Shown piece after piece: positions 1-44,824 of a DNA stretch of 44,824 nt (within the stretch, counting starts at the first letter, position 1; every line of letters starts with the position of its first letter). Origin of the DNA: Candidatus Woesearchaeota archaeon (GTDB lineage Archaea > Nanobdellota > Nanobdellia > SCGC-AAA011-G17 > UBA489); NCBI GenBank assembly GCA_018302985.1, contig JAGVZA010000006.1, positions 1 to 44,824 of the forward strand, given 5' to 3'. The notes below the pieces were generated by a model. That model made no database searches and was not told where the DNA came from. It worked only from the letters and a program-made list of their open reading frames with translations. Both the position numbers and the translations under genes were made by a program.

Positions 1-1
1 C

Positions 2-1045
2 AAAGGTACAGGTGATTACACCTATGTTGTTGAAGTCTTAATTACGTACAATAGTAGTTTATTGAATGAATCAAATGTTCCTGCAACAGGATCTATTACC
101 TTAAATGTTTCTTTTGAAATGTGGAACTTGACAGGCAATGGGGAGTTTAATCAATCTATTGATAACGCAGGTCATAGCATCCTCTTTGATGTCTTTGGTC
201 CAAGAGTGTCTATTAAGTTCTTAGACAGATTAAACAATGAAAAAACTACATTCGAAGCAACTGATTTAGTCAAGATTGTTTGTACTCGATCATCCGCATT
301 ATCCAACTTTAACGACACAAATGTAACAATTAATGTCCCTGGTGGTAATGGATTTGACGCTTTGGAATCTAGTGCGACACGAGCATCAGCAGCAACTGAC
401 TTCACTGTAGAATTCTCTCAAACAAGAGAACTTGGTGATTACACAGCAGCATGTTTCAGTGTTGATGACAACAGTTTATTGAATGATACTGTCAATAGTA
501 CCTTCACTATTGTAACTAAACCACCACGCTCTACTAGTGCATTTGCAAACCCGAGTTTCCAACGTCCAGAGGGTCAAAAGATTGTCTCTGAAAGTGAAGA
601 TTTAGGTAAAATAAGCGAACAAGGAACAAGTAGACTCTTAAAGAAAGGTTCCATAGTGAAAGTAGACATAAAAGGTGAAACACACACTATTACTGTAAAA
701 GAATTAAGTCTTACAGCACTTACTTTGACCGTTGAATCAACACCTCAAGATGTAATATTTAACAAAGGTGAAACCAAGGAAGTCGATGTAGATGGTGATG
801 GTCAAAATGATCTAGCAATCACGTTCCACCAGCAATATAAAACTGGTACACGTGCAACTGCAGATGTTACTATGAAGGCTATATCTACACCTGCTGAACC
901 AAAGAAAGATACTACTAAAGAACCAACTACTAAAGATGATGAAACTTCTACAGGAAGCTTCGCAGGTAGTGCTATTGTTACAATCATTGTAATTGTAGCG
1001 ATTGTAGTAATCGGCTTTGCTTTAATCAGAGGAAAGAAGAGATAA
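2..1045 (+). CDS. Surface protein, C-terminally membrane-anchored (5' end outside window)
   Basis: The reading frame is open from base 2, so the start lies upstream of the window. The product is an extracellular, Thr/Ser/Asn-rich protein. Two similar segments, one at the window edge and one about 140 residues later, share a pattern like GDYT..(V/C)...NSLLN(E/D), which suggests tandem Ig-like beta domains. A Thr/Lys/Glu-rich stalk follows, then a C-terminal transmembrane helix and a short basic tail ending RGKKR. This is the usual layout of an archaeal wall protein held by a C-terminal anchor. The function is not recognised; adhesin or envelope protein is an inference. Confidence 0.75.
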   Translation, partial: KGTGDYTYVVEVLITYNSSLLNESNVPATGSITLNVSFEMWNLTGNGEFNQSIDNAGHSILFDVFGPRVSIKFLDRLNNEKTTFEATDLVKIVCTRSSALSNFNDTNVTINVPGGNGFDALESSATRASAATDFTVEFSQTRELGDYTAACFSVDDNSLLNDTVNSTFTIVTKPPRSTSAFANPSFQRPEGQKIVSESEDLGKISEQGTSRLLKKGSIVKVDIKGETHTITVKELSLTALTLTVESTPQDVIFNKGETKEVDVDGDGQNDLAITFHQQYKTGTRATADVTMKAISTPAEPKKDTTKEPTTKDDETSTGSFAGSAIVTIIVIVAIVVIGFALIRGKKR

Positions 1046-1081
1046 TCTCTCTTTTTCTTTTTTTTATTTTCTTTTTATAAT
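1046..1081 (+). terminator. T-tract terminator after the surface-protein gene
   Basis: Immediately after the TAA stop there are several runs of T broken by single C or A bases, with no hairpin. Archaeal RNA polymerase typically terminates on such oligo-T tracts. The glycosyltransferase gene converges from the other side, about 55 bp away. Confidence 0.55.
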
Positions 1082-1100
1082 TTTAATTGTTAAAGAAATA

Positions 1101-1805
1101 TTATTTCTGTATCGATTTCCAATCCATTTCTTGAGTTAAGTGTTTGCATTTAACAGCAGTATTTACATAGAGAGGAATTTGTTGTTGGCGAAGATCATCA
1201 CTAAACCAAACATCATCAAACACTTCTTTGTCAGGCTCAAAGCGAAAAGAAACTTTGGCAAGAACGTCACGATGAATAAGGAGACATCCTAATCCAGAGA
1301 TTGCAACAGGAAATACTGCAGGAGCCTCAACATCTTTCCATTTCAATTGTTCTACATATTCATCATTAACGCGACGATATAAAAGAGGCATGATAGTTTT
1401 TCCTATCTCTTTGCCTTCTTTAGTTAGAGAGTACTCTTTACAATAGACACCACTTACAACAGGTTGTTTGCAGGAAAGAAGTTGTTCAATAACGTCAACA
1501 GGAGGAATAACATCCTGTTCTAAGCTAAAAAAATAGTCATAATCATTCTCAAGTGCATATTGGCGAAGCATATTACGAGAAATAACAATACGTTCCCTGG
1601 CGCTTTCTGCATAATAAGGTGCCTTAAACACTGTAACTTGTTTTGATTCTAAGAGATCAACATACGCATCATCAGGCGAGTTGTCAACAAGAATAAAGGT
1701 AACATGAGGATAGGTAAGATTACGAACTGCTGCCAAATACTCATCCAAACAATAGCCTTTATGAAAGGAAGTCGGACATCCGACCAGTATTTTTTGTTCT
1801 GTCAT
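1101..1805 (-). CDS. Glycosyltransferase, GT-A/family 2-like
   Basis: The 234-aa product starts MTEQKILVGCPTSFHKGY and has a GT-A N-terminal fold: a strand ending in VDNS near residue 45, and a DYDYFFSLEQD segment in which EQD replaces the usual metal-binding DxD. It probably transfers a sugar from a nucleotide-sugar donor to an envelope glycan. I chose the ATG at 1805 because the frame upstream runs into the tRNA-Ser gene (1818-1949), which cannot be coding. The tRNA ends only 12 bp before this ATG and no separate TATA box is visible, so the gene may be co-transcribed with the tRNA. Acceptor and product are unknown. Confidence 0.7.
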   Translation of the reverse strand: MTEQKILVGCPTSFHKGYCLDEYLAAVRNLTYPHVTFILVDNSPDDAYVDLLESKQVTVFKAPYYAESARERIVISRNMLRQYALENDYDYFFSLEQDVIPPVDVIEQLLSCKQPVVSGVYCKEYSLTKEGKEIGKTIMPLLYRRVNDEYVEQLKWKDVEAPAVFPVAISGLGCLLIHRDVLAKVSFRFEPDKEVFDDVWFSDDLRQQQIPLYVNTAVKCKHLTQEMDWKSIQK

Positions 1806-1817
1806 TGGAAATGGAAA

Positions 1818-1949
1818 CGCCCAGGGCAGGATTTGAACCTGCATATCCTTGCGGAAACGGGCTGACTTTGTTTTCAATTGGTTTTGATCCAAACTTTTTT
1901 AAAAGTTTGTACTCAAGGCCCGCGCAATACCAGGTTATGCGACCTGGGC
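1818..1949 (-). tRNA. tRNA-Ser(UGA) with a 48-nt intron
   Basis: The acceptor stem GCCCAGG pairs with CCTGGGC and the discriminator is G, as expected for Ser. The D-stem is CGCA/TGCG and the anticodon stem CGGGC/GCCCG. The loop C-U-UGA-G is followed by an intron and then A38. There is a type II variable arm (TCC-GCAA-GGA) and a T-arm GCAGG-TTCAAAT-CCTGC. The mature length is 84 nt and no CCA is encoded. A long variable arm fits Ser or Leu; the discriminator G and the best-paired anticodon stem favour Ser-UGA. Confidence 0.88.
1864..1911 (-). other. tRNA intron at position 37/38
   Basis: The 48-nt insert separates G37 (1912) from A38 (1863). It contains a short hairpin, CAAACTT/AAGTTTG. The exon loop CTTG can pair imperfectly with CAAAG at the intron 3' end, leaving three-base bulges AG|T and TC|A. 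This resembles a relaxed bulge-helix-bulge substrate for the archaeal splicing endonuclease. The exact boundaries are inferred from tRNA structure. Confidence 0.75.
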
Positions 1950-1973
1950 ATGAAAGAAAGACATAAGAAATTG

Positions 1974-1982
1974 TTTATAAAA
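1974..1982 (-). promoter_or_regulatory. TATA box for tRNA-Ser
   Basis: On the minus strand this reads TTTTATAAAC, 25-33 bp before the first tRNA base. It would also drive the downstream glycosyltransferase if the two are co-transcribed. Confidence 0.65.
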
Positions 1983-1989
1983 CTAGTGT

Positions 1990-2394
1990 TTAAAGATGAA
2001 CAACTGTTAGCTGAGGTGCTAATTCATGGCAGCGTTGAGCTAAAACTAATCGATGACAAAATTCACCTTTAGGCTCCACACAAAGAAGAGTTATTTTTCG
2101 AGAACTAGTTAATGCTAACTCTATTAGTAAATCTAAAGTAGAGCGTTGAGAGTCAGCTTCAAGATACTTCAGATAATCAGTCCTAAATTGTTGCTCTGGA
2201 AGTCTTTGTCTATACCAATCACCTACAAGTCTGTCTGATGGTGCAAGATCTTGTAACCAGAGATGATAAGAGTCTAAAGTAATTTGAGGATCAGGTACTA
2301 TGCCTCTAGGAGCAAGAGTATGTCTACTCATGACAGAAATACGAAGAGTATCTGCTGAAGAAGGAACATATATAGATTGAGTAAAGAGAGTCAT
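1990..2394 (-). CDS. DUF488 family protein
   Basis: The 134-aa product has the hallmarks of DUF488: an N-terminal strand, a W-Y-R-Q-R-L segment, and a C-terminal block LLCVEP..EFCHR around residues 105-115 with the conserved Cys-His-Arg. The biochemical function of the family is not established. It is the last gene of a minus-strand run; the preceding gene's stop lies one base before this ATG, so translational coupling is likely. Confidence 0.75.
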   Translation of the reverse strand: MTLFTQSIYVPSSADTLRISVMSRHTLAPRGIVPDPQITLDSYHLWLQDLAPSDRLVGDWYRQRLPEQQFRTDYLKYLEADSQRSTLDLLIELALTSSRKITLLCVEPKGEFCHRLVLAQRCHELAPQLTVVHL

Positions 2395-2395
2395 A

Positions 2396-3001
2396 TTAAG
2401 GATCCATAATTTTCAAGAGAGTATAAATCAAGCGATCAGAGGCGCGAATAATATCTTCTTCAGTAACGCCTTGAACAGTAATACATCCTTGTGTTTCACG
2501 AATAAGAGTTTCCTCCCCTGTTTGTAAAAGAATAACACCTTCAGTAGCATTAACATCTGCGCAAGTTTTAACAGTAGCATTAGCAAAAGGAACTGTAAAA
2601 GCACTAGAAACTGGAATAGAAAAAAGATAAGGGTTATCAAGAATAGCATCAATCTCTAAAGCACCTATAGTTGTCTTTCCAGTAAGATTTGCATAAGGAT
2701 CTAAAGTAACATAAATCTGCTGTTTTGTACGCAATACTTGAACATTACCTTCTACTGGAATATTCTCTAAGGTACGAGGATCTTCACGTAAGTGAACTAT
2801 AGCCGGAACGTTTTGATTATTGATATAAAGAGTTAGTTTGTAACCGTTTTGGTCTTGTTGGAATTGAAATCCATTATACTTAAAAAAATAATCTGAATTT
2901 TGTGATGGCTGCCAGAAATAAATAGCAAGAAATAATAAAACTAAGATAACACCAAGAATAATCAAGATTGTTTTGAAAGTTCTGTCATGAGGTTGTGTCA
3001 T
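2396..3001 (-). CDS. Membrane-anchored unknown protein (paralogue A)
   Basis: 201 aa: a short cytoplasmic N-terminus, one transmembrane helix (about residues 10-30), then an extracellular beta-rich domain. Two Cys about 30 residues apart near the C-terminus (KTCADVNAT and QGCITVQG) probably form a disulfide. It ends in a helix containing DRLIYTLL. The upstream neighbour shares this layout (KTC-(T/A)DA-AT, then CIT, then D-LIY-L), so the two are tandem paralogues. The start overlaps the upstream stop as TGATG. No known family recognised. Confidence 0.7.
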   Translation of the reverse strand: MTQPHDRTFKTILIILGVILVLLFLAIYFWQPSQNSDYFFKYNGFQFQQDQNGYKLTLYINNQNVPAIVHLREDPRTLENIPVEGNVQVLRTKQQIYVTLDPYANLTGKTTIGALEIDAILDNPYLFSIPVSSAFTVPFANATVKTCADVNATEGVILLQTGEETLIRETQGCITVQGVTEEDIIRASDRLIYTLLKIMDP

Positions 3002-3603
3002 CAGAAAACTCCATAGAGAGAATAAATTAAGGTATCAGTCATTTGTGTTAAACTGGCAGTAGTATTGGCAATCAAGGTAATACAGGTTTTGTCCACAGTC
3101 ATACTCTCTTGTTCACCTAAACGAAAGAGAACAACCCCAACTGTAGCTGTAGCATCAGTACAAGTCTTAATTGGAAGTTCCTCGCAGCCAGCAACATCTG
3201 CAACGCAAGACAAAGTCACCGGAGCTAAAATATTGCTATTAAGATAGAGTTCACGAAGTGCTTCTTGAACAGGTTCAGGAGGCATCGAGCTAAGATAAAT
3301 CTTTTGTAATCCTAAAAGAGAAGTTGCTGAAGAAAAGGGGAAGGTAGTAGAAAGAGTCTCTAATGCTTGAGGTCCATTGCTAAGTACAAGAGGTTGTCCT
3401 TGAACTGTAGATTCCCAGCCTTGTGCAGTTAAACGAAAAGTAGAATCTTTATACTTATAAGAGGAAGCAATATCTTGTTGGCTAGGTCCGCTAAAAATAA
3501 TAGCAAAAGTGCTTAGAAGAAGAATGCCTGCTAAAAATAAAGGAAGGAGTAATTTCTTTTTAGTCGGTGCTGGATCATTGGAGCGTACTGGTTTAGTCTT
3601 CAT
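3001..3603 (-). CDS. Membrane-anchored unknown protein (paralogue B)
   Basis: 200 aa: a Lys/Pro-rich cytoplasmic N-terminus, a transmembrane helix at about residues 17-37, then an extracytoplasmic domain. It resembles the next gene in the Y-KY-D-TF motif after the membrane helix, the KTCTDATAT segment, a second Cys in KTCITL, and the final DTLIYSLYG. It has an extra Cys pair (SCVADVAGCEE) that its paralogue lacks. Unknown function; the membrane anchor and paired cysteines point to an envelope role. Confidence 0.7.
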   Translation of the reverse strand: MKTKPVRSNDPAPTKKKLLLPLFLAGILLLSTFAIIFSGPSQQDIASSYKYKDSTFRLTAQGWESTVQGQPLVLSNGPQALETLSTTFPFSSATSLLGLQKIYLSSMPPEPVQEALRELYLNSNILAPVTLSCVADVAGCEELPIKTCTDATATVGVVLFRLGEQESMTVDKTCITLIANTTASLTQMTDTLIYSLYGVF

Positions 3604-3612
3604 GAGAATAAA

Positions 3613-4044
3613 TTAGCCTATATAGGCATCTGCCGTCTTTTTTTGAAGATTCACTTTAGGCATAGGAATATGTGTTGGTAAGTTTAATTCCTGAGCCATT
3701 TCTAATGCACGAATATTGCATTTTTGAAGAACAAAATTCAGGACATCTAAGGAAATATCAGAAGAAACTTTTTTCTTGCTCTTCCAGGTAGAGAGAATCT
3801 CTTCTATTTTCTTGGGTTCAGCAGAATAAAAAACATCGCCTAAAATAATAATATCTGCAACATGAGGAGCATAAGTCACAGTAAAAACAAACTGAAACAC
3901 TACTGCTCTATGTGATCCCTTAACTCCTGAAAGAATATGTTCTTTAACGTCTTTAATGTTGAGATCGTTTCTCACACTTAATTTACCTTGAATGGGTTGG
4001 TGGCGTTCTATAGACAATTTTGTAAAATGAAATCCGACAATCAT
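3613..4044 (-). CDS. Conserved hypothetical cytosolic protein
   Basis: 143 aa with no signal peptide or membrane segment. The first half looks like beta strands (FHFTKLSIER; VVFQFVFTVTYAP). The second half is helical and ends with a Pro-rich stretch LPTHIPMPKV. No family recognised with certainty. It is the first gene of a four-gene operon with two membrane-protein paralogues and DUF488. A clear TATA box lies 22-31 bp before the ATG, leaving almost no leader. Confidence 0.65.
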   Translation of the reverse strand: MIVGFHFTKLSIERHQPIQGKLSVRNDLNIKDVKEHILSGVKGSHRAVVFQFVFTVTYAPHVADIIILGDVFYSAEPKKIEEILSTWKSKKKVSSDISLDVLNFVLQKCNIRALEMAQELNLPTHIPMPKVNLQKKTADAYIG

Positions 4045-4065
4045 ACAAGATCATCGAAAAAAGCG

Positions 4066-4075
4066 ATTTATAAAT
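4066..4075 (-). promoter_or_regulatory. TATA box for the 4044-1990 operon
   Basis: The minus strand reads ATTTATAAAT, centred about 27 bp before the ATG at 4044. This implies a leaderless or near-leaderless transcript. Confidence 0.65.
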
Positions 4076-4145
4076 ATTGTGGTAAAAAATAAGTTGTAGA
4101 GTTCTGACTGTTAAGGTCAAAAAAATGGGTTTAAAAATGTTAGAA

Positions 4146-4188
4146 AAAGAAAGGAAAAAAAGAAAAAAATAGCGGTGTGAACCGCCTA
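4146..4188 (-). terminator. Hairpin plus T-tract terminator of the S-layer gene
   Basis: On the minus strand, shortly after the TAA, GCGGT-TCAC-ACCGC forms a 5-bp stem with a 4-nt loop and flanking T/A pairs. It is followed by a long T-rich run broken by C. It looks like a bacterial intrinsic terminator, while the T-run alone would suffice in archaea. Strong termination suits a very highly expressed gene. Confidence 0.7.
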
Positions 4189-4194
4189 AGGTAT

Positions 4195-7014
4195 TTATGC
4201 AGTAGCAGTTTCAGAGGTTATCTCTGTACCGCTAACCATGACCTTCATACCAGTAAGTTCATCAACATGTTCATCGTAATTGGATACGATCTTAGCTGCT
4301 GCGCGAGTGTCTGCTGCATCTGTACCAGCTATAAGCATAGCGACATTTTCGCCATTCTCTGCTAGTTGGATGATAGCTTCACCAGCTTTAGCAGTCCATC
4401 CTTGACAGGTTGGGAAACCTGCAATCTTGCTAACTAAATCATTAGCACATGGACCACCTACAAGGATTAAGTTGTAGTCTGTTGCGTCGCTAACTTCTGA
4501 GTCCAACAAATTGTTGAGCTGGATGTCAGCTACAGTACAAACTTCTCCTGCCTTGCCTTTGGTTGTTTTAGTGTCACCCATAGTAACGAAGACATGAGCA
4601 CCACGTTGAACTAACGGATATTCTAAAGTTAAGGTTTCAGAATTGTCTGAGCCTTCTGGGTCTAAGATGTGAATCTTAATACCATAATCCGTCATTCCAT
4701 AGAGGTTGTTGTCATCGTCATCTGGTTCATTAACGCCCTTGTTAAACGTTGTTGTGTTTATTCCAAGACTGTTGTCAGTTCTGGTGTTCAACGTAAAGAA
4801 GAGTTCATCATTTGTTGATGAAGTTGCTCCACTGCTAGGTGCTGCATTTTCATCAAACTCTTCTGATAGAGTAGTCATGTTGAAAATAACTCCACCAATG
4901 CTAGGGGTTAACTCTGAGTCGGTGTTGTTAATTAAATCACCAGTATTACTCCAAGTCTGAGCTCCAGATCCTGCAGTAAAGGTGTAATGACCACCGTCAC
5001 TTTGAGTAGCTTCACCAAGATCGACAATTCCTCCACCGTTAACAGTTACGCGGATTTCTGTTCTATCAACGTCACCGTCTCCATCCATATCAATGGCAAG
5101 AGGATTGTCATTACCAGCTGCAGTCACGTTTGCTACGTAGGCAATATAAGTATTACCTCCGAAAATCAATCGTGCCTTACCGAGAATAGCACCTGAGGTT
5201 GCATCATGGATGGTCTCATAGGTAAATTCTTTGGTACCGCTGCCTTCTTCATCGAAACTTAGAGTACTATCTGAAGTATCGATAGAGTTGTAACGAACAA
5301 TGTGTGTTTTAGATGTATCATCTAATCCACCGAAGATTTGATCTTCAAATCCGCCTTGTCGTGGACTTGCGATGGCATCTCCTGTTGTTGCTCGAAGGTT
5401 CTTATTGGTGTCACTTAAAACAAAGTAATCTAAGATACCAACATTAAACTCTGTGTAGTTATGTTCAGCACTGTTTACTGGGTTAGAACCAGTTGTGTGT
5501 AAGTTTCTACCTTCAGTGTAGTTACCTTCGATAAAGACTAAATCTTTGTCGTTGTCACCAAATTTAAAGGTACCGCCTTCGTTAGTCACATAAGGAATCT
5601 GGTAAACAGTTCCTGCTGTGTTTTCAAACTCTAAGGTGTATTCATCGTCACCACGAGGGTCTAGCTTAACCATACTGACACCAGTATCGTCTAATCCTTC
5701 GTAACGGATGTCCCATGTTGTTCCCAACATACCTTGAGGTTCATCTAAGAACTCTCTAACACCGTGTCCAGGAGCGACGTATAAGTCCTTGTAACCAGGT
5801 AGGGCATCAGCTGTAAGTCTGTAACGAATTGAGGTAATCTCAAATTTATCAGTTACAGTGTTTAAAGCATTACCTCTGATTTGAACGTAAGCATCTTCGA
5901 TAGATTCTTCATCAATCTCGACGCCTTGTTCGTAACCTAAATTGGTAATGTCATCATTTTCAGAATTTGTCCAGTTGTCATCTTTGAATTGCACTTTGGT
6001 TGCACCAATGTATAATTCAACGATATCACCAGAACCAGCTTCACCAGCTTCGTTTAAGATGATGTCTGAGATACCGATTAAAGTACCATCTTTTAAGATT
6101 TCAGTTTCACCATCAGTCATTTGACTGGTAACTTCGCCGTTGATGTTAAAGGTAACAGTAGCTGGAGTTGAGTCTTCAATGATCATAACTTCAACTTTGT
6201 ACTCTTTGCCATTAACATTGTAGGTTTTTTCTTCACCTTCTTCGAGAATATCGAAGACTGAACCACCTAACATTTCTAAAGTAACAGAAGGACTAGCGCT
6301 TGCTGTGTTAATGTTAGTGTCTACAATTGTGTAAGTTGTTCCTAACATAACTAATTCTTCATCTTCAAAGTCGTCTAATTTCTTAGAGACTACTTCAGAT
6401 TCCAAGCCATCTTCAAATTCAACTTCATACTCAAAGAAGGATGTGTTTGCTGCTGAACCTTCAGGAATAAACATCCAGTCACCAACTTCATCAGTTGGAG
6501 CGTCATTTACAGTGAAGTTCACGACAGGTGCACTTGGTAAAGTGTTAGTACCTGCAGAATTTCTTTGTCTGAAGCGTAAGTACTGATTGAATTCAGTAGT
6601 TCCTTCATTAGTTGTGATAATTCCACCTTTTAATCCATCAAGCTCTAAGTCTGTGATAGATTCTTGGACATCACCAATATTTTCGTTAAGTTCTAAAAGA
6701 TCAGATCCATCTCCAATCTCAAAGCTGTCTCCTGATACGGAAACACCGCTGCCGCCTGCTCTTCCAGGGACACAAACTTTACTGTCAAATTGTAGTTGTC
6801 TTGCAATGTCTACGCTTCCTAATGTATCAGAAGCTGCTGCATTTTGACCAACAACAATTGCTGTATTAGGGTTAAATTTACCCTTGTCAACGAATGGAGC
6901 TGGGTATTGATTTAAATCTGCTGCTGCTAAAGCTCCCATTATGGTTGCTCCAGTCATAGCTACTCCAGCACCGATTGCTGCCATCTTTTTGATAGCTGTT
7001 CTTAATCTTTGCAT
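4195..7014 (-). CDS. S-layer protein
   Basis: 939 aa. The N-terminus MQRLRTAIKKMAAIGAGVAM is a signal peptide typical of archaeal S-layer proteins of the S_layer_N/S_layer_C type. It is followed by the characteristic block ending FNPNTAIVVGQNAAASDTLG. The C-terminal part (about residues 830-939) contains LILVGGPCAND and MLIAGTDAADTRAAA, matching the second family domain. The long middle is acidic and beta-rich, with few Cys. It should form the main paracrystalline cell wall. It has its own promoter, a long leader, a perfect Shine-Dalgarno and a hairpin terminator, consistent with very high expression. Confidence 0.92.
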   Translation of the reverse strand: MQRLRTAIKKMAAIGAGVAMTGATIMGALAAADLNQYPAPFVDKGKFNPNTAIVVGQNAAASDTLGSVDIARQLQFDSKVCVPGRAGGSGVSVSGDSFEIGDGSDLLELNENIGDVQESITDLELDGLKGGIITTNEGTTEFNQYLRFRQRNSAGTNTLPSAPVVNFTVNDAPTDEVGDWMFIPEGSAANTSFFEYEVEFEDGLESEVVSKKLDDFEDEELVMLGTTYTIVDTNINTASASPSVTLEMLGGSVFDILEEGEEKTYNVNGKEYKVEVMIIEDSTPATVTFNINGEVTSQMTDGETEILKDGTLIGISDIILNEAGEAGSGDIVELYIGATKVQFKDDNWTNSENDDITNLGYEQGVEIDEESIEDAYVQIRGNALNTVTDKFEITSIRYRLTADALPGYKDLYVAPGHGVREFLDEPQGMLGTTWDIRYEGLDDTGVSMVKLDPRGDDEYTLEFENTAGTVYQIPYVTNEGGTFKFGDNDKDLVFIEGNYTEGRNLHTTGSNPVNSAEHNYTEFNVGILDYFVLSDTNKNLRATTGDAIASPRQGGFEDQIFGGLDDTSKTHIVRYNSIDTSDSTLSFDEEGSGTKEFTYETIHDATSGAILGKARLIFGGNTYIAYVANVTAAGNDNPLAIDMDGDGDVDRTEIRVTVNGGGIVDLGEATQSDGGHYTFTAGSGAQTWSNTGDLINNTDSELTPSIGGVIFNMTTLSEEFDENAAPSSGATSSTNDELFFTLNTRTDNSLGINTTTFNKGVNEPDDDDNNLYGMTDYGIKIHILDPEGSDNSETLTLEYPLVQRGAHVFVTMGDTKTTKGKAGEVCTVADIQLNNLLDSEVSDATDYNLILVGGPCANDLVSKIAGFPTCQGWTAKAGEAIIQLAENGENVAMLIAGTDAADTRAAAKIVSNYDEHVDELTGMKVMVSGTEITSETATA

Positions 7015-7021
7015 TAAAACA

Positions 7022-7028
7022 CACCTCC
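7022..7028 (-). promoter_or_regulatory. Strong ribosome binding site of the S-layer gene
   Basis: The minus strand reads GGAGGTG, seven bases before the ATG at 7014. Most genes in this window have short or no leaders, so this strong site on a long leader is exceptional and fixes the start. Confidence 0.8.
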
Positions 7029-7130
7029 GTAGTATGTTTGCACTTGTTGCATTTTATTTGATAGCATGATATGCACTCTTCCTAAATCTGGATAGAGATG
7101 CCTATGCTTTGAAACAGGGGTCTAGAGAGC

Positions 7131-7146
7131 TTTATAAACATTTATA
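7131..7146 (-). promoter_or_regulatory. TATA region for the S-layer gene
   Basis: Two candidate TATA elements lie side by side, TTTATAAA (7131-7138) and ATATAAA (7141-7147). They place the transcription start about 90-100 bp before the ATG. Upstream lie two near-copies of CTTTTA(TA)GCCCC at 7165-7175 and 7185-7197. The rest of 7029-7248 holds no gene that I can see. Confidence 0.5.
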
Positions 7147-7248
7147 TGCTACAGGAGATAGATTGGGGCTAAAAGAGGTTTAAAGGGGCTATAAAAGTCA
7201 TAAATGAAGGGCGAAGAGATAAGAATTTCAAGAAAAGTTATAAAAAAG

Positions 7249-7671
7249 TCAAGAGCAAAGACGTAATTGAACCTCATAAAAGCCTCCTATAGCCGTAAAA
7301 GGATAAGAACTAACTACTCCTAGAGTACATTGTTCAAGACGAAGAATATTTTGATCGTTATAAATCAAATAAAAACTATATTTTTGTCCTTTTTTAAGAA
7401 GAAGAGTAAATATAGTTCCAATTTCCTGACGGAGGACAGTACAAGCAGTAGAATCTCCAGAACAGGCTACAGCATACTCTTGAAAAGACTTTCCTTGAAT
7501 AGTAGTTAAGACTAAAGCTTGGAGAAGGCGAGTACTTTCTAAAGAAGATCGACTGTCTGCTAAAGTGGTAGATGCTGGTGCAACTAAGAACTTCAAAAAA
7601 ATAACACCTAAGACTAAGAGAAGAATAACTATAACTAGCAAACCAACCATTTCCATTTGGCCTCTTTTCAT
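7249..7671 (-). CDS. Pilin-like class III signal protein
   Basis: 140 aa beginning MKRGQMEMVGLLVIVILLLV. A basic-Gly-Gln motif followed directly by a hydrophobic helix is the archaeal type IV pilin/archaellin (class III signal) pattern, normally cut by a prepilin peptidase before the helix. The small exterior domain carries Cys in ACSGDSTAC and near the C-terminus (LEQC..., LRLCS end). It is the last gene of the pilin/giant Cys-rich cluster and overlaps its upstream neighbour by four bases (ATGA). Probably a minor pilin; no ATPase or platform gene is nearby. Confidence 0.65.
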   Translation of the reverse strand: MKRGQMEMVGLLVIVILLLVLGVIFLKFLVAPASTTLADSRSSLESTRLLQALVLTTIQGKSFQEYAVACSGDSTACTVLRQEIGTIFTLLLKKGQKYSFYLIYNDQNILRLEQCTLGVVSSYPFTAIGGFYEVQLRLCS

Positions 7672-8201
7672 CGGTAAACCTCTAAAGTTAGTCTGCCTAA
7701 AGTATACAAGTCTTGTTCTGGATAGTAGAGAGAGACTACAGTGGATAATACTTGAGTGCTTCTAACAGTTGAAGGTTTTTGTTCATACAATATCCACTTA
7801 GAACAAGATCCAGGATAAGCAGGTTGTAAATAAAGAGAAGGAGTGCAGGAGGTAGATGAAGTATGTTGGGGATATAACTCTTCTACAGATATTTTTTGAG
7901 TACCTAAAAGAGAAGTATAAATAATCCTTTGTTGTTGAACCAAAGCTTGAAAAGGTAAGAACTTGGCAGTGTCCAAGCAAGGTTTGTCAGAGCAACGAAG
8001 CTCCGCTAAGCCAGTAACTTTCGATAAAAAAACGGTGCTATCTTGTTCTGATAAGGTATTTGCTCGCCCTTCTATAGACTGAAAGAAGAATTTGGAATAG
8101 AGAAAAAGACCTAAAAAAAGAAGTATAATTATTATAAACAAGACTAAAAAAGTCTCGCTGAGTTGCACTTGTCCTTGCTTAGTAAATCGTTGGGCAGTCA
8201 T
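7668..8201 (-). CDS. Pilin-like class III signal protein
   Basis: 177 aa. TKQGQVQLSETFLVLFIIII gives the pilin-like pattern: basic, Gly-Gln, polar residues with Glu, then a long hydrophobic helix. The exterior part contains Cys pairs (ELRCSDKPC; SCTPS...GSCSKW) suited to disulfides. Its start lies 23 bp inside the upstream gene and its end overlaps the next gene by four bases, so the set is translationally coupled. Specific role unknown; minor pilin is inferred. Confidence 0.65.
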   Translation of the reverse strand: MTAQRFTKQGQVQLSETFLVLFIIIILLFLGLFLYSKFFFQSIEGRANTLSEQDSTVFLSKVTGLAELRCSDKPCLDTAKFLPFQALVQQQRIIYTSLLGTQKISVEELYPQHTSSTSCTPSLYLQPAYPGSCSKWILYEQKPSTVRSTQVLSTVVSLYYPEQDLYTLGRLTLEVYR

Positions 8202-9147
8202 GGCTTTCTAAATCCTCATTAAGAGTTTGTAAAGAATCTGTTAGTGTATGAAGTAGGGGAGCATCTGTAGTAGTAGAAAGGGTGCGTAATAAGGAAGTCG
8301 CTTGGCTATAAAAAGCTTGGCAGGAAGAGCCCGCACCTAATTTCTGTTGCAATAAAGTAGCTTTATGCTGATATAACATTGCTAGTTGATGTAGTCTTTC
8401 TACTAATTGAGTGGTGTGGCAAGCATATTGAGTTGGTCCAAAAAAAGCGCCAAATAAATGAGCTTCCCCATAATAAGGATAGTCTTGTCTTTCAGGATAA
8501 AAAGTAACTACTGATCGAGAAATGTCTACTTCCATAAGTTTGAGAGGAGGCGAACGAAGAGTTGCTAGTAAAGTAGTAGGATCTGGAGCATGACCTACAA
8601 AAACAAGGGTTGCACTTTGATAACCTTGAAGCTCCTGTTGTAACCGTTGTACAGAATAAGAAGATAAAGGTAAAGAAACAATAGGCAAGGAAGTAGGTAT
8701 CTCTAAAGAAGTTACAAAAGAAGCTGCTGAAGGTTCATAATAGATAATGACTTTGGTGTCTTTAGGAATTAGGTAATAGAGCATGTCTGTATAAAAAGGA
8801 AAATGCCAAGGCTTGCCTGCTAAAGTATAAGGTTGTCGAGTTAACGTGCTAGGACTGAAAAGAAAAAGAGAAGTTGATTCTTGTGCTTTATCTGTAAAAA
8901 AACTATCACAATCCATATGAACAGTTAGTGTGCGTGGAAAAGTAAGAGTCTTGCTGAGTGCATCGGTAGTACTAAGACTAGAAAGTTGTTGTTCAAAAGT
9001 GCGAAGAAATTCAATGTCTTCAACAGTTGTAGAAGTCTCAGTATGTCTTCCTGCCCAAAGAATAAAAAATAAAAGTAACAATGCGCCGGCAATTGCTGCA
9101 AACATCCAGATAAATAGTTCAGAAGAGACTCCACGTTTGGATATCAT
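8179..9147 (-). CDS. Pilin-like protein with a large exterior domain
   Basis: 322 aa. MISKRGVSSELFIWMFAAIA is a pilin-like N-terminus with the Glu five residues after the Arg-Gly, followed by a hydrophobic helix. The remaining 280 residues form an exterior domain rich in Thr, Ser, Leu and Gln with only a few Cys. The start overlaps the upstream pilin-like gene by ATGA. The size and position suggest a tip or scaffold pseudopilin, but no family is recognised. Confidence 0.6.
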   Translation of the reverse strand: MISKRGVSSELFIWMFAAIAGALLLLFFILWAGRHTETSTTVEDIEFLRTFEQQLSSLSTTDALSKTLTFPRTLTVHMDCDSFFTDKAQESTSLFLFSPSTLTRQPYTLAGKPWHFPFYTDMLYYLIPKDTKVIIYYEPSAASFVTSLEIPTSLPIVSLPLSSYSVQRLQQELQGYQSATLVFVGHAPDPTTLLATLRSPPLKLMEVDISRSVVTFYPERQDYPYYGEAHLFGAFFGPTQYACHTTQLVERLHQLAMLYQHKATLLQQKLGAGSSCQAFYSQATSLLRTLSTTTDAPLLHTLTDSLQTLNEDLESHDCPTIY

Positions 9148-9641
9148 AAACGTTCCTTGACATTTACTGCAATTTTGTTATCAACAACAACTGTTTCAAT
9201 ATAAACTTGAAAACTATTTGCAGTCATAACACACATAGGATTGTGCTCACCTACAACAGTGAGATGATCTATAAAAAAACCAGGTCCTGGATTTTGAAAT
9301 TGCTCTAAAGGGAGAACAAAGAGATTATTTTTTTTATCACTGCGCAACAATGCTTTTAACACAGGATCGCTAATGCCTTGTACTGGTTTCTGTGAATTAA
9401 AAAAACAAATTTGATTAACTCCAGAAGGTACGGAAAGCTTGACTAATTTATTGCTGCCTACATCAAAATTTGAATAAGTTTGTACTTCTTTTTTAAAATC
9501 TTCAACAAAACTTAAAGTTGCTATCTTTTCTCCAGTATCATTGACGAGAATAACTTGGCGAACTCCGAACATCAGCACAAAAGCCATCATGATAAGCGCA
9601 AAAATAAAGATGAAAACCTGTTGTGTCATACCTTTTTGCAT
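9144..9641 (-). CDS. Pilin-like protein
   Basis: 165 aa starting MQKGMTQQVFIFIFALIMMA: Lys-Gly followed by a hydrophobic helix with no Glu at +5. The exterior part has Cys at NQICFF and NPMCVM. A perfect Shine-Dalgarno, AAGGAGG, spans the upstream gene's stop codon and lies seven bases before this ATG, so translation is coupled to the 1234-aa gene. Probably a minor subunit of the same surface structure. Confidence 0.6.
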   Translation of the reverse strand: MQKGMTQQVFIFIFALIMMAFVLMFGVRQVILVNDTGEKIATLSFVEDFKKEVQTYSNFDVGSNKLVKLSVPSGVNQICFFNSQKPVQGISDPVLKALLRSDKKNNLFVLPLEQFQNPGPGFFIDHLTVVGEHNPMCVMTANSFQVYIETVVVDNKIAVNVKERL

Positions 9642-9648
9642 GCAGAAA

Positions 9649-9655
9649 CCTCCTT
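9649..9655 (-). promoter_or_regulatory. Shine-Dalgarno overlapping a stop codon
   Basis: The minus strand reads AAGGAGG, seven bases before the ATG at 9641, and overlaps the TAA (9656-9654) of the giant Cys-rich gene. It shows this junction is a deliberate re-initiation site within the operon. Confidence 0.75.
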
Positions 9656-12600
9656 AAACGAAAACGCGATAAGATGCATCATTCTGGAAAGCATCACGAC
9701 AAGTCAAGTAGTAGACATTGTTGTCTAAAGTAGTGGTATGTTCTTTAGTATTTTCTCCAGTCATGCGTACACCTCTGCCAAAGGCAAATGCACCTGTGCT
9801 CGAATATTCACAAGTGCTGTCTTCATGGGTAATAATATAGAGTAAAGTACCCTCAGTATAAATTTGTGAAAGATGAGGTCCTAAAGTATCAATATTTACA
9901 TTGAAGGTGGTATTGGTTTGTGCTAAATTACCTGCAACATCAAAGCAACTGATGTAAGTAGTGTAATCTCCAGGAACTAATGCTTCAAATTGTTGTTCAT
10001 GAGTAGTTGAGTTGGTTTTGCTAAATTCTAGAGCATTTACTGGTGTTGGATCATTGAAATTGTAACCACAAACAGCAACCCCTCCCTGTGCACCTTTGCT
10101 AGTCACAACTTTGACTAGAGGATTAGCTACAAAGAATCTAGTGCCTTGTGGGGGAGTAACACTAGTAATTTCTAAAGGAACTGTTCCAATTAATCTAAAA
10201 GGATAACTGTCAGAATTAACATTACCAACTTGATCTTTACAACGCATATAATAATTGTTAGCTCTGCCAGCTTGAATGTTATCTAAAAGAGTAGTACAAT
10301 CATACAATCCATAATAAATCGAGCTAGTTGGCTGTTGTGAAGTAGTGCATGCAAAGGAGTTGTGCATTTGTTCAAACTCTGTGTCGATGTCATCCCATTT
10401 GCAAGTGCTAGGTTCATTAGTATAAAGAGTTAAGGCAGTTACATTAATACCCGTAGGAACATAAGCGCCATTCGCAATGCTTGTCGCTTCAATCACTGGC
10501 GCGGTAATATCTGGTCCAGGCTTGATAGCGAAGTTTATGTAGTAAGCTTTATTGTTTTTATTGCCGTTGCCATCTTGACAGCGGAGATAGACAGTATATT
10601 TTCCGCCATTCGTTAAGCGTAATGCTTCATCTTTTGCCATAAGCGATGAAAGTGCAAAAGTAGTTTTGTGTTCTTGTGCAAAGACACCTTCTCCAAAAAA
10701 GCTAGTCATTTGATCATAAGTCTTACTGAGTTCAGTAGAGAATTTACATTGGCTAAATTCATCAGTTTTGATACCAAGAGATACTGCGGTGAAAGGTTCA
10801 ATTTTTTGATTGAGAGTGAATCCTTGTCCAGCTGCTTCAGTTAAAGTATACCCTCTTGCTAATGCACTAGAGTCAGCACTAATAATTGGTGAAGTGGCAT
10901 CATTAGGATGTGCATTGACACAGGCTTCTTGTTTAGTTCCTGCATTCAATAATTTACAAGTCTGTCCTAAACTTCTACAACGATATTCACTGCATTCTTT
11001 TCCTTCTGCAGTACATTTTTCACAATCTGATCCACCAGAAGGTGCAACCCAAGGTTGACAACTAATCGTAATAGTTTCTGTTTTAGTATCTGCAAGCATA
11101 ACATCTAAGAGACTATAAATCATGTACACCCATGCTAAGATATTAACAAATTGCAATGCTTGTCCAAAGAAACCTGTTTCTGGGACTGCAGTGATTCCAT
11201 TTTCAACAGCCATATTTGCTCCATCTGGTAAAATAAAAGAAGTTGGTTGTCCAGAAGGAATAGTAACCACATCATTAGCAGCAACAAATTCTTTAGGTAG
11301 AGAATTAAGAACATTGGAAGGCAAGTGATCATAAACACCTGGTGCTAAAGTAACTTGTGAACCTGCAGAGATCTGAGATCCAGTTGTAAGAGGAGCAGTA
11401 AAGCTTCGTCCAGCTAAATGTCCAAGAGTAGTATCGGTGAACGTAGCTTCTAATCCAAAAACACCAGTCGTACCTGCGAGTAAACCTTGACTTATAGCAG
11501 ATCCTAAAGCCATAGTTCCATAACCAGCAAAAGCAATAGCAGTGCCAACAGCAGTCAATCCAATAACAATTAATCCTGGAGCAGCTTGTTTGAAGAACGC
11601 GCCAAATTTATTATCGTAATCACTTTTTCCTCCTGCTGGAGAAACCAAACTATCATAGCGTTCAACATCAGAGGATAAAAGATCAACTTTGGTATTAGTC
11701 TCTATGAATCCGCCAGTAGTAAATTTACCATTAATATTATACCATGCACCGCAATCACCTAGAGATTTACAATAATTATTTGTAGCTTGTAAATATTCTT
11801 TGTTCAAACATTCACAATTAGCTACACATTTCCATCCACCACCATCACCGCTCCATGTACTTCCTTCTAATAAATTTCCTCCAAGTCCTGCCTTTTGCCA
11901 AACAACGTTACATTCAGTATTGCCTGCATCACATGTCGCTTTAGGATCTAATCCAGAAACTTTAGTTGTGCTTTCACCAGGCCAGAATGCAGTTCCGGGA
12001 GAAACTAAGGGAGCACATTTTCCCTCTTTATTTTCGCGTTGTTGTTGTTCGCTTGCTTGTGGAGGATCAACACGTTTACCAATCCAATAACAATCACGAG
12101 CTTGAATATTTTCACAATCATATTGATTAGTAATTTCAGGACAACTGTCATGTCTATTAGATCTACAGATAGCTTCAATGTAATTGCCTTGTGCCAGTTG
12201 AAAAGATTGTTGAGTGCCTAAAGGAGGTTGCCCCTGAACACCTTGCACACAAATTTCTTCTCTAAAATCTTTACAAGGTTCAGTAAGTTCTTGTCCGTTG
12301 ATACAAAGTTGTCTATAATGTCTACTACCAACTAAATCCCTGCCAAATCCAGGAGCACCATCATAAGAGCACCAGCTTTCTCCCAGTTTTTTTTCGCCAG
12401 TTTGTGAAGCAGGACTTGTAGGAGATTGAGTAATATCTTTGCAGCTTAAATCTAAGCAAGCATAATCACCAAAAGTAGGATTAACAGTGTTTGGAGCTAC
12501 ACCGCATAAAGTTCCTTTTGTAAAATCACAATTACCACAACCAGGATTATTGACATTATTATTTTGGCTATTGCAACTCTGTTCTTTGGGAAGAACAAAA

Positions 12601-13358
12601 CCATTATTGTAAGAGGCACGTTTGTCTGCAGAATAAATATTTTCAGGATTGCCGCAACTATCAAACCAATACACACCATCCGCATTAGGTAAGCAACCAG
12701 TATATTGTTGTGCTGCGCATTCAGTGCCTAATTGTGGATTGCTGCATAATCTATTAGGATGAAATCCAACTAAAGGACCTGTTTGATTAACTTCCAAAGT
12801 TGCTTGCACTCCGCATTCTGCTCGCGTAGTAAACGTACAGCTGCCTTCAGAAGTAACACAAGCGCCGCGTTCAAAACTGCGACATTGGTTAATACAGGCA
12901 AACTCGTCAGTAATGCTTTCATCAAAAGTCATGTTGACATCTTTGAATTGAGAGGTAATTCTTTTACATTGGAGTTGTGTTACAAAACTGCATTCATTGC
13001 TCAACACGCAACATCCTTGTTGACATTGAGGAATATCACAGCTAGCAGATTCAGTCCAAGTACATTCGCCGTTGGATTGACAAGTAAATTTTGGAGTATT
13101 TTTGAAACATCTACCAGAATCTTGATCAAATCCGCAGCCCAATTTACAAAAGCTAGTTTGGCTACAGCTTGTGCTCGCTTGTAAAGCACCAGGTTTACAT
13201 TGACTCTGAGGAACATATTGACAATGATTATTATCTACGGTTTCTGAGCAACAGACTTGCTGCTCTTCTGCCACTACAGGCAAAGGTGTTACTAACAAAG
13301 AGACTGAAAAAACAGATCCAAGAATCAAAAAAATTTGAAAGAGTGCTGCCCACTTCAT
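9654..13358 (-). CDS. Giant Cys-rich surface protein (paralogue 1)
   Basis: 1234 aa with a signal peptide (hydrophobic residues about 7-30, then VVAEEQQVCC). By my count roughly 47 Cys fall in the first 530 residues, many as CxxxC and CC pairs. Recognisable blocks are EFACINQC (about 155) and a GESWCSYDG...RHYRQLCING region. Hydrophobic segments follow at about 593-626 and 736-755, then SCQPWVAP...CEKC (about 766), then three or four Cys-containing Ig-like beta repeats to the C-terminus. Its neighbour at 14168-17356 repeats every block, so the pair arose by duplication. It overlaps the upstream pilin-like gene by ATGA. I infer a disulfide-rich pilus-associated adhesin or scaffold. Confidence 0.72.
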   Translation of the reverse strand: MKWAALFQIFLILGSVFSVSLLVTPLPVVAEEQQVCCSETVDNNHCQYVPQSQCKPGALQASTSCSQTSFCKLGCGFDQDSGRCFKNTPKFTCQSNGECTWTESASCDIPQCQQGCCVLSNECSFVTQLQCKRITSQFKDVNMTFDESITDEFACINQCRSFERGACVTSEGSCTFTTRAECGVQATLEVNQTGPLVGFHPNRLCSNPQLGTECAAQQYTGCLPNADGVYWFDSCGNPENIYSADKRASYNNGFVLPKEQSCNSQNNNVNNPGCGNCDFTKGTLCGVAPNTVNPTFGDYACLDLSCKDITQSPTSPASQTGEKKLGESWCSYDGAPGFGRDLVGSRHYRQLCINGQELTEPCKDFREEICVQGVQGQPPLGTQQSFQLAQGNYIEAICRSNRHDSCPEITNQYDCENIQARDCYWIGKRVDPPQASEQQQRENKEGKCAPLVSPGTAFWPGESTTKVSGLDPKATCDAGNTECNVVWQKAGLGGNLLEGSTWSGDGGGWKCVANCECLNKEYLQATNNYCKSLGDCGAWYNINGKFTTGGFIETNTKVDLLSSDVERYDSLVSPAGGKSDYDNKFGAFFKQAAPGLIVIGLTAVGTAIAFAGYGTMALGSAISQGLLAGTTGVFGLEATFTDTTLGHLAGRSFTAPLTTGSQISAGSQVTLAPGVYDHLPSNVLNSLPKEFVAANDVVTIPSGQPTSFILPDGANMAVENGITAVPETGFFGQALQFVNILAWVYMIYSLLDVMLADTKTETITISCQPWVAPSGGSDCEKCTAEGKECSEYRCRSLGQTCKLLNAGTKQEACVNAHPNDATSPIISADSSALARGYTLTEAAGQGFTLNQKIEPFTAVSLGIKTDEFSQCKFSTELSKTYDQMTSFFGEGVFAQEHKTTFALSSLMAKDEALRLTNGGKYTVYLRCQDGNGNKNNKAYYINFAIKPGPDITAPVIEATSIANGAYVPTGINVTALTLYTNEPSTCKWDDIDTEFEQMHNSFACTTSQQPTSSIYYGLYDCTTLLDNIQAGRANNYYMRCKDQVGNVNSDSYPFRLIGTVPLEITSVTPPQGTRFFVANPLVKVVTSKGAQGGVAVCGYNFNDPTPVNALEFSKTNSTTHEQQFEALVPGDYTTYISCFDVAGNLAQTNTTFNVNIDTLGPHLSQIYTEGTLLYIITHEDSTCEYSSTGAFAFGRGVRMTGENTKEHTTTLDNNVYYLTCRDAFQNDASYRVFV

Positions 13359-14113
13359 GCTGTCGGCTCACCTTGTATCATGAACTGGAAGATATAAGGA
13401 CTATCTTTAGTTTTCAAAATATACACTTTGTCAGGATAGGGTTTTTTCTTGTCAATAACATATTCTCCTTTGTGTGCAAGCATGTAACTCAACTGTTCAA
13501 ATTCTCCATATTGGCTTTCATAATCAACAATAGTTTGGCTGACTTCATAGAGTCTTCCCAAAGGATAATCAAAGGTTTCGCTGAAGCTGTCCCGTTTGAT
13601 GACAATATCTTCTTTGCTGATAGTCAAGGGCATTTTGAGGGTGACTACAATACTACTAGGTCCAATGGCTGTGACTACTTCTTGTTGACCTACAGTCATT
13701 TCAAATCCTCGCTTAAAGCGTCCTATGTTGAGACAAGTTGCTAAGCCTTGACTGATAGCGTCAGATAATTGTTGTTCCATAACTGTAGTCGTAAGCATGC
13801 GATTAGAGCATGTAGCTTTGCCGCCTTGACTAAAACAAAGATAGCTAATACTTTGGCCTTGATAAGAAGAAAAAGTTCCTGGATTTAAAGCAAGATAACC
13901 ACCTTGTAAACCTAAGCGTTTAAGAGGCTCATCACTCACGTCTTGTAAACAATCTTTAATATGCGTTTCCAAAGGAACTAAACGATCTTGAAGAGTAGTT
14001 GTAGTTACAGGCCCAAAGAAAAATTGTCCTCGTAAGTAAAATAAAAGAATGACTACAGCAAGAATAACTATTCCTACAATTACGAATGCAGTTGTCTGTC
14101 CTCTTTTAGCCAT
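13355..14113 (-). CDS. Pilin-like protein between the two giant genes
   Basis: 252 aa starting MAKRGQTTAFVIVGIVILAV, a clean class III-like signal (KRGQ plus hydrophobic helix). The exterior domain has Cys at KDCLQD, YLCFS, ATCSN and ATCLN. The next 100 residues look like alternating strands and helices. It has its own TATA box in the 54-bp gap after the 1062-aa gene, and its stop overlaps the start of the 1234-aa gene. I infer it is co-expressed with, and perhaps a membrane partner of, the giant protein. Confidence 0.65.
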   Translation of the reverse strand: MAKRGQTTAFVIVGIVILAVVILLFYLRGQFFFGPVTTTTLQDRLVPLETHIKDCLQDVSDEPLKRLGLQGGYLALNPGTFSSYQGQSISYLCFSQGGKATCSNRMLTTTVMEQQLSDAISQGLATCLNIGRFKRGFEMTVGQQEVVTAIGPSSIVVTLKMPLTISKEDIVIKRDSFSETFDYPLGRLYEVSQTIVDYESQYGEFEQLSYMLAHKGEYVIDKKKPYPDKVYILKTKDSPYIFQFMIQGEPTA

Positions 14114-14149
14114 AAAACCTCTTTCTCCTGTCTTTTTCCTGTCCTTGAC

Positions 14150-14159
14150 TTATATAAAC
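14150..14159 (-). promoter_or_regulatory. Internal TATA box of the surface cluster
   Basis: The minus strand reads GTTTATATAA, 37-46 bp before the ATG at 14113 and just after the 1062-aa gene's stop. It allows the distal six genes to be transcribed without the first. Confidence 0.6.
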
Positions 14160-14167
14160 ATTATGGT

Positions 14168-17100
14168 TTAAGTGATAATAGTAATTGGTCCTACTACATT
14201 CTCTTGATCATCCCAACAGAGCACATAATAATGTATTTGATTTACAACTAAAGTATGATCTCTAGTGTTTTGACCTTCTAAGAGTGTTCCTTCTGTTCTG
14301 CTAAAAGTGCTGGAAGTAGTAGAGTAGCTGCAAGTGCTAGGTTCATTAGTAAGTACATGCAATGTTGAACCTTCTGTATAAATTTGTGTAATGCTAGGTC
14401 CTCTCGTATCTGTAGTCACAGTAAAAGTAGTGCTTTGTTCAGCAGTATTGCCTGCAGCATCAGTGCATTTGACAGTATAGGTATAGGGTGCTTGAGATAA
14501 AGGTCCTAGAGACTGAGTATGTTGAGTGTTACCAGTTGTAAAGAAAGGAACTGGTTGTAAAGTGTCAATTTGATAAGTGCAACTTGCTTTGCCTTGTTCT
14601 GCTCCGCCAGTTGTAGTTACTTGTAAAATAGGAGTTGTTGTAAGAACATCGCCTTGTGGACTAAGAGAAGTAATCTGTAAAGGTTGTGTGCCTCGTAAAA
14701 TAAAATGATCACTTTGTTGTTGTTCATTATTCAGTAAATCTTTGCAACGGAAATAGAAATGATTCTCAACATTGTCTTGTAATCCAGTAAGTTGTGTTCC
14801 ACACATATATTCTCTCACATGTAAAGGATCTTGGCTAACTTCTTCTTCACAGAGGAAATCATGTGCTTCAGGCATGTCTCCATAATTTTGGTCTTGAGTA
14901 TTCCAACGACATTGACTAGGTTCATTAAGATACAAAGTAAGAGAAGTTTCTGAAGTACCTACAGGAATAAAAGCATTATTTGCCAAACTCTTAGAAAGTA
15001 TTTGTGGTGGCGTGCTATCAGGTTGTTGGTCAACAGAAAATTGAATAAAGTATTCTCTAGAAGCGCTATCAGATCTAGGATTTTCATTCACGTCTTGGCA
15101 TCGAACATAATAAGTGTAAGTTTGTCCTGGTGGAACAGAGAGAGTAATATTGTGTTTGGTTTTATAACTACTAGATCCAAAAAATTGAGTCATAGCTCCA
15201 AAGTTTGCGGTGTGTTGAGTACTAATTTTGCATTGGCTAAGCTCATCAGTAACAATACCAAAAGTTAGAGGAGTAAAATAAGGAACTTGAGGAGTAATAT
15301 AATAACCATCAGGAGTTGTAGTCAAAGTAAGTCCGGGAGGTAATGCTTCTTGCCAAGGAGAAATTTGGGGAGAGTTGACATCATTAGGATTAGAAGTTGC
15401 ACAACTTTGATCTTCTGCTAAATAAGTGCATGCTGCGCCTAAACTATGACACCGATATTCTGTACATTCCTTCCAAGGAAGTTCATCATCACATTTTTCA
15501 CAATCGGTTCCTCCAACAGGAGCAACCCAAGGTTCACAACTAATTTCTAAGGTTTTCGTATCAACTTCTGCACTACCCGCAATGAAAGTCCAAGCAACTG
15601 CCACTGCTGCAGCAATCCATCCAATAATAGGAATCCAGATAAGCGCAAGAGCTGCACCTAAAAGAGTAATAGCCCCTGCACCAGTCATAGCAAGATCGCC
15701 ATGTTCAATACCGTAAGCAAGAAGAAGTGCTCCGACGACCATACCTGCTACACTCCCTACAGTGCCTATTGTTCCTTGTAATCCTCCAAGTATAGTAGCT
15801 CCCTCTCCAAGAGCAAGATAAGATGCGATAAAAACACCAACATAGGCTATACCTAATGCTGCTAATTGAGTAGAAGAACTTAAACCATTAAAAGTACTAC
15901 TTAAAGCTAGTTCAAATGCATCTTGCAAATAAACCATACCCCCGAACACACCATATTGGGTCCAATTTATCCAAGTTTCTTCACTTACTTGAGTTGGTGT
16001 TGATCCGCGAATTTCTCCTGTCCATGCAACTTGAAATCCAGCATCACTACGCTTACCAAGAACATTCAAATTAGCGCCACAGTCACCTTTACTTTTACAA
16101 TATCTCGCAGCTTCATCTAAAAATTCCTGCGTCTCACATACACAATTAGCATGACAATTCCAATCATCAAAATTATTTCTCTTTAGCCAAACAACAGGAC
16201 ATTTAACATTCGCTTCTGCACAAAGATCGCTGCCTTCTCGTTTCGGAACAGTACGATCATCAGATGTTTCCCAAAAAGAAAATCCCCGTTGGACGGTAGA
16301 AAGATTTTCTACAATTAAAGAGTCATAGATCTCATTATTAATCAGCTGGGCATTAGTATGTTCTCTACCATTTACTGTAACTTTTCCTTGTATGCAAATC
16401 TGTTCACGAAAAGATCTGCCAGTTTCAACTTGCTCTTCTCCATTAATACAGAGATGTCTATAATGTTCACTGCCAACTCTATCTCTATAATCTCCGACGC
16501 CAGATTCATACACGCACCAGCTATCCCCATTATATCTGAATCCACCCATTTGAGGGTCATGAACGTTGGTTGAAAAGTCTTGAGTATCAGGACAGTCAAG
16601 AGATTTACAAACATAATTATTGTTAACTAACCCACATTTTGTTCCTTGAGTATAATCACAATCTTCTGCAAGGCTTTCTCTATTATTAGTATTATCAAAC
16701 CAGTAAACATCATCACTACCTTCGACACAACCTTTGTGATCTTGAGCTCGAGTACCACAAGCTAAAGAAGAATCACTACAGTATCTGCCATTGTTAAATT
16801 CTCCACCACATTGTCCTCGAGGAGTATAGGTGCAAGTTTCTCCCTGAACACAACAACCTTCTTCTCCGCTACGGCATTGATTAATGCAAGTAAATTCATT
16901 AGTAACAGTTTCATCAAAAGTATCTTGCCCTTGAAGAGTAGGATAACGAGCAGTCATCAGTTGGCAACTACTTTCAGTTTCTAAGCTACATTGATTACCT
17001 ATTTGACAACAACCTTGCTGACATTGTTGAACTTCACAATTAGGACTATTTGCAATAACCGTTCCTCCACGTTGTGCACAAGTGCTCGCACCAACTTGTC

Positions 17101-17356
17101 TATAACAAGCTCCATTGAGAGGATCTATACAACAAACAGATTGGCAAAAAGTAGTTTGCTCGCAAGTAGTGTAAGCAGTATTGTAGGCAGTATCACAATC
17201 ACGAGCAGCCGTATAGATACAAGAATCACCACTGAGAGTTTTTTCACAACAGGCATCATCTCTTGCTTCGACGACAGGAGCTAAAAAAGAGAGAGTAAAC
17301 AAAGAACACAATAGGATAAAACATTGGAATAGCGCTTTAATTCGCAGATAGCCCAT
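14168..17356 (-). CDS. Giant Cys-rich surface protein (paralogue 2)
   Basis: 1062 aa with a signal peptide ending near APVVEARDDACCE. The N-terminal 450 residues are Cys-rich and parallel the 1234-aa neighbour (EFTCINQC; GDSWCVYES; RHLCINGE; FREQICIQG). The middle, about residues 465-605, has a series of four or so hydrophobic segments rich in Gly and Ala (ATILGGLQGTIGTVGSVAG; LIWIPIIGWIAAAVAVAW). Next comes SCEPWVAP...CEKC and Ig-like repeats, each with a Cys pair. Unlike a simple secreted protein it could therefore span the membrane several times between two exterior regions. First gene of the surface cluster. Confidence 0.72.
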   Translation of the reverse strand: MGYLRIKALFQCFILLCSLFTLSFLAPVVEARDDACCEKTLSGDSCIYTAARDCDTAYNTAYTTCEQTTFCQSVCCIDPLNGACYRQVGASTCAQRGGTVIANSPNCEVQQCQQGCCQIGNQCSLETESSCQLMTARYPTLQGQDTFDETVTNEFTCINQCRSGEEGCCVQGETCTYTPRGQCGGEFNNGRYCSDSSLACGTRAQDHKGCVEGSDDVYWFDNTNNRESLAEDCDYTQGTKCGLVNNNYVCKSLDCPDTQDFSTNVHDPQMGGFRYNGDSWCVYESGVGDYRDRVGSEHYRHLCINGEEQVETGRSFREQICIQGKVTVNGREHTNAQLINNEIYDSLIVENLSTVQRGFSFWETSDDRTVPKREGSDLCAEANVKCPVVWLKRNNFDDWNCHANCVCETQEFLDEAARYCKSKGDCGANLNVLGKRSDAGFQVAWTGEIRGSTPTQVSEETWINWTQYGVFGGMVYLQDAFELALSSTFNGLSSSTQLAALGIAYVGVFIASYLALGEGATILGGLQGTIGTVGSVAGMVVGALLLAYGIEHGDLAMTGAGAITLLGAALALIWIPIIGWIAAAVAVAWTFIAGSAEVDTKTLEISCEPWVAPVGGTDCEKCDDELPWKECTEYRCHSLGAACTYLAEDQSCATSNPNDVNSPQISPWQEALPPGLTLTTTPDGYYITPQVPYFTPLTFGIVTDELSQCKISTQHTANFGAMTQFFGSSSYKTKHNITLSVPPGQTYTYYVRCQDVNENPRSDSASREYFIQFSVDQQPDSTPPQILSKSLANNAFIPVGTSETSLTLYLNEPSQCRWNTQDQNYGDMPEAHDFLCEEEVSQDPLHVREYMCGTQLTGLQDNVENHFYFRCKDLLNNEQQQSDHFILRGTQPLQITSLSPQGDVLTTTPILQVTTTGGAEQGKASCTYQIDTLQPVPFFTTGNTQHTQSLGPLSQAPYTYTVKCTDAAGNTAEQSTTFTVTTDTRGPSITQIYTEGSTLHVLTNEPSTCSYSTTSSTFSRTEGTLLEGQNTRDHTLVVNQIHYYVLCWDDQENVVGPITIIT

Positions 17357-17392
17357 AAGTCACCTTTTTTCAAGAAAATAGAGAGTGTTGTT

Positions 17393-17401
17393 GTTTAAAA
17401 A
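17393..17401 (-). promoter_or_regulatory. TATA box of the surface cluster
   Basis: The minus strand reads TTTTTAAAC, 37-45 bp before the ATG at 17356. A GGTGA close to the ATG may act as a ribosome binding site. Confidence 0.5.
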
Positions 17402-17420
17402 GATTGCTCAAAGAAAAGCT

Positions 17421-17428
17421 CTTAAACT
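17421..17428 (+). promoter_or_regulatory. TATA-like element of the HtrA-like gene
   Basis: CTTAAACT, 21-28 bp before the ATG at 17449, facing away from the surface-cluster promoter. The match is weak; its position is the main support. Confidence 0.4.
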
Positions 17429-17448
17429 AAAGAAGTGATAAAAGAAAC

Positions 17449-18315
17449 ATGGCTGAAAATAAGAGCATGAAAATATTCATGATAATTCTAGGACTAGTTA
17501 TAATAGGAACCATAGCTGGAGAAATATATCTCGGATACGCAATAAAGAAAGAAAATGCAGAATTAAAGGAATCCTTGCAACAAAATATAGATGCAAATAC
17601 AGAATTAACAAGAAATCTTATTACTTCAGCACAAGAAGACTTTCAAAAAAAGATTGAGACAATAGCAAGTGCAGTAGAAGAAATAGAGTCAGAAAGCAAA
17701 TCTCGTTTATCAGATTTAGAAGAAGAAGTAAAAAATGTAAATATTAAGTCTGGAGATTTTTCTGCGATTTTAGAAGATGTCTTTCCAGGTGTTGTAAATA
17801 TTGCAACCGATCAAGGTCGCGGTTCTGGAGCAATTATAACTGATGATGGTTATATAGTAACTAATTACCATGTAATAAAAGATGCTCAAATTATCCAAAT
17901 AGTAGACTACAATAAAAGAATATACATTGCAATTCCTATAGGCGCTCATGTACAATATGATGTCGCTGTGTTAAAAATTAATGGTAGTTTTAATGAGTTA
18001 CAATTTGCTGATTCAAGCAAAATAAAAGTAGGAGAAAGAGTAGTTGCAGTAGGAAATCCAGCAGGTCTAGGTTTCTCAGTAACTGAAGGAATTATTAGCC
18101 AGGTAGAAAGAGTCATCAGTAGAAATGATCCCCCCATGTTGCAAACAGACGTTCCTATTAATCCTGGAAATTCTGGTGGACCATTAATTAACACAAAAGG
18201 AAATATTGTAGGAATTAACAGATTAAAAATTGAGGGATATGAAAGTTTAGGTTTTGCTATACCTAGTAATTTAGTAAAATTAGTTGCTGAAGAAATTATA
18301 CAAAGAGATATCTAA
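17449..18315 (+). CDS. Membrane-anchored HtrA/DegP-like serine protease, no PDZ domain
   Basis: 288 aa: an N-terminal transmembrane helix (about residues 8-30), a coiled coil (about 33-95), then a trypsin-like domain. The triad is visible: His141 in TNYHVI, Asp171 in YDVAVLKI and Ser242 in GNSGGPL. The protein ends soon after the catalytic domain (SLGFAIPS), so the PDZ domain of typical HtrA proteases is absent. It should face the cell exterior and handle misfolded envelope proteins. It is divergent from the surface-structure cluster, which suggests quality control of those disulfide-rich proteins; that link is inferred. Confidence 0.88.
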   Translation: MAENKSMKIFMIILGLVIIGTIAGEIYLGYAIKKENAELKESLQQNIDANTELTRNLITSAQEDFQKKIETIASAVEEIESESKSRLSDLEEEVKNVNIKSGDFSAILEDVFPGVVNIATDQGRGSGAIITDDGYIVTNYHVIKDAQIIQIVDYNKRIYIAIPIGAHVQYDVAVLKINGSFNELQFADSSKIKVGERVVAVGNPAGLGFSVTEGIISQVERVISRNDPPMLQTDVPINPGNSGGPLINTKGNIVGINRLKIEGYESLGFAIPSNLVKLVAEEIIQRDI

Positions 18316-18321
18316 AGAAAA

Positions 18322-19071
18322 TTAATCGTTCGCGACTCTAGGTGCTAAGATAAAAGTCAACTGTACTTTATCTTTCACTAAGTAGTCTACTTTCAAAGGA
18401 TAATCTTTGTTGAACTGCAAAGTCATCTTGTTAGAGAGTTTAGCTCCCTTCAAAATCTTCTTCAAATATTCAATGGAGTATTTTGCTTTAATGGGCTCTT
18501 TGCCTGGTGATTTAATAATAGTTTCTTCATCTGCATGGAGTTCAGTGCGTGCATCATTCAAATTACTCTCAGCTTCAACACAGAAAGTATCTTTCATCGC
18601 CACAAGAGCAACAGATTCAGAAACAACATCCATGTCTTGAACTGCTTCATCAAATCTATAACTTAAGGTTTCAATTTTAACAGGAAAAGTGAGTTCAGGA
18701 ATTTTATGTTCTTTGTCTTCCATATCAATCAAAGCTAAATTGAAAGTTCTAGTTGCTTCGCTTTTTAATTGAAGTCGTAATCTATGTTTCTCTTCATCTA
18801 ATTCGATAGTTAAAACATCAGAAGGTTTCACTCTGCGTAAAATAGTTTTGAAAGCATCTAAGTTAATGGCAATACTCACAGGTTTGTCAACTTGATATGC
18901 TGTAAATGCGCTGGAGAGTAAGGTAAAATGAACCATAGCTACATTAGCAGGATCCATAGCAACTAATTTGATTTGGTTTTTGTCAATTTTGAAGATAACA
19001 TCGTTAACAAGCTCAGAAACCACATTAACAGAATCTACTAAAATACGTGGTTCTTCAAGAGTTAGTTTCAT
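18322..19071 (-). CDS. pcn: DNA polymerase sliding clamp (PCNA)
   Basis: 249 aa from MKLTLEEPRI. PCNA features are LVAMDPANVAMVHF (about residues 40-52), the interdomain region around DMEDKEHKIPEL, and a C-terminal LTFILAPRV. It forms the ring that tethers DNA polymerase, ligase and nucleases to DNA. I chose 19071 over an in-frame ATG at 19104 because a TATA box sits at 19104-19112 and AGGGGAT lies eight bases before 19071. It follows the TFS/signal peptidase/RpoL genes, a frequent archaeal association. Confidence 0.95.
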   Translation of the reverse strand: MKLTLEEPRILVDSVNVVSELVNDVIFKIDKNQIKLVAMDPANVAMVHFTLLSSAFTAYQVDKPVSIAINLDAFKTILRRVKPSDVLTIELDEEKHRLRLQLKSEATRTFNLALIDMEDKEHKIPELTFPVKIETLSYRFDEAVQDMDVVSESVALVAMKDTFCVEAESNLNDARTELHADEETIIKSPGKEPIKAKYSIEYLKKILKGAKLSNKMTLQFNKDYPLKVDYLVKDKVQLTFILAPRVAND

Positions 19072-19103
19072 GTATATATCCCCTAGCAAAAACACTGAGT
19101 TCA

Positions 19104-19112
19104 ATTTATAAT
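19104..19112 (-). promoter_or_regulatory. TATA box of pcn
   Basis: The minus strand reads ATTATAAAT, 33-41 bp before the chosen start. It excludes the more upstream ATG as translation start. Confidence 0.6.
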
Positions 19113-19161
19113 GATTATGGTATTCCAGAGAATAGATAAAATAACTCCATCTAAGTGAGAA

Positions 19162-19491
19162 TTATTTCGAAGCTCGCCAAGTATGGCTGCATTTCACACA
19201 TTTAAAGAAACGTGTTTCAGCTTCATCGCCAGCTCTGGTCTGCACAAGCCAATAGAAAGCTTCTCCATGCTGACATTTAGAGCAAGTCTCTTGGACTTTT
19301 GGTAATGTGTCCACACGCTTGCTAATGACTTCAATGTCATCTTTCTTAGATTGTGTGACCTTTTCTTTCAAAATAATTTTTTCTTTTTTGTTAGTAGAAT
19401 AATTACAGGATGCACAACTTAATCTCATCTTGCCAGTAGTCTTTGTTTTTTTAGGAACAATAATCGCTCCACACTTAGGACAGAACATCAT
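19162..19491 (-). CDS. tfs: Transcription factor S (TFIIS/RPB9-like)
   Basis: 109 aa with two zinc ribbons. The N-terminal CPKCG...CASC (about residues 4-30) is RPB9-like. The C-terminal CSKC...CVKC contains the TFIIS hallmark QTRAGDEAETRFF, whose Asp-Glu pair stimulates RNA cleavage by backtracked RNA polymerase. Full length for the archaeal family. It overlaps the signal peptidase gene by four bases. Confidence 0.93.
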   Translation of the reverse strand: MMFCPKCGAIIVPKKTKTTGKMRLSCASCNYSTNKKEKIILKEKVTQSKKDDIEVISKRVDTLPKVQETCSKCQHGEAFYWLVQTRAGDEAETRFFKCVKCSHTWRASK

Positions 19492-20072
19492 GAAAATACG
19501 CCTCCTAGAAATTCTACAAATCCAATTTTTATCCAGCCTAAATAAGGCAATCTTAAAACAGCTTTGCCAGTTCTTTTAATTTGAGCTTCAGTAACAATAT
19601 CTCTATCTGCTGTAGGATTATTATCTCCTTTTGTTGCAAAAGAATAAGTGTTGTCTTTTTGTGTAATGCTAACCACCCTATGAATAATAGGATTCACGTG
19701 TCGTGAACTTTCATAGACGACCACATCTCCTACTTTAATAGCTTTCGGTTCTACACCTCTTAAAACCATAATGTCTCCTTTGTTAAATCCATTTTTGAAA
19801 GGAAAATCAGAAAACTGTTCTTCAGTGATATTATGTTGAGTATACCAGTCAGTTGCACTCCACCAAGTATCAAAAGATTGTCCATTATGCTCCATAGATC
19901 CTGAAACAACAGCAACTATAGGATAAGCAGTACTCAATAAAAGTCCAATACTGGGATAAACAATGAATTTAACAAGAACAAAGGCTAAAATAAGATTGAC
20001 AAACCAAGATAAAAGGGAGTCTTCATACCAAAGAAATTGCCATACTTTCTTAATAAAAGCGTGAAAACTCAT
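19488..20072 (-). CDS. Signal peptidase I, archaeal/ER type
   Basis: 194 aa with one N-terminal membrane helix (about 20-50). The nucleophile is Ser in VVSGSME, the His in NPIIHRVV replaces the bacterial Lys, and Asp residues lie in TKGDNNPTADRD, all marks of the S26B type. It removes signal peptides from secreted proteins, which here include the S-layer and Cys-rich proteins. A second helix near the C-terminus is short. It sits between rpoL and tfs, spaced by 17 bp from the former. Confidence 0.92.
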   Translation of the reverse strand: MSFHAFIKKVWQFLWYEDSLLSWFVNLILAFVLVKFIVYPSIGLLLSTAYPIVAVVSGSMEHNGQSFDTWWSATDWYTQHNITEEQFSDFPFKNGFNKGDIMVLRGVEPKAIKVGDVVVYESSRHVNPIIHRVVSITQKDNTYSFATKGDNNPTADRDIVTEAQIKRTGKAVLRLPYLGWIKIGFVEFLGGVFS

Positions 20073-20089
20073 GAAAGTGAAATGTAAAA

Positions 20090-20359
20090 TTAAAGCTTCT
20101 TAAACTTTTCTTGTAACTCAGCAGTTTTTTTCTGTAGGCGTTCTACAGCACCACTAAGCAAGCTTATAGGGTCTTGTTTGTCCGACTCAACAATAAAAAC
20201 AGGTTGAGAAACTAAAGAATGTTCAATGGCATAACCAGCAACATCAGGTGCTTTTGCAAGCCAGAGTTCTTTACGAAGAATATTACAAAAAGTATGACCT
20301 TCACCTTTAAGCTCAAACTTGAGACGTTGTTTGGTATGTTCTAGAACGTTGATTTCCAT
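20090..20359 (-). CDS. rpoL: DNA-directed RNA polymerase subunit L (Rpo11)
   Basis: 89 aa. GEGHTFCNILRKELW (about residues 19-33) is the Rpo11/RPB11 signature helix-loop, followed by the beta strands and a C-terminal amphipathic helix. It pairs with Rpo3 in assembling the polymerase core. Usual length. It lies in the same run as tfs, so two transcription proteins are co-expressed. Confidence 0.95.
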   Translation of the reverse strand: MEINVLEHTKQRLKFELKGEGHTFCNILRKELWLAKAPDVAGYAIEHSLVSQPVFIVESDKQDPISLLSGAVERLQKKTAELQEKFKKL

Positions 20360-20383
20360 AGGGTAGAGGTGGAAAAATCATTT

Positions 20384-21016
20384 TTAAAGCTTTCTATCTC
20401 GTTCTAAGCGCCAAATGCCTACAGGAACAGTATAATGCTCCTTGCGGTGAAAGGATTGTGTCTTCGGAAGAACAAAATTAGCCTTCCAAAAATGAGTTAT
20501 AGTAAAGTTATGATCAGTGGATAAAGAAGTAAGAAATCGTTGACTTTCAACTTTATGAATGGTATAAATAACATTTGCAAGTTGCATGGCTTTTTCTAAA
20601 AAAACTTTGTCAGCATGTTCTTTCTGTACACCAAAAGGAGGATTTTGTAAAACAACATCAACAGCGTGATGAAATGTTTCTAGAGAAGTGTGTAAAAAAG
20701 AAGCTGAAAAAGTTTTACCAGTAGTGGCTTCCAGTGATTGTAAATTCTTTTTTGCTAAAGCTAAAGCCTCTGCATCCATATCTATAAAAAAAACTTGTTT
20801 TGCTCCTAATAATAACGCACCAAGACCTAAAATGCCAGTGCCACAACCAAAATCAGCAATCACTTTGTCATCTATGTCCCCTTGTAATGCAGCATCCCAA
20901 AGCACTTGTGCAGCAAGTTCACTAGGAGTTGCATATTGTTCTAAAGCAGCAGAAGGTTGTACAAAAGTTTGCAAGCGAGAAAGATGAATCGCTAAATCTT
21001 TTTTCTTCAGGGTCAT
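20384..21016 (-). CDS. METTL5-like RNA adenine N6-methyltransferase
   Basis: 210 aa. LQTFVQPSAALEQYATPSELAA is broken by me into its features: the QY-TPSELAA segment typical of METTL5-type enzymes, SAM motif I DFGCGTGILGLGA (about 56-68), acidic FIDMD, and the catalytic LQNPPFGVQ. NPPF marks N6-adenine methylation. Family members modify the small or large rRNA. It overlaps the MBF1 gene by four bases. The RNA target is inferred from the family. Confidence 0.85.
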   Translation of the reverse strand: MTLKKKDLAIHLSRLQTFVQPSAALEQYATPSELAAQVLWDAALQGDIDDKVIADFGCGTGILGLGALLLGAKQVFFIDMDAEALALAKKNLQSLEATTGKTFSASFLHTSLETFHHAVDVVLQNPPFGVQKEHADKVFLEKAMQLANVIYTIHKVESQRFLTSLSTDHNFTITHFWKANFVLPKTQSFHRKEHYTVPVGIWRLERDRKL

Positions 21017-21477
21017 GTTTTTTTCCGGATTTTGACAAGATCTCCAATAGTTAATGCATTATCTTGTGAAGAAGAAATATTTGCCGGAGGAATATACAGT
21101 TCAACTAGAGTAATATGGAGGATTTTTTCTAAGCGTTGTGCAAGAGGAAGAGAGGGTTTTAATTTTCCAGATTCTATATGTTGAATAACAGATTCTTTTT
21201 CTTTAGCTGCCTGAGCAAGATCTTTTTGTTGCATGCCTAACTTTTCTCTGGCTTGTTTAATAAGAGATGCAAAAGTATCAACAAGAAGTTCATTAGTTTC
21301 TGATTCCATGCGTTGTCTTGCTCGCTGTTGAGAGGGTTGTTGAGAAGATGCAGAATGAATTGGTTTTGGTAATGCCTTGCCGTAACGACTGCAAGAAGAA
21401 CAGACTTGCAAAGTAGTTCCCTCTACGAAGACAGGATTTAAAGGCTTCTCTGATCCGCACATATCACAACTAGCCAT
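21013..21477 (-). CDS. mbf1: Multiprotein bridging factor 1 (MBF1)
   Basis: 154 aa. An N-terminal zinc ribbon (CDMCG...CSSC, residues 4-30) is followed by a linker rich in Gln/Ser and a Cro-like HTH (IKQAREKLGMQQKDLAQ... IQHIESGKLKP, about 72-110). MBF1 links regulators to TBP and the ribosome-associated machinery. First gene of the minus-strand information block, with a TATA box at 21501-21510. A perfect palindrome lies between it and the divergent glycosyltransferase gene. Confidence 0.92.
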   Translation of the reverse strand: MASCDMCGSEKPLNPVFVEGTTLQVCSSCSRYGKALPKPIHSASSQQPSQQRARQRMESETNELLVDTFASLIKQAREKLGMQQKDLAQAAKEKESVIQHIESGKLKPSLPLAQRLEKILHITLVELYIPPANISSSQDNALTIGDLVKIRKKT

Positions 21478-21500
21478 AAAGAATGCTAGGGCAACAGGCT

Positions 21501-21510
21501 CTATAAATAG
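21501..21510 (-). promoter_or_regulatory. TATA box of mbf1 operon
   Basis: The minus strand reads CTATTTATAG, 24-33 bp before the ATG at 21477. Confidence 0.65.
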
Positions 21511-21517
21511 ATTTTGG

Positions 21518-21536
21518 AAGGTTCTAGAACAACCTT
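21518..21536. promoter_or_regulatory. Palindromic operator candidate between divergent promoters
   Basis: GTTCTAGAAC (21521-21530) is a perfect 10-bp palindrome. AAGGTT on its left edge (21518-21523) is mirrored by AACCTT (21531-21536). It lies exactly between the two divergent TATA boxes and abuts that of the glycosyltransferase, so a bound dimer could block or activate both. Confidence 0.45.
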
Positions 21537-21544
21537 TAAATAAG
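21534..21544 (+). promoter_or_regulatory. TATA box of the glycosyltransferase operon
   Basis: CTTTAAATAAG, 20-30 bp before the ATG at 21564. Confidence 0.6.
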
Positions 21545-21563
21545 GAAAAAACGACCTAAATAC

Positions 21564-22817
21564 ATGTTTACTACTTGGATAATATGGTTTATGTACTTTG
21601 CATCCTTGTATTTTGTATCTTTTTGGTTGCTGATATTCCTAGAAAAAGGAGTAAAAGAAGAAAAAAAGCATCCTAAGAATCTGCCTTTTGTAACAATCTG
21701 CATTCCTGCATGGAATGAAGAGGAATGTATTGCTAAAACAGTTAAATCTGCACTAAATCTTAATTATCCTGTAGGGAAACGAGAGATTCTCTGTATAGAC
21801 CATAGTTCTCAAGATCGTACGGCAGAAATTTTAAAATCATTCGGTAATAAAATCAGAGTCATCACTCTCAAGCGTAATCCTGGTGATAGAAAAGGCGCAG
21901 CAGTAAACGCTGGACTTAAAGTAGCAAAGGGAGAGCTATTTATTTGTCTAGATGCTGATTCATACGTTACACCAAATGCACTAAAAATTATGCTGCCCTA
22001 TTTTGAAGAAAAAGATGTTGCTTCTGTGCTTCCTCTAATGAAACTTAAAGAAAAAAACACATTCATGAGGAAAATACAAGCTATAGAATATCTCGTTAAT
22101 TTCTTTATTAAGAAAATTGTTGGTCTGGTAGATTGTATTCATGTCACACCAGGTCCATTTGGAGCCTATAAAACGGCTGTATTACGAAAAGTAGGCGGAT
22201 TTGATCCAACAAACTTAACAGAAGATCAGGAAATGGCAATGCGTTTGCAAAAAGAAAACTATAAAATTGTTCAATTGCTTGATGCTGAAGTCTTTACTAC
22301 AGCTCCAAAGAATTACAAAGAATTTTATCAGCAAAGAAATCGTTGGTATCAAGGAAGTGTTTTCAATCTAATAAAATATAGAAAGATGTTATTTAATACA
22401 AAATATGGGGAATTAGGAATGTTCCATATGCCTATGATTGCAGTCTCAGCAGGTTTATCTATTTTTTTCGCTATATTTATTATATATAATCACATGATCA
22501 GACCCCTATTCAATAAATTATATGACGCAAGCTACATTAATTTTAATATACCATTTATGGTTGGAAGGAAAGCAGAGTTATTTTCTCTATTGGATTTAGA
22601 TTACACATTTCTCTTTTTCCTAGTTGCCTTGCTGTTAGGAGGAATCGTATGGATTGTGTTAGCTCATAAGTATACAAAAGAAAAATGGACAGTAAAAAGA
22701 ATAGCCTTTATTCCAGTATATCTCTTAGTCTATCCCTTCTTAATGTCTCTAGCGTGGATGGGTGTAGCGATGAATTTAGCAAGAAGAAAAAATGTCCAGT
22801 GGCATAAAGCAAAATGA
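21564..22817 (+). CDS. Processive family 2 glycosyltransferase, membrane
   Basis: 417 aa: an N-terminal membrane helix, then a GT2 domain with IPAWNEE (about 48-53), DADS (130-133), NLTEDQEMA and the QQRNRW motif. Three or more C-terminal transmembrane helices follow. This is the layout of hyaluronan/cellulose synthase-like enzymes and of N-acetylglucosaminyltransferases that polymerise sugar while exporting it. Substrate unknown. It overlaps the next gene by four bases, forming an operon with a thioredoxin-fold protein and a YjdF-like membrane protein. Confidence 0.88.
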   Translation: MFTTWIIWFMYFASLYFVSFWLLIFLEKGVKEEKKHPKNLPFVTICIPAWNEEECIAKTVKSALNLNYPVGKREILCIDHSSQDRTAEILKSFGNKIRVITLKRNPGDRKGAAVNAGLKVAKGELFICLDADSYVTPNALKIMLPYFEEKDVASVLPLMKLKEKNTFMRKIQAIEYLVNFFIKKIVGLVDCIHVTPGPFGAYKTAVLRKVGGFDPTNLTEDQEMAMRLQKENYKIVQLLDAEVFTTAPKNYKEFYQQRNRWYQGSVFNLIKYRKMLFNTKYGELGMFHMPMIAVSAGLSIFFAIFIIYNHMIRPLFNKLYDASYINFNIPFMVGRKAELFSLLDLDYTFLFFLVALLLGGIVWIVLAHKYTKEKWTVKRIAFIPVYLLVYPFLMSLAWMGVAMNLARRKNVQWHKAK

Positions 22818-23503
22818 CAATAGATCGAAAAGTATATGTAAAGAAGCATCTCGCAGCATTAGCGATCACGCTTATAGTATTTACTATTGGTATCATGATT
22901 GGTCTGCAAGTCAGTGATTCAAGAATTAGTGCAATAACAAATACTGCAAGGCTTCAGCGCGTACAGTTTGAAAGTTTACAATTGCAATATGCTTTTTTGA
23001 ACACTGCGCAGAACACGAGTTGTACGGCCTTTACAACAGCTTTGGACCAGAATGTCTATGCTCTTGAAAATGCAAGAACAAAATTAGAAAGCTATATAGA
23101 AGATGCTAAGGATGAAGAAGAGTTTATAATCGCAAAAAGAGAATATATGATTACTGAATTAAGATATTGGTTATTAGCACAGCAAGCAAAAAAAGTATGT
23201 GAAAAAGAGAGTGTATCTGTGCTCTTCTTCTATGAAAGAAATCAACTATGTGAAGATTGTAATACGCAAGGAATTATTTTAACCTATTTGAAAGAAAAAT
23301 TTAAGGAAAAATTATTAGTATTTTCTTTAGATGCTGATTTGGAAGATCCTATGATAGATTTAGTAAAAAATAATTATAATATTACAGAAATACCATCAAT
23401 AGTTGTTGAAGAAAAAGTATTTGTAGGGTTCACAACAAAAGAATTCCTAGAAAAAGAGATTTGTAAAAACTTTAAAGCAAGTATGCAAGAATGTCAGGAA
23501 TAA
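22814..23503 (+). CDS. Membrane-anchored thioredoxin-fold protein
   Basis: 229 aa. One transmembrane helix (about 12-31), a helical linker (about 45-128) and a C-terminal thioredoxin-like domain. SVLFFYERNQLCEDC gives a CxxC (C146, C149) after the first strand, and EIPSIVV supplies the cis-proline loop. The redox site should lie outside the membrane. It may form or exchange disulfides in the many Cys-rich surface proteins here; that link is inferred. The CEDC sequence is acidic compared with the usual CGPC. Confidence 0.72.
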   Translation: MTIDRKVYVKKHLAALAITLIVFTIGIMIGLQVSDSRISAITNTARLQRVQFESLQLQYAFLNTAQNTSCTAFTTALDQNVYALENARTKLESYIEDAKDEEEFIIAKREYMITELRYWLLAQQAKKVCEKESVSVLFFYERNQLCEDCNTQGIILTYLKEKFKEKLLVFSLDADLEDPMIDLVKNNYNITEIPSIVVEEKVFVGFTTKEFLEKEICKNFKASMQECQE

Positions 23504-24108
23504 AAAAAGAAGACAGAAGTAGATCAAAGATAGACTTAATTGTATTTATTGTAGCCATAATCTTCTTTCTCTTCGTTATAATCTATTGTGTGCAGACCAA
23601 TTTTAATTATTATATCGCAGATAGCGTCATATTCATAGGGCTAAGCATTATCTTGTTTGTATTCTATAAGCAATGGCGATTAAATGCTTTTACTTTTTTT
23701 GCTCTCATCCTAGGATTTATATTGCATGATTTAGGAGCATTTAGATTTTATGCTAGTTCACCAGTACCTGTAGAATGGGATGTAGTAACTCATCTTTGGG
23801 GAATATTTGCTGTTACATTGTTTATTTATAACATAGTGCGAGATCTAACTAAAAAAAGCCATCATGTGTTTCTTTTCTTCGTAGTTATTTTAGCAGGATT
23901 AGGCTTCGGAGTTTTGATTGAATTTTTAGAATTTTATGGATTTATGACTACTGGATTCGGTGAAGGATTCTTTGGACGTGGATTTGGTGACTTTGATCCT
24001 TCTATAGTTAGTTCTGATTATATAGATACTATTCAAGATTTGTTTTGGAATTTTGTTGGAGCCACAATAGGCTTTGTTGTGGGTTTTTTTAGAGAGAAAA
24101 AAAGTTAA
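23491..24108 (+). CDS. YjdF-like (DUF2238-type) membrane protein
   Basis: 205 aa with about six transmembrane helices. Conserved-looking polar residues sit in WDVVTHLWG (Asp, His), GVLIEFLEF (two Glu) and DTIQDLFWNFVGATIG, matching the D..H / E..E / D..D..N..G pattern of the DUF2238 family. Function of the family is not established. The start overlaps the upstream gene by 13 bases and the end overlaps the convergent scpB by four. Confidence 0.7.
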   Translation: MSGIKKEDRSRSKIDLIVFIVAIIFFLFVIIYCVQTNFNYYIADSVIFIGLSIILFVFYKQWRLNAFTFFALILGFILHDLGAFRFYASSPVPVEWDVVTHLWGIFAVTLFIYNIVRDLTKKSHHVFLFFVVILAGLGFGVLIEFLEFYGFMTTGFGEGFFGRGFGDFDPSIVSSDYIDTIQDLFWNFVGATIGFVVGFFREKKS

Positions 24109-24782
24109 TCTGAAGAAGTGGTCTCATCTAGATTTTCTGCAGGTAAAGATTCTTGTTGAAGAGTTTCAGGAACTGCCGATGGTTGTTGTTCTACAGGGGG
24201 AGATGATTCAGGAATAGAAGCTTGTGGGGTAGGTTCAGGTGCTGCTGGAGGTTGAGCTTCGCTTGCAGAATGTTGATTTTGTAAAGATTCTGGAATCTTA
24301 ATATTTTTGAATTGTTCTTTGACTTCTTCTGCGGCAGTGTCAAAATAATTATAAAATTGGGGAGTTAATTTAATTAATCTGCTTCTTCCTTGTTTTTCAG
24401 TGATAATCAAATTTTGTTCTTTCAAGATCTTAATATGGTCATAAGCTTTGTTGCCTCGAATTTTAATAATTTCGTGTTGTAAGACTGGTTGTTTGTAAGC
24501 TATCACAGCCAAGGTTTTAGTAGTTGGAGAGTCCATCTCAGAATCAGCCATAAGTTTGTTTGCTAAATAACCATAATCTTTTTTGATGTTCAGCTTGACC
24601 ATGTCATCCTGATGAACTAAAGTTAAAGCACTATCGCGTTGTTCATAATCTTTTTTTAATTCTTCCAGAAGATCTTTAACATAACCAACAGAACCTATCT
24701 CGCATACTTTTGCAATCTCTTCAAGACCCATAAAGCGTCCAGTCGTGAATAAAATTGCTTCTACTTTGTGTTTATCACTCAT
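24105..24782 (-). CDS. scpB: Segregation and condensation protein B
   Basis: 225 aa from MSDKHKVEAILF. The first 150 residues are two winged helices: EAILFTTGRFMGLEEIAK, then TLAVIAYKQPVLQHEI and an IRG segment, standard for ScpB. With ScpA and SMC it forms condensin. The last 75 residues are low-complexity Pro/Gln/Ser/Glu and probably disordered. I chose the ATG at 24782, eight bases inside the aRF1 gene, over an upstream TTG. Confidence 0.87.
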   Translation of the reverse strand: MSDKHKVEAILFTTGRFMGLEEIAKVCEIGSVGYVKDLLEELKKDYEQRDSALTLVHQDDMVKLNIKKDYGYLANKLMADSEMDSPTTKTLAVIAYKQPVLQHEIIKIRGNKAYDHIKILKEQNLIITEKQGRSRLIKLTPQFYNYFDTAAEEVKEQFKNIKIPESLQNQHSASEAQPPAAPEPTPQASIPESSPPVEQQPSAVPETLQQESLPAENLDETTSSD

Positions 24783-25869
24783 AGTTGCCCACAGCAAAAC
24801 GCAGAATGGCTGCTATCCCGCCTAAATCACGTAATTGCTGTCCCTCTCTTGTATCAGTAGATATTAATTGTAAAGCTGTTCCAGTAGATTGTGCTAATGT
24901 TTCAATTTCTTGCATCTTTTTATCGTCATAATTTTCAGAAATAAGAATAAGTTCTACAGCACCGAGATCCAAAACACGTCGCACTTCTTTTTCTCCATAG
25001 GTAGCTTTGTTAGGCTCTTTTGCAAGAATGGTGAAGAATCTTTCCATCACTTTCTTCTCTGCAATGATGCCTTCCTTTTGCAAGATGTCTGCGCTCTTAT
25101 CGACGAGATGATGTAATCCGCTCTCATCAGTGTAAGTGACATCCTGCACTGCTAGAATCTTCTTCTTTAATTCATTATTTAAATATTGCTGAAATTCTTC
25201 TTTGGTCGGTCCAGGTCCACCCAATAAGATTCCTTTCAAGTTTTTCATGGGTAAAAACTCTTTATTGCAAAGTTCTGATACTCTTTTGAAAAATTCAATA
25301 GCCATACCATGAATCAGACGTTCAAAACGTTGTGCACTCTGTCCTCCAGCCTTAAACTTGCCAGGAACACCAGAGGTTAAATCAGTAAGAAGAGTAATAG
25401 AAGATCCTCGCAATAAACCAATAGTAGCTTCTCTTCTGTCAACTAAGATAAGACCATAAGCTTCTTTATGTTCACGCATATCTTCCAGAATGTCTATAAC
25501 AAATCGCTGATCACATCTATACAAACGCATATTCAAAGGTTCTGGAGGTTCAATACTCCAAATTTTAATATCAACTTTGCCTTCTTGTGCTGCAACATTG
25601 CCAGAAAAGAGAGCTAATCCATGTTCGGGAGTTTTCTTAAACAGGCGTAAGTGGCGAATGCATCTTTCTAAAGAATCAATAACATTCCCTCTAGTTTTTG
25701 CATCTTTAATGTTCTTCGCAGTACCTTGCTCTTCCTGTAAGTGAGCAATAATCTTGTTCAAGTCGTACCCTGCAGGAATATACACAGACACAAGTTCAGT
25801 ATGACGTCCACGAATGTTTTTCAGTTCATTAATGAAACGTTTCAATTCCTGCTTCTTTGCAATGTCCAT
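24775..25869 (-). CDS. prf1: Archaeal peptide chain release factor aRF1, short form
   Basis: 364 aa. AGGQSAQRFER (GGQ at 175-177) is the peptidyl-tRNA hydrolysis motif, and YRCDQRF (117-123) matches the YxCxxxF decoding motif. The NIKS motif that reads the first base of the stop codon is NIKD here (53-56). Typical aRF1 is about 410-420 aa; this one seems to lack the domain 3 mini-domain with its zinc-ribbon cysteines. It should still terminate at all three stops. It has a TATA box at 25891-25900. Confidence 0.93.
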   Translation of the reverse strand: MDIAKKQELKRFINELKNIRGRHTELVSVYIPAGYDLNKIIAHLQEEQGTAKNIKDAKTRGNVIDSLERCIRHLRLFKKTPEHGLALFSGNVAAQEGKVDIKIWSIEPPEPLNMRLYRCDQRFVIDILEDMREHKEAYGLILVDRREATIGLLRGSSITLLTDLTSGVPGKFKAGGQSAQRFERLIHGMAIEFFKRVSELCNKEFLPMKNLKGILLGGPGPTKEEFQQYLNNELKKKILAVQDVTYTDESGLHHLVDKSADILQKEGIIAEKKVMERFFTILAKEPNKATYGEKEVRRVLDLGAVELILISENYDDKKMQEIETLAQSTGTALQLISTDTREGQQLRDLGGIAAILRFAVGNYE

Positions 25870-25890
25870 AAATAAGAATGTCCTAAGGGA

Positions 25891-25900
25891 CTTTATAAAG
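25891..25900. promoter_or_regulatory. Palindromic TATA box, aRF1 / lipoprotein
   Basis: CTTTATAAAG is its own reverse complement. It lies 22-31 bp before the aRF1 ATG, the better fit, and 36-45 bp before the GTG at 25936 on the plus strand, so it could serve both directions. Confidence 0.5.
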
Positions 25901-25935
25901 ATTGTCCAATAGAAAGCTTTTTATGTAGGAAGCAT

Positions 25936-26586
25936 GTGAAAAAGGTAATGAGAAAAGAAATAATTCTAGCTTTATTGCTTTTAACTTTGATAACTGTGGC
26001 TTGTACTTCAAATCCGGGTATGCCAACACCAACATGTCAACCACCCTATAAAGCATTAGGTTCAGTCTGTTGTCTAGATAATAATAACAATAATCAATGT
26101 GATGATACGGAAGAACTGGACTCAAAAGCTTGTGAGACAGATGCTAATTGTGAACTCGATCAATGTCTTGGATGTATCAATACTGAATGGGGTAAAGTAA
26201 ACACACAACGCCCTGATTGTGCACAATTCCCTTCTACACAATATGAATGTAAATGCATCAAGAATGCTTGCAGTGAAGTACAAAAATTAACAGAAACAAA
26301 AATAAGTGCTGGAGGAAAAGTTCGTTTTGGTGCAGAAAAATTACCAATAACTTTAGAGATGCAAAAAGATACTAAGATTCTTTTTGTGACAGAAGCTGGA
26401 GACGAAGTATATACATTAAACGAATTACAAGAATCACAAATAACTCTATTCTATGGTAAAGAAAGATTTACTATCAAAAAGGGGGAAAATAAAGCAATAG
26501 GTCCTCTTAATTTCGTGTATACTGGAGTTAATCCTCCGAAGAGCGGCAATTTTGCTGTGATTAAGCTTACGCAGCCTGAAGCTTAA
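25936..26586 (+). CDS. Cys-rich putative lipoprotein
   Basis: 216 aa with a hydrophobic signal ending LITVACTS, a plausible lipobox. Then come several Cys (CQPPYKALGSVCCLDNNNNNQC) including an acidic/Asn loop that resembles a calcium-binding repeat. A second Cys cluster around CLGC...CKCIKNAC follows, then a beta-rich C-terminal domain. Start is GTG at 25936 or ATG at 25948. Function unknown; the N-terminal layout resembles other secreted archaeal proteins with CCxDxNxxxxCD motifs. Confidence 0.7.
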   Translation: MKKVMRKEIILALLLLTLITVACTSNPGMPTPTCQPPYKALGSVCCLDNNNNNQCDDTEELDSKACETDANCELDQCLGCINTEWGKVNTQRPDCAQFPSTQYECKCIKNACSEVQKLTETKISAGGKVRFGAEKLPITLEMQKDTKILFVTEAGDEVYTLNELQESQITLFYGKERFTIKKGENKAIGPLNFVYTGVNPPKSGNFAVIKLTQPEA

Positions 26587-28973
26587 GCACTAAGTTGTAC
26601 AGAAAAAGTTCCTTCTTTGATTGCTTTGGCTTGACAAATAGCTTGTAAGTCTGCAAAAACTGGTTGTAAAAGTTGATAGTCTTTTTTCTCTAGGCTTAAA
26701 ATAATTTCTGTTTTCAATGAAACTTTCTGTTGACTCTTAAATTGACGAACTTCAGATAAAATCTGGACAAATCTGTCTCCAAAAGGAAGAATCTCTTTAG
26801 TAAATAATTTTTTGTCTAGAGTAGGCCATGAAGAGATATGAATAGATTTGTGTTTTTCTTCTTTCTGGAAGAGTTGTACATAAAGTTCTTCAGTAATATA
26901 AGGCATAATAGGTGCAAAGAGTTTCAAAAGATTCAGAAATGTGTAATGTAAAGTAAATTGTGCGGATGCTCGAGCTTCTTTACCTCGTTTGTCGGGGTTA
27001 TAGAGTCTGTCTTTAACGATTTCTAAATAGGAGTCACAAAAAGTATGCCAAAAAAATTGATCAGTTATAGCTTTTGCTTTTGAAAATTCATAAGAGTTAA
27101 AGTATGAGGTTGCTTCTTCAATAACAGTAGATAACTTTGTTAAAAGCCATTGATCCATAGGTTCTAGCTTAGGTTGCTTTGTAGGCGTATCTTTAAGATG
27201 CAATAAAACAAATTGTCCTGAATTCCATAATTTAGTAACTGTCTTTTGTCCGGTAACCAATTCCTTTTCTTGATAAGGTAGATCTTCACCTAATTTTGTA
27301 CTAGCAGCATAGAAACGAAGAGCATCAGAAGAATATTTTGTAATCAAGTCATCTGCCAAAATCATATTGCCCTTACTCTTGCTAATTTTTTGTCCCTTAG
27401 CGTCCAATCCGTGGCCTGAAATCATAATGTCTGACCAAGGAACACTCTTAGTATGGAGCCAAGATTTAGCAATCGTGTAAAAAGCCCAAGTACGAATAAT
27501 ATCGTGTGCTTGTGGTCTAAGTTGCATAGGATAAATGTCCTTAAGTTCATGTTTTTCTTTCCAGTAGGAATTAATCAAGGGTGAAACAGAAGAGGTCATC
27601 CAAGTATCCATAACGTCACTCTCAGGGATAAAATTAGTATGCTTACATTTAGGACACTGTCTAAGAGAAGGTTGCTGTGCTGTAGGATCTACGGGCAATT
27701 CTTCTTCTGTAGGTAAAATAACTTCAGTGCATTTCTTACAGTACCAAACAGGAAAAGGAACACCATAGAAACGTTCTCGAGAGATACACCAGTCCCATTT
27801 AAGATTTTCAACCCAATGGTCATAGCGAACCCTCATATGTTCTGGATGCCAGTTAATTTTTTTTGCTATAGCTAAAAGTTCTTTTTTAATATCTAACAGG
27901 TGAACATACCATTGAGGTGCAATCAAAAATTCTATAGGTGTTGAACAACGTTCATGAACATTCGTAACATGAGTAATCTGTTTTTGGTTTTTCAAAAGAT
28001 TTGCTTGTTTAAGATCCTCAAGAATTTCCTTTCGCGCTTCTTCTAAACGAAGTCCTTGATATTTTCCAGCAGAGGCATTCATGCGACCTTGTTTATCAAG
28101 AATAATTCTCGTATGAAGTTTATGAGTCTTCCATCGTTCAATATCTTCAGCATCGCCAAAAGTGCAAACCATCATAAGTCCAGTGCCAAAATCAATGGCT
28201 ACCTGGTCATCTGCAAATATAGGAACAGTATAATCGAACAAAGGAACTGTTGCCCTTTTACCTATTAGATGTTTATAGCGCTTATCCTGTTTATTGACAA
28301 AAAGAGATACACATGCAGGAATTAATTCCGGTCTTGATGTAGTAATAATAAGAGGTTTACCGTCTTCTGCAGTAAATTGAATCTCATTCAGAGAAGAGTT
28401 TTTCTGTAAATCATCTAAATCTGCCTGTGCTAAAGCAGTATGACAATGACTGCACCACATAATAGGTTCTTCTCTGCGTTGCATTCTTTTTTTATGATAG
28501 AGATCTAAAAATGATTTCTGTGCAATTGTTTGACAGCGTTTATCAATGGTAGAATAGGAAAGACTCCAGTCAACACTAATACCTAAAGCATTCCAAAGTT
28601 TTCTATAGGTTTGAGCACCAAGTGCTGTCTCTTTCAAGCAAAGATCGATAAATTCTTGACGGGTTATTTTATTCTTATTGACATTATATTTTTTCTCAAC
28701 AAAACGTTCTGTTGGTAATCCATTATCATCAAAGCCCATAGGATAAAAAACATTCTTGCCTTGCATGCGTTGGTAACGAGCAATAAAGTCTGCCTGAGAA
28801 TAGGAAATAGCATGACCTAAATGTAAGTGGTCCGCTGAAACATAAGGTGGAGGAGTATCAATAGAATAAATGGGTTTCTTGCCTTTCTGAAATACATAAA
28901 TTTTTTCCTTTTCCCAATACTCTTGCCATTTCTTTTCAGCTTCTTGAGAGTTGTAAGTCTTAGGTTTATCCAT
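26583..28973 (-). CDS. valS: Valyl-tRNA synthetase
   Basis: 796 aa class I synthetase. HLGH (51-54) and KISKSKGN (about 526-533) are the ATP-binding signatures. GFDDNGLPTER matches the ValRS family rather than IleRS or LeuRS. The CP1 editing domain, zinc-binding CSHC and CKKC..CPKC segments, and the anticodon-binding domain are present. Somewhat shorter than the usual 850-900 aa. It has its own TATA box, and tRNA-Phe sits immediately upstream in the same direction. Confidence 0.93.
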   Translation of the reverse strand: MDKPKTYNSQEAEKKWQEYWEKEKIYVFQKGKKPIYSIDTPPPYVSADHLHLGHAISYSQADFIARYQRMQGKNVFYPMGFDDNGLPTERFVEKKYNVNKNKITRQEFIDLCLKETALGAQTYRKLWNALGISVDWSLSYSTIDKRCQTIAQKSFLDLYHKKRMQRREEPIMWCSHCHTALAQADLDDLQKNSSLNEIQFTAEDGKPLIITTSRPELIPACVSLFVNKQDKRYKHLIGKRATVPLFDYTVPIFADDQVAIDFGTGLMMVCTFGDAEDIERWKTHKLHTRIILDKQGRMNASAGKYQGLRLEEARKEILEDLKQANLLKNQKQITHVTNVHERCSTPIEFLIAPQWYVHLLDIKKELLAIAKKINWHPEHMRVRYDHWVENLKWDWCISRERFYGVPFPVWYCKKCTEVILPTEEELPVDPTAQQPSLRQCPKCKHTNFIPESDVMDTWMTSSVSPLINSYWKEKHELKDIYPMQLRPQAHDIIRTWAFYTIAKSWLHTKSVPWSDIMISGHGLDAKGQKISKSKGNMILADDLITKYSSDALRFYAASTKLGEDLPYQEKELVTGQKTVTKLWNSGQFVLLHLKDTPTKQPKLEPMDQWLLTKLSTVIEEATSYFNSYEFSKAKAITDQFFWHTFCDSYLEIVKDRLYNPDKRGKEARASAQFTLHYTFLNLLKLFAPIMPYITEELYVQLFQKEEKHKSIHISSWPTLDKKLFTKEILPFGDRFVQILSEVRQFKSQQKVSLKTEIILSLEKKDYQLLQPVFADLQAICQAKAIKEGTFSVQLSA

Positions 28974-28994
28974 AAAGAAAACCTCGAGAACTTT

Positions 28995-29004
28995 GTTTAA
29001 ATAG
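28995..29004 (-). promoter_or_regulatory. TATA box of valS
   Basis: The minus strand reads CTATTTAAAC, 22-31 bp before the ATG at 28973 and 12 bp after the tRNA-Phe gene. Confidence 0.6.
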
Positions 29005-29015
29005 ATTATGGAATA

Positions 29016-29089
29016 TGGGCGGAGGGTGATTTGAACACCCGACCCCTACGTCTTCAGCGTAATGCTCTCCCAGGCTGAGCTATCCACCC
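29016..29089 (-). tRNA. tRNA-Phe(GAA)
   Basis: Acceptor GGGTGGA/TCCGCCC with one G-T pair, D-arm GCTC/GAGC, anticodon stem TTACG/CGTAG with loop C-U-GAA-G-A, T-arm GGGTG-TTCAAAT-CACCC. Discriminator A. 74 nt, no intron, no encoded CCA. The anticodon arm has one mismatch at its outer end. Confidence 0.93.
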
Positions 29090-29113
29090 ATAAGAGAAAA
29101 GGCGCTACCCATG

Positions 29114-29123
29114 CTATTTAAAG
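29114..29123 (-). promoter_or_regulatory. TATA box of tRNA-Phe
   Basis: The minus strand reads CTTTAAATAG, 25-34 bp before the first tRNA base. On the plus strand TTTTATTAAC, about 21-30 bp before 29171, may serve the pilin-like gene. Confidence 0.55.
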
Positions 29124-29170
29124 ATTTCCCAACGTAAGTTTTATTAACTCCAAAAAAAGGCAAACAACTA

Positions 29171-29695
29171 ATGAGAAAAGAGTTAGGGAACAAAGGTGCC
29201 ATTGAACTTTCTATGAATACTATAATTATTGTAGTTATAGGCATCACTATTCTAACCTTAGGCTTACGTTGGATCTACGGTATTTTTGGCGGTCTTACAG
29301 AACAAAGTGATAAAATTAAAACATTATCAGAAGATCAGATTACAACCTTATTTGGTGCAAGTGATAAAGCAGTGAATATTCCAACAAGCGTCGTTCGTGT
29401 ACAGCAGGGAAAAGAATACAATCTACGCATCATGATGCGTAATATCGAAGAAGAAGCACATAAATTCAAGTATATAGTAATCGCGGAAGAAGGAAATGCA
29501 GGTGCGAACAGTGTTCGATGGTATAATAAAGAAATCACATTAACATCAGGTCAAGGGTTTGAAGATATTATTACCTTCAATTCGGACAAGTATGCTCTAG
29601 GAACCTATAGATTCAGAGTAATGTTAACTTGCACTGATTGTACACCCCCTCAAGAGGAATCTGCTCCAGTTATTCTAGAAGTCGTTGCGAAATAG
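29171..29695 (+). CDS. Pilin-like protein with an exterior beta domain
   Basis: 174 aa. NKGAIELSMNTIIIVVIGIT is a class III-like signal: Lys-Gly, Glu at a position close to +5, then a hydrophobic helix. The rest (about residues 60-174) is beta-rich, like a small Ig/CARDB-type domain (GKEYNLRIMMRNIEEEA...), with a single CTDC near the end. It is separate from the 7-17 kb surface cluster but shares its membrane signal. Possibly a surface fibre subunit; its gene end overlaps the promoter region of the rqcH operon. Confidence 0.7.
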   Translation: MRKELGNKGAIELSMNTIIIVVIGITILTLGLRWIYGIFGGLTEQSDKIKTLSEDQITTLFGASDKAVNIPTSVVRVQQGKEYNLRIMMRNIEEEAHKFKYIVIAEEGNAGANSVRWYNKEITLTSGQGFEDIITFNSDKYALGTYRFRVMLTCTDCTPPQEESAPVILEVVAK

Positions 29696-29705
29696 CTTTT
29701 TAAAG
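29696..29705 (+). promoter_or_regulatory. TATA box of the rqcH-cysS operon
   Basis: CTTTTTAAAG begins right at the pilin-like stop codon and lies 22-31 bp before the ATG at 29727. This supports 29727 as the start. Confidence 0.6.
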
Positions 29706-29726
29706 GAAGAAATACTGCTGTTAGGT

Positions 29727-30776
29727 ATGATAAGCCTCTCTGCACTCGATATCAAGTTTATAGTCCGTGAACTCAAAGAATTAGAGAATGCTATCGTAGA
29801 GAAGATCTATCAGCCGGCAGAAAAAGAGATAATTATTGGACTACATAGTTCAGGTGCTGGAAAAAAGCTTTTGAGAGTGGTTGCTGGACAAGTAGCTAAC
29901 TTAACCAAAGAGAAAGGAGAAAGTAAAGAAAATCCAAGTGCATTTTGTATGACTTTAAGAAAATATCTCAAGCAAGCTAGAGTCACAAATGTAGCGCAGG
30001 CTGAATTTGAACGCATTATAGAACTAACATTTTCCAATGAATATAGATTAATTCTCGAACTGTTTAGTAAAGGAAATGTAATTTTAATAGATAAAGACGG
30101 AAAAATCACAGCATTATTGGAAAGACAAGAATGGAAACACCGAACCTTAGAAAAAGGTCAAACTTACATCTATCCACCTCCAACCATAAATCCATTTAAA
30201 CTCTCTGAAGAAGAATTTCGCGAGAGATACAATCACAGCGAGAAAGAGTCTGCAGTAAAGATTATTGCTTCTGATTTTGCACTAGGTGGAAAATATGCTG
30301 AAGAAGTATGCGCATTAGCAAAGATAGACAAAAAGACAAGAAGAATTGATTCTATTAAATTATGGAGAATTATTCAAACTTTAGAAAGTAAAAAACTAGA
30401 TCCTAATATAATAGATAAGGGATTAAAAAAGGAAATAAGCCCTATAGAACTCGTTTCTGAAGAAAAGGCAAAAAAACAATATTTCAACACTATGAGTGAA
30501 GCTCTCGAATCCTATGAAAAGAATTTCGGTGAAGAAGTAGTAGAAAAACAAGAAGAAAAGGAGAAATTAGAAGAATTAGCTAAGTTGCAATCAGAGCAGA
30601 TTGAAAACCTTAAGAAAGAAGCAGAAGAATTCAAGAAAATAGGTGATATGATTTATGTTAAATATGCTGAAATAGATAGTCTGATCAAAGAAGTCAGAGA
30701 GAAAAAATGGAAAGTAGAAGATAAAAGAATTATAGAGATGAAAAAAGCTGAAGGAAAAATTGTCATCGAGCTATGA
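29727..30776 (+). CDS. rqcH: RqcH/NEMF N-terminal half (NFACT-N, HhH, first coiled coil)
   Basis: 349 aa from [20 protein letters not shown], the canonical start of NFACT proteins. NFACT-N blocks are visible: [12 protein letters not shown], then [24 protein letters not shown], then GQTYIYPPP. The helix-hairpin-helix-like [17 protein letters not shown] follows, then a charged coiled coil (about 280-340). The usual Asp-Arg pair appears as Glu-Arg in FERIIEL. The chain stops at KIVIEL, where full-length RqcH would continue to its second coil and NFACT-R domain. Those parts are encoded by 32146-32919, beyond cysS. RqcH binds obstructed large subunits and extends stalled chains. Confidence 0.9.
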
Positions 30777-32149
30777 GACTCTTCAACACCTTAACTCGGA
30801 AGAAAGAAGAATTGAAGCCAATCAAAAAAGGGCAAATAGGCTTGTATACTTGTGGTCCTACAGTATATCATTATGCACATATTGGAAATTTACGCACGTA
30901 TATCTTCGAAGATCTCCTAAAAAGAGCTCTAATCTATGATGGACTCAAGGTAAATCATGTCATGAATATTACAGATGTAGGTCATCTAACATCAGATCAA
31001 GACAGTGGCGAAGACAAAATGGAAGTCGGTGCTAAAAGAGAAAATAAAACTGCGTGGGAAATTGCTGAATTCTATACCAAAGCATTCCAAGCAGATATGA
31101 AAAAGCTCAATATGCTTCAGCCTAGCAAATGGTGCAAAGCTACAGACCATATCAAAGAACAAATTGAGTTAATTAAACAATTAGAGAAGAAAGGGTACAC
31201 TTACAAAATTGAAGATGGTATTTATTTTGATACAGGCAAGCTCAAGGACTATGGCAAATTAGCAAGGTTAGATATCAAAGGATTACAAGAAGGTGCTCGT
31301 ATAGATGTTCGTGGTAAAAAAAATAAAACTGACTTTGCTTTATGGAAATTCTCTCCTGATGAAGGAAAAAGGCAGATGGAATGGTCTTCACCTTTTGGAA
31401 AAGGTTTTCCAGGATGGCATCTTGAATGTTCTGCTATGGCACAAAAATATTTAGGCAACCCATTTGATATCCATTGTGGTGGTATAGATCATATTCCAGT
31501 GCATCATACTAATGAAATTGCACAAACTGAAGCAGCTACAGGCAAACCATTAGCAAATATGTGGTTGCATGGAGAATTTTTGATTGATAAAGAAGGAAAA
31601 ATGTCTAAATCAAAGGGAGATATTTTAACATTATCTACAGTAGAAGAAAAAGGATATGATTTACTAGCCTATAGATATCTTTGTCTAACAACACACTATC
31701 GTATGCCTCTCAGTTTTTCATGGGAAGCTTTGGATGGTGCAAAAAACGCATTAAATCATCTAAGAGAAAAAGTACAAAGTCTCACAATAAAAGATAAGAA
31801 AACAAAAAATAGTGAAGTGTATCAAAAAAAGTTCAAAGAAGCAATCAATGATGATCTCAATATGCCAAATGCTTTAGCAACTCTATGGGATGCTCTCAAA
31901 GATAACACTTTAAGTAACGCTGATAAAAAAGAAATAATCCAAGAAGCAGATAAAGTGCTAGGTCTTGATCTTGCCAATAAGCCAAAAACAGAAAAAATAC
32001 CTCTTGAAGTCATACAATGGGCAAAAGAAAGAGAAGTTGCTCGAAAAGAAAAAGACTGGAAAAAATCAGACGAAGCCAGAGAAAAAATAAAGCAAGCAGG
32101 ATATTCCATCGAAGATAGTGAACAAGGATTCAAGATCAAAAAACAATGA
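30773..32149 (+). CDS. cysS: Cysteinyl-tRNA synthetase
   Basis: 458 aa class I synthetase. HIGN (36-39) after CGPTVYHYA, zinc ligands including C27, the [14 protein letters not shown] and [12 protein letters not shown] segments, and KMSKS (276-280) are all present. The C-terminal anticodon-binding region ends [15 protein letters not shown]. Usual length; nothing degenerate. Both ends overlap the flanking rqcH fragments by four bases (ATGA), so it is translated as part of the rqcH-N/cysS/rqcH-C chain. Confidence 0.96.
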
Positions 32150-32919
32150 AAATCAGTCTAGATATTTACAAATCTGTACAAGATAATGCAGCTTATTACT
32201 ATGAGCGTGGTAAGCGTTCCAAGAGAAAGATAGACGGAGCAATCAGAGCTTATCATGAAACACTAAAGAAAATAGAAAATGTCGAATTAAAAAAACAGAA
32301 AAAAGTGTATAAAGAAGAAAGAAAAAAGCATTGGTTCGAAAAATTCCGCTGGTATCTATCTTCAGAAGGACGTTTAGTAATAGGAGGTCGTGATGCAACT
32401 ACTAATGATATCCTCATTAAAAAATATTTAGAGCCAAAAGATATAGTATTCCACACGCAGTTAAAAGGTTCCCCATTCGTAGTTGTTAAAACTGAAGGTG
32501 CAAAGCTCACAGTACAAGAAAAAGAAGAAGCAGCTATCTTCTGTGCATCAAATTCAAAGCAATGGTCTGCACAAATTAGTCTTGCTGACGTCTATTATAT
32601 TAAACCAGATCAAGTAAAGAAAGAGTTTGGTCTTCCTAAAGGCTCATTCATGATTTATGGGGAAAGAAACTATATGAAAGCCCCCTTGGAGTTAGCAATA
32701 GGAATAACAAAAGATAATTTAGTAATGTGTGGTCCTTTAACAGCTATCAAAACACAATGTAAACATATCTTATCAGTAAGGCAGGGTTCTATGAAGAAAA
32801 GTGATGTTGCTAAAAAAGTGCGTTACTTTATACAACAAAAAGAAAAAGTAGATGTAGATCTCGATGATATCATGCAAGCCTTACCCCCTGGCGATTGTGA
32901 TCTTAAAGAAGTGCAATGA
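32146..32919 (+). CDS. rqcH: RqcH/NEMF C-terminal half (second coiled coil, NFACT-R)
   Basis: 257 aa. It begins with [20 protein letters not shown], the segment that follows the first coil in full-length NFACT proteins. A basic coiled coil and the NFACT-R core follow: [19 protein letters not shown], then [19 protein letters not shown]. The archaeal C-terminal region ends LPPGDCD. NFACT-R contacts rRNA and peptidyl-tRNA. With the 349-aa N-half it sums to about 606 aa, near the length of one RqcH, with no domain lost. ATGA overlaps on both sides. Confidence 0.9.
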
Positions 32920-33305
32920 AAAGCAAAGTCCAAGCAGTCATATACAAAAAAGAGCAAGGAAAGAAGAGATATCTCATTCTGCATAGAAAATTAAATTGGG
33001 TAGGTTGGGAATTAATGAAAGAGACTATGGAAGAAAATGAATCTTTCGAAGAAACATTAAGACGCGGTATTAAAGAAGAAATAGGAGTAAATAAAATCAG
33101 TATTGAAAAGGAACAGGTAGTAGATATTATGTTACCAAGTAAAGATAAAATTGTGTATCTTTATAGAGTACAAATAAATCCAAAAGAAAAAATAGACATT
33201 ACGCAAGAAAAAGAGCATGATGAGTTCCGATGGGTGACTAAAGAAGAAGCACTAAAGATGTTGACTTATGAAAATGCAAAAGAAATAATAAAAGAATTTA
33301 GTTAA
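32916..33305 (+). CDS. Nudix-fold protein with a degenerate Nudix box
   Basis: 129 aa. The Nudix box G-x5-E-x7-REUxEExGU is recognisable at 36-58 but altered: the first Gly is Glu36, and REUxEE reads R50-G51-I-K-E54-E55. The two later Glu that bind metal remain; the first Glu is lost. The WVGWEL strand before it and DEFRWVTKEEA after it are standard. It might hydrolyse weakly or bind a nucleotide. Last gene of the rqcH operon; the stop overlaps the convergent next gene by eight bases. Confidence 0.8.
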   Translation: MKSKVQAVIYKKEQGKKRYLILHRKLNWVGWELMKETMEENESFEETLRRGIKEEIGVNKISIEKEQVVDIMLPSKDKIVYLYRVQINPKEKIDITQEKEHDEFRWVTKEEALKMLTYENAKEIIKEFS

Positions 33306-33909
33306 AGCCGAAAAAGCGCAGAATAACTCTGAAAATAGTTTTTGATTGTTGTTTATCAGAAGTCTCTGCTGGAGGTGCTAAAGGTAAGTCATTGCCTCCG
33401 CTGCTGCCATTGGATCCATTGCCGCCACCACCTGTCGAATTAGTTAGGTTTTGACAGTCTAAATAAGTAGTGCAATCAATAACTGTGCCATTAATATCGC
33501 TGATATTTACCAGGACACAAGCTTGAGCTATGCAGATAGTTCTTGTTAAATTAGTAAGATTACATTGTGCATTTGTTTGACATGTATCAAATCCACTGCC
33601 ATTGACAGAAACACATGCTTGATTAATACATGCTAAATGAGTTAGATTAAGAATCATAGTGCGATTAGCTCTGACATAAGTAACATTAGTTAAATTATAG
33701 CAATCAGTAGAGACTGCACAAAGATTAGTGTTGTTGCCAAGAGTATTATTGACTAAAACACAAGCGCGATTGACGCATTCTAAATGAGTTTCATTAGTCA
33801 TGTTAGTTTGATTTTCATCCGCATAAACTGGAAGAGCAGAAAAGGAAGAAGTAAAAAGATACAAGGTACTAAATATTAAGAAAGAAAGTATCCATTCACC
33901 TTTTTGCAT
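33298..33909 (-). CDS. Secreted Cys-repeat protein dense in N-glycosylation sequons
   Basis: 203 aa with a signal peptide (cleavage likely near VYADE). Three repeats follow the pattern (H/R)-x-(E/A/I)-C-(V/I)-x4-CV-x-VN... ending with a CxxxxxC pair (about 43-70, 88-115, 120-150). I count 18 N-x-S/T sequons in the chain, an extraordinary density. A Gly/Ser/Asn linker and a short C-terminal region follow. Probably a heavily glycosylated envelope protein. It has a TATA box 22-31 bp before the ATG. Confidence 0.75.
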   Translation of the reverse strand: MQKGEWILSFLIFSTLYLFTSSFSALPVYADENQTNMTNETHLECVNRACVLVNNTLGNNTNLCAVSTDCYNLTNVTYVRANRTMILNLTHLACINQACVSVNGSGFDTCQTNAQCNLTNLTRTICIAQACVLVNISDINGTVIDCTTYLDCQNLTNSTGGGGNGSNGSSGGNDLPLAPPAETSDKQQSKTIFRVILRFFGFN

Positions 33910-33930
33910 GGGGAGATAAATAGGAAACTG

Positions 33931-33940
33931 CTATATAAAC
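33931..33940 (-). promoter_or_regulatory. TATA box of the sequon-rich protein gene
   Basis: The minus strand reads GTTTATATAG, 22-31 bp before the ATG at 33909. Confidence 0.65.
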
Positions 33941-33994
33941 ATTTCTAAACTTACGAGAAATAAGGCAAAAACGCTGAAAAGGCGATACAGAAAT

Positions 33995-34004
33995 CTTTTT
34001 AAAG
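33995..34004 (+). promoter_or_regulatory. TATA box of the S19e operon
   Basis: CTTTTTAAAG, 35-44 bp before the ATG at 34039, leaving a leader of roughly 10 nt. Confidence 0.55.
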
Positions 34005-34038
34005 CAACTTTTACCCCTTCCTCGCACAGGTACGAAGA

Positions 34039-34443
34039 ATGACCACACTATTTGACAAAAAACCTCAAGAAGTAATCCAAAAGGCAGCAGACGGCCTCAA
34101 GAAAGAGATCGCTATACCGGAATGGGCGAAATTCGTCAAAACTGGTCATGCAAAGCAACGTCCTCCAGAAGATCAAGACTGGTGGTATAAGCGTGCTGCT
34201 TCAATTCTAAGAAAAATCTATCGTCATGGTCCTATTGGTACAAATAAGCTAAAGAAAAAATATGGTAGCAAAAAAAACAGAGGTCACAAGCCTGAAATGT
34301 ATGCGGAAGGTTCAGGAAAAATTATCAGAGTCATTTTACAGCAATTAGAGCAAAAACAATTAATCAAGCAAGAAACAAAAGGAACTCATAAAGGACGTGT
34401 CATAACTCCAAAAGGAAAAAGTTTCTTGGACAAGATTAAGTGA
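34039..34443 (+). CDS. rps19e: Ribosomal protein S19e
   Basis: 134 aa. WAKFVKTGHAKQRPPEDQDWWYKRAASILRK is shown here by its core WWYKRAAS and the KYGSKKNRGHKPEM segment, both diagnostic of S19e. Small-subunit head protein absent from bacteria. Usual length. First gene of a ribosomal operon with PDCD5, L39e and L31e, an order common in archaea. Confidence 0.96.
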   Translation: MTTLFDKKPQEVIQKAADGLKKEIAIPEWAKFVKTGHAKQRPPEDQDWWYKRAASILRKIYRHGPIGTNKLKKKYGSKKNRGHKPEMYAEGSGKIIRVILQQLEQKQLIKQETKGTHKGRVITPKGKSFLDKIK

Positions 34444-34445
34444 CC

Positions 34446-34718
34446 ATGAGTCAGGAAGACATTCAAAAACAAATCGAGTTTCAAAAGCAGATACAAGTGT
34501 TGGAAACAACAGTCAAACAATATCTGACAAAAGAAGCAATCACACGTTACGGTAATATCAAAGCCGCACATCAGCAAAAAGCAATACAAATCATCACAAT
34601 CCTTGCACAATTGATTCAATCTGGACAAATCACAGAAAAAATTGATGATGCACAATTCAAGGAAATCTTGCTAAAAATGCAGGAACCTCAACAAAAAACA
34701 AAAATCACTTGGAAATAA
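34446..34718 (+). CDS. PDCD5-family DNA-binding protein
   Basis: 90 aa from MSQEDIQKQIEFQKQI. A helical protein with LTKEAITRYGNIKAAHQQKA, the PDCD5 core, and the C-terminal FKEILLKMQ segment. Archaeal homologues bind nucleic acid; the role is not settled. Start is ATG at 34446, right after the S19e stop; a GTG at 34440 would overlap it. Co-transcribed with ribosomal proteins. Confidence 0.9.
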   Translation: MSQEDIQKQIEFQKQIQVLETTVKQYLTKEAITRYGNIKAAHQQKAIQIITILAQLIQSGQITEKIDDAQFKEILLKMQEPQQKTKITWK

Positions 34719-34721
34719 ACA

Positions 34722-34895
34722 ATGGCAAGATTCAAACAACCTGGAAAGAAAAAACGTTTAGCAAAACGTGGACGTCAAACAAAGTGGGCTCCATTCTGGA
34801 CAGTTCCTAAAATATATGGTAAGGGGCGTCGTGTACATCCAGGAAGACATACAGCAGTTAAAAGATCATACAGAAGAACAAACATCAAGGTATAA
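34722..34895 (+). CDS. rpl39e: Ribosomal protein L39e
   Basis: 57 aa read from the sequence: MARFKQPGKKKRLAKRGRQ..., then WAPFWTVPKIYGKG and a basic tail ending RRTNIKV. Size, extreme basicity and position between PDCD5 and L31e identify L39e, which lines the ribosomal exit tunnel. It starts three bases after the PDCD5 stop. It is about six residues longer than usual. Confidence 0.88.
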   Translation: MARFKQPGKKKRLAKRGRQTKWAPFWTVPKIYGKGRRVHPGRHTAVKRSYRRTNIKV

Positions 34896-34897
34896 CC

Positions 34898-35425
34898 ATG
34901 GCAGACGAACAAACTTTCAATATTCCCTTAAGAAAAGAATTTCAAAAAGTACCTAGTTGGAATAAAGCAAAGAAAGCTGTCAAGGCTACTCGTGCCTTCT
35001 TAATTCGTCAATTAAAAGTAGAAAATGTTCTCTTAGGTAAACACTTGCATGAAGAATTAATGAAGCATGGTCGTCAAAACCCTCCTCATCATGTAAAAGT
35101 ACGAGTTTGGAAAGATGGAGAAAAATACAAAGCAGACTTAATTGATGCTCCTCGTGAAGAAAAGAAAGTAGAAGTTGTAAAAGGTAAGAAACCTGCTGAA
35201 AAAATAACTGAAGTAAGTAAGCCAAAAACAGAAGATCATGAGAAAGCTGAAGCTGAAGAAAAGAAAGAAGTTTTAGAGCATGAAAAAGTAAAGCACAAAG
35301 AACATCATCCTCGTGAAGAAGGTAAATTAGAAGATAAGAAAGTCATGGAATCAGAACGACATACAAACATGCACAGTCACGGTCAAAAACCAACACACGA
35401 AAAAAGCCACGAAAAGACGAAGTGA
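34898..35425 (+). CDS. rpl31e: Ribosomal protein L31e with a long charged C-terminal tail
   Basis: 175 aa. Residues 1-90 are L31e: TFNIPLRKEFQKVPSWNKAKKA by its pattern, and HVKVRVWKDGEKYKADL. L31e normally ends there. Another 85 residues follow, almost entirely Lys, Glu and His, ending in HSHGQKPTHEKSHEKTK. The tail is likely disordered and on the ribosome surface near the tunnel exit, where L31e sits. Its His content could bind metal. Start ATG is two bases after the L39e stop. Confidence 0.93.
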   Translation: MADEQTFNIPLRKEFQKVPSWNKAKKAVKATRAFLIRQLKVENVLLGKHLHEELMKHGRQNPPHHVKVRVWKDGEKYKADLIDAPREEKKVEVVKGKKPAEKITEVSKPKTEDHEKAEAEEKKEVLEHEKVKHKEHHPREEGKLEDKKVMESERHTNMHSHGQKPTHEKSHEKTK

Positions 35426-35455
35426 GATAAGTAAAATATATCTATTAAGTTGTAT

Positions 35456-35968
35456 ATGAAATTATTGGTTAAAAAATTATGGTTTCCTCACAGTGTTGAT
35501 GATGTAGTAGAAGCTCTTTTTAGAATACCTCAAATGCAAGAACGATTTGATGAGGGGTATAAGTATGATGGGGAAATGAGGCCTAGAGAAATAAAGATAT
35601 GTTCTGGTTATTGGCCAGCTGATAAAATTATGGCAAGATTATCCAATCAAAAAGATAGAGTCTATGTTATTTTAACCTCTGTAGACTTGCGGGGAGATGT
35701 TGGAAGAATTCATGGAAAGGGACGTGAGGGTATTGCAATCGCTTCAAGTAATGGTTATACAGGAGGTCGTGGATTTGTTACAGATGATGTTGGATTTAAT
35801 GCTATGGCATTCGGTGAGATAGGACATGCATTAGGGATCGAGCATCACAAATTTGATTCAGCAAATCCATGTGAGATGTCACACAACCAGTATCCAGGTC
35901 CTGACTGGCAAACCTTAGATGAAATTCGTTTCTGTGATGAGTGTTATACAAAGATTTCTCGTAGATAA
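35456..35968 (+). CDS. Archaemetzincin-like protein lacking the first zinc ligand
   Basis: 170 aa from MKLLVKKLWF. The C-terminal half matches archaemetzincins: GEIGHALGIEH where HExxHxxGxxH is expected, followed by C139-E-M141 and C160-D-E-C163. The first His is Gly120 and the Cys after the third His is also His (131). Glu121, His124 and His130 remain. Proteolysis is therefore doubtful. The start at 35456 is preferred to a TTG two codons earlier. It follows L31e by 30 bp in the same direction. Confidence 0.75.
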   Translation: MKLLVKKLWFPHSVDDVVEALFRIPQMQERFDEGYKYDGEMRPREIKICSGYWPADKIMARLSNQKDRVYVILTSVDLRGDVGRIHGKGREGIAIASSNGYTGGRGFVTDDVGFNAMAFGEIGHALGIEHHKFDSANPCEMSHNQYPGPDWQTLDEIRFCDECYTKISRR

Positions 35969-35998
35969 ATTAATAAAGTTATACTGAAAGGTAGAAGT

Positions 35999-36616
35999 AT
36001 GGGGAAGAAGATACAAGTACTATTTATTCATGGTGGAATGACTTTTAAGAATAAGAAAGATTATATCAATTTTCTAAAAAAGAGAAAAGTAAGAGTTAAA
36101 GAAAAAATACGCTGGCACGGTCAATACTTAAAAGAAAAGTTAGGTAGAAATTTTGAGATTATAAAGCCAAGCATGCCTTTGCCAGAGAATGCAAAATACA
36201 GTGAATGGAAGATACATTTTGAAAGGTTCTTTCCTTACTTAAGAAACAATATTATTCTAATAGGTTCATCGCTGGGGGGAGTTTTTCTGGCAAAATATTT
36301 GTCCGAGCATAAATTTCCAAGAAAAATCATTGCTGCATATATCATTTGTGCGCCATATGACAATCATTTAGAGGGAGAAGACTTAGTGGGTGGTTTTAAG
36401 CTAAAATCAGATTTATCCTTAATGGAAAAAAATGCAAAAAGACTTTATATCCTCTTTAGTAAAAATGATGACATTGTTCCAATAGCTCATGCTAAGAAGT
36501 ATGCAAAGAGGTTAAAGAATGCAAACATTATAGTCTACAAACACATCAAAGGTCACTTTCAAATAACTAAGTTTCCAGAAATCATTAAAATGATCAAGAA
36601 TGATGTTAAAAAATAA
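35999..36616 (+). CDS. Alpha/beta hydrolase, RBBP9/YdeN-like
   Basis: 205 aa. An oxyanion-type FIHGG loop follows strand 1 (10-13), the nucleophile elbow is GSSLGG with Ser91, the acid is in SKNDDIVP and the His in KGHFQ, in the right order. An insertion of basic residues lies at 18-50. It resembles small serine hydrolases of the RBBP9/YdeN group; the substrate is unknown. AAGGTAGAAG before the ATG may be the ribosome site. Confidence 0.8.
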   Translation: MGKKIQVLFIHGGMTFKNKKDYINFLKKRKVRVKEKIRWHGQYLKEKLGRNFEIIKPSMPLPENAKYSEWKIHFERFFPYLRNNIILIGSSLGGVFLAKYLSEHKFPRKIIAAYIICAPYDNHLEGEDLVGGFKLKSDLSLMEKNAKRLYILFSKNDDIVPIAHAKKYAKRLKNANIIVYKHIKGHFQITKFPEIIKMIKNDVKK

Positions 36617-36634
36617 AGTGTTTTTAATAGGTAA

Positions 36635-36644
36635 CTTTAAAAGA
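36635..36644 (+). promoter_or_regulatory. TATA box of cbf5
   Basis: CTTTAAAAGA, 22-31 bp before the ATG at 36666. Confidence 0.55.
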
Positions 36645-36665
36645 CTAATATTCTAGCTTTAATTC

Positions 36666-37649
36666 ATGGAAGAAAAACTGCCTTTTGAGAGAGAAGAAAG
36701 AAAAATAGTAGTAAAGAAAGAAGCATCAACAAACCCGGAGTGGGGCTGCAAACCTGAAGATCGACCTGTAGAGGAATTACTCAAATATGGTATTATCAAT
36801 CTCAATAAACCTTCAGGTCCAACGTCACATCAAGTAGCTGATTATGTACAAAAAATTCTCAATCTCAAAAAATCTGGACATTCTGGAACACTTGATCCAA
36901 AAGTAACCGGTGTTTTACCAATAGCCATTGACGATGCAACACGTATAGTGCAAGCTTTATTGCCTGCAGGAAAAGAATATATCGCTTTAATGCGGATCCA
37001 TGCAGAAGTTCCAGAAAAAGAAGTTCTCGCAGTGTTTAAACAATTCCAGGGAAAGATCATGCAATTACCTCCAGTCAGAAGTGCAGTCAAAAGACAGCTA
37101 AGGGAGAGAGAAGTCTATTACATGAATATTATTGATATGGAAGGTAACTTCGTCTTGTTCAAAGTAGGATGTGAAGCTGGTACCTATATCAGAAAACTCA
37201 TTCATGATATGGGAAGACAGCTCAAAGTAGGTGCGCATATGGCACAGTTAATCAGGACTAAAGCTGGTCCATTTACAGATCAAACTTGGGTAACCTTACA
37301 GGACGTCACAGATGCTTACGCATTTTGGAAGCAAGGAAGTGAAAAGGAGATTCGTAAAGTAATCCAACCTTTTGAAAAAGCAGTAGATCATGTAAAAAAA
37401 GTCTGGATATTTGATAATGCAGTCAATAATGTATGTCATGGTTCTTCATTAGGAGTCCAAGGAATTAGTAAACTCCATAGTAACATTGAAGCAGGTGACC
37501 AAATAGCCATTATGACTCTCAAAGACGAGTTAGTAGCCCTCTCTAAAGCAGCTCTCAATGCACAAGCCATGCAGACCAAAGACAAAGGTCTTGCAGCCAT
37601 TACAGAAAAGGTATTTTTACCAAGAAATATTTATACTACTAATAAGTAA
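36666..37649 (+). CDS. cbf5: Pseudouridine synthase Cbf5
   Basis: 327 aa. NLNKPSGPTSHQV and GHSGTLDPKVTG (catalytic Asp77) are the TruB/Cbf5 core, followed by GTYIRKLIHDMG. The C-terminal PUA domain is at about 245-327. Archaeal Cbf5 works in H/ACA RNPs with Nop10, Gar1 and L7Ae on rRNA and can modify tRNA position 55. The following RNA-binding genes (radical SAM-TRAM, THUMP) extend the RNA-modification theme. Confidence 0.95.
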   Translation: MEEKLPFEREERKIVVKKEASTNPEWGCKPEDRPVEELLKYGIINLNKPSGPTSHQVADYVQKILNLKKSGHSGTLDPKVTGVLPIAIDDATRIVQALLPAGKEYIALMRIHAEVPEKEVLAVFKQFQGKIMQLPPVRSAVKRQLREREVYYMNIIDMEGNFVLFKVGCEAGTYIRKLIHDMGRQLKVGAHMAQLIRTKAGPFTDQTWVTLQDVTDAYAFWKQGSEKEIRKVIQPFEKAVDHVKKVWIFDNAVNNVCHGSSLGVQGISKLHSNIEAGDQIAIMTLKDELVALSKAALNAQAMQTKDKGLAAITEKVFLPRNIYTTNK

Positions 37650-37664
37650 CTACAAATAGAAAGA

Positions 37665-37672
37665 TTTATATA
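37665..37672 (+). promoter_or_regulatory. TATA box of the zinc-ribbon/radical SAM/THUMP genes
   Basis: TTTATATA, 22-29 bp before the ATG at 37694. It gives the three-gene set its own promoter apart from cbf5. AAAAGGATAAAAG just before the ATG may be the ribosome site. Confidence 0.6.
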
Positions 37673-37693
37673 ATTAAAAAAGGATAAAAGTAA

Positions 37694-37945
37694 ATGAAAA
37701 ATGTTGAAGAAATAGTGCATGTGGAGTTCACGCCAGACCCACATATTGCGGTAGACTGCTGCCAAGGTAATGATGGAAAACGTGCTTTTTATCAAAATCA
37801 AGTATTAGTAGAACGAAGAGTAGAGAGTGAAGGCAAAGTTCCATTTGAATGTCCTAGTTGTGGAACAAAATATGAAATGCTTAAAGCACATATAGATAAA
37901 GCACAAACACGAGTTCTTAGTACTTATGCAACTGGTAAAGATTAA
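37694..37945 (+). CDS. Small zinc-ribbon-like protein
   Basis: 83 aa. Cys occur as CC near residue 22 and as CPSCG near 56, too few for a standard zinc ribbon unless the CC pair completes it. Several strands are followed by a helix. No family recognised. Its end overlaps the radical SAM gene by 20 bases, which makes co-translation likely and suggests a functional partner. Confidence 0.6.
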   Translation: MKNVEEIVHVEFTPDPHIAVDCCQGNDGKRAFYQNQVLVERRVESEGKVPFECPSCGTKYEMLKAHIDKAQTRVLSTYATGKD

Positions 37946-38909
37946 TCAAGAGTCAGGCATTCCTTTAATTGGTCATATAGCCTTCGGCATAGTAGTTCGT
38001 CCAAATTCAAATCTTATTCAAGTACGAGCAACCACCATTTGTAATATGAATTGTATTTTTTGTTCTACAGATGCAGGCCCTTATTCAAAGTCACATCAAA
38101 ATCATTATGTCGTTGACCCTTATTATTTAACAGAATGGATAAAAGAAATAGTAGCTTTGAAAGGAGAAACACACATCAACATAGATTCTGTAGGAGAGCC
38201 AACTGCTTATCAAGAGTTAGAAACTTTAATTACAGAAATAAGAAAGATTCCTCAAATTTCATTTATATCTATGCAAACCAATGGTACTCTCTTGACCAAA
38301 GAAAAAATTCTAGCATTAGAAAAAGCAGGTTTAAATCGCATCCATCTCAGTGTTCATTCCTTTAGCCCCATTCTAAGCAAAGAGCTTTTTGGAAGTGATA
38401 AATATGATATCCCTACTATAGAAGAAATAATTAAAGTAATAAAGAAAACTAAGATAGAATTAATGTTTACTCCCGTCTGGTTGCCAGGTATCAATGACGA
38501 AGACATTAAAATTATTATCCAAAGAGGAAAAGAGCTCAACATCCCTATAGCTATACAAAAATATGAAGAATACAAGTACAGTAGAAAAGTAAAGAAAATA
38601 AAAAAAGAAAATTATTACAAATTTTACAAGCAATTAAGAGAATGGGAAAAAGAATTTACTATTAAATTAATCTATAAGGCAGAAGATCTAAATGTGACAC
38701 GAGCAACAAATCTTCCTTTAGTGTTTAAAATTGGAGAAAGGATAAATGCAGATATCAAAGCTCCAGGTTGGATGGAAGGACAGATGATTGCAGTAGCAAA
38801 AAAGAGGTGTATTACCGTCGTGAAGTGTGATAGAAAAGTAGGAGACAAAGTAAATATCAAGATCATTGAGAACAAAAGTAATATTTATCTCGCAGAGATG
38901 ACTAGATGA
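37926..38909 (+). CDS. Radical SAM protein with C-terminal TRAM-like domain
   Basis: 327 aa. CNMNCIFC (C39, C43, C46) is the CxxxCxxC cluster motif. Glycine-rich and beta-strand motifs of the radical SAM barrel follow (NIDSVGEPT, MQTNGTLL, IHLSVHS). The last 60 residues, starting near GERINADIKAPGW, are a beta barrel like the TRAM RNA-binding domain. MiaB-type enzymes also end in TRAM but carry an N-terminal UPF0004 domain, absent here. I infer an RNA-modifying enzyme; the product is unknown. Overlaps the next gene by four bases. Confidence 0.82.
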   Translation: MQLVKINQESGIPLIGHIAFGIVVRPNSNLIQVRATTICNMNCIFCSTDAGPYSKSHQNHYVVDPYYLTEWIKEIVALKGETHINIDSVGEPTAYQELETLITEIRKIPQISFISMQTNGTLLTKEKILALEKAGLNRIHLSVHSFSPILSKELFGSDKYDIPTIEEIIKVIKKTKIELMFTPVWLPGINDEDIKIIIQRGKELNIPIAIQKYEEYKYSRKVKKIKKENYYKFYKQLREWEKEFTIKLIYKAEDLNVTRATNLPLVFKIGERINADIKAPGWMEGQMIAVAKKRCITVVKCDRKVGDKVNIKIIENKSNIYLAEMTR

Positions 38910-39805
38910 CTAAAAAATACATAGGAATAGTTATTGAAGGCATAGAAGACATTGCAGCTAAAGAAGTCCAAGGAAAAAGAAAAGAAAAAGGCAGAATTTT
39001 ATTTGAAGAGCTAAAAAAAGAATACGCAACAGTCGATACAGTATACGAAGTAGAAGAAGAATATACTTTTACAGATCAAGAAGATCTTCTAGAACAAATA
39101 CAAAAGAAAAAATGGGTTATTGAAGAGCCATTTCGAGTAACTTGTAAACGCCAAGGAGATCATCTCTTCAATGCTAATGATATAGAAAAAGAAGTAGGCG
39201 CTCTAATTTATGAACAAGGACATAAGGTAAGTCTCAAAGAACCAAAAACAATTCTATTTGTAGATATCCAAGACAATAAGTGTATGTTAGGAAAATTAAT
39301 ACAAGACAATCTGGATAAAAGAGCCTATAGAGTAAGAAGAAATAACACAGGTATTAGTGCTTCCCTCGCTGCAGCAGTTCTAAGAGATGCTAATTTCCCA
39401 GAAGAAGAAACTCTGTTCGATCCTTATAGCAAAGATGGAGTGCTAGTTATCGAAGCAAAAAAGCTAGGAAGTAAACAAGTGTATGCTAATGACTTTAATG
39501 AAAATAATTTACGCAATGCAAAAATCAATGCTAAAATGGCTAAAATAAGTATAGAATGGCAATCACCTGTAACTGTAGACAACATCATAACAAATCTGTG
39601 GGTGCCTGCTAGAATAGAAAAAAGTAAAGAGTATGCTATACAATTCTTAGAAGAAAGTAAAAACAGAGTAAAAAAAAGACTTATACTAATCACTAATTGG
39701 AAAGAACTAGAAAAAGAAATTCCTAAGGGATGGATAATGGAAAAGAAAAGAATAGTAAATCGAGTAGAAGTAAATTATGTTTTCTATTTAAAGAGAAGCA
39801 GCTAA
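38906..39805 (+). CDS. THUMP-domain protein with an apparently inactive methyltransferase domain
   Basis: 299 aa. A THUMP-like domain (about 50-135, including FRVTCKRQGDHLFNANDIEK) precedes a Rossmann domain like that of Trm11/Trm14/TrmN. Its SAM motif, normally DPxCGSGT, is DPYSKDGVL (172-180), and the catalytic NPPY is NLWV (230-233). Both functional sites are thus lost while the fold-defining surroundings (LAAAVLRDANF, VYANDFNENNLRNAK) remain. Likely an RNA-binding non-enzyme. ATGA overlap with the radical SAM gene suggests a complex in which it delivers tRNA. Confidence 0.78.
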   Translation: MTKKYIGIVIEGIEDIAAKEVQGKRKEKGRILFEELKKEYATVDTVYEVEEEYTFTDQEDLLEQIQKKKWVIEEPFRVTCKRQGDHLFNANDIEKEVGALIYEQGHKVSLKEPKTILFVDIQDNKCMLGKLIQDNLDKRAYRVRRNNTGISASLAAAVLRDANFPEEETLFDPYSKDGVLVIEAKKLGSKQVYANDFNENNLRNAKINAKMAKISIEWQSPVTVDNIITNLWVPARIEKSKEYAIQFLEESKNRVKKRLILITNWKELEKEIPKGWIMEKKRIVNRVEVNYVFYLKRSS

Positions 39806-40066
39806 AATATCTATGTCTAATTGATCAACAACAGCATCATGATTAAAATCAGCTTCAGCACTATAAATACCATAAGAAGCTAGATCCATAATGTCTTGTA
39901 AATCTTCAGTAGTCACTTGTCCATCACCAGTCAGATCATATTGAACAGAAGAAAGTTCTTGAATAACTGGTTCTGTAACAACTTGTCCTGTAAGAGAAGC
40001 TTGTGAAGAAAAAAAACTTAAGAGCATAATCAATAAGCTAGTAAGAAGAATATGTCTTTGTTCCAT
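39788..40066 (-). CDS. Secreted dockerin-like protein
   Basis: 92 aa: a signal peptide (about 1-24), LTGQVV, then two calcium-loop repeats, DLTGDGQVTTEDLQDIM and DFNHDAVVDQLDIDIL (about 44-85), each D-x-(N/T)-x-D-x-x-(V/I)-x-x-x-D. This is the type I dockerin pattern, with nothing else attached. A dockerin normally docks a protein to a cohesin; no cohesin is seen here. It converges on, and overlaps by 18 bases, the THUMP gene. Confidence 0.75.
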   Translation of the reverse strand: MEQRHILLTSLLIMLLSFFSSQASLTGQVVTEPVIQELSSVQYDLTGDGQVTTEDLQDIMDLASYGIYSAEADFNHDAVVDQLDIDILAASL

Positions 40067-40087
40067 AACAGAAAGGAAGAAAATGAT

Positions 40088-40097
40088 ATTTAAATAG
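40088..40097 (-). promoter_or_regulatory. TATA box of the dockerin-like gene
   Basis: The minus strand reads CTATTTAAAT, 22-31 bp before the ATG at 40066. Confidence 0.55.
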
Positions 40098-40098
40098 T

Positions 40099-40692
40099 TT
40101 ACGAAAAAAGTATGCAGGTTAAATCTATCATAAAGAGAACTTGTGGTCGTGCATTGCTGTCATCTTTATAATCCCATGTAAAAGATAAAGTTTCTGTGCC
40201 GAAGCCTTCTATCCTTCCTTGTACTCCATAACGAGGTACATGATTGGAACGATAATATTCATCATCACAGAGTTCCATCGAAAAACTAGCGTCTTCATAG
40301 CGTTGTGCTGATGGATTTAATTTTCCTTGACTCTGACCAGCCCAAGAATAAAGATTAGGGTCATTAACTACATATTGTTTATGAACATCTGCATAGCCTG
40401 AAAAAGTGCCTTGTGCATTATGACAAGTATTGCGTCGATGAAATTGGTCATTATCAGTAACCCATGAGCCTACAAAAGTACAAGACTTAACCTTTTTGGG
40501 AAGATCTAAAGTTAAAGAGCCAGAACCTTCAGGCAATCCATGATCTGGTAGTGCTGTAATCGAGACATAGTCTGTGTAAATAGAAGAAACAACTCCCCCG
40601 GTAGGAGTTTGAAGTAGTTCAACAGAGAATAAACCTAAGAAAAGAATCGAAAAGGCAAATAAAAAAAGATAAGTTAGCTTCAAAGATCTCAA
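40099..40692 (-). CDS. Secreted protein of unknown function
   Basis: 197 aa: a signal peptide (hydrophobic 8-25), then TPTGGVV, then an exterior domain with Cys at KSCTFV, RNTCHN, ELCDDE and DLTCIL, likely two disulfides, and aromatic-rich beta strands. No family recognised. The start is a TTG at 40692, or a second TTG at 40683 better spaced from AGAGG; there is no in-frame ATG near. It follows S3Ae by 27 bp and may be read through from it. Confidence 0.65.
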   Translation of the reverse strand: MRSLKLTYLFLFAFSILFLGLFSVELLQTPTGGVVSSIYTDYVSITALPDHGLPEGSGSLTLDLPKKVKSCTFVGSWVTDNDQFHRRNTCHNAQGTFSGYADVHKQYVVNDPNLYSWAGQSQGKLNPSAQRYEDASFSMELCDDEYYRSNHVPRYGVQGRIEGFGTETLSFTWDYKDDSNARPQVLFMIDLTCILFS

Positions 40693-40719
40693 CCTCTAGA
40701 AGAGGAGAAGTGAAGAGAG

Positions 40720-41346
40720 TTATATAGTTTGTGGTTGAACTACTGGAGCTACTGGAATTGGTTGTTGAACACCAGAGTGTTGCTCAGTGTAAAAGGCTTT
40801 AACTTCGCAGGAAGAAATAGGGTAAATCTTCTTTAATGCCGCTTTTAATTCCATTTGTAATTTGTTGGAGATAATAAATTGGAACAATTCAGATAAGGTA
40901 TATTGTGTAAAAATTTGTTTCAGGTGTTCTTCTGCTTTCTTGCGAAGAGAAGTTAATGTTGAATTATTAACTTTATGACGGGTAAAGAGAACAGGTTTAA
41001 TTCTGCAGAGCTGTCCATCTTTCGTAGTCATTGCGTAGGATTCTTCCATTTTATTGGAAGTCTTGCGCACCAAGCGTTTCAAGTAAGAATTGTTCAGTTG
41101 ATAATGCACTAAAGAAGCTATACCTATATCGCCTCGAAGTTCTTTGATAGCAAAGTGAACTGTAATAGATTGCTTTTTAGGATCATTGAGTAAAGTCATT
41201 AAATTCAAATGGAGGTGTCTACCAAGAAGTTCTCCAGGTTCTTCTGCTAAAGTTTCACCCAAGTATAAGTCTTGAAGATCTTTAGTAGCTAGAACAGTAT
41301 ACCATTTCTTACGCTTTTTACGGTCTACAGTGCTTTGAACAGCCAT
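40720..41346 (-). CDS. rps3ae: Ribosomal protein S3Ae (S1e)
   Basis: 208 aa. Family features are RKKRKKWYTVLATK, ELLGRHLHLNLM, and a KVNNSTLTSLRKKAEEH segment. Small-subunit protein found in archaea and eukaryotes. The last 20 residues are a Pro/Val/Gln tail. In many archaea it lies next to S15 and a RecJ-like nuclease; here a two-gene opposite-strand segment separates them. TATA box at 41370-41379. Confidence 0.95.
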   Translation of the reverse strand: MAVQSTVDRKKRKKWYTVLATKDLQDLYLGETLAEEPGELLGRHLHLNLMTLLNDPKKQSITVHFAIKELRGDIGIASLVHYQLNNSYLKRLVRKTSNKMEESYAMTTKDGQLCRIKPVLFTRHKVNNSTLTSLRKKAEEHLKQIFTQYTLSELFQFIISNKLQMELKAALKKIYPISSCEVKAFYTEQHSGVQQPIPVAPVVQPQTI

Positions 41347-41369
41347 AGCAGTATGTCCTCAAAATATGC

Positions 41370-41379
41370 CTTATAAAAC
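41370..41379 (-). promoter_or_regulatory. TATA box of rps3ae
   Basis: The minus strand reads GTTTTATAAG or close to it, 24-33 bp before the ATG at 41346. Confidence 0.6.
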
Positions 41380-41471
41380 TTTCTATAAGGAAGGGAAGAA
41401 TCATTTGAAGAGAAAGGAAAAGAGATAAAATCCAGAATATGTAACTACTGTATAATAACTAAAAAGAGAAG

Positions 41472-41481
41472 GTTTATATAG
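41472..41481 (+). promoter_or_regulatory. TATA box of the HAD/kinase pair
   Basis: GTTTATATAG, 22-31 bp before the ATG at 41503. The 90 bp between it and the S3Ae promoter hold nothing else that I can see. Confidence 0.65.
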
Positions 41482-41502
41482 AGTTTTAATCTTCTGAAAA
41501 GT

Positions 41503-42159
41503 ATGAGATTAGCATTTGATTTGGATGGAACATTGTATGATACTTTAACACTCTGCTTTGATGTAGATGAAGGTATAAGAAGAGATTTAAGATATGGAAA
41601 TATCTCTCGAGAAGAGTATAGGTCAAGATTTCAATCAAAAGATTGGAGAAGATTTTATAGAGAGTTAGGAATTAGAGAAGAAGAAATAGATACTGTACTC
41701 AATCAATTTGTTAAACGATTCAAGGCTGCTAACCCCCCACACATGGTCCCAGGAGCTAAAGAAGCTTTACAAGCTGCAGAAGAAGCTCTAGGCCATGGAA
41801 ATATATTTATTGTGACTAATGAAACCACAGAAGGAGTACAAAGAAGGTTTGAAAGAGACGGATTAATGCATTATAGAGATAGAGTGGAAAATCCATTTCA
41901 AGGTAAAGCAATCGCGCTTCATAGATTGGCAACGAACCATGATGGAGCTTTTATATATGTAGGAGATTTAGTTTCTGATGGTGAAGATTGTTCAGAAGCT
42001 AGAAGAATGGGTGCAACAAATATAGAATTTTATGGTATAACTCATCCTTATGCTATGAATCCTGAAGAAGCTATGAAGGAATTTGTAAGAAGAAATGAAG
42101 AATTTGCAAAAATATTAAATAGTTTAAGAGAATTAGACGTACTATGGAGCCAAAGATAA
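41503..42159 (+). CDS. HAD-superfamily phosphatase
   Basis: 218 aa. Motif I is FDLDGTLYDT (Asp6, Asp8), motif II VTNETTEG, and the acidic motif GDLVSDGEDCSEAR. A helical cap lies at about 15-85. A phosphatase of the phosphoglycolate/5'-nucleotidase type; substrate unknown. Overlaps the next gene, a nucleoside-kinase-like protein, by 16 bases, so a nucleotide substrate is plausible. Confidence 0.85.
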   Translation: MRLAFDLDGTLYDTLTLCFDVDEGIRRDLRYGNISREEYRSRFQSKDWRRFYRELGIREEEIDTVLNQFVKRFKAANPPHMVPGAKEALQAAEEALGHGNIFIVTNETTEGVQRRFERDGLMHYRDRVENPFQGKAIALHRLATNHDGAFIYVGDLVSDGEDCSEARRMGATNIEFYGITHPYAMNPEEAMKEFVRRNEEFAKILNSLRELDVLWSQR

Positions 42160-42746
42160 TCGCCATCATTGGAGCGCCTGGAGTAGGTAAAAGTTTTCTA
42201 GTTGAAAAGCTCTCAAAAAAACTTAATGCAATATCTATTCAAGAAGAAGAAAGGGGAATTCCTGATAGAATTATAGAAAATTTCAAAAAAGATATCCGAC
42301 ACATGGAAACAATACTCTGGTTTAGAAACAAATGTATAGACAATATGAAAAGAGCTATCGAATTAAAAAATAAAGGGAATATTGTGGTTATGGACACTTA
42401 CTTACTGTCTAACGAATTACATATAACTACCATGACTTCCGGTTTTGAACAAGAAATTCTGCTAAAACAAGCAAGAGCCGATAGGGAGAATATGCCTAAA
42501 CCAGATATAATAATATTCTTAGATGCCTCAGAAGAAACTATAAAAAAATTTACTTTTAAACGTGGAAGAGATTTTGATACTAATGAAAAATTCATAAAAA
42601 GAAATCTTTCCATAAAAAAAGCTCATGATGATTATTTAAAGGAAGCTAAAGATTCTATGATCTATGTAAACAGAGATAAATTAGATTTTGAAAATGAAGA
42701 AGACTTACAAAAGATTGTAAGAGAAATAAATAAAAAGATTAATTAA
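42144..42746 (+). CDS. P-loop (deoxy)nucleoside kinase-like protein
   Basis: 200 aa. Walker A is GAPGVGKS (10-17). MDTYLLSNELH sits where deoxynucleoside kinases have a DRS-type motif, and RGRDFDTNEKF resembles the lid. PDIIIFLDA is the strand leading to the lid. Likely phosphorylates a nucleoside or nucleotide; the substrate cannot be told. Paired with the upstream HAD phosphatase, perhaps a salvage or balance pair. Confidence 0.72.
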   Translation: MEPKIIAIIGAPGVGKSFLVEKLSKKLNAISIQEEERGIPDRIIENFKKDIRHMETILWFRNKCIDNMKRAIELKNKGNIVVMDTYLLSNELHITTMTSGFEQEILLKQARADRENMPKPDIIIFLDASEETIKKFTFKRGRDFDTNEKFIKRNLSIKKAHDDYLKEAKDSMIYVNRDKLDFENEEDLQKIVREINKKIN

Positions 42747-42845
42747 TACTTTTTCCATATATGTTTCGATGAATAAAAAAGATAGGAAATATATTTGTAG
42801 TTTATAACGCTGTCAAACATTAAATTTTGAAGGAGTCTTAGCAAG
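42747..42845. other. Convergent intergenic spacer
   Basis: This AT-rich spacer lies between the kinase stop and the convergent RecJ-like gene's stop. It has short T-runs on the plus strand (TACTTTTTCC) that could terminate the kinase transcript. No RNA gene or coding frame is visible. Confidence 0.4.
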
Positions 42846-44252
42846 TTAGATATGCTCTTCTAGAAGTTGTTTTTGAAGTCTATCTATTAAAGTAGTGATA
42901 AAGAGCTCTTCTTTTTCTTGGGGAATAACAGCTCCAGCTGCAATAGGATGACCTCCTCCATGTCCGCCAGTAAGAGTAATAGTATCGTGCATCAAGCGTC
43001 GTAAGTCAGGTCCTCGTTCGCTATCTCCGCTGATGCGACAACTAACTTTAATTTCACCGCTAAGAGTTTGGCTTAGACCTATCAAGACAGTGCCTTCAGG
43101 ATAAAGATTACTTTTTGAGAGAAGAGAAGTAATAACACCTATCAAGGAATCTCGAATAGTAGTTTCCGCTCGAATCAGGACATAAGTTTCTTGTTCTATT
43201 ACAGCTTTTCCACGTTGTTCATAAAACCAGCGAAGTGCTGAAGTAATTTCACGATGATAGCTGGAGAGCAAAGTCATGGCTTTATCAAGACAAGCAGCAT
43301 CTCCTAAAGAAGCTCCCAAAGCTAAAGAAGATTTATTTGTTTTTCCGCAAGCATTTAGTAAGGTGGCAAATTCTCGAGCATCATGTAAAGGTGTATCAAT
43401 CTTTTGTCTCGGAAGTAAGTACAAGGGACCAAATAATTTTTCAGTAGTTTCTATGCCTCCTGCTTTTCTAAGTAGCAGACCATCAAATAATCTCTGCAAT
43501 TCTTCACGTTGGAGTTGATGCAGCCATCGAAAGCCATTGCTGTCTCTTGCAGGAATATGAAGTTCTTCCAAAAAGGATAAAGCTGCGCGTTCGTTACCTG
43601 TAATAGAAGGTAAATAAGGATTAGTGCATTGGCTCAACACTTTGTACAAAGGTTTTGTTCGTGCTCCAAATAAGCGAATGCCTTCTTTGACTTCTATCAG
43701 TCCGAGATCAACTGCATCTTGAAGAATATCTTGGTTCATGCCTTGAAATCCATGAGCCTCTTGTGCATCTCCTAATGCTCCTACTAATCCTAAAACACTT
43801 AAGTCTCTGTTACTTGAATTCAAACAGCAAGCAAATAAGTAAGTGACTCCAGACGCGGAAATATCTTTAGTTCCGTCCATGCCACAAAGATAGGGGTTAA
43901 CATGCACAGCGTCTGCTTCTTGGGAAAGTGCTTTGTCAAAATAGTGATGATCAAAAATAAAAAGATGTTTTCCTAAAAGATGTGTAGTTAAGGGTGTTAA
44001 CATATTTGCTCCTAAGTCTAAAAAGAAATAAGTGCCATAAGGCTCATGTTGAAAGGATGTAATGACTTCAGTACTTAATTGGCCTATAACGCTTACAGCG
44101 CAAGTTCTTCCTTCACGTTGTAATGCTTTTAATAAGAGCGCAGCAGCAGCAATGCCATCTGCATCATAGTTTGCAATAACTCTAACAGGTTGAGAACTAG
44201 GTAGCTGCTTAAAACGAGCAGCTGCTTGCTGGACGTATGCGTAAAGATCCAA
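42846..44252 (-). CDS. DHH-family single-strand nuclease, RecJ/GAN-like
   Basis: 468 aa. DHH motifs: NYDADGIAAAA (about 28-38), DLGAN, FDHHYFD (about 100), and GALGDAQE. The C-terminal DHHA1 motif is GGHGGGHPIAAGA. Archaeal RecJ-like proteins of this kind (GAN) associate with GINS/MCM and act on single-stranded DNA or 5' ends. The gene follows S15 by 32 bp, a conserved archaeal pairing. Confidence 0.9.
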   Translation of the reverse strand: MDLYAYVQQAAARFKQLPSSQPVRVIANYDADGIAAAALLLKALQREGRTCAVSVIGQLSTEVITSFQHEPYGTYFFLDLGANMLTPLTTHLLGKHLFIFDHHYFDKALSQEADAVHVNPYLCGMDGTKDISASGVTYLFACCLNSSNRDLSVLGLVGALGDAQEAHGFQGMNQDILQDAVDLGLIEVKEGIRLFGARTKPLYKVLSQCTNPYLPSITGNERAALSFLEELHIPARDSNGFRWLHQLQREELQRLFDGLLLRKAGGIETTEKLFGPLYLLPRQKIDTPLHDAREFATLLNACGKTNKSSLALGASLGDAACLDKAMTLLSSYHREITSALRWFYEQRGKAVIEQETYVLIRAETTIRDSLIGVITSLLSKSNLYPEGTVLIGLSQTLSGEIKVSCRISGDSERGPDLRRLMHDTITLTGGHGGGHPIAAGAVIPQEKEELFITTLIDRLQKQLLEEHI

Positions 44253-44284
44253 TGTGGTAAACCCCCTTTGATAGAATAAAGAAA

Positions 44285-44743
44285 TTATTGTTCTATTAAA
44301 ATCTTTGCTTTAGTTCTGTCGTATTTCCAGTCTATAGGTAAAACTTTGGTTCTTTTATAATATTTGACTAAACGACCAATTTTGCTCGCACATAAGCTTA
44401 AGCCACGTTTTCCAGGCATGTCTTTTTTATTGATTTCCATATGTTTCATTAAAGCAATATCAGTTCTGATTAAAGCTTTTAAGTCATCAGGTAATTTGCT
44501 GATAATCTTATGTTCAACAAGAATCTGGCCTATAGGTTTTTTAGTAATGGCTTTGACATCTGGAATGCCATAAGTATCGCGTAATTCAATACCAATAGTG
44601 CTTGCAGTTTTTCCAGTTTTAGCAATCTTAACAACTAATTGTTCTACAGTCTTTTCGTCATAAGTTACCCAGGCAGGCTTAACTCTTACAGTAGGTCTCT
44701 TACTGCCGCTCTTGCCTTTCTTTCTGGAATAAAGTCTTGCCAT
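44285..44743 (-). CDS. rps15: Ribosomal protein S15
   Basis: 152 aa. ARLYSRKKGKSGSKRP and the SKIGRLVKYYKRTKVLP segment are typical of archaeal/eukaryotic S15 (S13e); DTYGIPDVKAIT also fits. Usual length. Its TATA box lies at 44768-44776. The remaining bases to the window end hold no recognisable gene. Confidence 0.96.
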   Translation of the reverse strand: MARLYSRKKGKSGSKRPTVRVKPAWVTYDEKTVEQLVVKIAKTGKTASTIGIELRDTYGIPDVKAITKKPIGQILVEHKIISKLPDDLKALIRTDIALMKHMEINKKDMPGKRGLSLCASKIGRLVKYYKRTKVLPIDWKYDRTKAKILIEQ

Positions 44744-44767
44744 GTAAGAAAGTCATTCTGAAAATGG

Positions 44768-44776
44768 TTTATAAAG
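44768..44776 (-). promoter_or_regulatory. TATA box of rps15
   Basis: The minus strand reads CTTTATAAA, 25-33 bp before the ATG at 44743. Confidence 0.65.
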
Positions 44777-44824
44777 ATTGTGCTAAGTTTTTGGGAAGAA
44801 TTAAACCACCCATACAGCGTTGTT

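Follow-up and report, generated by a model that had tools for sequence, protein, structure and literature searches.

The window, by which we mean the whole 44,824-nucleotide stretch of Candidatus Woesearchaeota DNA analyzed here, contains the gene for RqcH in two parts, with a complete cysteinyl-tRNA synthetase gene (cysS) between them (Table 1). RqcH extends stalled chains on the large ribosomal subunit, using charged tRNA. The N-half, which is read from an ATG at 29727 to a TGA at 30776, matches Pfam NFACT_N (PF05833) with 182 bits, contains NFACT-N and HhH, and corresponds to positions 1 to 354 of the NCBIfam model RqcH_arch (245 bits). The C-half matches Pfam NFACT-R_1 (PF05670; 106 bits) and corresponds to positions 381 to 644 of RqcH_arch (293 bits). 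The cysS product is a full-length class I CysRS that scores above the curated cutoff, with KMSKS visible in the sequence; a second full CysRS was not found in the assembly, the remaining genome matches being weak. The N-half, cysS, the C-half, and a gene for a Nudix hydrolase are each joined to the next by an ATGA overlap. Neighbor comparison across genomes placed the pilin-like gene upstream of the N-half throughout the order, and the S19e, PDCD5-type, and L31e genes form the conserved downstream flank of the RqcH cluster. A second class I aminoacyl-tRNA synthetase gene in the upstream flank likewise recurs there across the order.

Table 1. Features of the RqcH locus in the window
Feature	Position	Strand	Description and evidence
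Class I aminoacyl-tRNA synthetase (Ile/Leu/Met/Val type)	26583-28973	-	Upstream flank
Pilin-like/type IV-like signal protein	29171-29695	+	ORF; no Pfam match
RqcH N-half	29727-30776	+	349 aa; NFACT-N, HhH, coil helix 1, M-domain hairpin strand 1; C terminus GKIVIEL
ATGA overlap	30773-30776	+	N-half stop/cysS start; read from sequence
cysS, cysteinyl-tRNA synthetase	30773-32149	+	458 aa; TIGR00435, 435 bits (cutoff, 340)
ATGA overlap	32146-32149	+	cysS stop/C-half start; read from sequence
RqcH C-half	32146-32919	+	257 aa; M-domain hairpin strand 2, coil helix 2, NFACT-R
Nudix hydrolase	32916-33305	+	129 aa; PF00293, 54 bits; ATGA overlap with C-half at 32916-32919
S19e	34039-34443	+	Pfam; synteny
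PDCD5-type	34440-34718	+	Pfam; synteny
L31e	34898-35425	+	Pfam; synteny

The coordinates and the Pfam and NCBIfam matches agree with the original prediction, made from the sequence alone, that RqcH is split into two genes around a complete cysS. The sequence does read GKIVIEL at the end of the N-half, as predicted, and both junctions are ATGA overlaps, with a third leading into the Nudix gene. The claim of a clean fission whose halves add up to one full RqcH holds for the domains, every one of which is kept, but not for every residue, since most intact proteins have a longer tip region than the N-half, whose closest relatives are shortened in the same way. A full-length copy elsewhere in the genome would have spoken against the split; neither an intact rqcH nor a second NFACT-R domain was found in the source assembly (1.04 Mb, 24 contigs, 88% complete), in which the NFACT-R domain count is one. 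Assembly error at the junctions was rejected as the source of the split and is effectively excluded by like layouts in independent genomes: G002, of the same genus, has the N-half followed by cysS, where its contig ends; G020 has N-half, cysS, and C-half; and UBA489 (G004/L078) has the same three genes, with one further gene between the N-half and cysS. In-frame stop codons were seen in cysS of UBA489 (L025:4861-6267) and in the N-half of G020 (L024:1218-2264), reflecting either sequencing error or decay. Because RqcH is encoded here by two genes, unlike the one-polypeptide members of the family, and no intact copy was found in the assembly, we classify it as a two-chain variant rather than as an ordinary RqcH/NEMF member.

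The RqcH/Rqc2/NEMF/Tae2 (NFACT) members known to us are single chains. The domain order of the window's RqcH (NFACT-N, HhH, CC-M, NFACT-R) is the same as theirs, and its fold matches those of NEMF (9gy4), Rqc2 (8aaf), and RqcH (7aqc), but it is made from two genes that break within the M-domain β-hairpin. In all split groups, the aligned N chains end after a strand (..EGKIVVEL or ..GKIVIEL), and the C chains open with the next strand (MKITLD..KS); only a few residues join these two strands in relatives with one chain. The break is the turn of the hairpin, and the coiled coil and β-hairpin M-domain that lie between NFACT-N/HhH and NFACT-R are present but divided between two chains. This placement of the junction rests on an L-INS-i alignment and on direct listing of the ends, alignment A2 having misplaced the last residues of the window's N-half. 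In a structure model of the one-chain relative L079 (pLDDT 94), which by fold is closest to human NEMF and bacterial RqcH, the hairpin strands occupy residues 337 to 342 and 345 to 350 between the coil helices, and the break position falls between them. The window's C-half modeled alone (pLDDT 92.7) has human NEMF 9gy4 as its best fold match, and its residues 1 to 10 are without a strand partner. With the break in the hairpin turn, each chain keeps one helix and one strand of the M module, which the other chain would have to complete. The position of 97DR98 in Bacillus subtilis RqcH, the DR motif for tRNA recognition, reads ER in the window (FERI). We counted this against a two-subunit RqcH, although one-chain archaeal homologues have either ER or DR.

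A full-length RqcH model was searched in 103 genomes of the window's order and 378 genomes of its class, nearly all of them metagenome assemblies. Most genomes with a strong match gave two separate matches rather than one: an N-type frame of about 340 to 410 aa ending near RqcH_arch model position 355 to 380 and a C-type frame of about 250 to 320 aa starting near position 380. The same breakpoint is shared by about 40 family-level groups of the class (in a set of 80 genomes), and the named split relatives are Candidatus Woesearchaeota and other Nanoarchaeota metagenome-assembled genomes. Other families of the class have RqcH in one chain, as do records of Thermococcus and Bathyarchaeota. In split genomes the halves are mostly unlinked; they lie about 418 kb apart in G138, a complete (100%) genome on one contig with cysS elsewhere, and about 585 kb apart in G292. 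Split-type C-halves also turned up in records titled Methanosarcinales and Altiarchaeota (L129 and L155), which are possibly misbinned contigs. Since each half falls below the NCBI curated RqcH cutoff of 400 bits, which only 37 of the 378 class genomes pass, automatic annotation would label most of these archaea as lacking RqcH.

RqcH is thought to have been present already in the last common ancestor (PMC6514570). In a maximum-likelihood tree of the concatenated halves (73 rows) and in a site-mixture tree (37 rows), all two-chain proteins except those of family f25 formed one clade (support, 99 with 73 rows and 100/99 with 37 rows), and by these trees the main split is one ancient fission; inner nodes among the other orders are weak, and no claim is built on them. 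The one-chain proteins of genomes G097 and G098 (family f5) nest inside the split clade as sister to the window's family, and G093, whose N-half is separate and ends at the same point, falls just outside that group. A tree with the two-chain proteins together and G097 and G098 outside was rejected (p = 2.75e-6). The usual slot in the order runs from the pilin-like gene through the N-half, cysS, and the C-half, with other genes intervening in places, to S19e, PDCD5, and L31e. In G098 the one-chain RqcH stands in this slot, between the pilin-like gene and an S-layer-like gene that precedes S19e, PDCD5, and L31e, and cysS is gone from the slot in the f5 lineage. Owing to this nesting and to the occupancy of the halves' slot, the one-chain protein is best read as a natural re-fusion. 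The Nanopusillus-type family f25 is also split, and its genomes G128 and G135 break at the same hairpin turn. Because f25 falls among one-chain families (joining it to the main split clade gave an AU p of 0.01), a second, independent fission at the same turn is likely, though less certain than the first.

We consider it probable, with good confidence, that the two genes encode two subunits of one RqcH that is completed in trans. After the single ancient fission in the turn of the M-domain hairpin, the N chain would bring NFACT-N, HhH, coil helix 1, and strand 1, and the C chain would bring strand 2, coil helix 2, and NFACT-R. Once synthesized, the two chains would come together through their helices and their strands, each with its counterpart, rebuilding the coiled-coil/M module, and the rebuilt RqcH would act on the large ribosomal subunit, NFACT-N holding tRNA while the stalled chain is extended. 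In the window, the overlapping stop and start codons may couple translation of the halves and balance their amounts. We infer physical pairing, large-subunit association, tailing activity, and translational coupling alike. Should the halves instead have separate functions, the NFACT-N protein binding tRNA and 50S and the NFACT-R protein binding RNA, or be remnants nearing loss, their mostly unlinked genes would be accounted for, and so would the NFACT-R-only proteins of families f9 and f23, for which eukaryotic CCDC25, a fold match, offers a parallel. Many relatives are without RqcH, which is absent from about 74 of the 103 genomes of the order; it is thus dispensable there, which makes functional decay conceivable and counts against a two-subunit RqcH, as do four f9 genomes that retain nothing but a distant NFACT-R protein. 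Against separate functions or decay stand the re-fusion in f5, the residue-by-residue conservation of the free ends, together with the helix and strand that each chain needs from the other, and the joint occurrence of the halves. Of the 47 near-complete genomes in the order, both halves are present in 6 and neither in 37, and none has a single RqcH half; this count sets aside the four f9 genomes, whose NFACT-R protein is also short, and its statistic is inflated by relatedness. Co-occurrence, re-fusion, and conserved free ends make a two-subunit RqcH the best reading and separate functions or decay unlikely. In f9 and f23, a stand-alone NFACT-R protein (about 190 to 240 aa; L031:5084-5806, L047:1465-2178, and L236:1252-1830) is all that is kept, and that of f9 occupies the RqcH cluster slot between the pilin-like gene and S19e, with the N-half and cysS absent.

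A functional link with Cys-tRNA supply, which the original prediction had offered as an alternative to a two-subunit RqcH, is not supported by the wider comparison. It would make the N-half, CysRS, and the C-half one functional unit, in which CysRS either feeds Cys-tRNA into cysteine-containing tails or serves as a third, bridging subunit; if true, this order would have a three-protein rescue complex with coupled translation and a cysteine-containing tail. The ATGA coupling of the three genes speaks for such a unit, as does linkage in the window's order: of the 15 genomes there with both, 14 have cysS no more than about 5 kb from an RqcH half (in the exception it is on a separate contig). So does the presence beside a half of two unrelated cysS lineages: the cysS tree is tangled, and G013 has cysS of another lineage next to its C-half, a finding that also weakens a Cys-specific link. 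In split genomes of other orders, however, cysS lies within 10 kb of an RqcH half in 0 of 62, and cysS is absent from every one-chain locus inspected, with flanks of 1.5 kb. Other genes were inserted too, in UBA489 and in G053, where a mechanosensitive-channel-type gene (PF00924; L021:5238-6122) with overlapping ends lies between the N-half and cysS. With a class I synthetase, ribosomal proteins, and an RNA methyltransferase in the surroundings of the cluster, this is a general translation neighborhood in which cysS is one of several translation genes. A Cys-specific function of the linkage is unlikely given that cysS is gone from the slot of the re-fused lineage, which has RqcH, and is kept in 18 of 19 RqcH-less relatives sampled, and we regard a CysRS-containing unit as very improbable. 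Probably cysS is only a neighbor, and the ATGA overlaps may just serve coexpression. Apparent single polypeptides were rejected as well: a 1,345-aa N-CysRS-C frame of G053 is a read-through of stop codons in a locus of separate N-half, mechanosensitive channel, cysS, and C-half genes, and a 756-aa frame of G013 resolves into separate cysS and C-half genes. A further possibility concerns history and is compatible with a two-subunit RqcH, namely, that rqcH was split by cysS inserting into it, so that the window retains the original layout and the halves were dispersed later in other orders. N-half, cysS, and C-half are directly consecutive in f1 and f13 and interrupted by the channel gene in f8. 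The deepest branch of the split clade separates f1 and f13 from f8, so the linkage is present on either side of it. This origin nevertheless seems rather doubtful, as the halves are unlinked in the split genomes examined from other orders, transfer has tangled the cysS tree and may also have brought f8 its cluster, and f4 has N-half, methyltransferase, PUA, and, farther on, cysS, with the C-half elsewhere. The layout in f6 is cysS followed by the C-half. Of the split and the inserted cysS, whose conservation in relatives the original prediction proposed to check, the split recurs widely across the class, whereas the cysS linkage is limited to one order. The split is a trait of a whole clade rather than a local curiosity, and cysS is incidental to it. 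The two-subunit RqcH suggested in the original prediction has gained from a conserved fission point, from halves that are kept or lost jointly, and from the re-fusion.

No description of RqcH coupled with a cysteinyl-tRNA synthetase was found in the open-licence papers searched, nor one of a split RqcH under that name, and an earlier one may exist elsewhere. Podar et al. (2013) listed in Table 1 a split "Predicted RNA-binding protein" (NEQ 438-506/Nst 176-251) of Nanoarchaeum equitans and Nst1 (PMC3655853). Matched by description, this Nanoarchaeota protein, likewise in two parts and reported under an older name that does not connect it with RqcH, is probably the product of the RqcH gene; the Nanopusillus-type split falls in the same hairpin as that of the window's clade but is, by the tree, probably an independent fission. 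Split genes for reverse gyrase, RNA polymerase B, AlaRS, and others have been described in DPANN archaea (PMC3655853, PMC6349945). They resemble the split RqcH in gene fission with assembly in trans, which for RqcH is a proposal, within reduced archaeal genomes; unlike them, the RqcH split spans a large class and is followed by one re-fusion. CCDC25-type proteins, by fold match, also have NFACT-R on its own chain, but the C-half differs from CCDC25 in retaining the M strand and coil helix of RqcH and in co-occurring with an NFACT-N partner.

The small-genome archaeon of the window and a large group of its relatives make RqcH as two proteins, cut at the same hairpin turn, that very probably work as a two-part complex. 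A clade-wide two-chain RqcH, a probable second break, and a natural re-fusion together point to the M-domain hairpin as the place where the molecule tolerates a break. The rescue pathway of archaea has received little study, and the natural split and re-fused forms are at hand for experiments with split RqcH there.

Follow-up and report, generated by a model that had tools for sequence, protein, structure and literature searches.

A radical SAM gene and a THUMP gene form a linked module across an order of archaea, and the presence of this pair in many small, uncultured Woesearchaeota suggests that the two proteins jointly make an undescribed tRNA modification. The window (the whole stretch of 44,824 nt that was analysed) comes from a 1.04 Mb genome that is 88% complete and carries the pair downstream of cbf5 (Table 1). 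The sequence-only reading had described three overlapping ORFs under one TATA box after cbf5, and their coordinates are as it gave them. The first ORF overlaps the second by 20 nt, and the second overlaps the third by 4 nt. A TATA-like stretch, ATTTATATAATT, is present about 25 nt 5' of the first ATG, with the consensus judged by eye. A scan for sigma-70-type promoters and an Rfam scan gave no match beyond chance.

Table 1. Features of the module locus, in window positions
Feature	Position	Strand	Evidence
cbf5 (pseudouridine synthase), upstream cluster neighbour	36666..37649	+	Pfam, neighbourhood scan
TATA-like stretch 5' of the three overlapping ORFs	37664..37693	+	consensus by eye
Orphan ORF of 83 aa, one CPSC knuckle	37694..37945	+	found in 1 of 103 genomes; coding-like codon composition
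Radical SAM enzyme, 327 aa	37926..38909	+	Pfam/NCBIfam, order-wide alignment, AlphaFold2 model, fold matches, cysteine columns
THUMP pseudo-methyltransferase, 299 aa	38906..39805	+	Pfam, Trm14 fold, motifs in 59 orthologues, dN/dS

Strong orthologues of the radical SAM gene occur in 59 of the 103 genomes of the order and THUMP orthologues in 67; 53 genomes have both (Fisher p 9e-10, uncorrected for kinship). Co-occurrence also holds in the class subset G103–G170 (p 0.001, uncorrected), the only genomes for which class-level THUMP absences were used, because beyond them the THUMP matches become suspiciously sparse. Wherever both genes lie on the same contig, the THUMP gene is found downstream of the radical SAM gene at a distance of at most 2.9 kb (38/38), and the strand is the same in 37 of these 38 genomes. 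The two genes touch or are no more than 14 nt apart in 15 genomes, and they are on different contigs in 15 genomes. A fusion of the two was not seen among the ORF lengths listed. The association is not a matter of chance, given that the two genes neighbour each other throughout an order.

The first ORF does not share this conservation. It had been taken for a zinc-ribbon protein and a third member of the module, but it has a single CPSC knuckle, and all its Pfam matches fall under the cut-off. No relatives were found in the other 102 genomes of the order, and the ORF is missing from all 39 fetched neighbourhoods. We therefore rejected it as a module member, so that of the proposed three-gene set the radical SAM–THUMP pair stands and the zinc ribbon does not. 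The codon-position composition of the ORF is coding-like and resembles that of the neighbouring genes, so it is probably a true but orphan gene.

Linkage of this kind could also arise if the two genes were mere neighbours with separate functions in a translation and RNA cluster that includes cbf5, acylphosphatase and pyrimidine genes. Archaeal gene clusters often combine unrelated functions, and the pair is interrupted in about 23 loci by other genes (membrane-protein, acylphosphatase or pyrimidine genes); the acylphosphatase is Pfam-confirmed in one locus. Moreover, 14 genomes of the order have a THUMP gene without the radical SAM gene, and methanogens have the radical SAM gene without THUMP. 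However, complete linkage in a constant order over many genera, with touching ORFs in 15 genomes, would be unusual for unrelated neighbours, and the co-occurrence is significant too. We consider it rather unlikely that the two genes are mere neighbours. That they form one RNA-modification unit, with a THUMP subunit for tRNA delivery and a radical SAM catalyst, seems to us close to an even bet. In favour of such a unit, cbf5, itself an RNA-modification gene, belongs to the same cluster: 26 of the 39 fetched loci of the order have it, on the same strand in every case, and it lies directly upstream in nine. In two other loci, L116 and L168, a METTL5-like methyltransferase gene comes after the radical SAM gene. 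The fold of the radical SAM protein also matches those of the RNA-binding enzymes MiaB and MtaB.

The radical SAM protein matches PF04055 with 90.4 bits, which is above the Pfam cut-off. It carries its cysteines as C39xxxC43xxC46 in a MoaA-like core that forms a partial TIM barrel. The AlphaFold2 model (pLDDT 95.8) gave full-length fold matches, TRAM included, to MiaB, MtaB and RimO, and matches of the core to MoaA and NifB. The C-terminal TRAM-like barrel (about residues 268–323) sits at the expected place in the predicted structure, with a profile match just below the cut-off (20.1 vs 21 bits, E 5.8e-4). In MiaB, MtaB and RimO, a radical SAM core is followed by TRAM, but these enzymes have an N-terminal UPF0004 domain with its cluster cysteines, for which the window protein gave no Pfam match (PF00919). 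The combination of CxxxCxxC, a TRAM-like barrel and no UPF0004 domain is thus as first described. The missing UPF0004 domain led us to reject an identity as methylthiotransferase.

C39, C43 and C46 are invariant in 34 sequences from the order and 56 from outside it, and no other cysteine is. A class A radical methylase (RlmN/Cfr) is therefore unsupported, since the two extra catalytic cysteines of that class are not seen. Cys301, which lies in the TRAM region (window positions ~38826-38828), is conserved in 30 of the 34 and 46 of the 56 sequences, and it might be catalytic.

A match to a characterised enzyme with another substrate would have spoken against the proposed role, but no characterised radical SAM family in NCBIfam was matched above its own cut-off. 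It is nevertheless conceivable that the enzyme acts on a protein or a small molecule, as MoaA or the maturases do, and that its TRAM domain binds nucleic acid incidentally; the best sequence profiles are in fact those of MoaA and maturases. The core is common to MoaA (E 2e-19; PDB 1tv7), but the second-cluster cysteines of MoaA are not found in the window protein, which carries a TRAM-like barrel. All profiles score far under their equivalog cut-offs (69.8 vs 284 bits for MoaA), and an identity as MoaA was rejected on this score and on the missing cysteines. SPASM or auxiliary-cluster cysteines are likewise absent, and the neighbouring genes belong to RNA modification and translation. A protein or small-molecule substrate therefore appears improbable.

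Relatives of the radical SAM protein reach well beyond the order. There are 453 of them in the named collection, and the best 80 of these 453 include proteins from Methanoregula, Methanothrix, Thermofilum and Aenigmatarchaeota. In other Nanoarchaeota the protein is a 400-aa form that carries an additional domain at its N terminus. The family presumably corresponds to COG2100, a group of uncharacterised archaeal radical SAM proteins. A literature search on COG2100 and on the combination of radical SAM with THUMP found nothing. A THUMP orthologue is missing in the methanogens that carry the radical SAM gene, so the THUMP partnership is best seen as a lineage-specific addition. Across archaea the family is common, in most cases without this partner, which therefore cannot be essential to its chemistry everywhere; no characterised member was found.

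The partner protein matches both THUMP and UPF0020 above their cut-offs (PF02926, 42.1 vs 20.6 bits; UPF0020, 35.5 vs 22.3 bits), and it consists of an N-terminal ferredoxin-like domain (NFLD), THUMP and a Rossmann domain. Its AlphaFold2 model (pLDDT 95.8) has the Trm14 fold (TM 0.89 to 3tm5). The NFLD-THUMP-Rossmann arrangement is shared with the tRNA m2G6 methyltransferase Trm14/TrmN (3tm5, 3tlj, 3tma), with a sequence profile E of 1.6e-43. However, the protein reaches only 63.7 bits against the NCBIfam Trm14 cut-off of 280. While the Trm14-type paralogue of the order has DPMCGSG and NPPY, the window protein has DPYSKDG(VL) as motif I and NLWV as motif IV, both non-canonical. Motifs, Pfam matches and fold thus agree with the claim of a THUMP protein with an altered methyltransferase fold.

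The alteration is conserved throughout the order. Among the 59 THUMP orthologues there is none in which the two canonical motifs occur together, so that a homologue with intact SAM and NPPY motifs in the same context, which would have contradicted the first reading, was not found. The strict test for motifs I and IV was passed by five of the six active-type paralogues of the order (Trm14 and TrmG10 types), and the sixth misses it by one residue (CGTA). In the orthologues, K or R takes the place of the first motif I glycine in 48 of 59, and the position after it is occupied by Asp in 44 of 59. Motif IV is canonical-like in 6/59, never together with a canonical motif I; some orthologues retain NPPF/NPPW (family f20) or PPY there. 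Strand beta2 ends in an acidic residue that contacts the SAM ribose and is mostly retained. Pairwise dN/dS of the THUMP gene is 0.10–0.26 in the three measurable pairs. Judging from these sequences, the THUMP protein is a retained pseudo-methyltransferase and not the product of a decaying gene, because the K/R form of motif I is conserved under strong purifying selection and erosion conserves no new motif. The retained acidic residue leaves room for a ligand, and the protein may bind SAM or another molecule.

The same residues can be read in another way, namely that methyltransferase activity persists in the THUMP protein despite a divergent active site and that the two enzymes work sequentially or in parallel on the same tRNA. 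Nearly all orthologues retain the beta2-end acidic residue, a few have a near-canonical motif IV, and the K/R-D-G motif is conserved as though functional. However, not one orthologue combines the two canonical motifs and the window protein has neither, and from what is known of the family a Lys or Arg at the first glycine should crowd the SAM site. Retained methyltransferase activity is, in our estimate, unlikely.

Loss of the motif is less clearly tied to the presence of the radical SAM gene. Among THUMP sequences from genomes of the order without that gene, six retain the motif I glycine, and the altered motif is seen in eight, most of which come from incomplete genomes. The six glycine-keepers form a single clade and count as one case; the correlation is therefore not independently replicated, and an independent-pairs test across the tree was not significant. 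In other orders, the THUMP homologues have lost the aromatic residue of NPPY and are variable in motif I. Most genomes sampled there also carry the radical SAM gene, but not adjacent to the THUMP homologue, and some degenerate THUMP proteins come from genomes without it. Such cases, together with the methanogens, indicate that each part is able to exist alone. Of the coupling proposed from the sequence, the linked module is confirmed, but strict mutual dependence of the two proteins is not.

Starting from the module linkage, motif loss, predicted folds and purifying selection observed in this analysis, we infer a physical complex, a tRNA substrate and the position and chemistry of a modification. 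In the proposed mechanism, the THUMP protein would descend from a Trm14-type m2G methyltransferase that lost its activity. Its THUMP domain would grip the 3'-CCA end of the tRNA, as family knowledge leads one to expect, and its inert Rossmann domain could provide a ruler or a docking surface. Catalysis would fall to the radical SAM–TRAM protein. By analogy with its family, a single [4Fe-4S] cluster would generate a 5'-deoxyadenosyl radical while TRAM would bind RNA. The radical would attack a nucleotide C-H; the acceptor stem or the 8–12 region is its probable location, since most THUMP enzymes work there. In its full form, with a dedicated THUMP pseudo-methyltransferase that feeds tRNA to a radical SAM enzyme of an archaea-wide family, which would then modify a carbon close to the acceptor stem or the tRNA core in a way not yet described, and hence a sixth THUMP-dependent kind of modification, this proposal is possible but on balance doubtful.

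An inactive THUMP adaptor has a precedent in Tan1/THUMPD1, the partner that presents tRNA to the catalytic acetyltransferase Kre33/NAT10 for formation of ac4C12 (PMC9957541). It resembles the window THUMP protein, as proposed, in being a non-catalytic tRNA presenter, but its partner is an acetyltransferase and not a radical SAM enzyme. Tan1 is not known to have a pseudo-methyltransferase domain. A split system with a radical SAM subunit is known from ArcS-RaSEA, an archaeal two-protein tRNA pathway (PMC11298593). There the partner is of the PUA/TGT type, whereas in the window it is a THUMP protein, and no TGT was found in the window's genome or family. The earlier interpretation is right in outline, but in view of these precedents it overstated its case in calling the architecture unrecognised.

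One could also imagine that the pair serves a known tRNA pathway (archaeosine, wyosine or ms2A) by means of a non-orthologous enzyme, as radical SAM enzymes are known to participate in all three. We regard this as extremely unlikely. The radical SAM protein has no UPF0004 or wyosine domain. TGT is not found in the window's family or in most of the order, with none in the 88% complete window genome (G000) or its relatives G092–G095 and G099, and its occurrence is not associated with that of the radical SAM gene (19/35 vs 40/68, p 0.68). Because TGT was not found and is not associated with the module, archaeosine is excluded as the product in the window's lineage.

THUMP enzymes have been sorted into five activities, none of them radical-based, and those known mostly modify tRNA positions 6 to 12 (PMC9957541). 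A radical SAM partner, if true, would add a sixth. It would also open a first way into the function of a radical SAM–TRAM family that is retained in very different archaea, even in reduced DPANN genomes stripped of nearly all other radical SAM genes. For example, the single-contig genome G078 (0.74 Mb) has three radical SAM genes in total, one of which is that of the module. The lineages of the methanogen members have culturable relatives, so the RNA substrate of the family is directly testable.

Some further features of the loci and of the window were noted. The genes that most often separate the radical SAM gene from the THUMP gene encode an acylphosphatase and a small hydrophobic membrane protein; they lie on the same strand and occur in many genomes, among them L069, L071, L074, L079, L087 and L090. 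In L116 (1156-1791) and in L168 from Aenigmatarchaeota (1454-2077), a METTL5-like methyltransferase with an intact NPPF directly follows the radical SAM gene. The window has a METTL5-like methyltransferase of its own at 20384-21016, with intact DFGCGTG and NPPFG. An NFACT protein (Rqc2/Tae2/RqcH family) is apparently split into an NFACT-N/middle part (29685-30776) and an NFACT-R RNA-binding domain (32146-32919); between the two parts lies a cysteinyl-tRNA synthetase, named from sequence. The ORF at 35450-35968 encodes a 172-aa protein with a zinc-protease-like (archaemetzincin-like) HALGIEHH motif and a CDEC pair but no Pfam match, and positions 4195-7014 encode an S-layer-type protein (PF05124).
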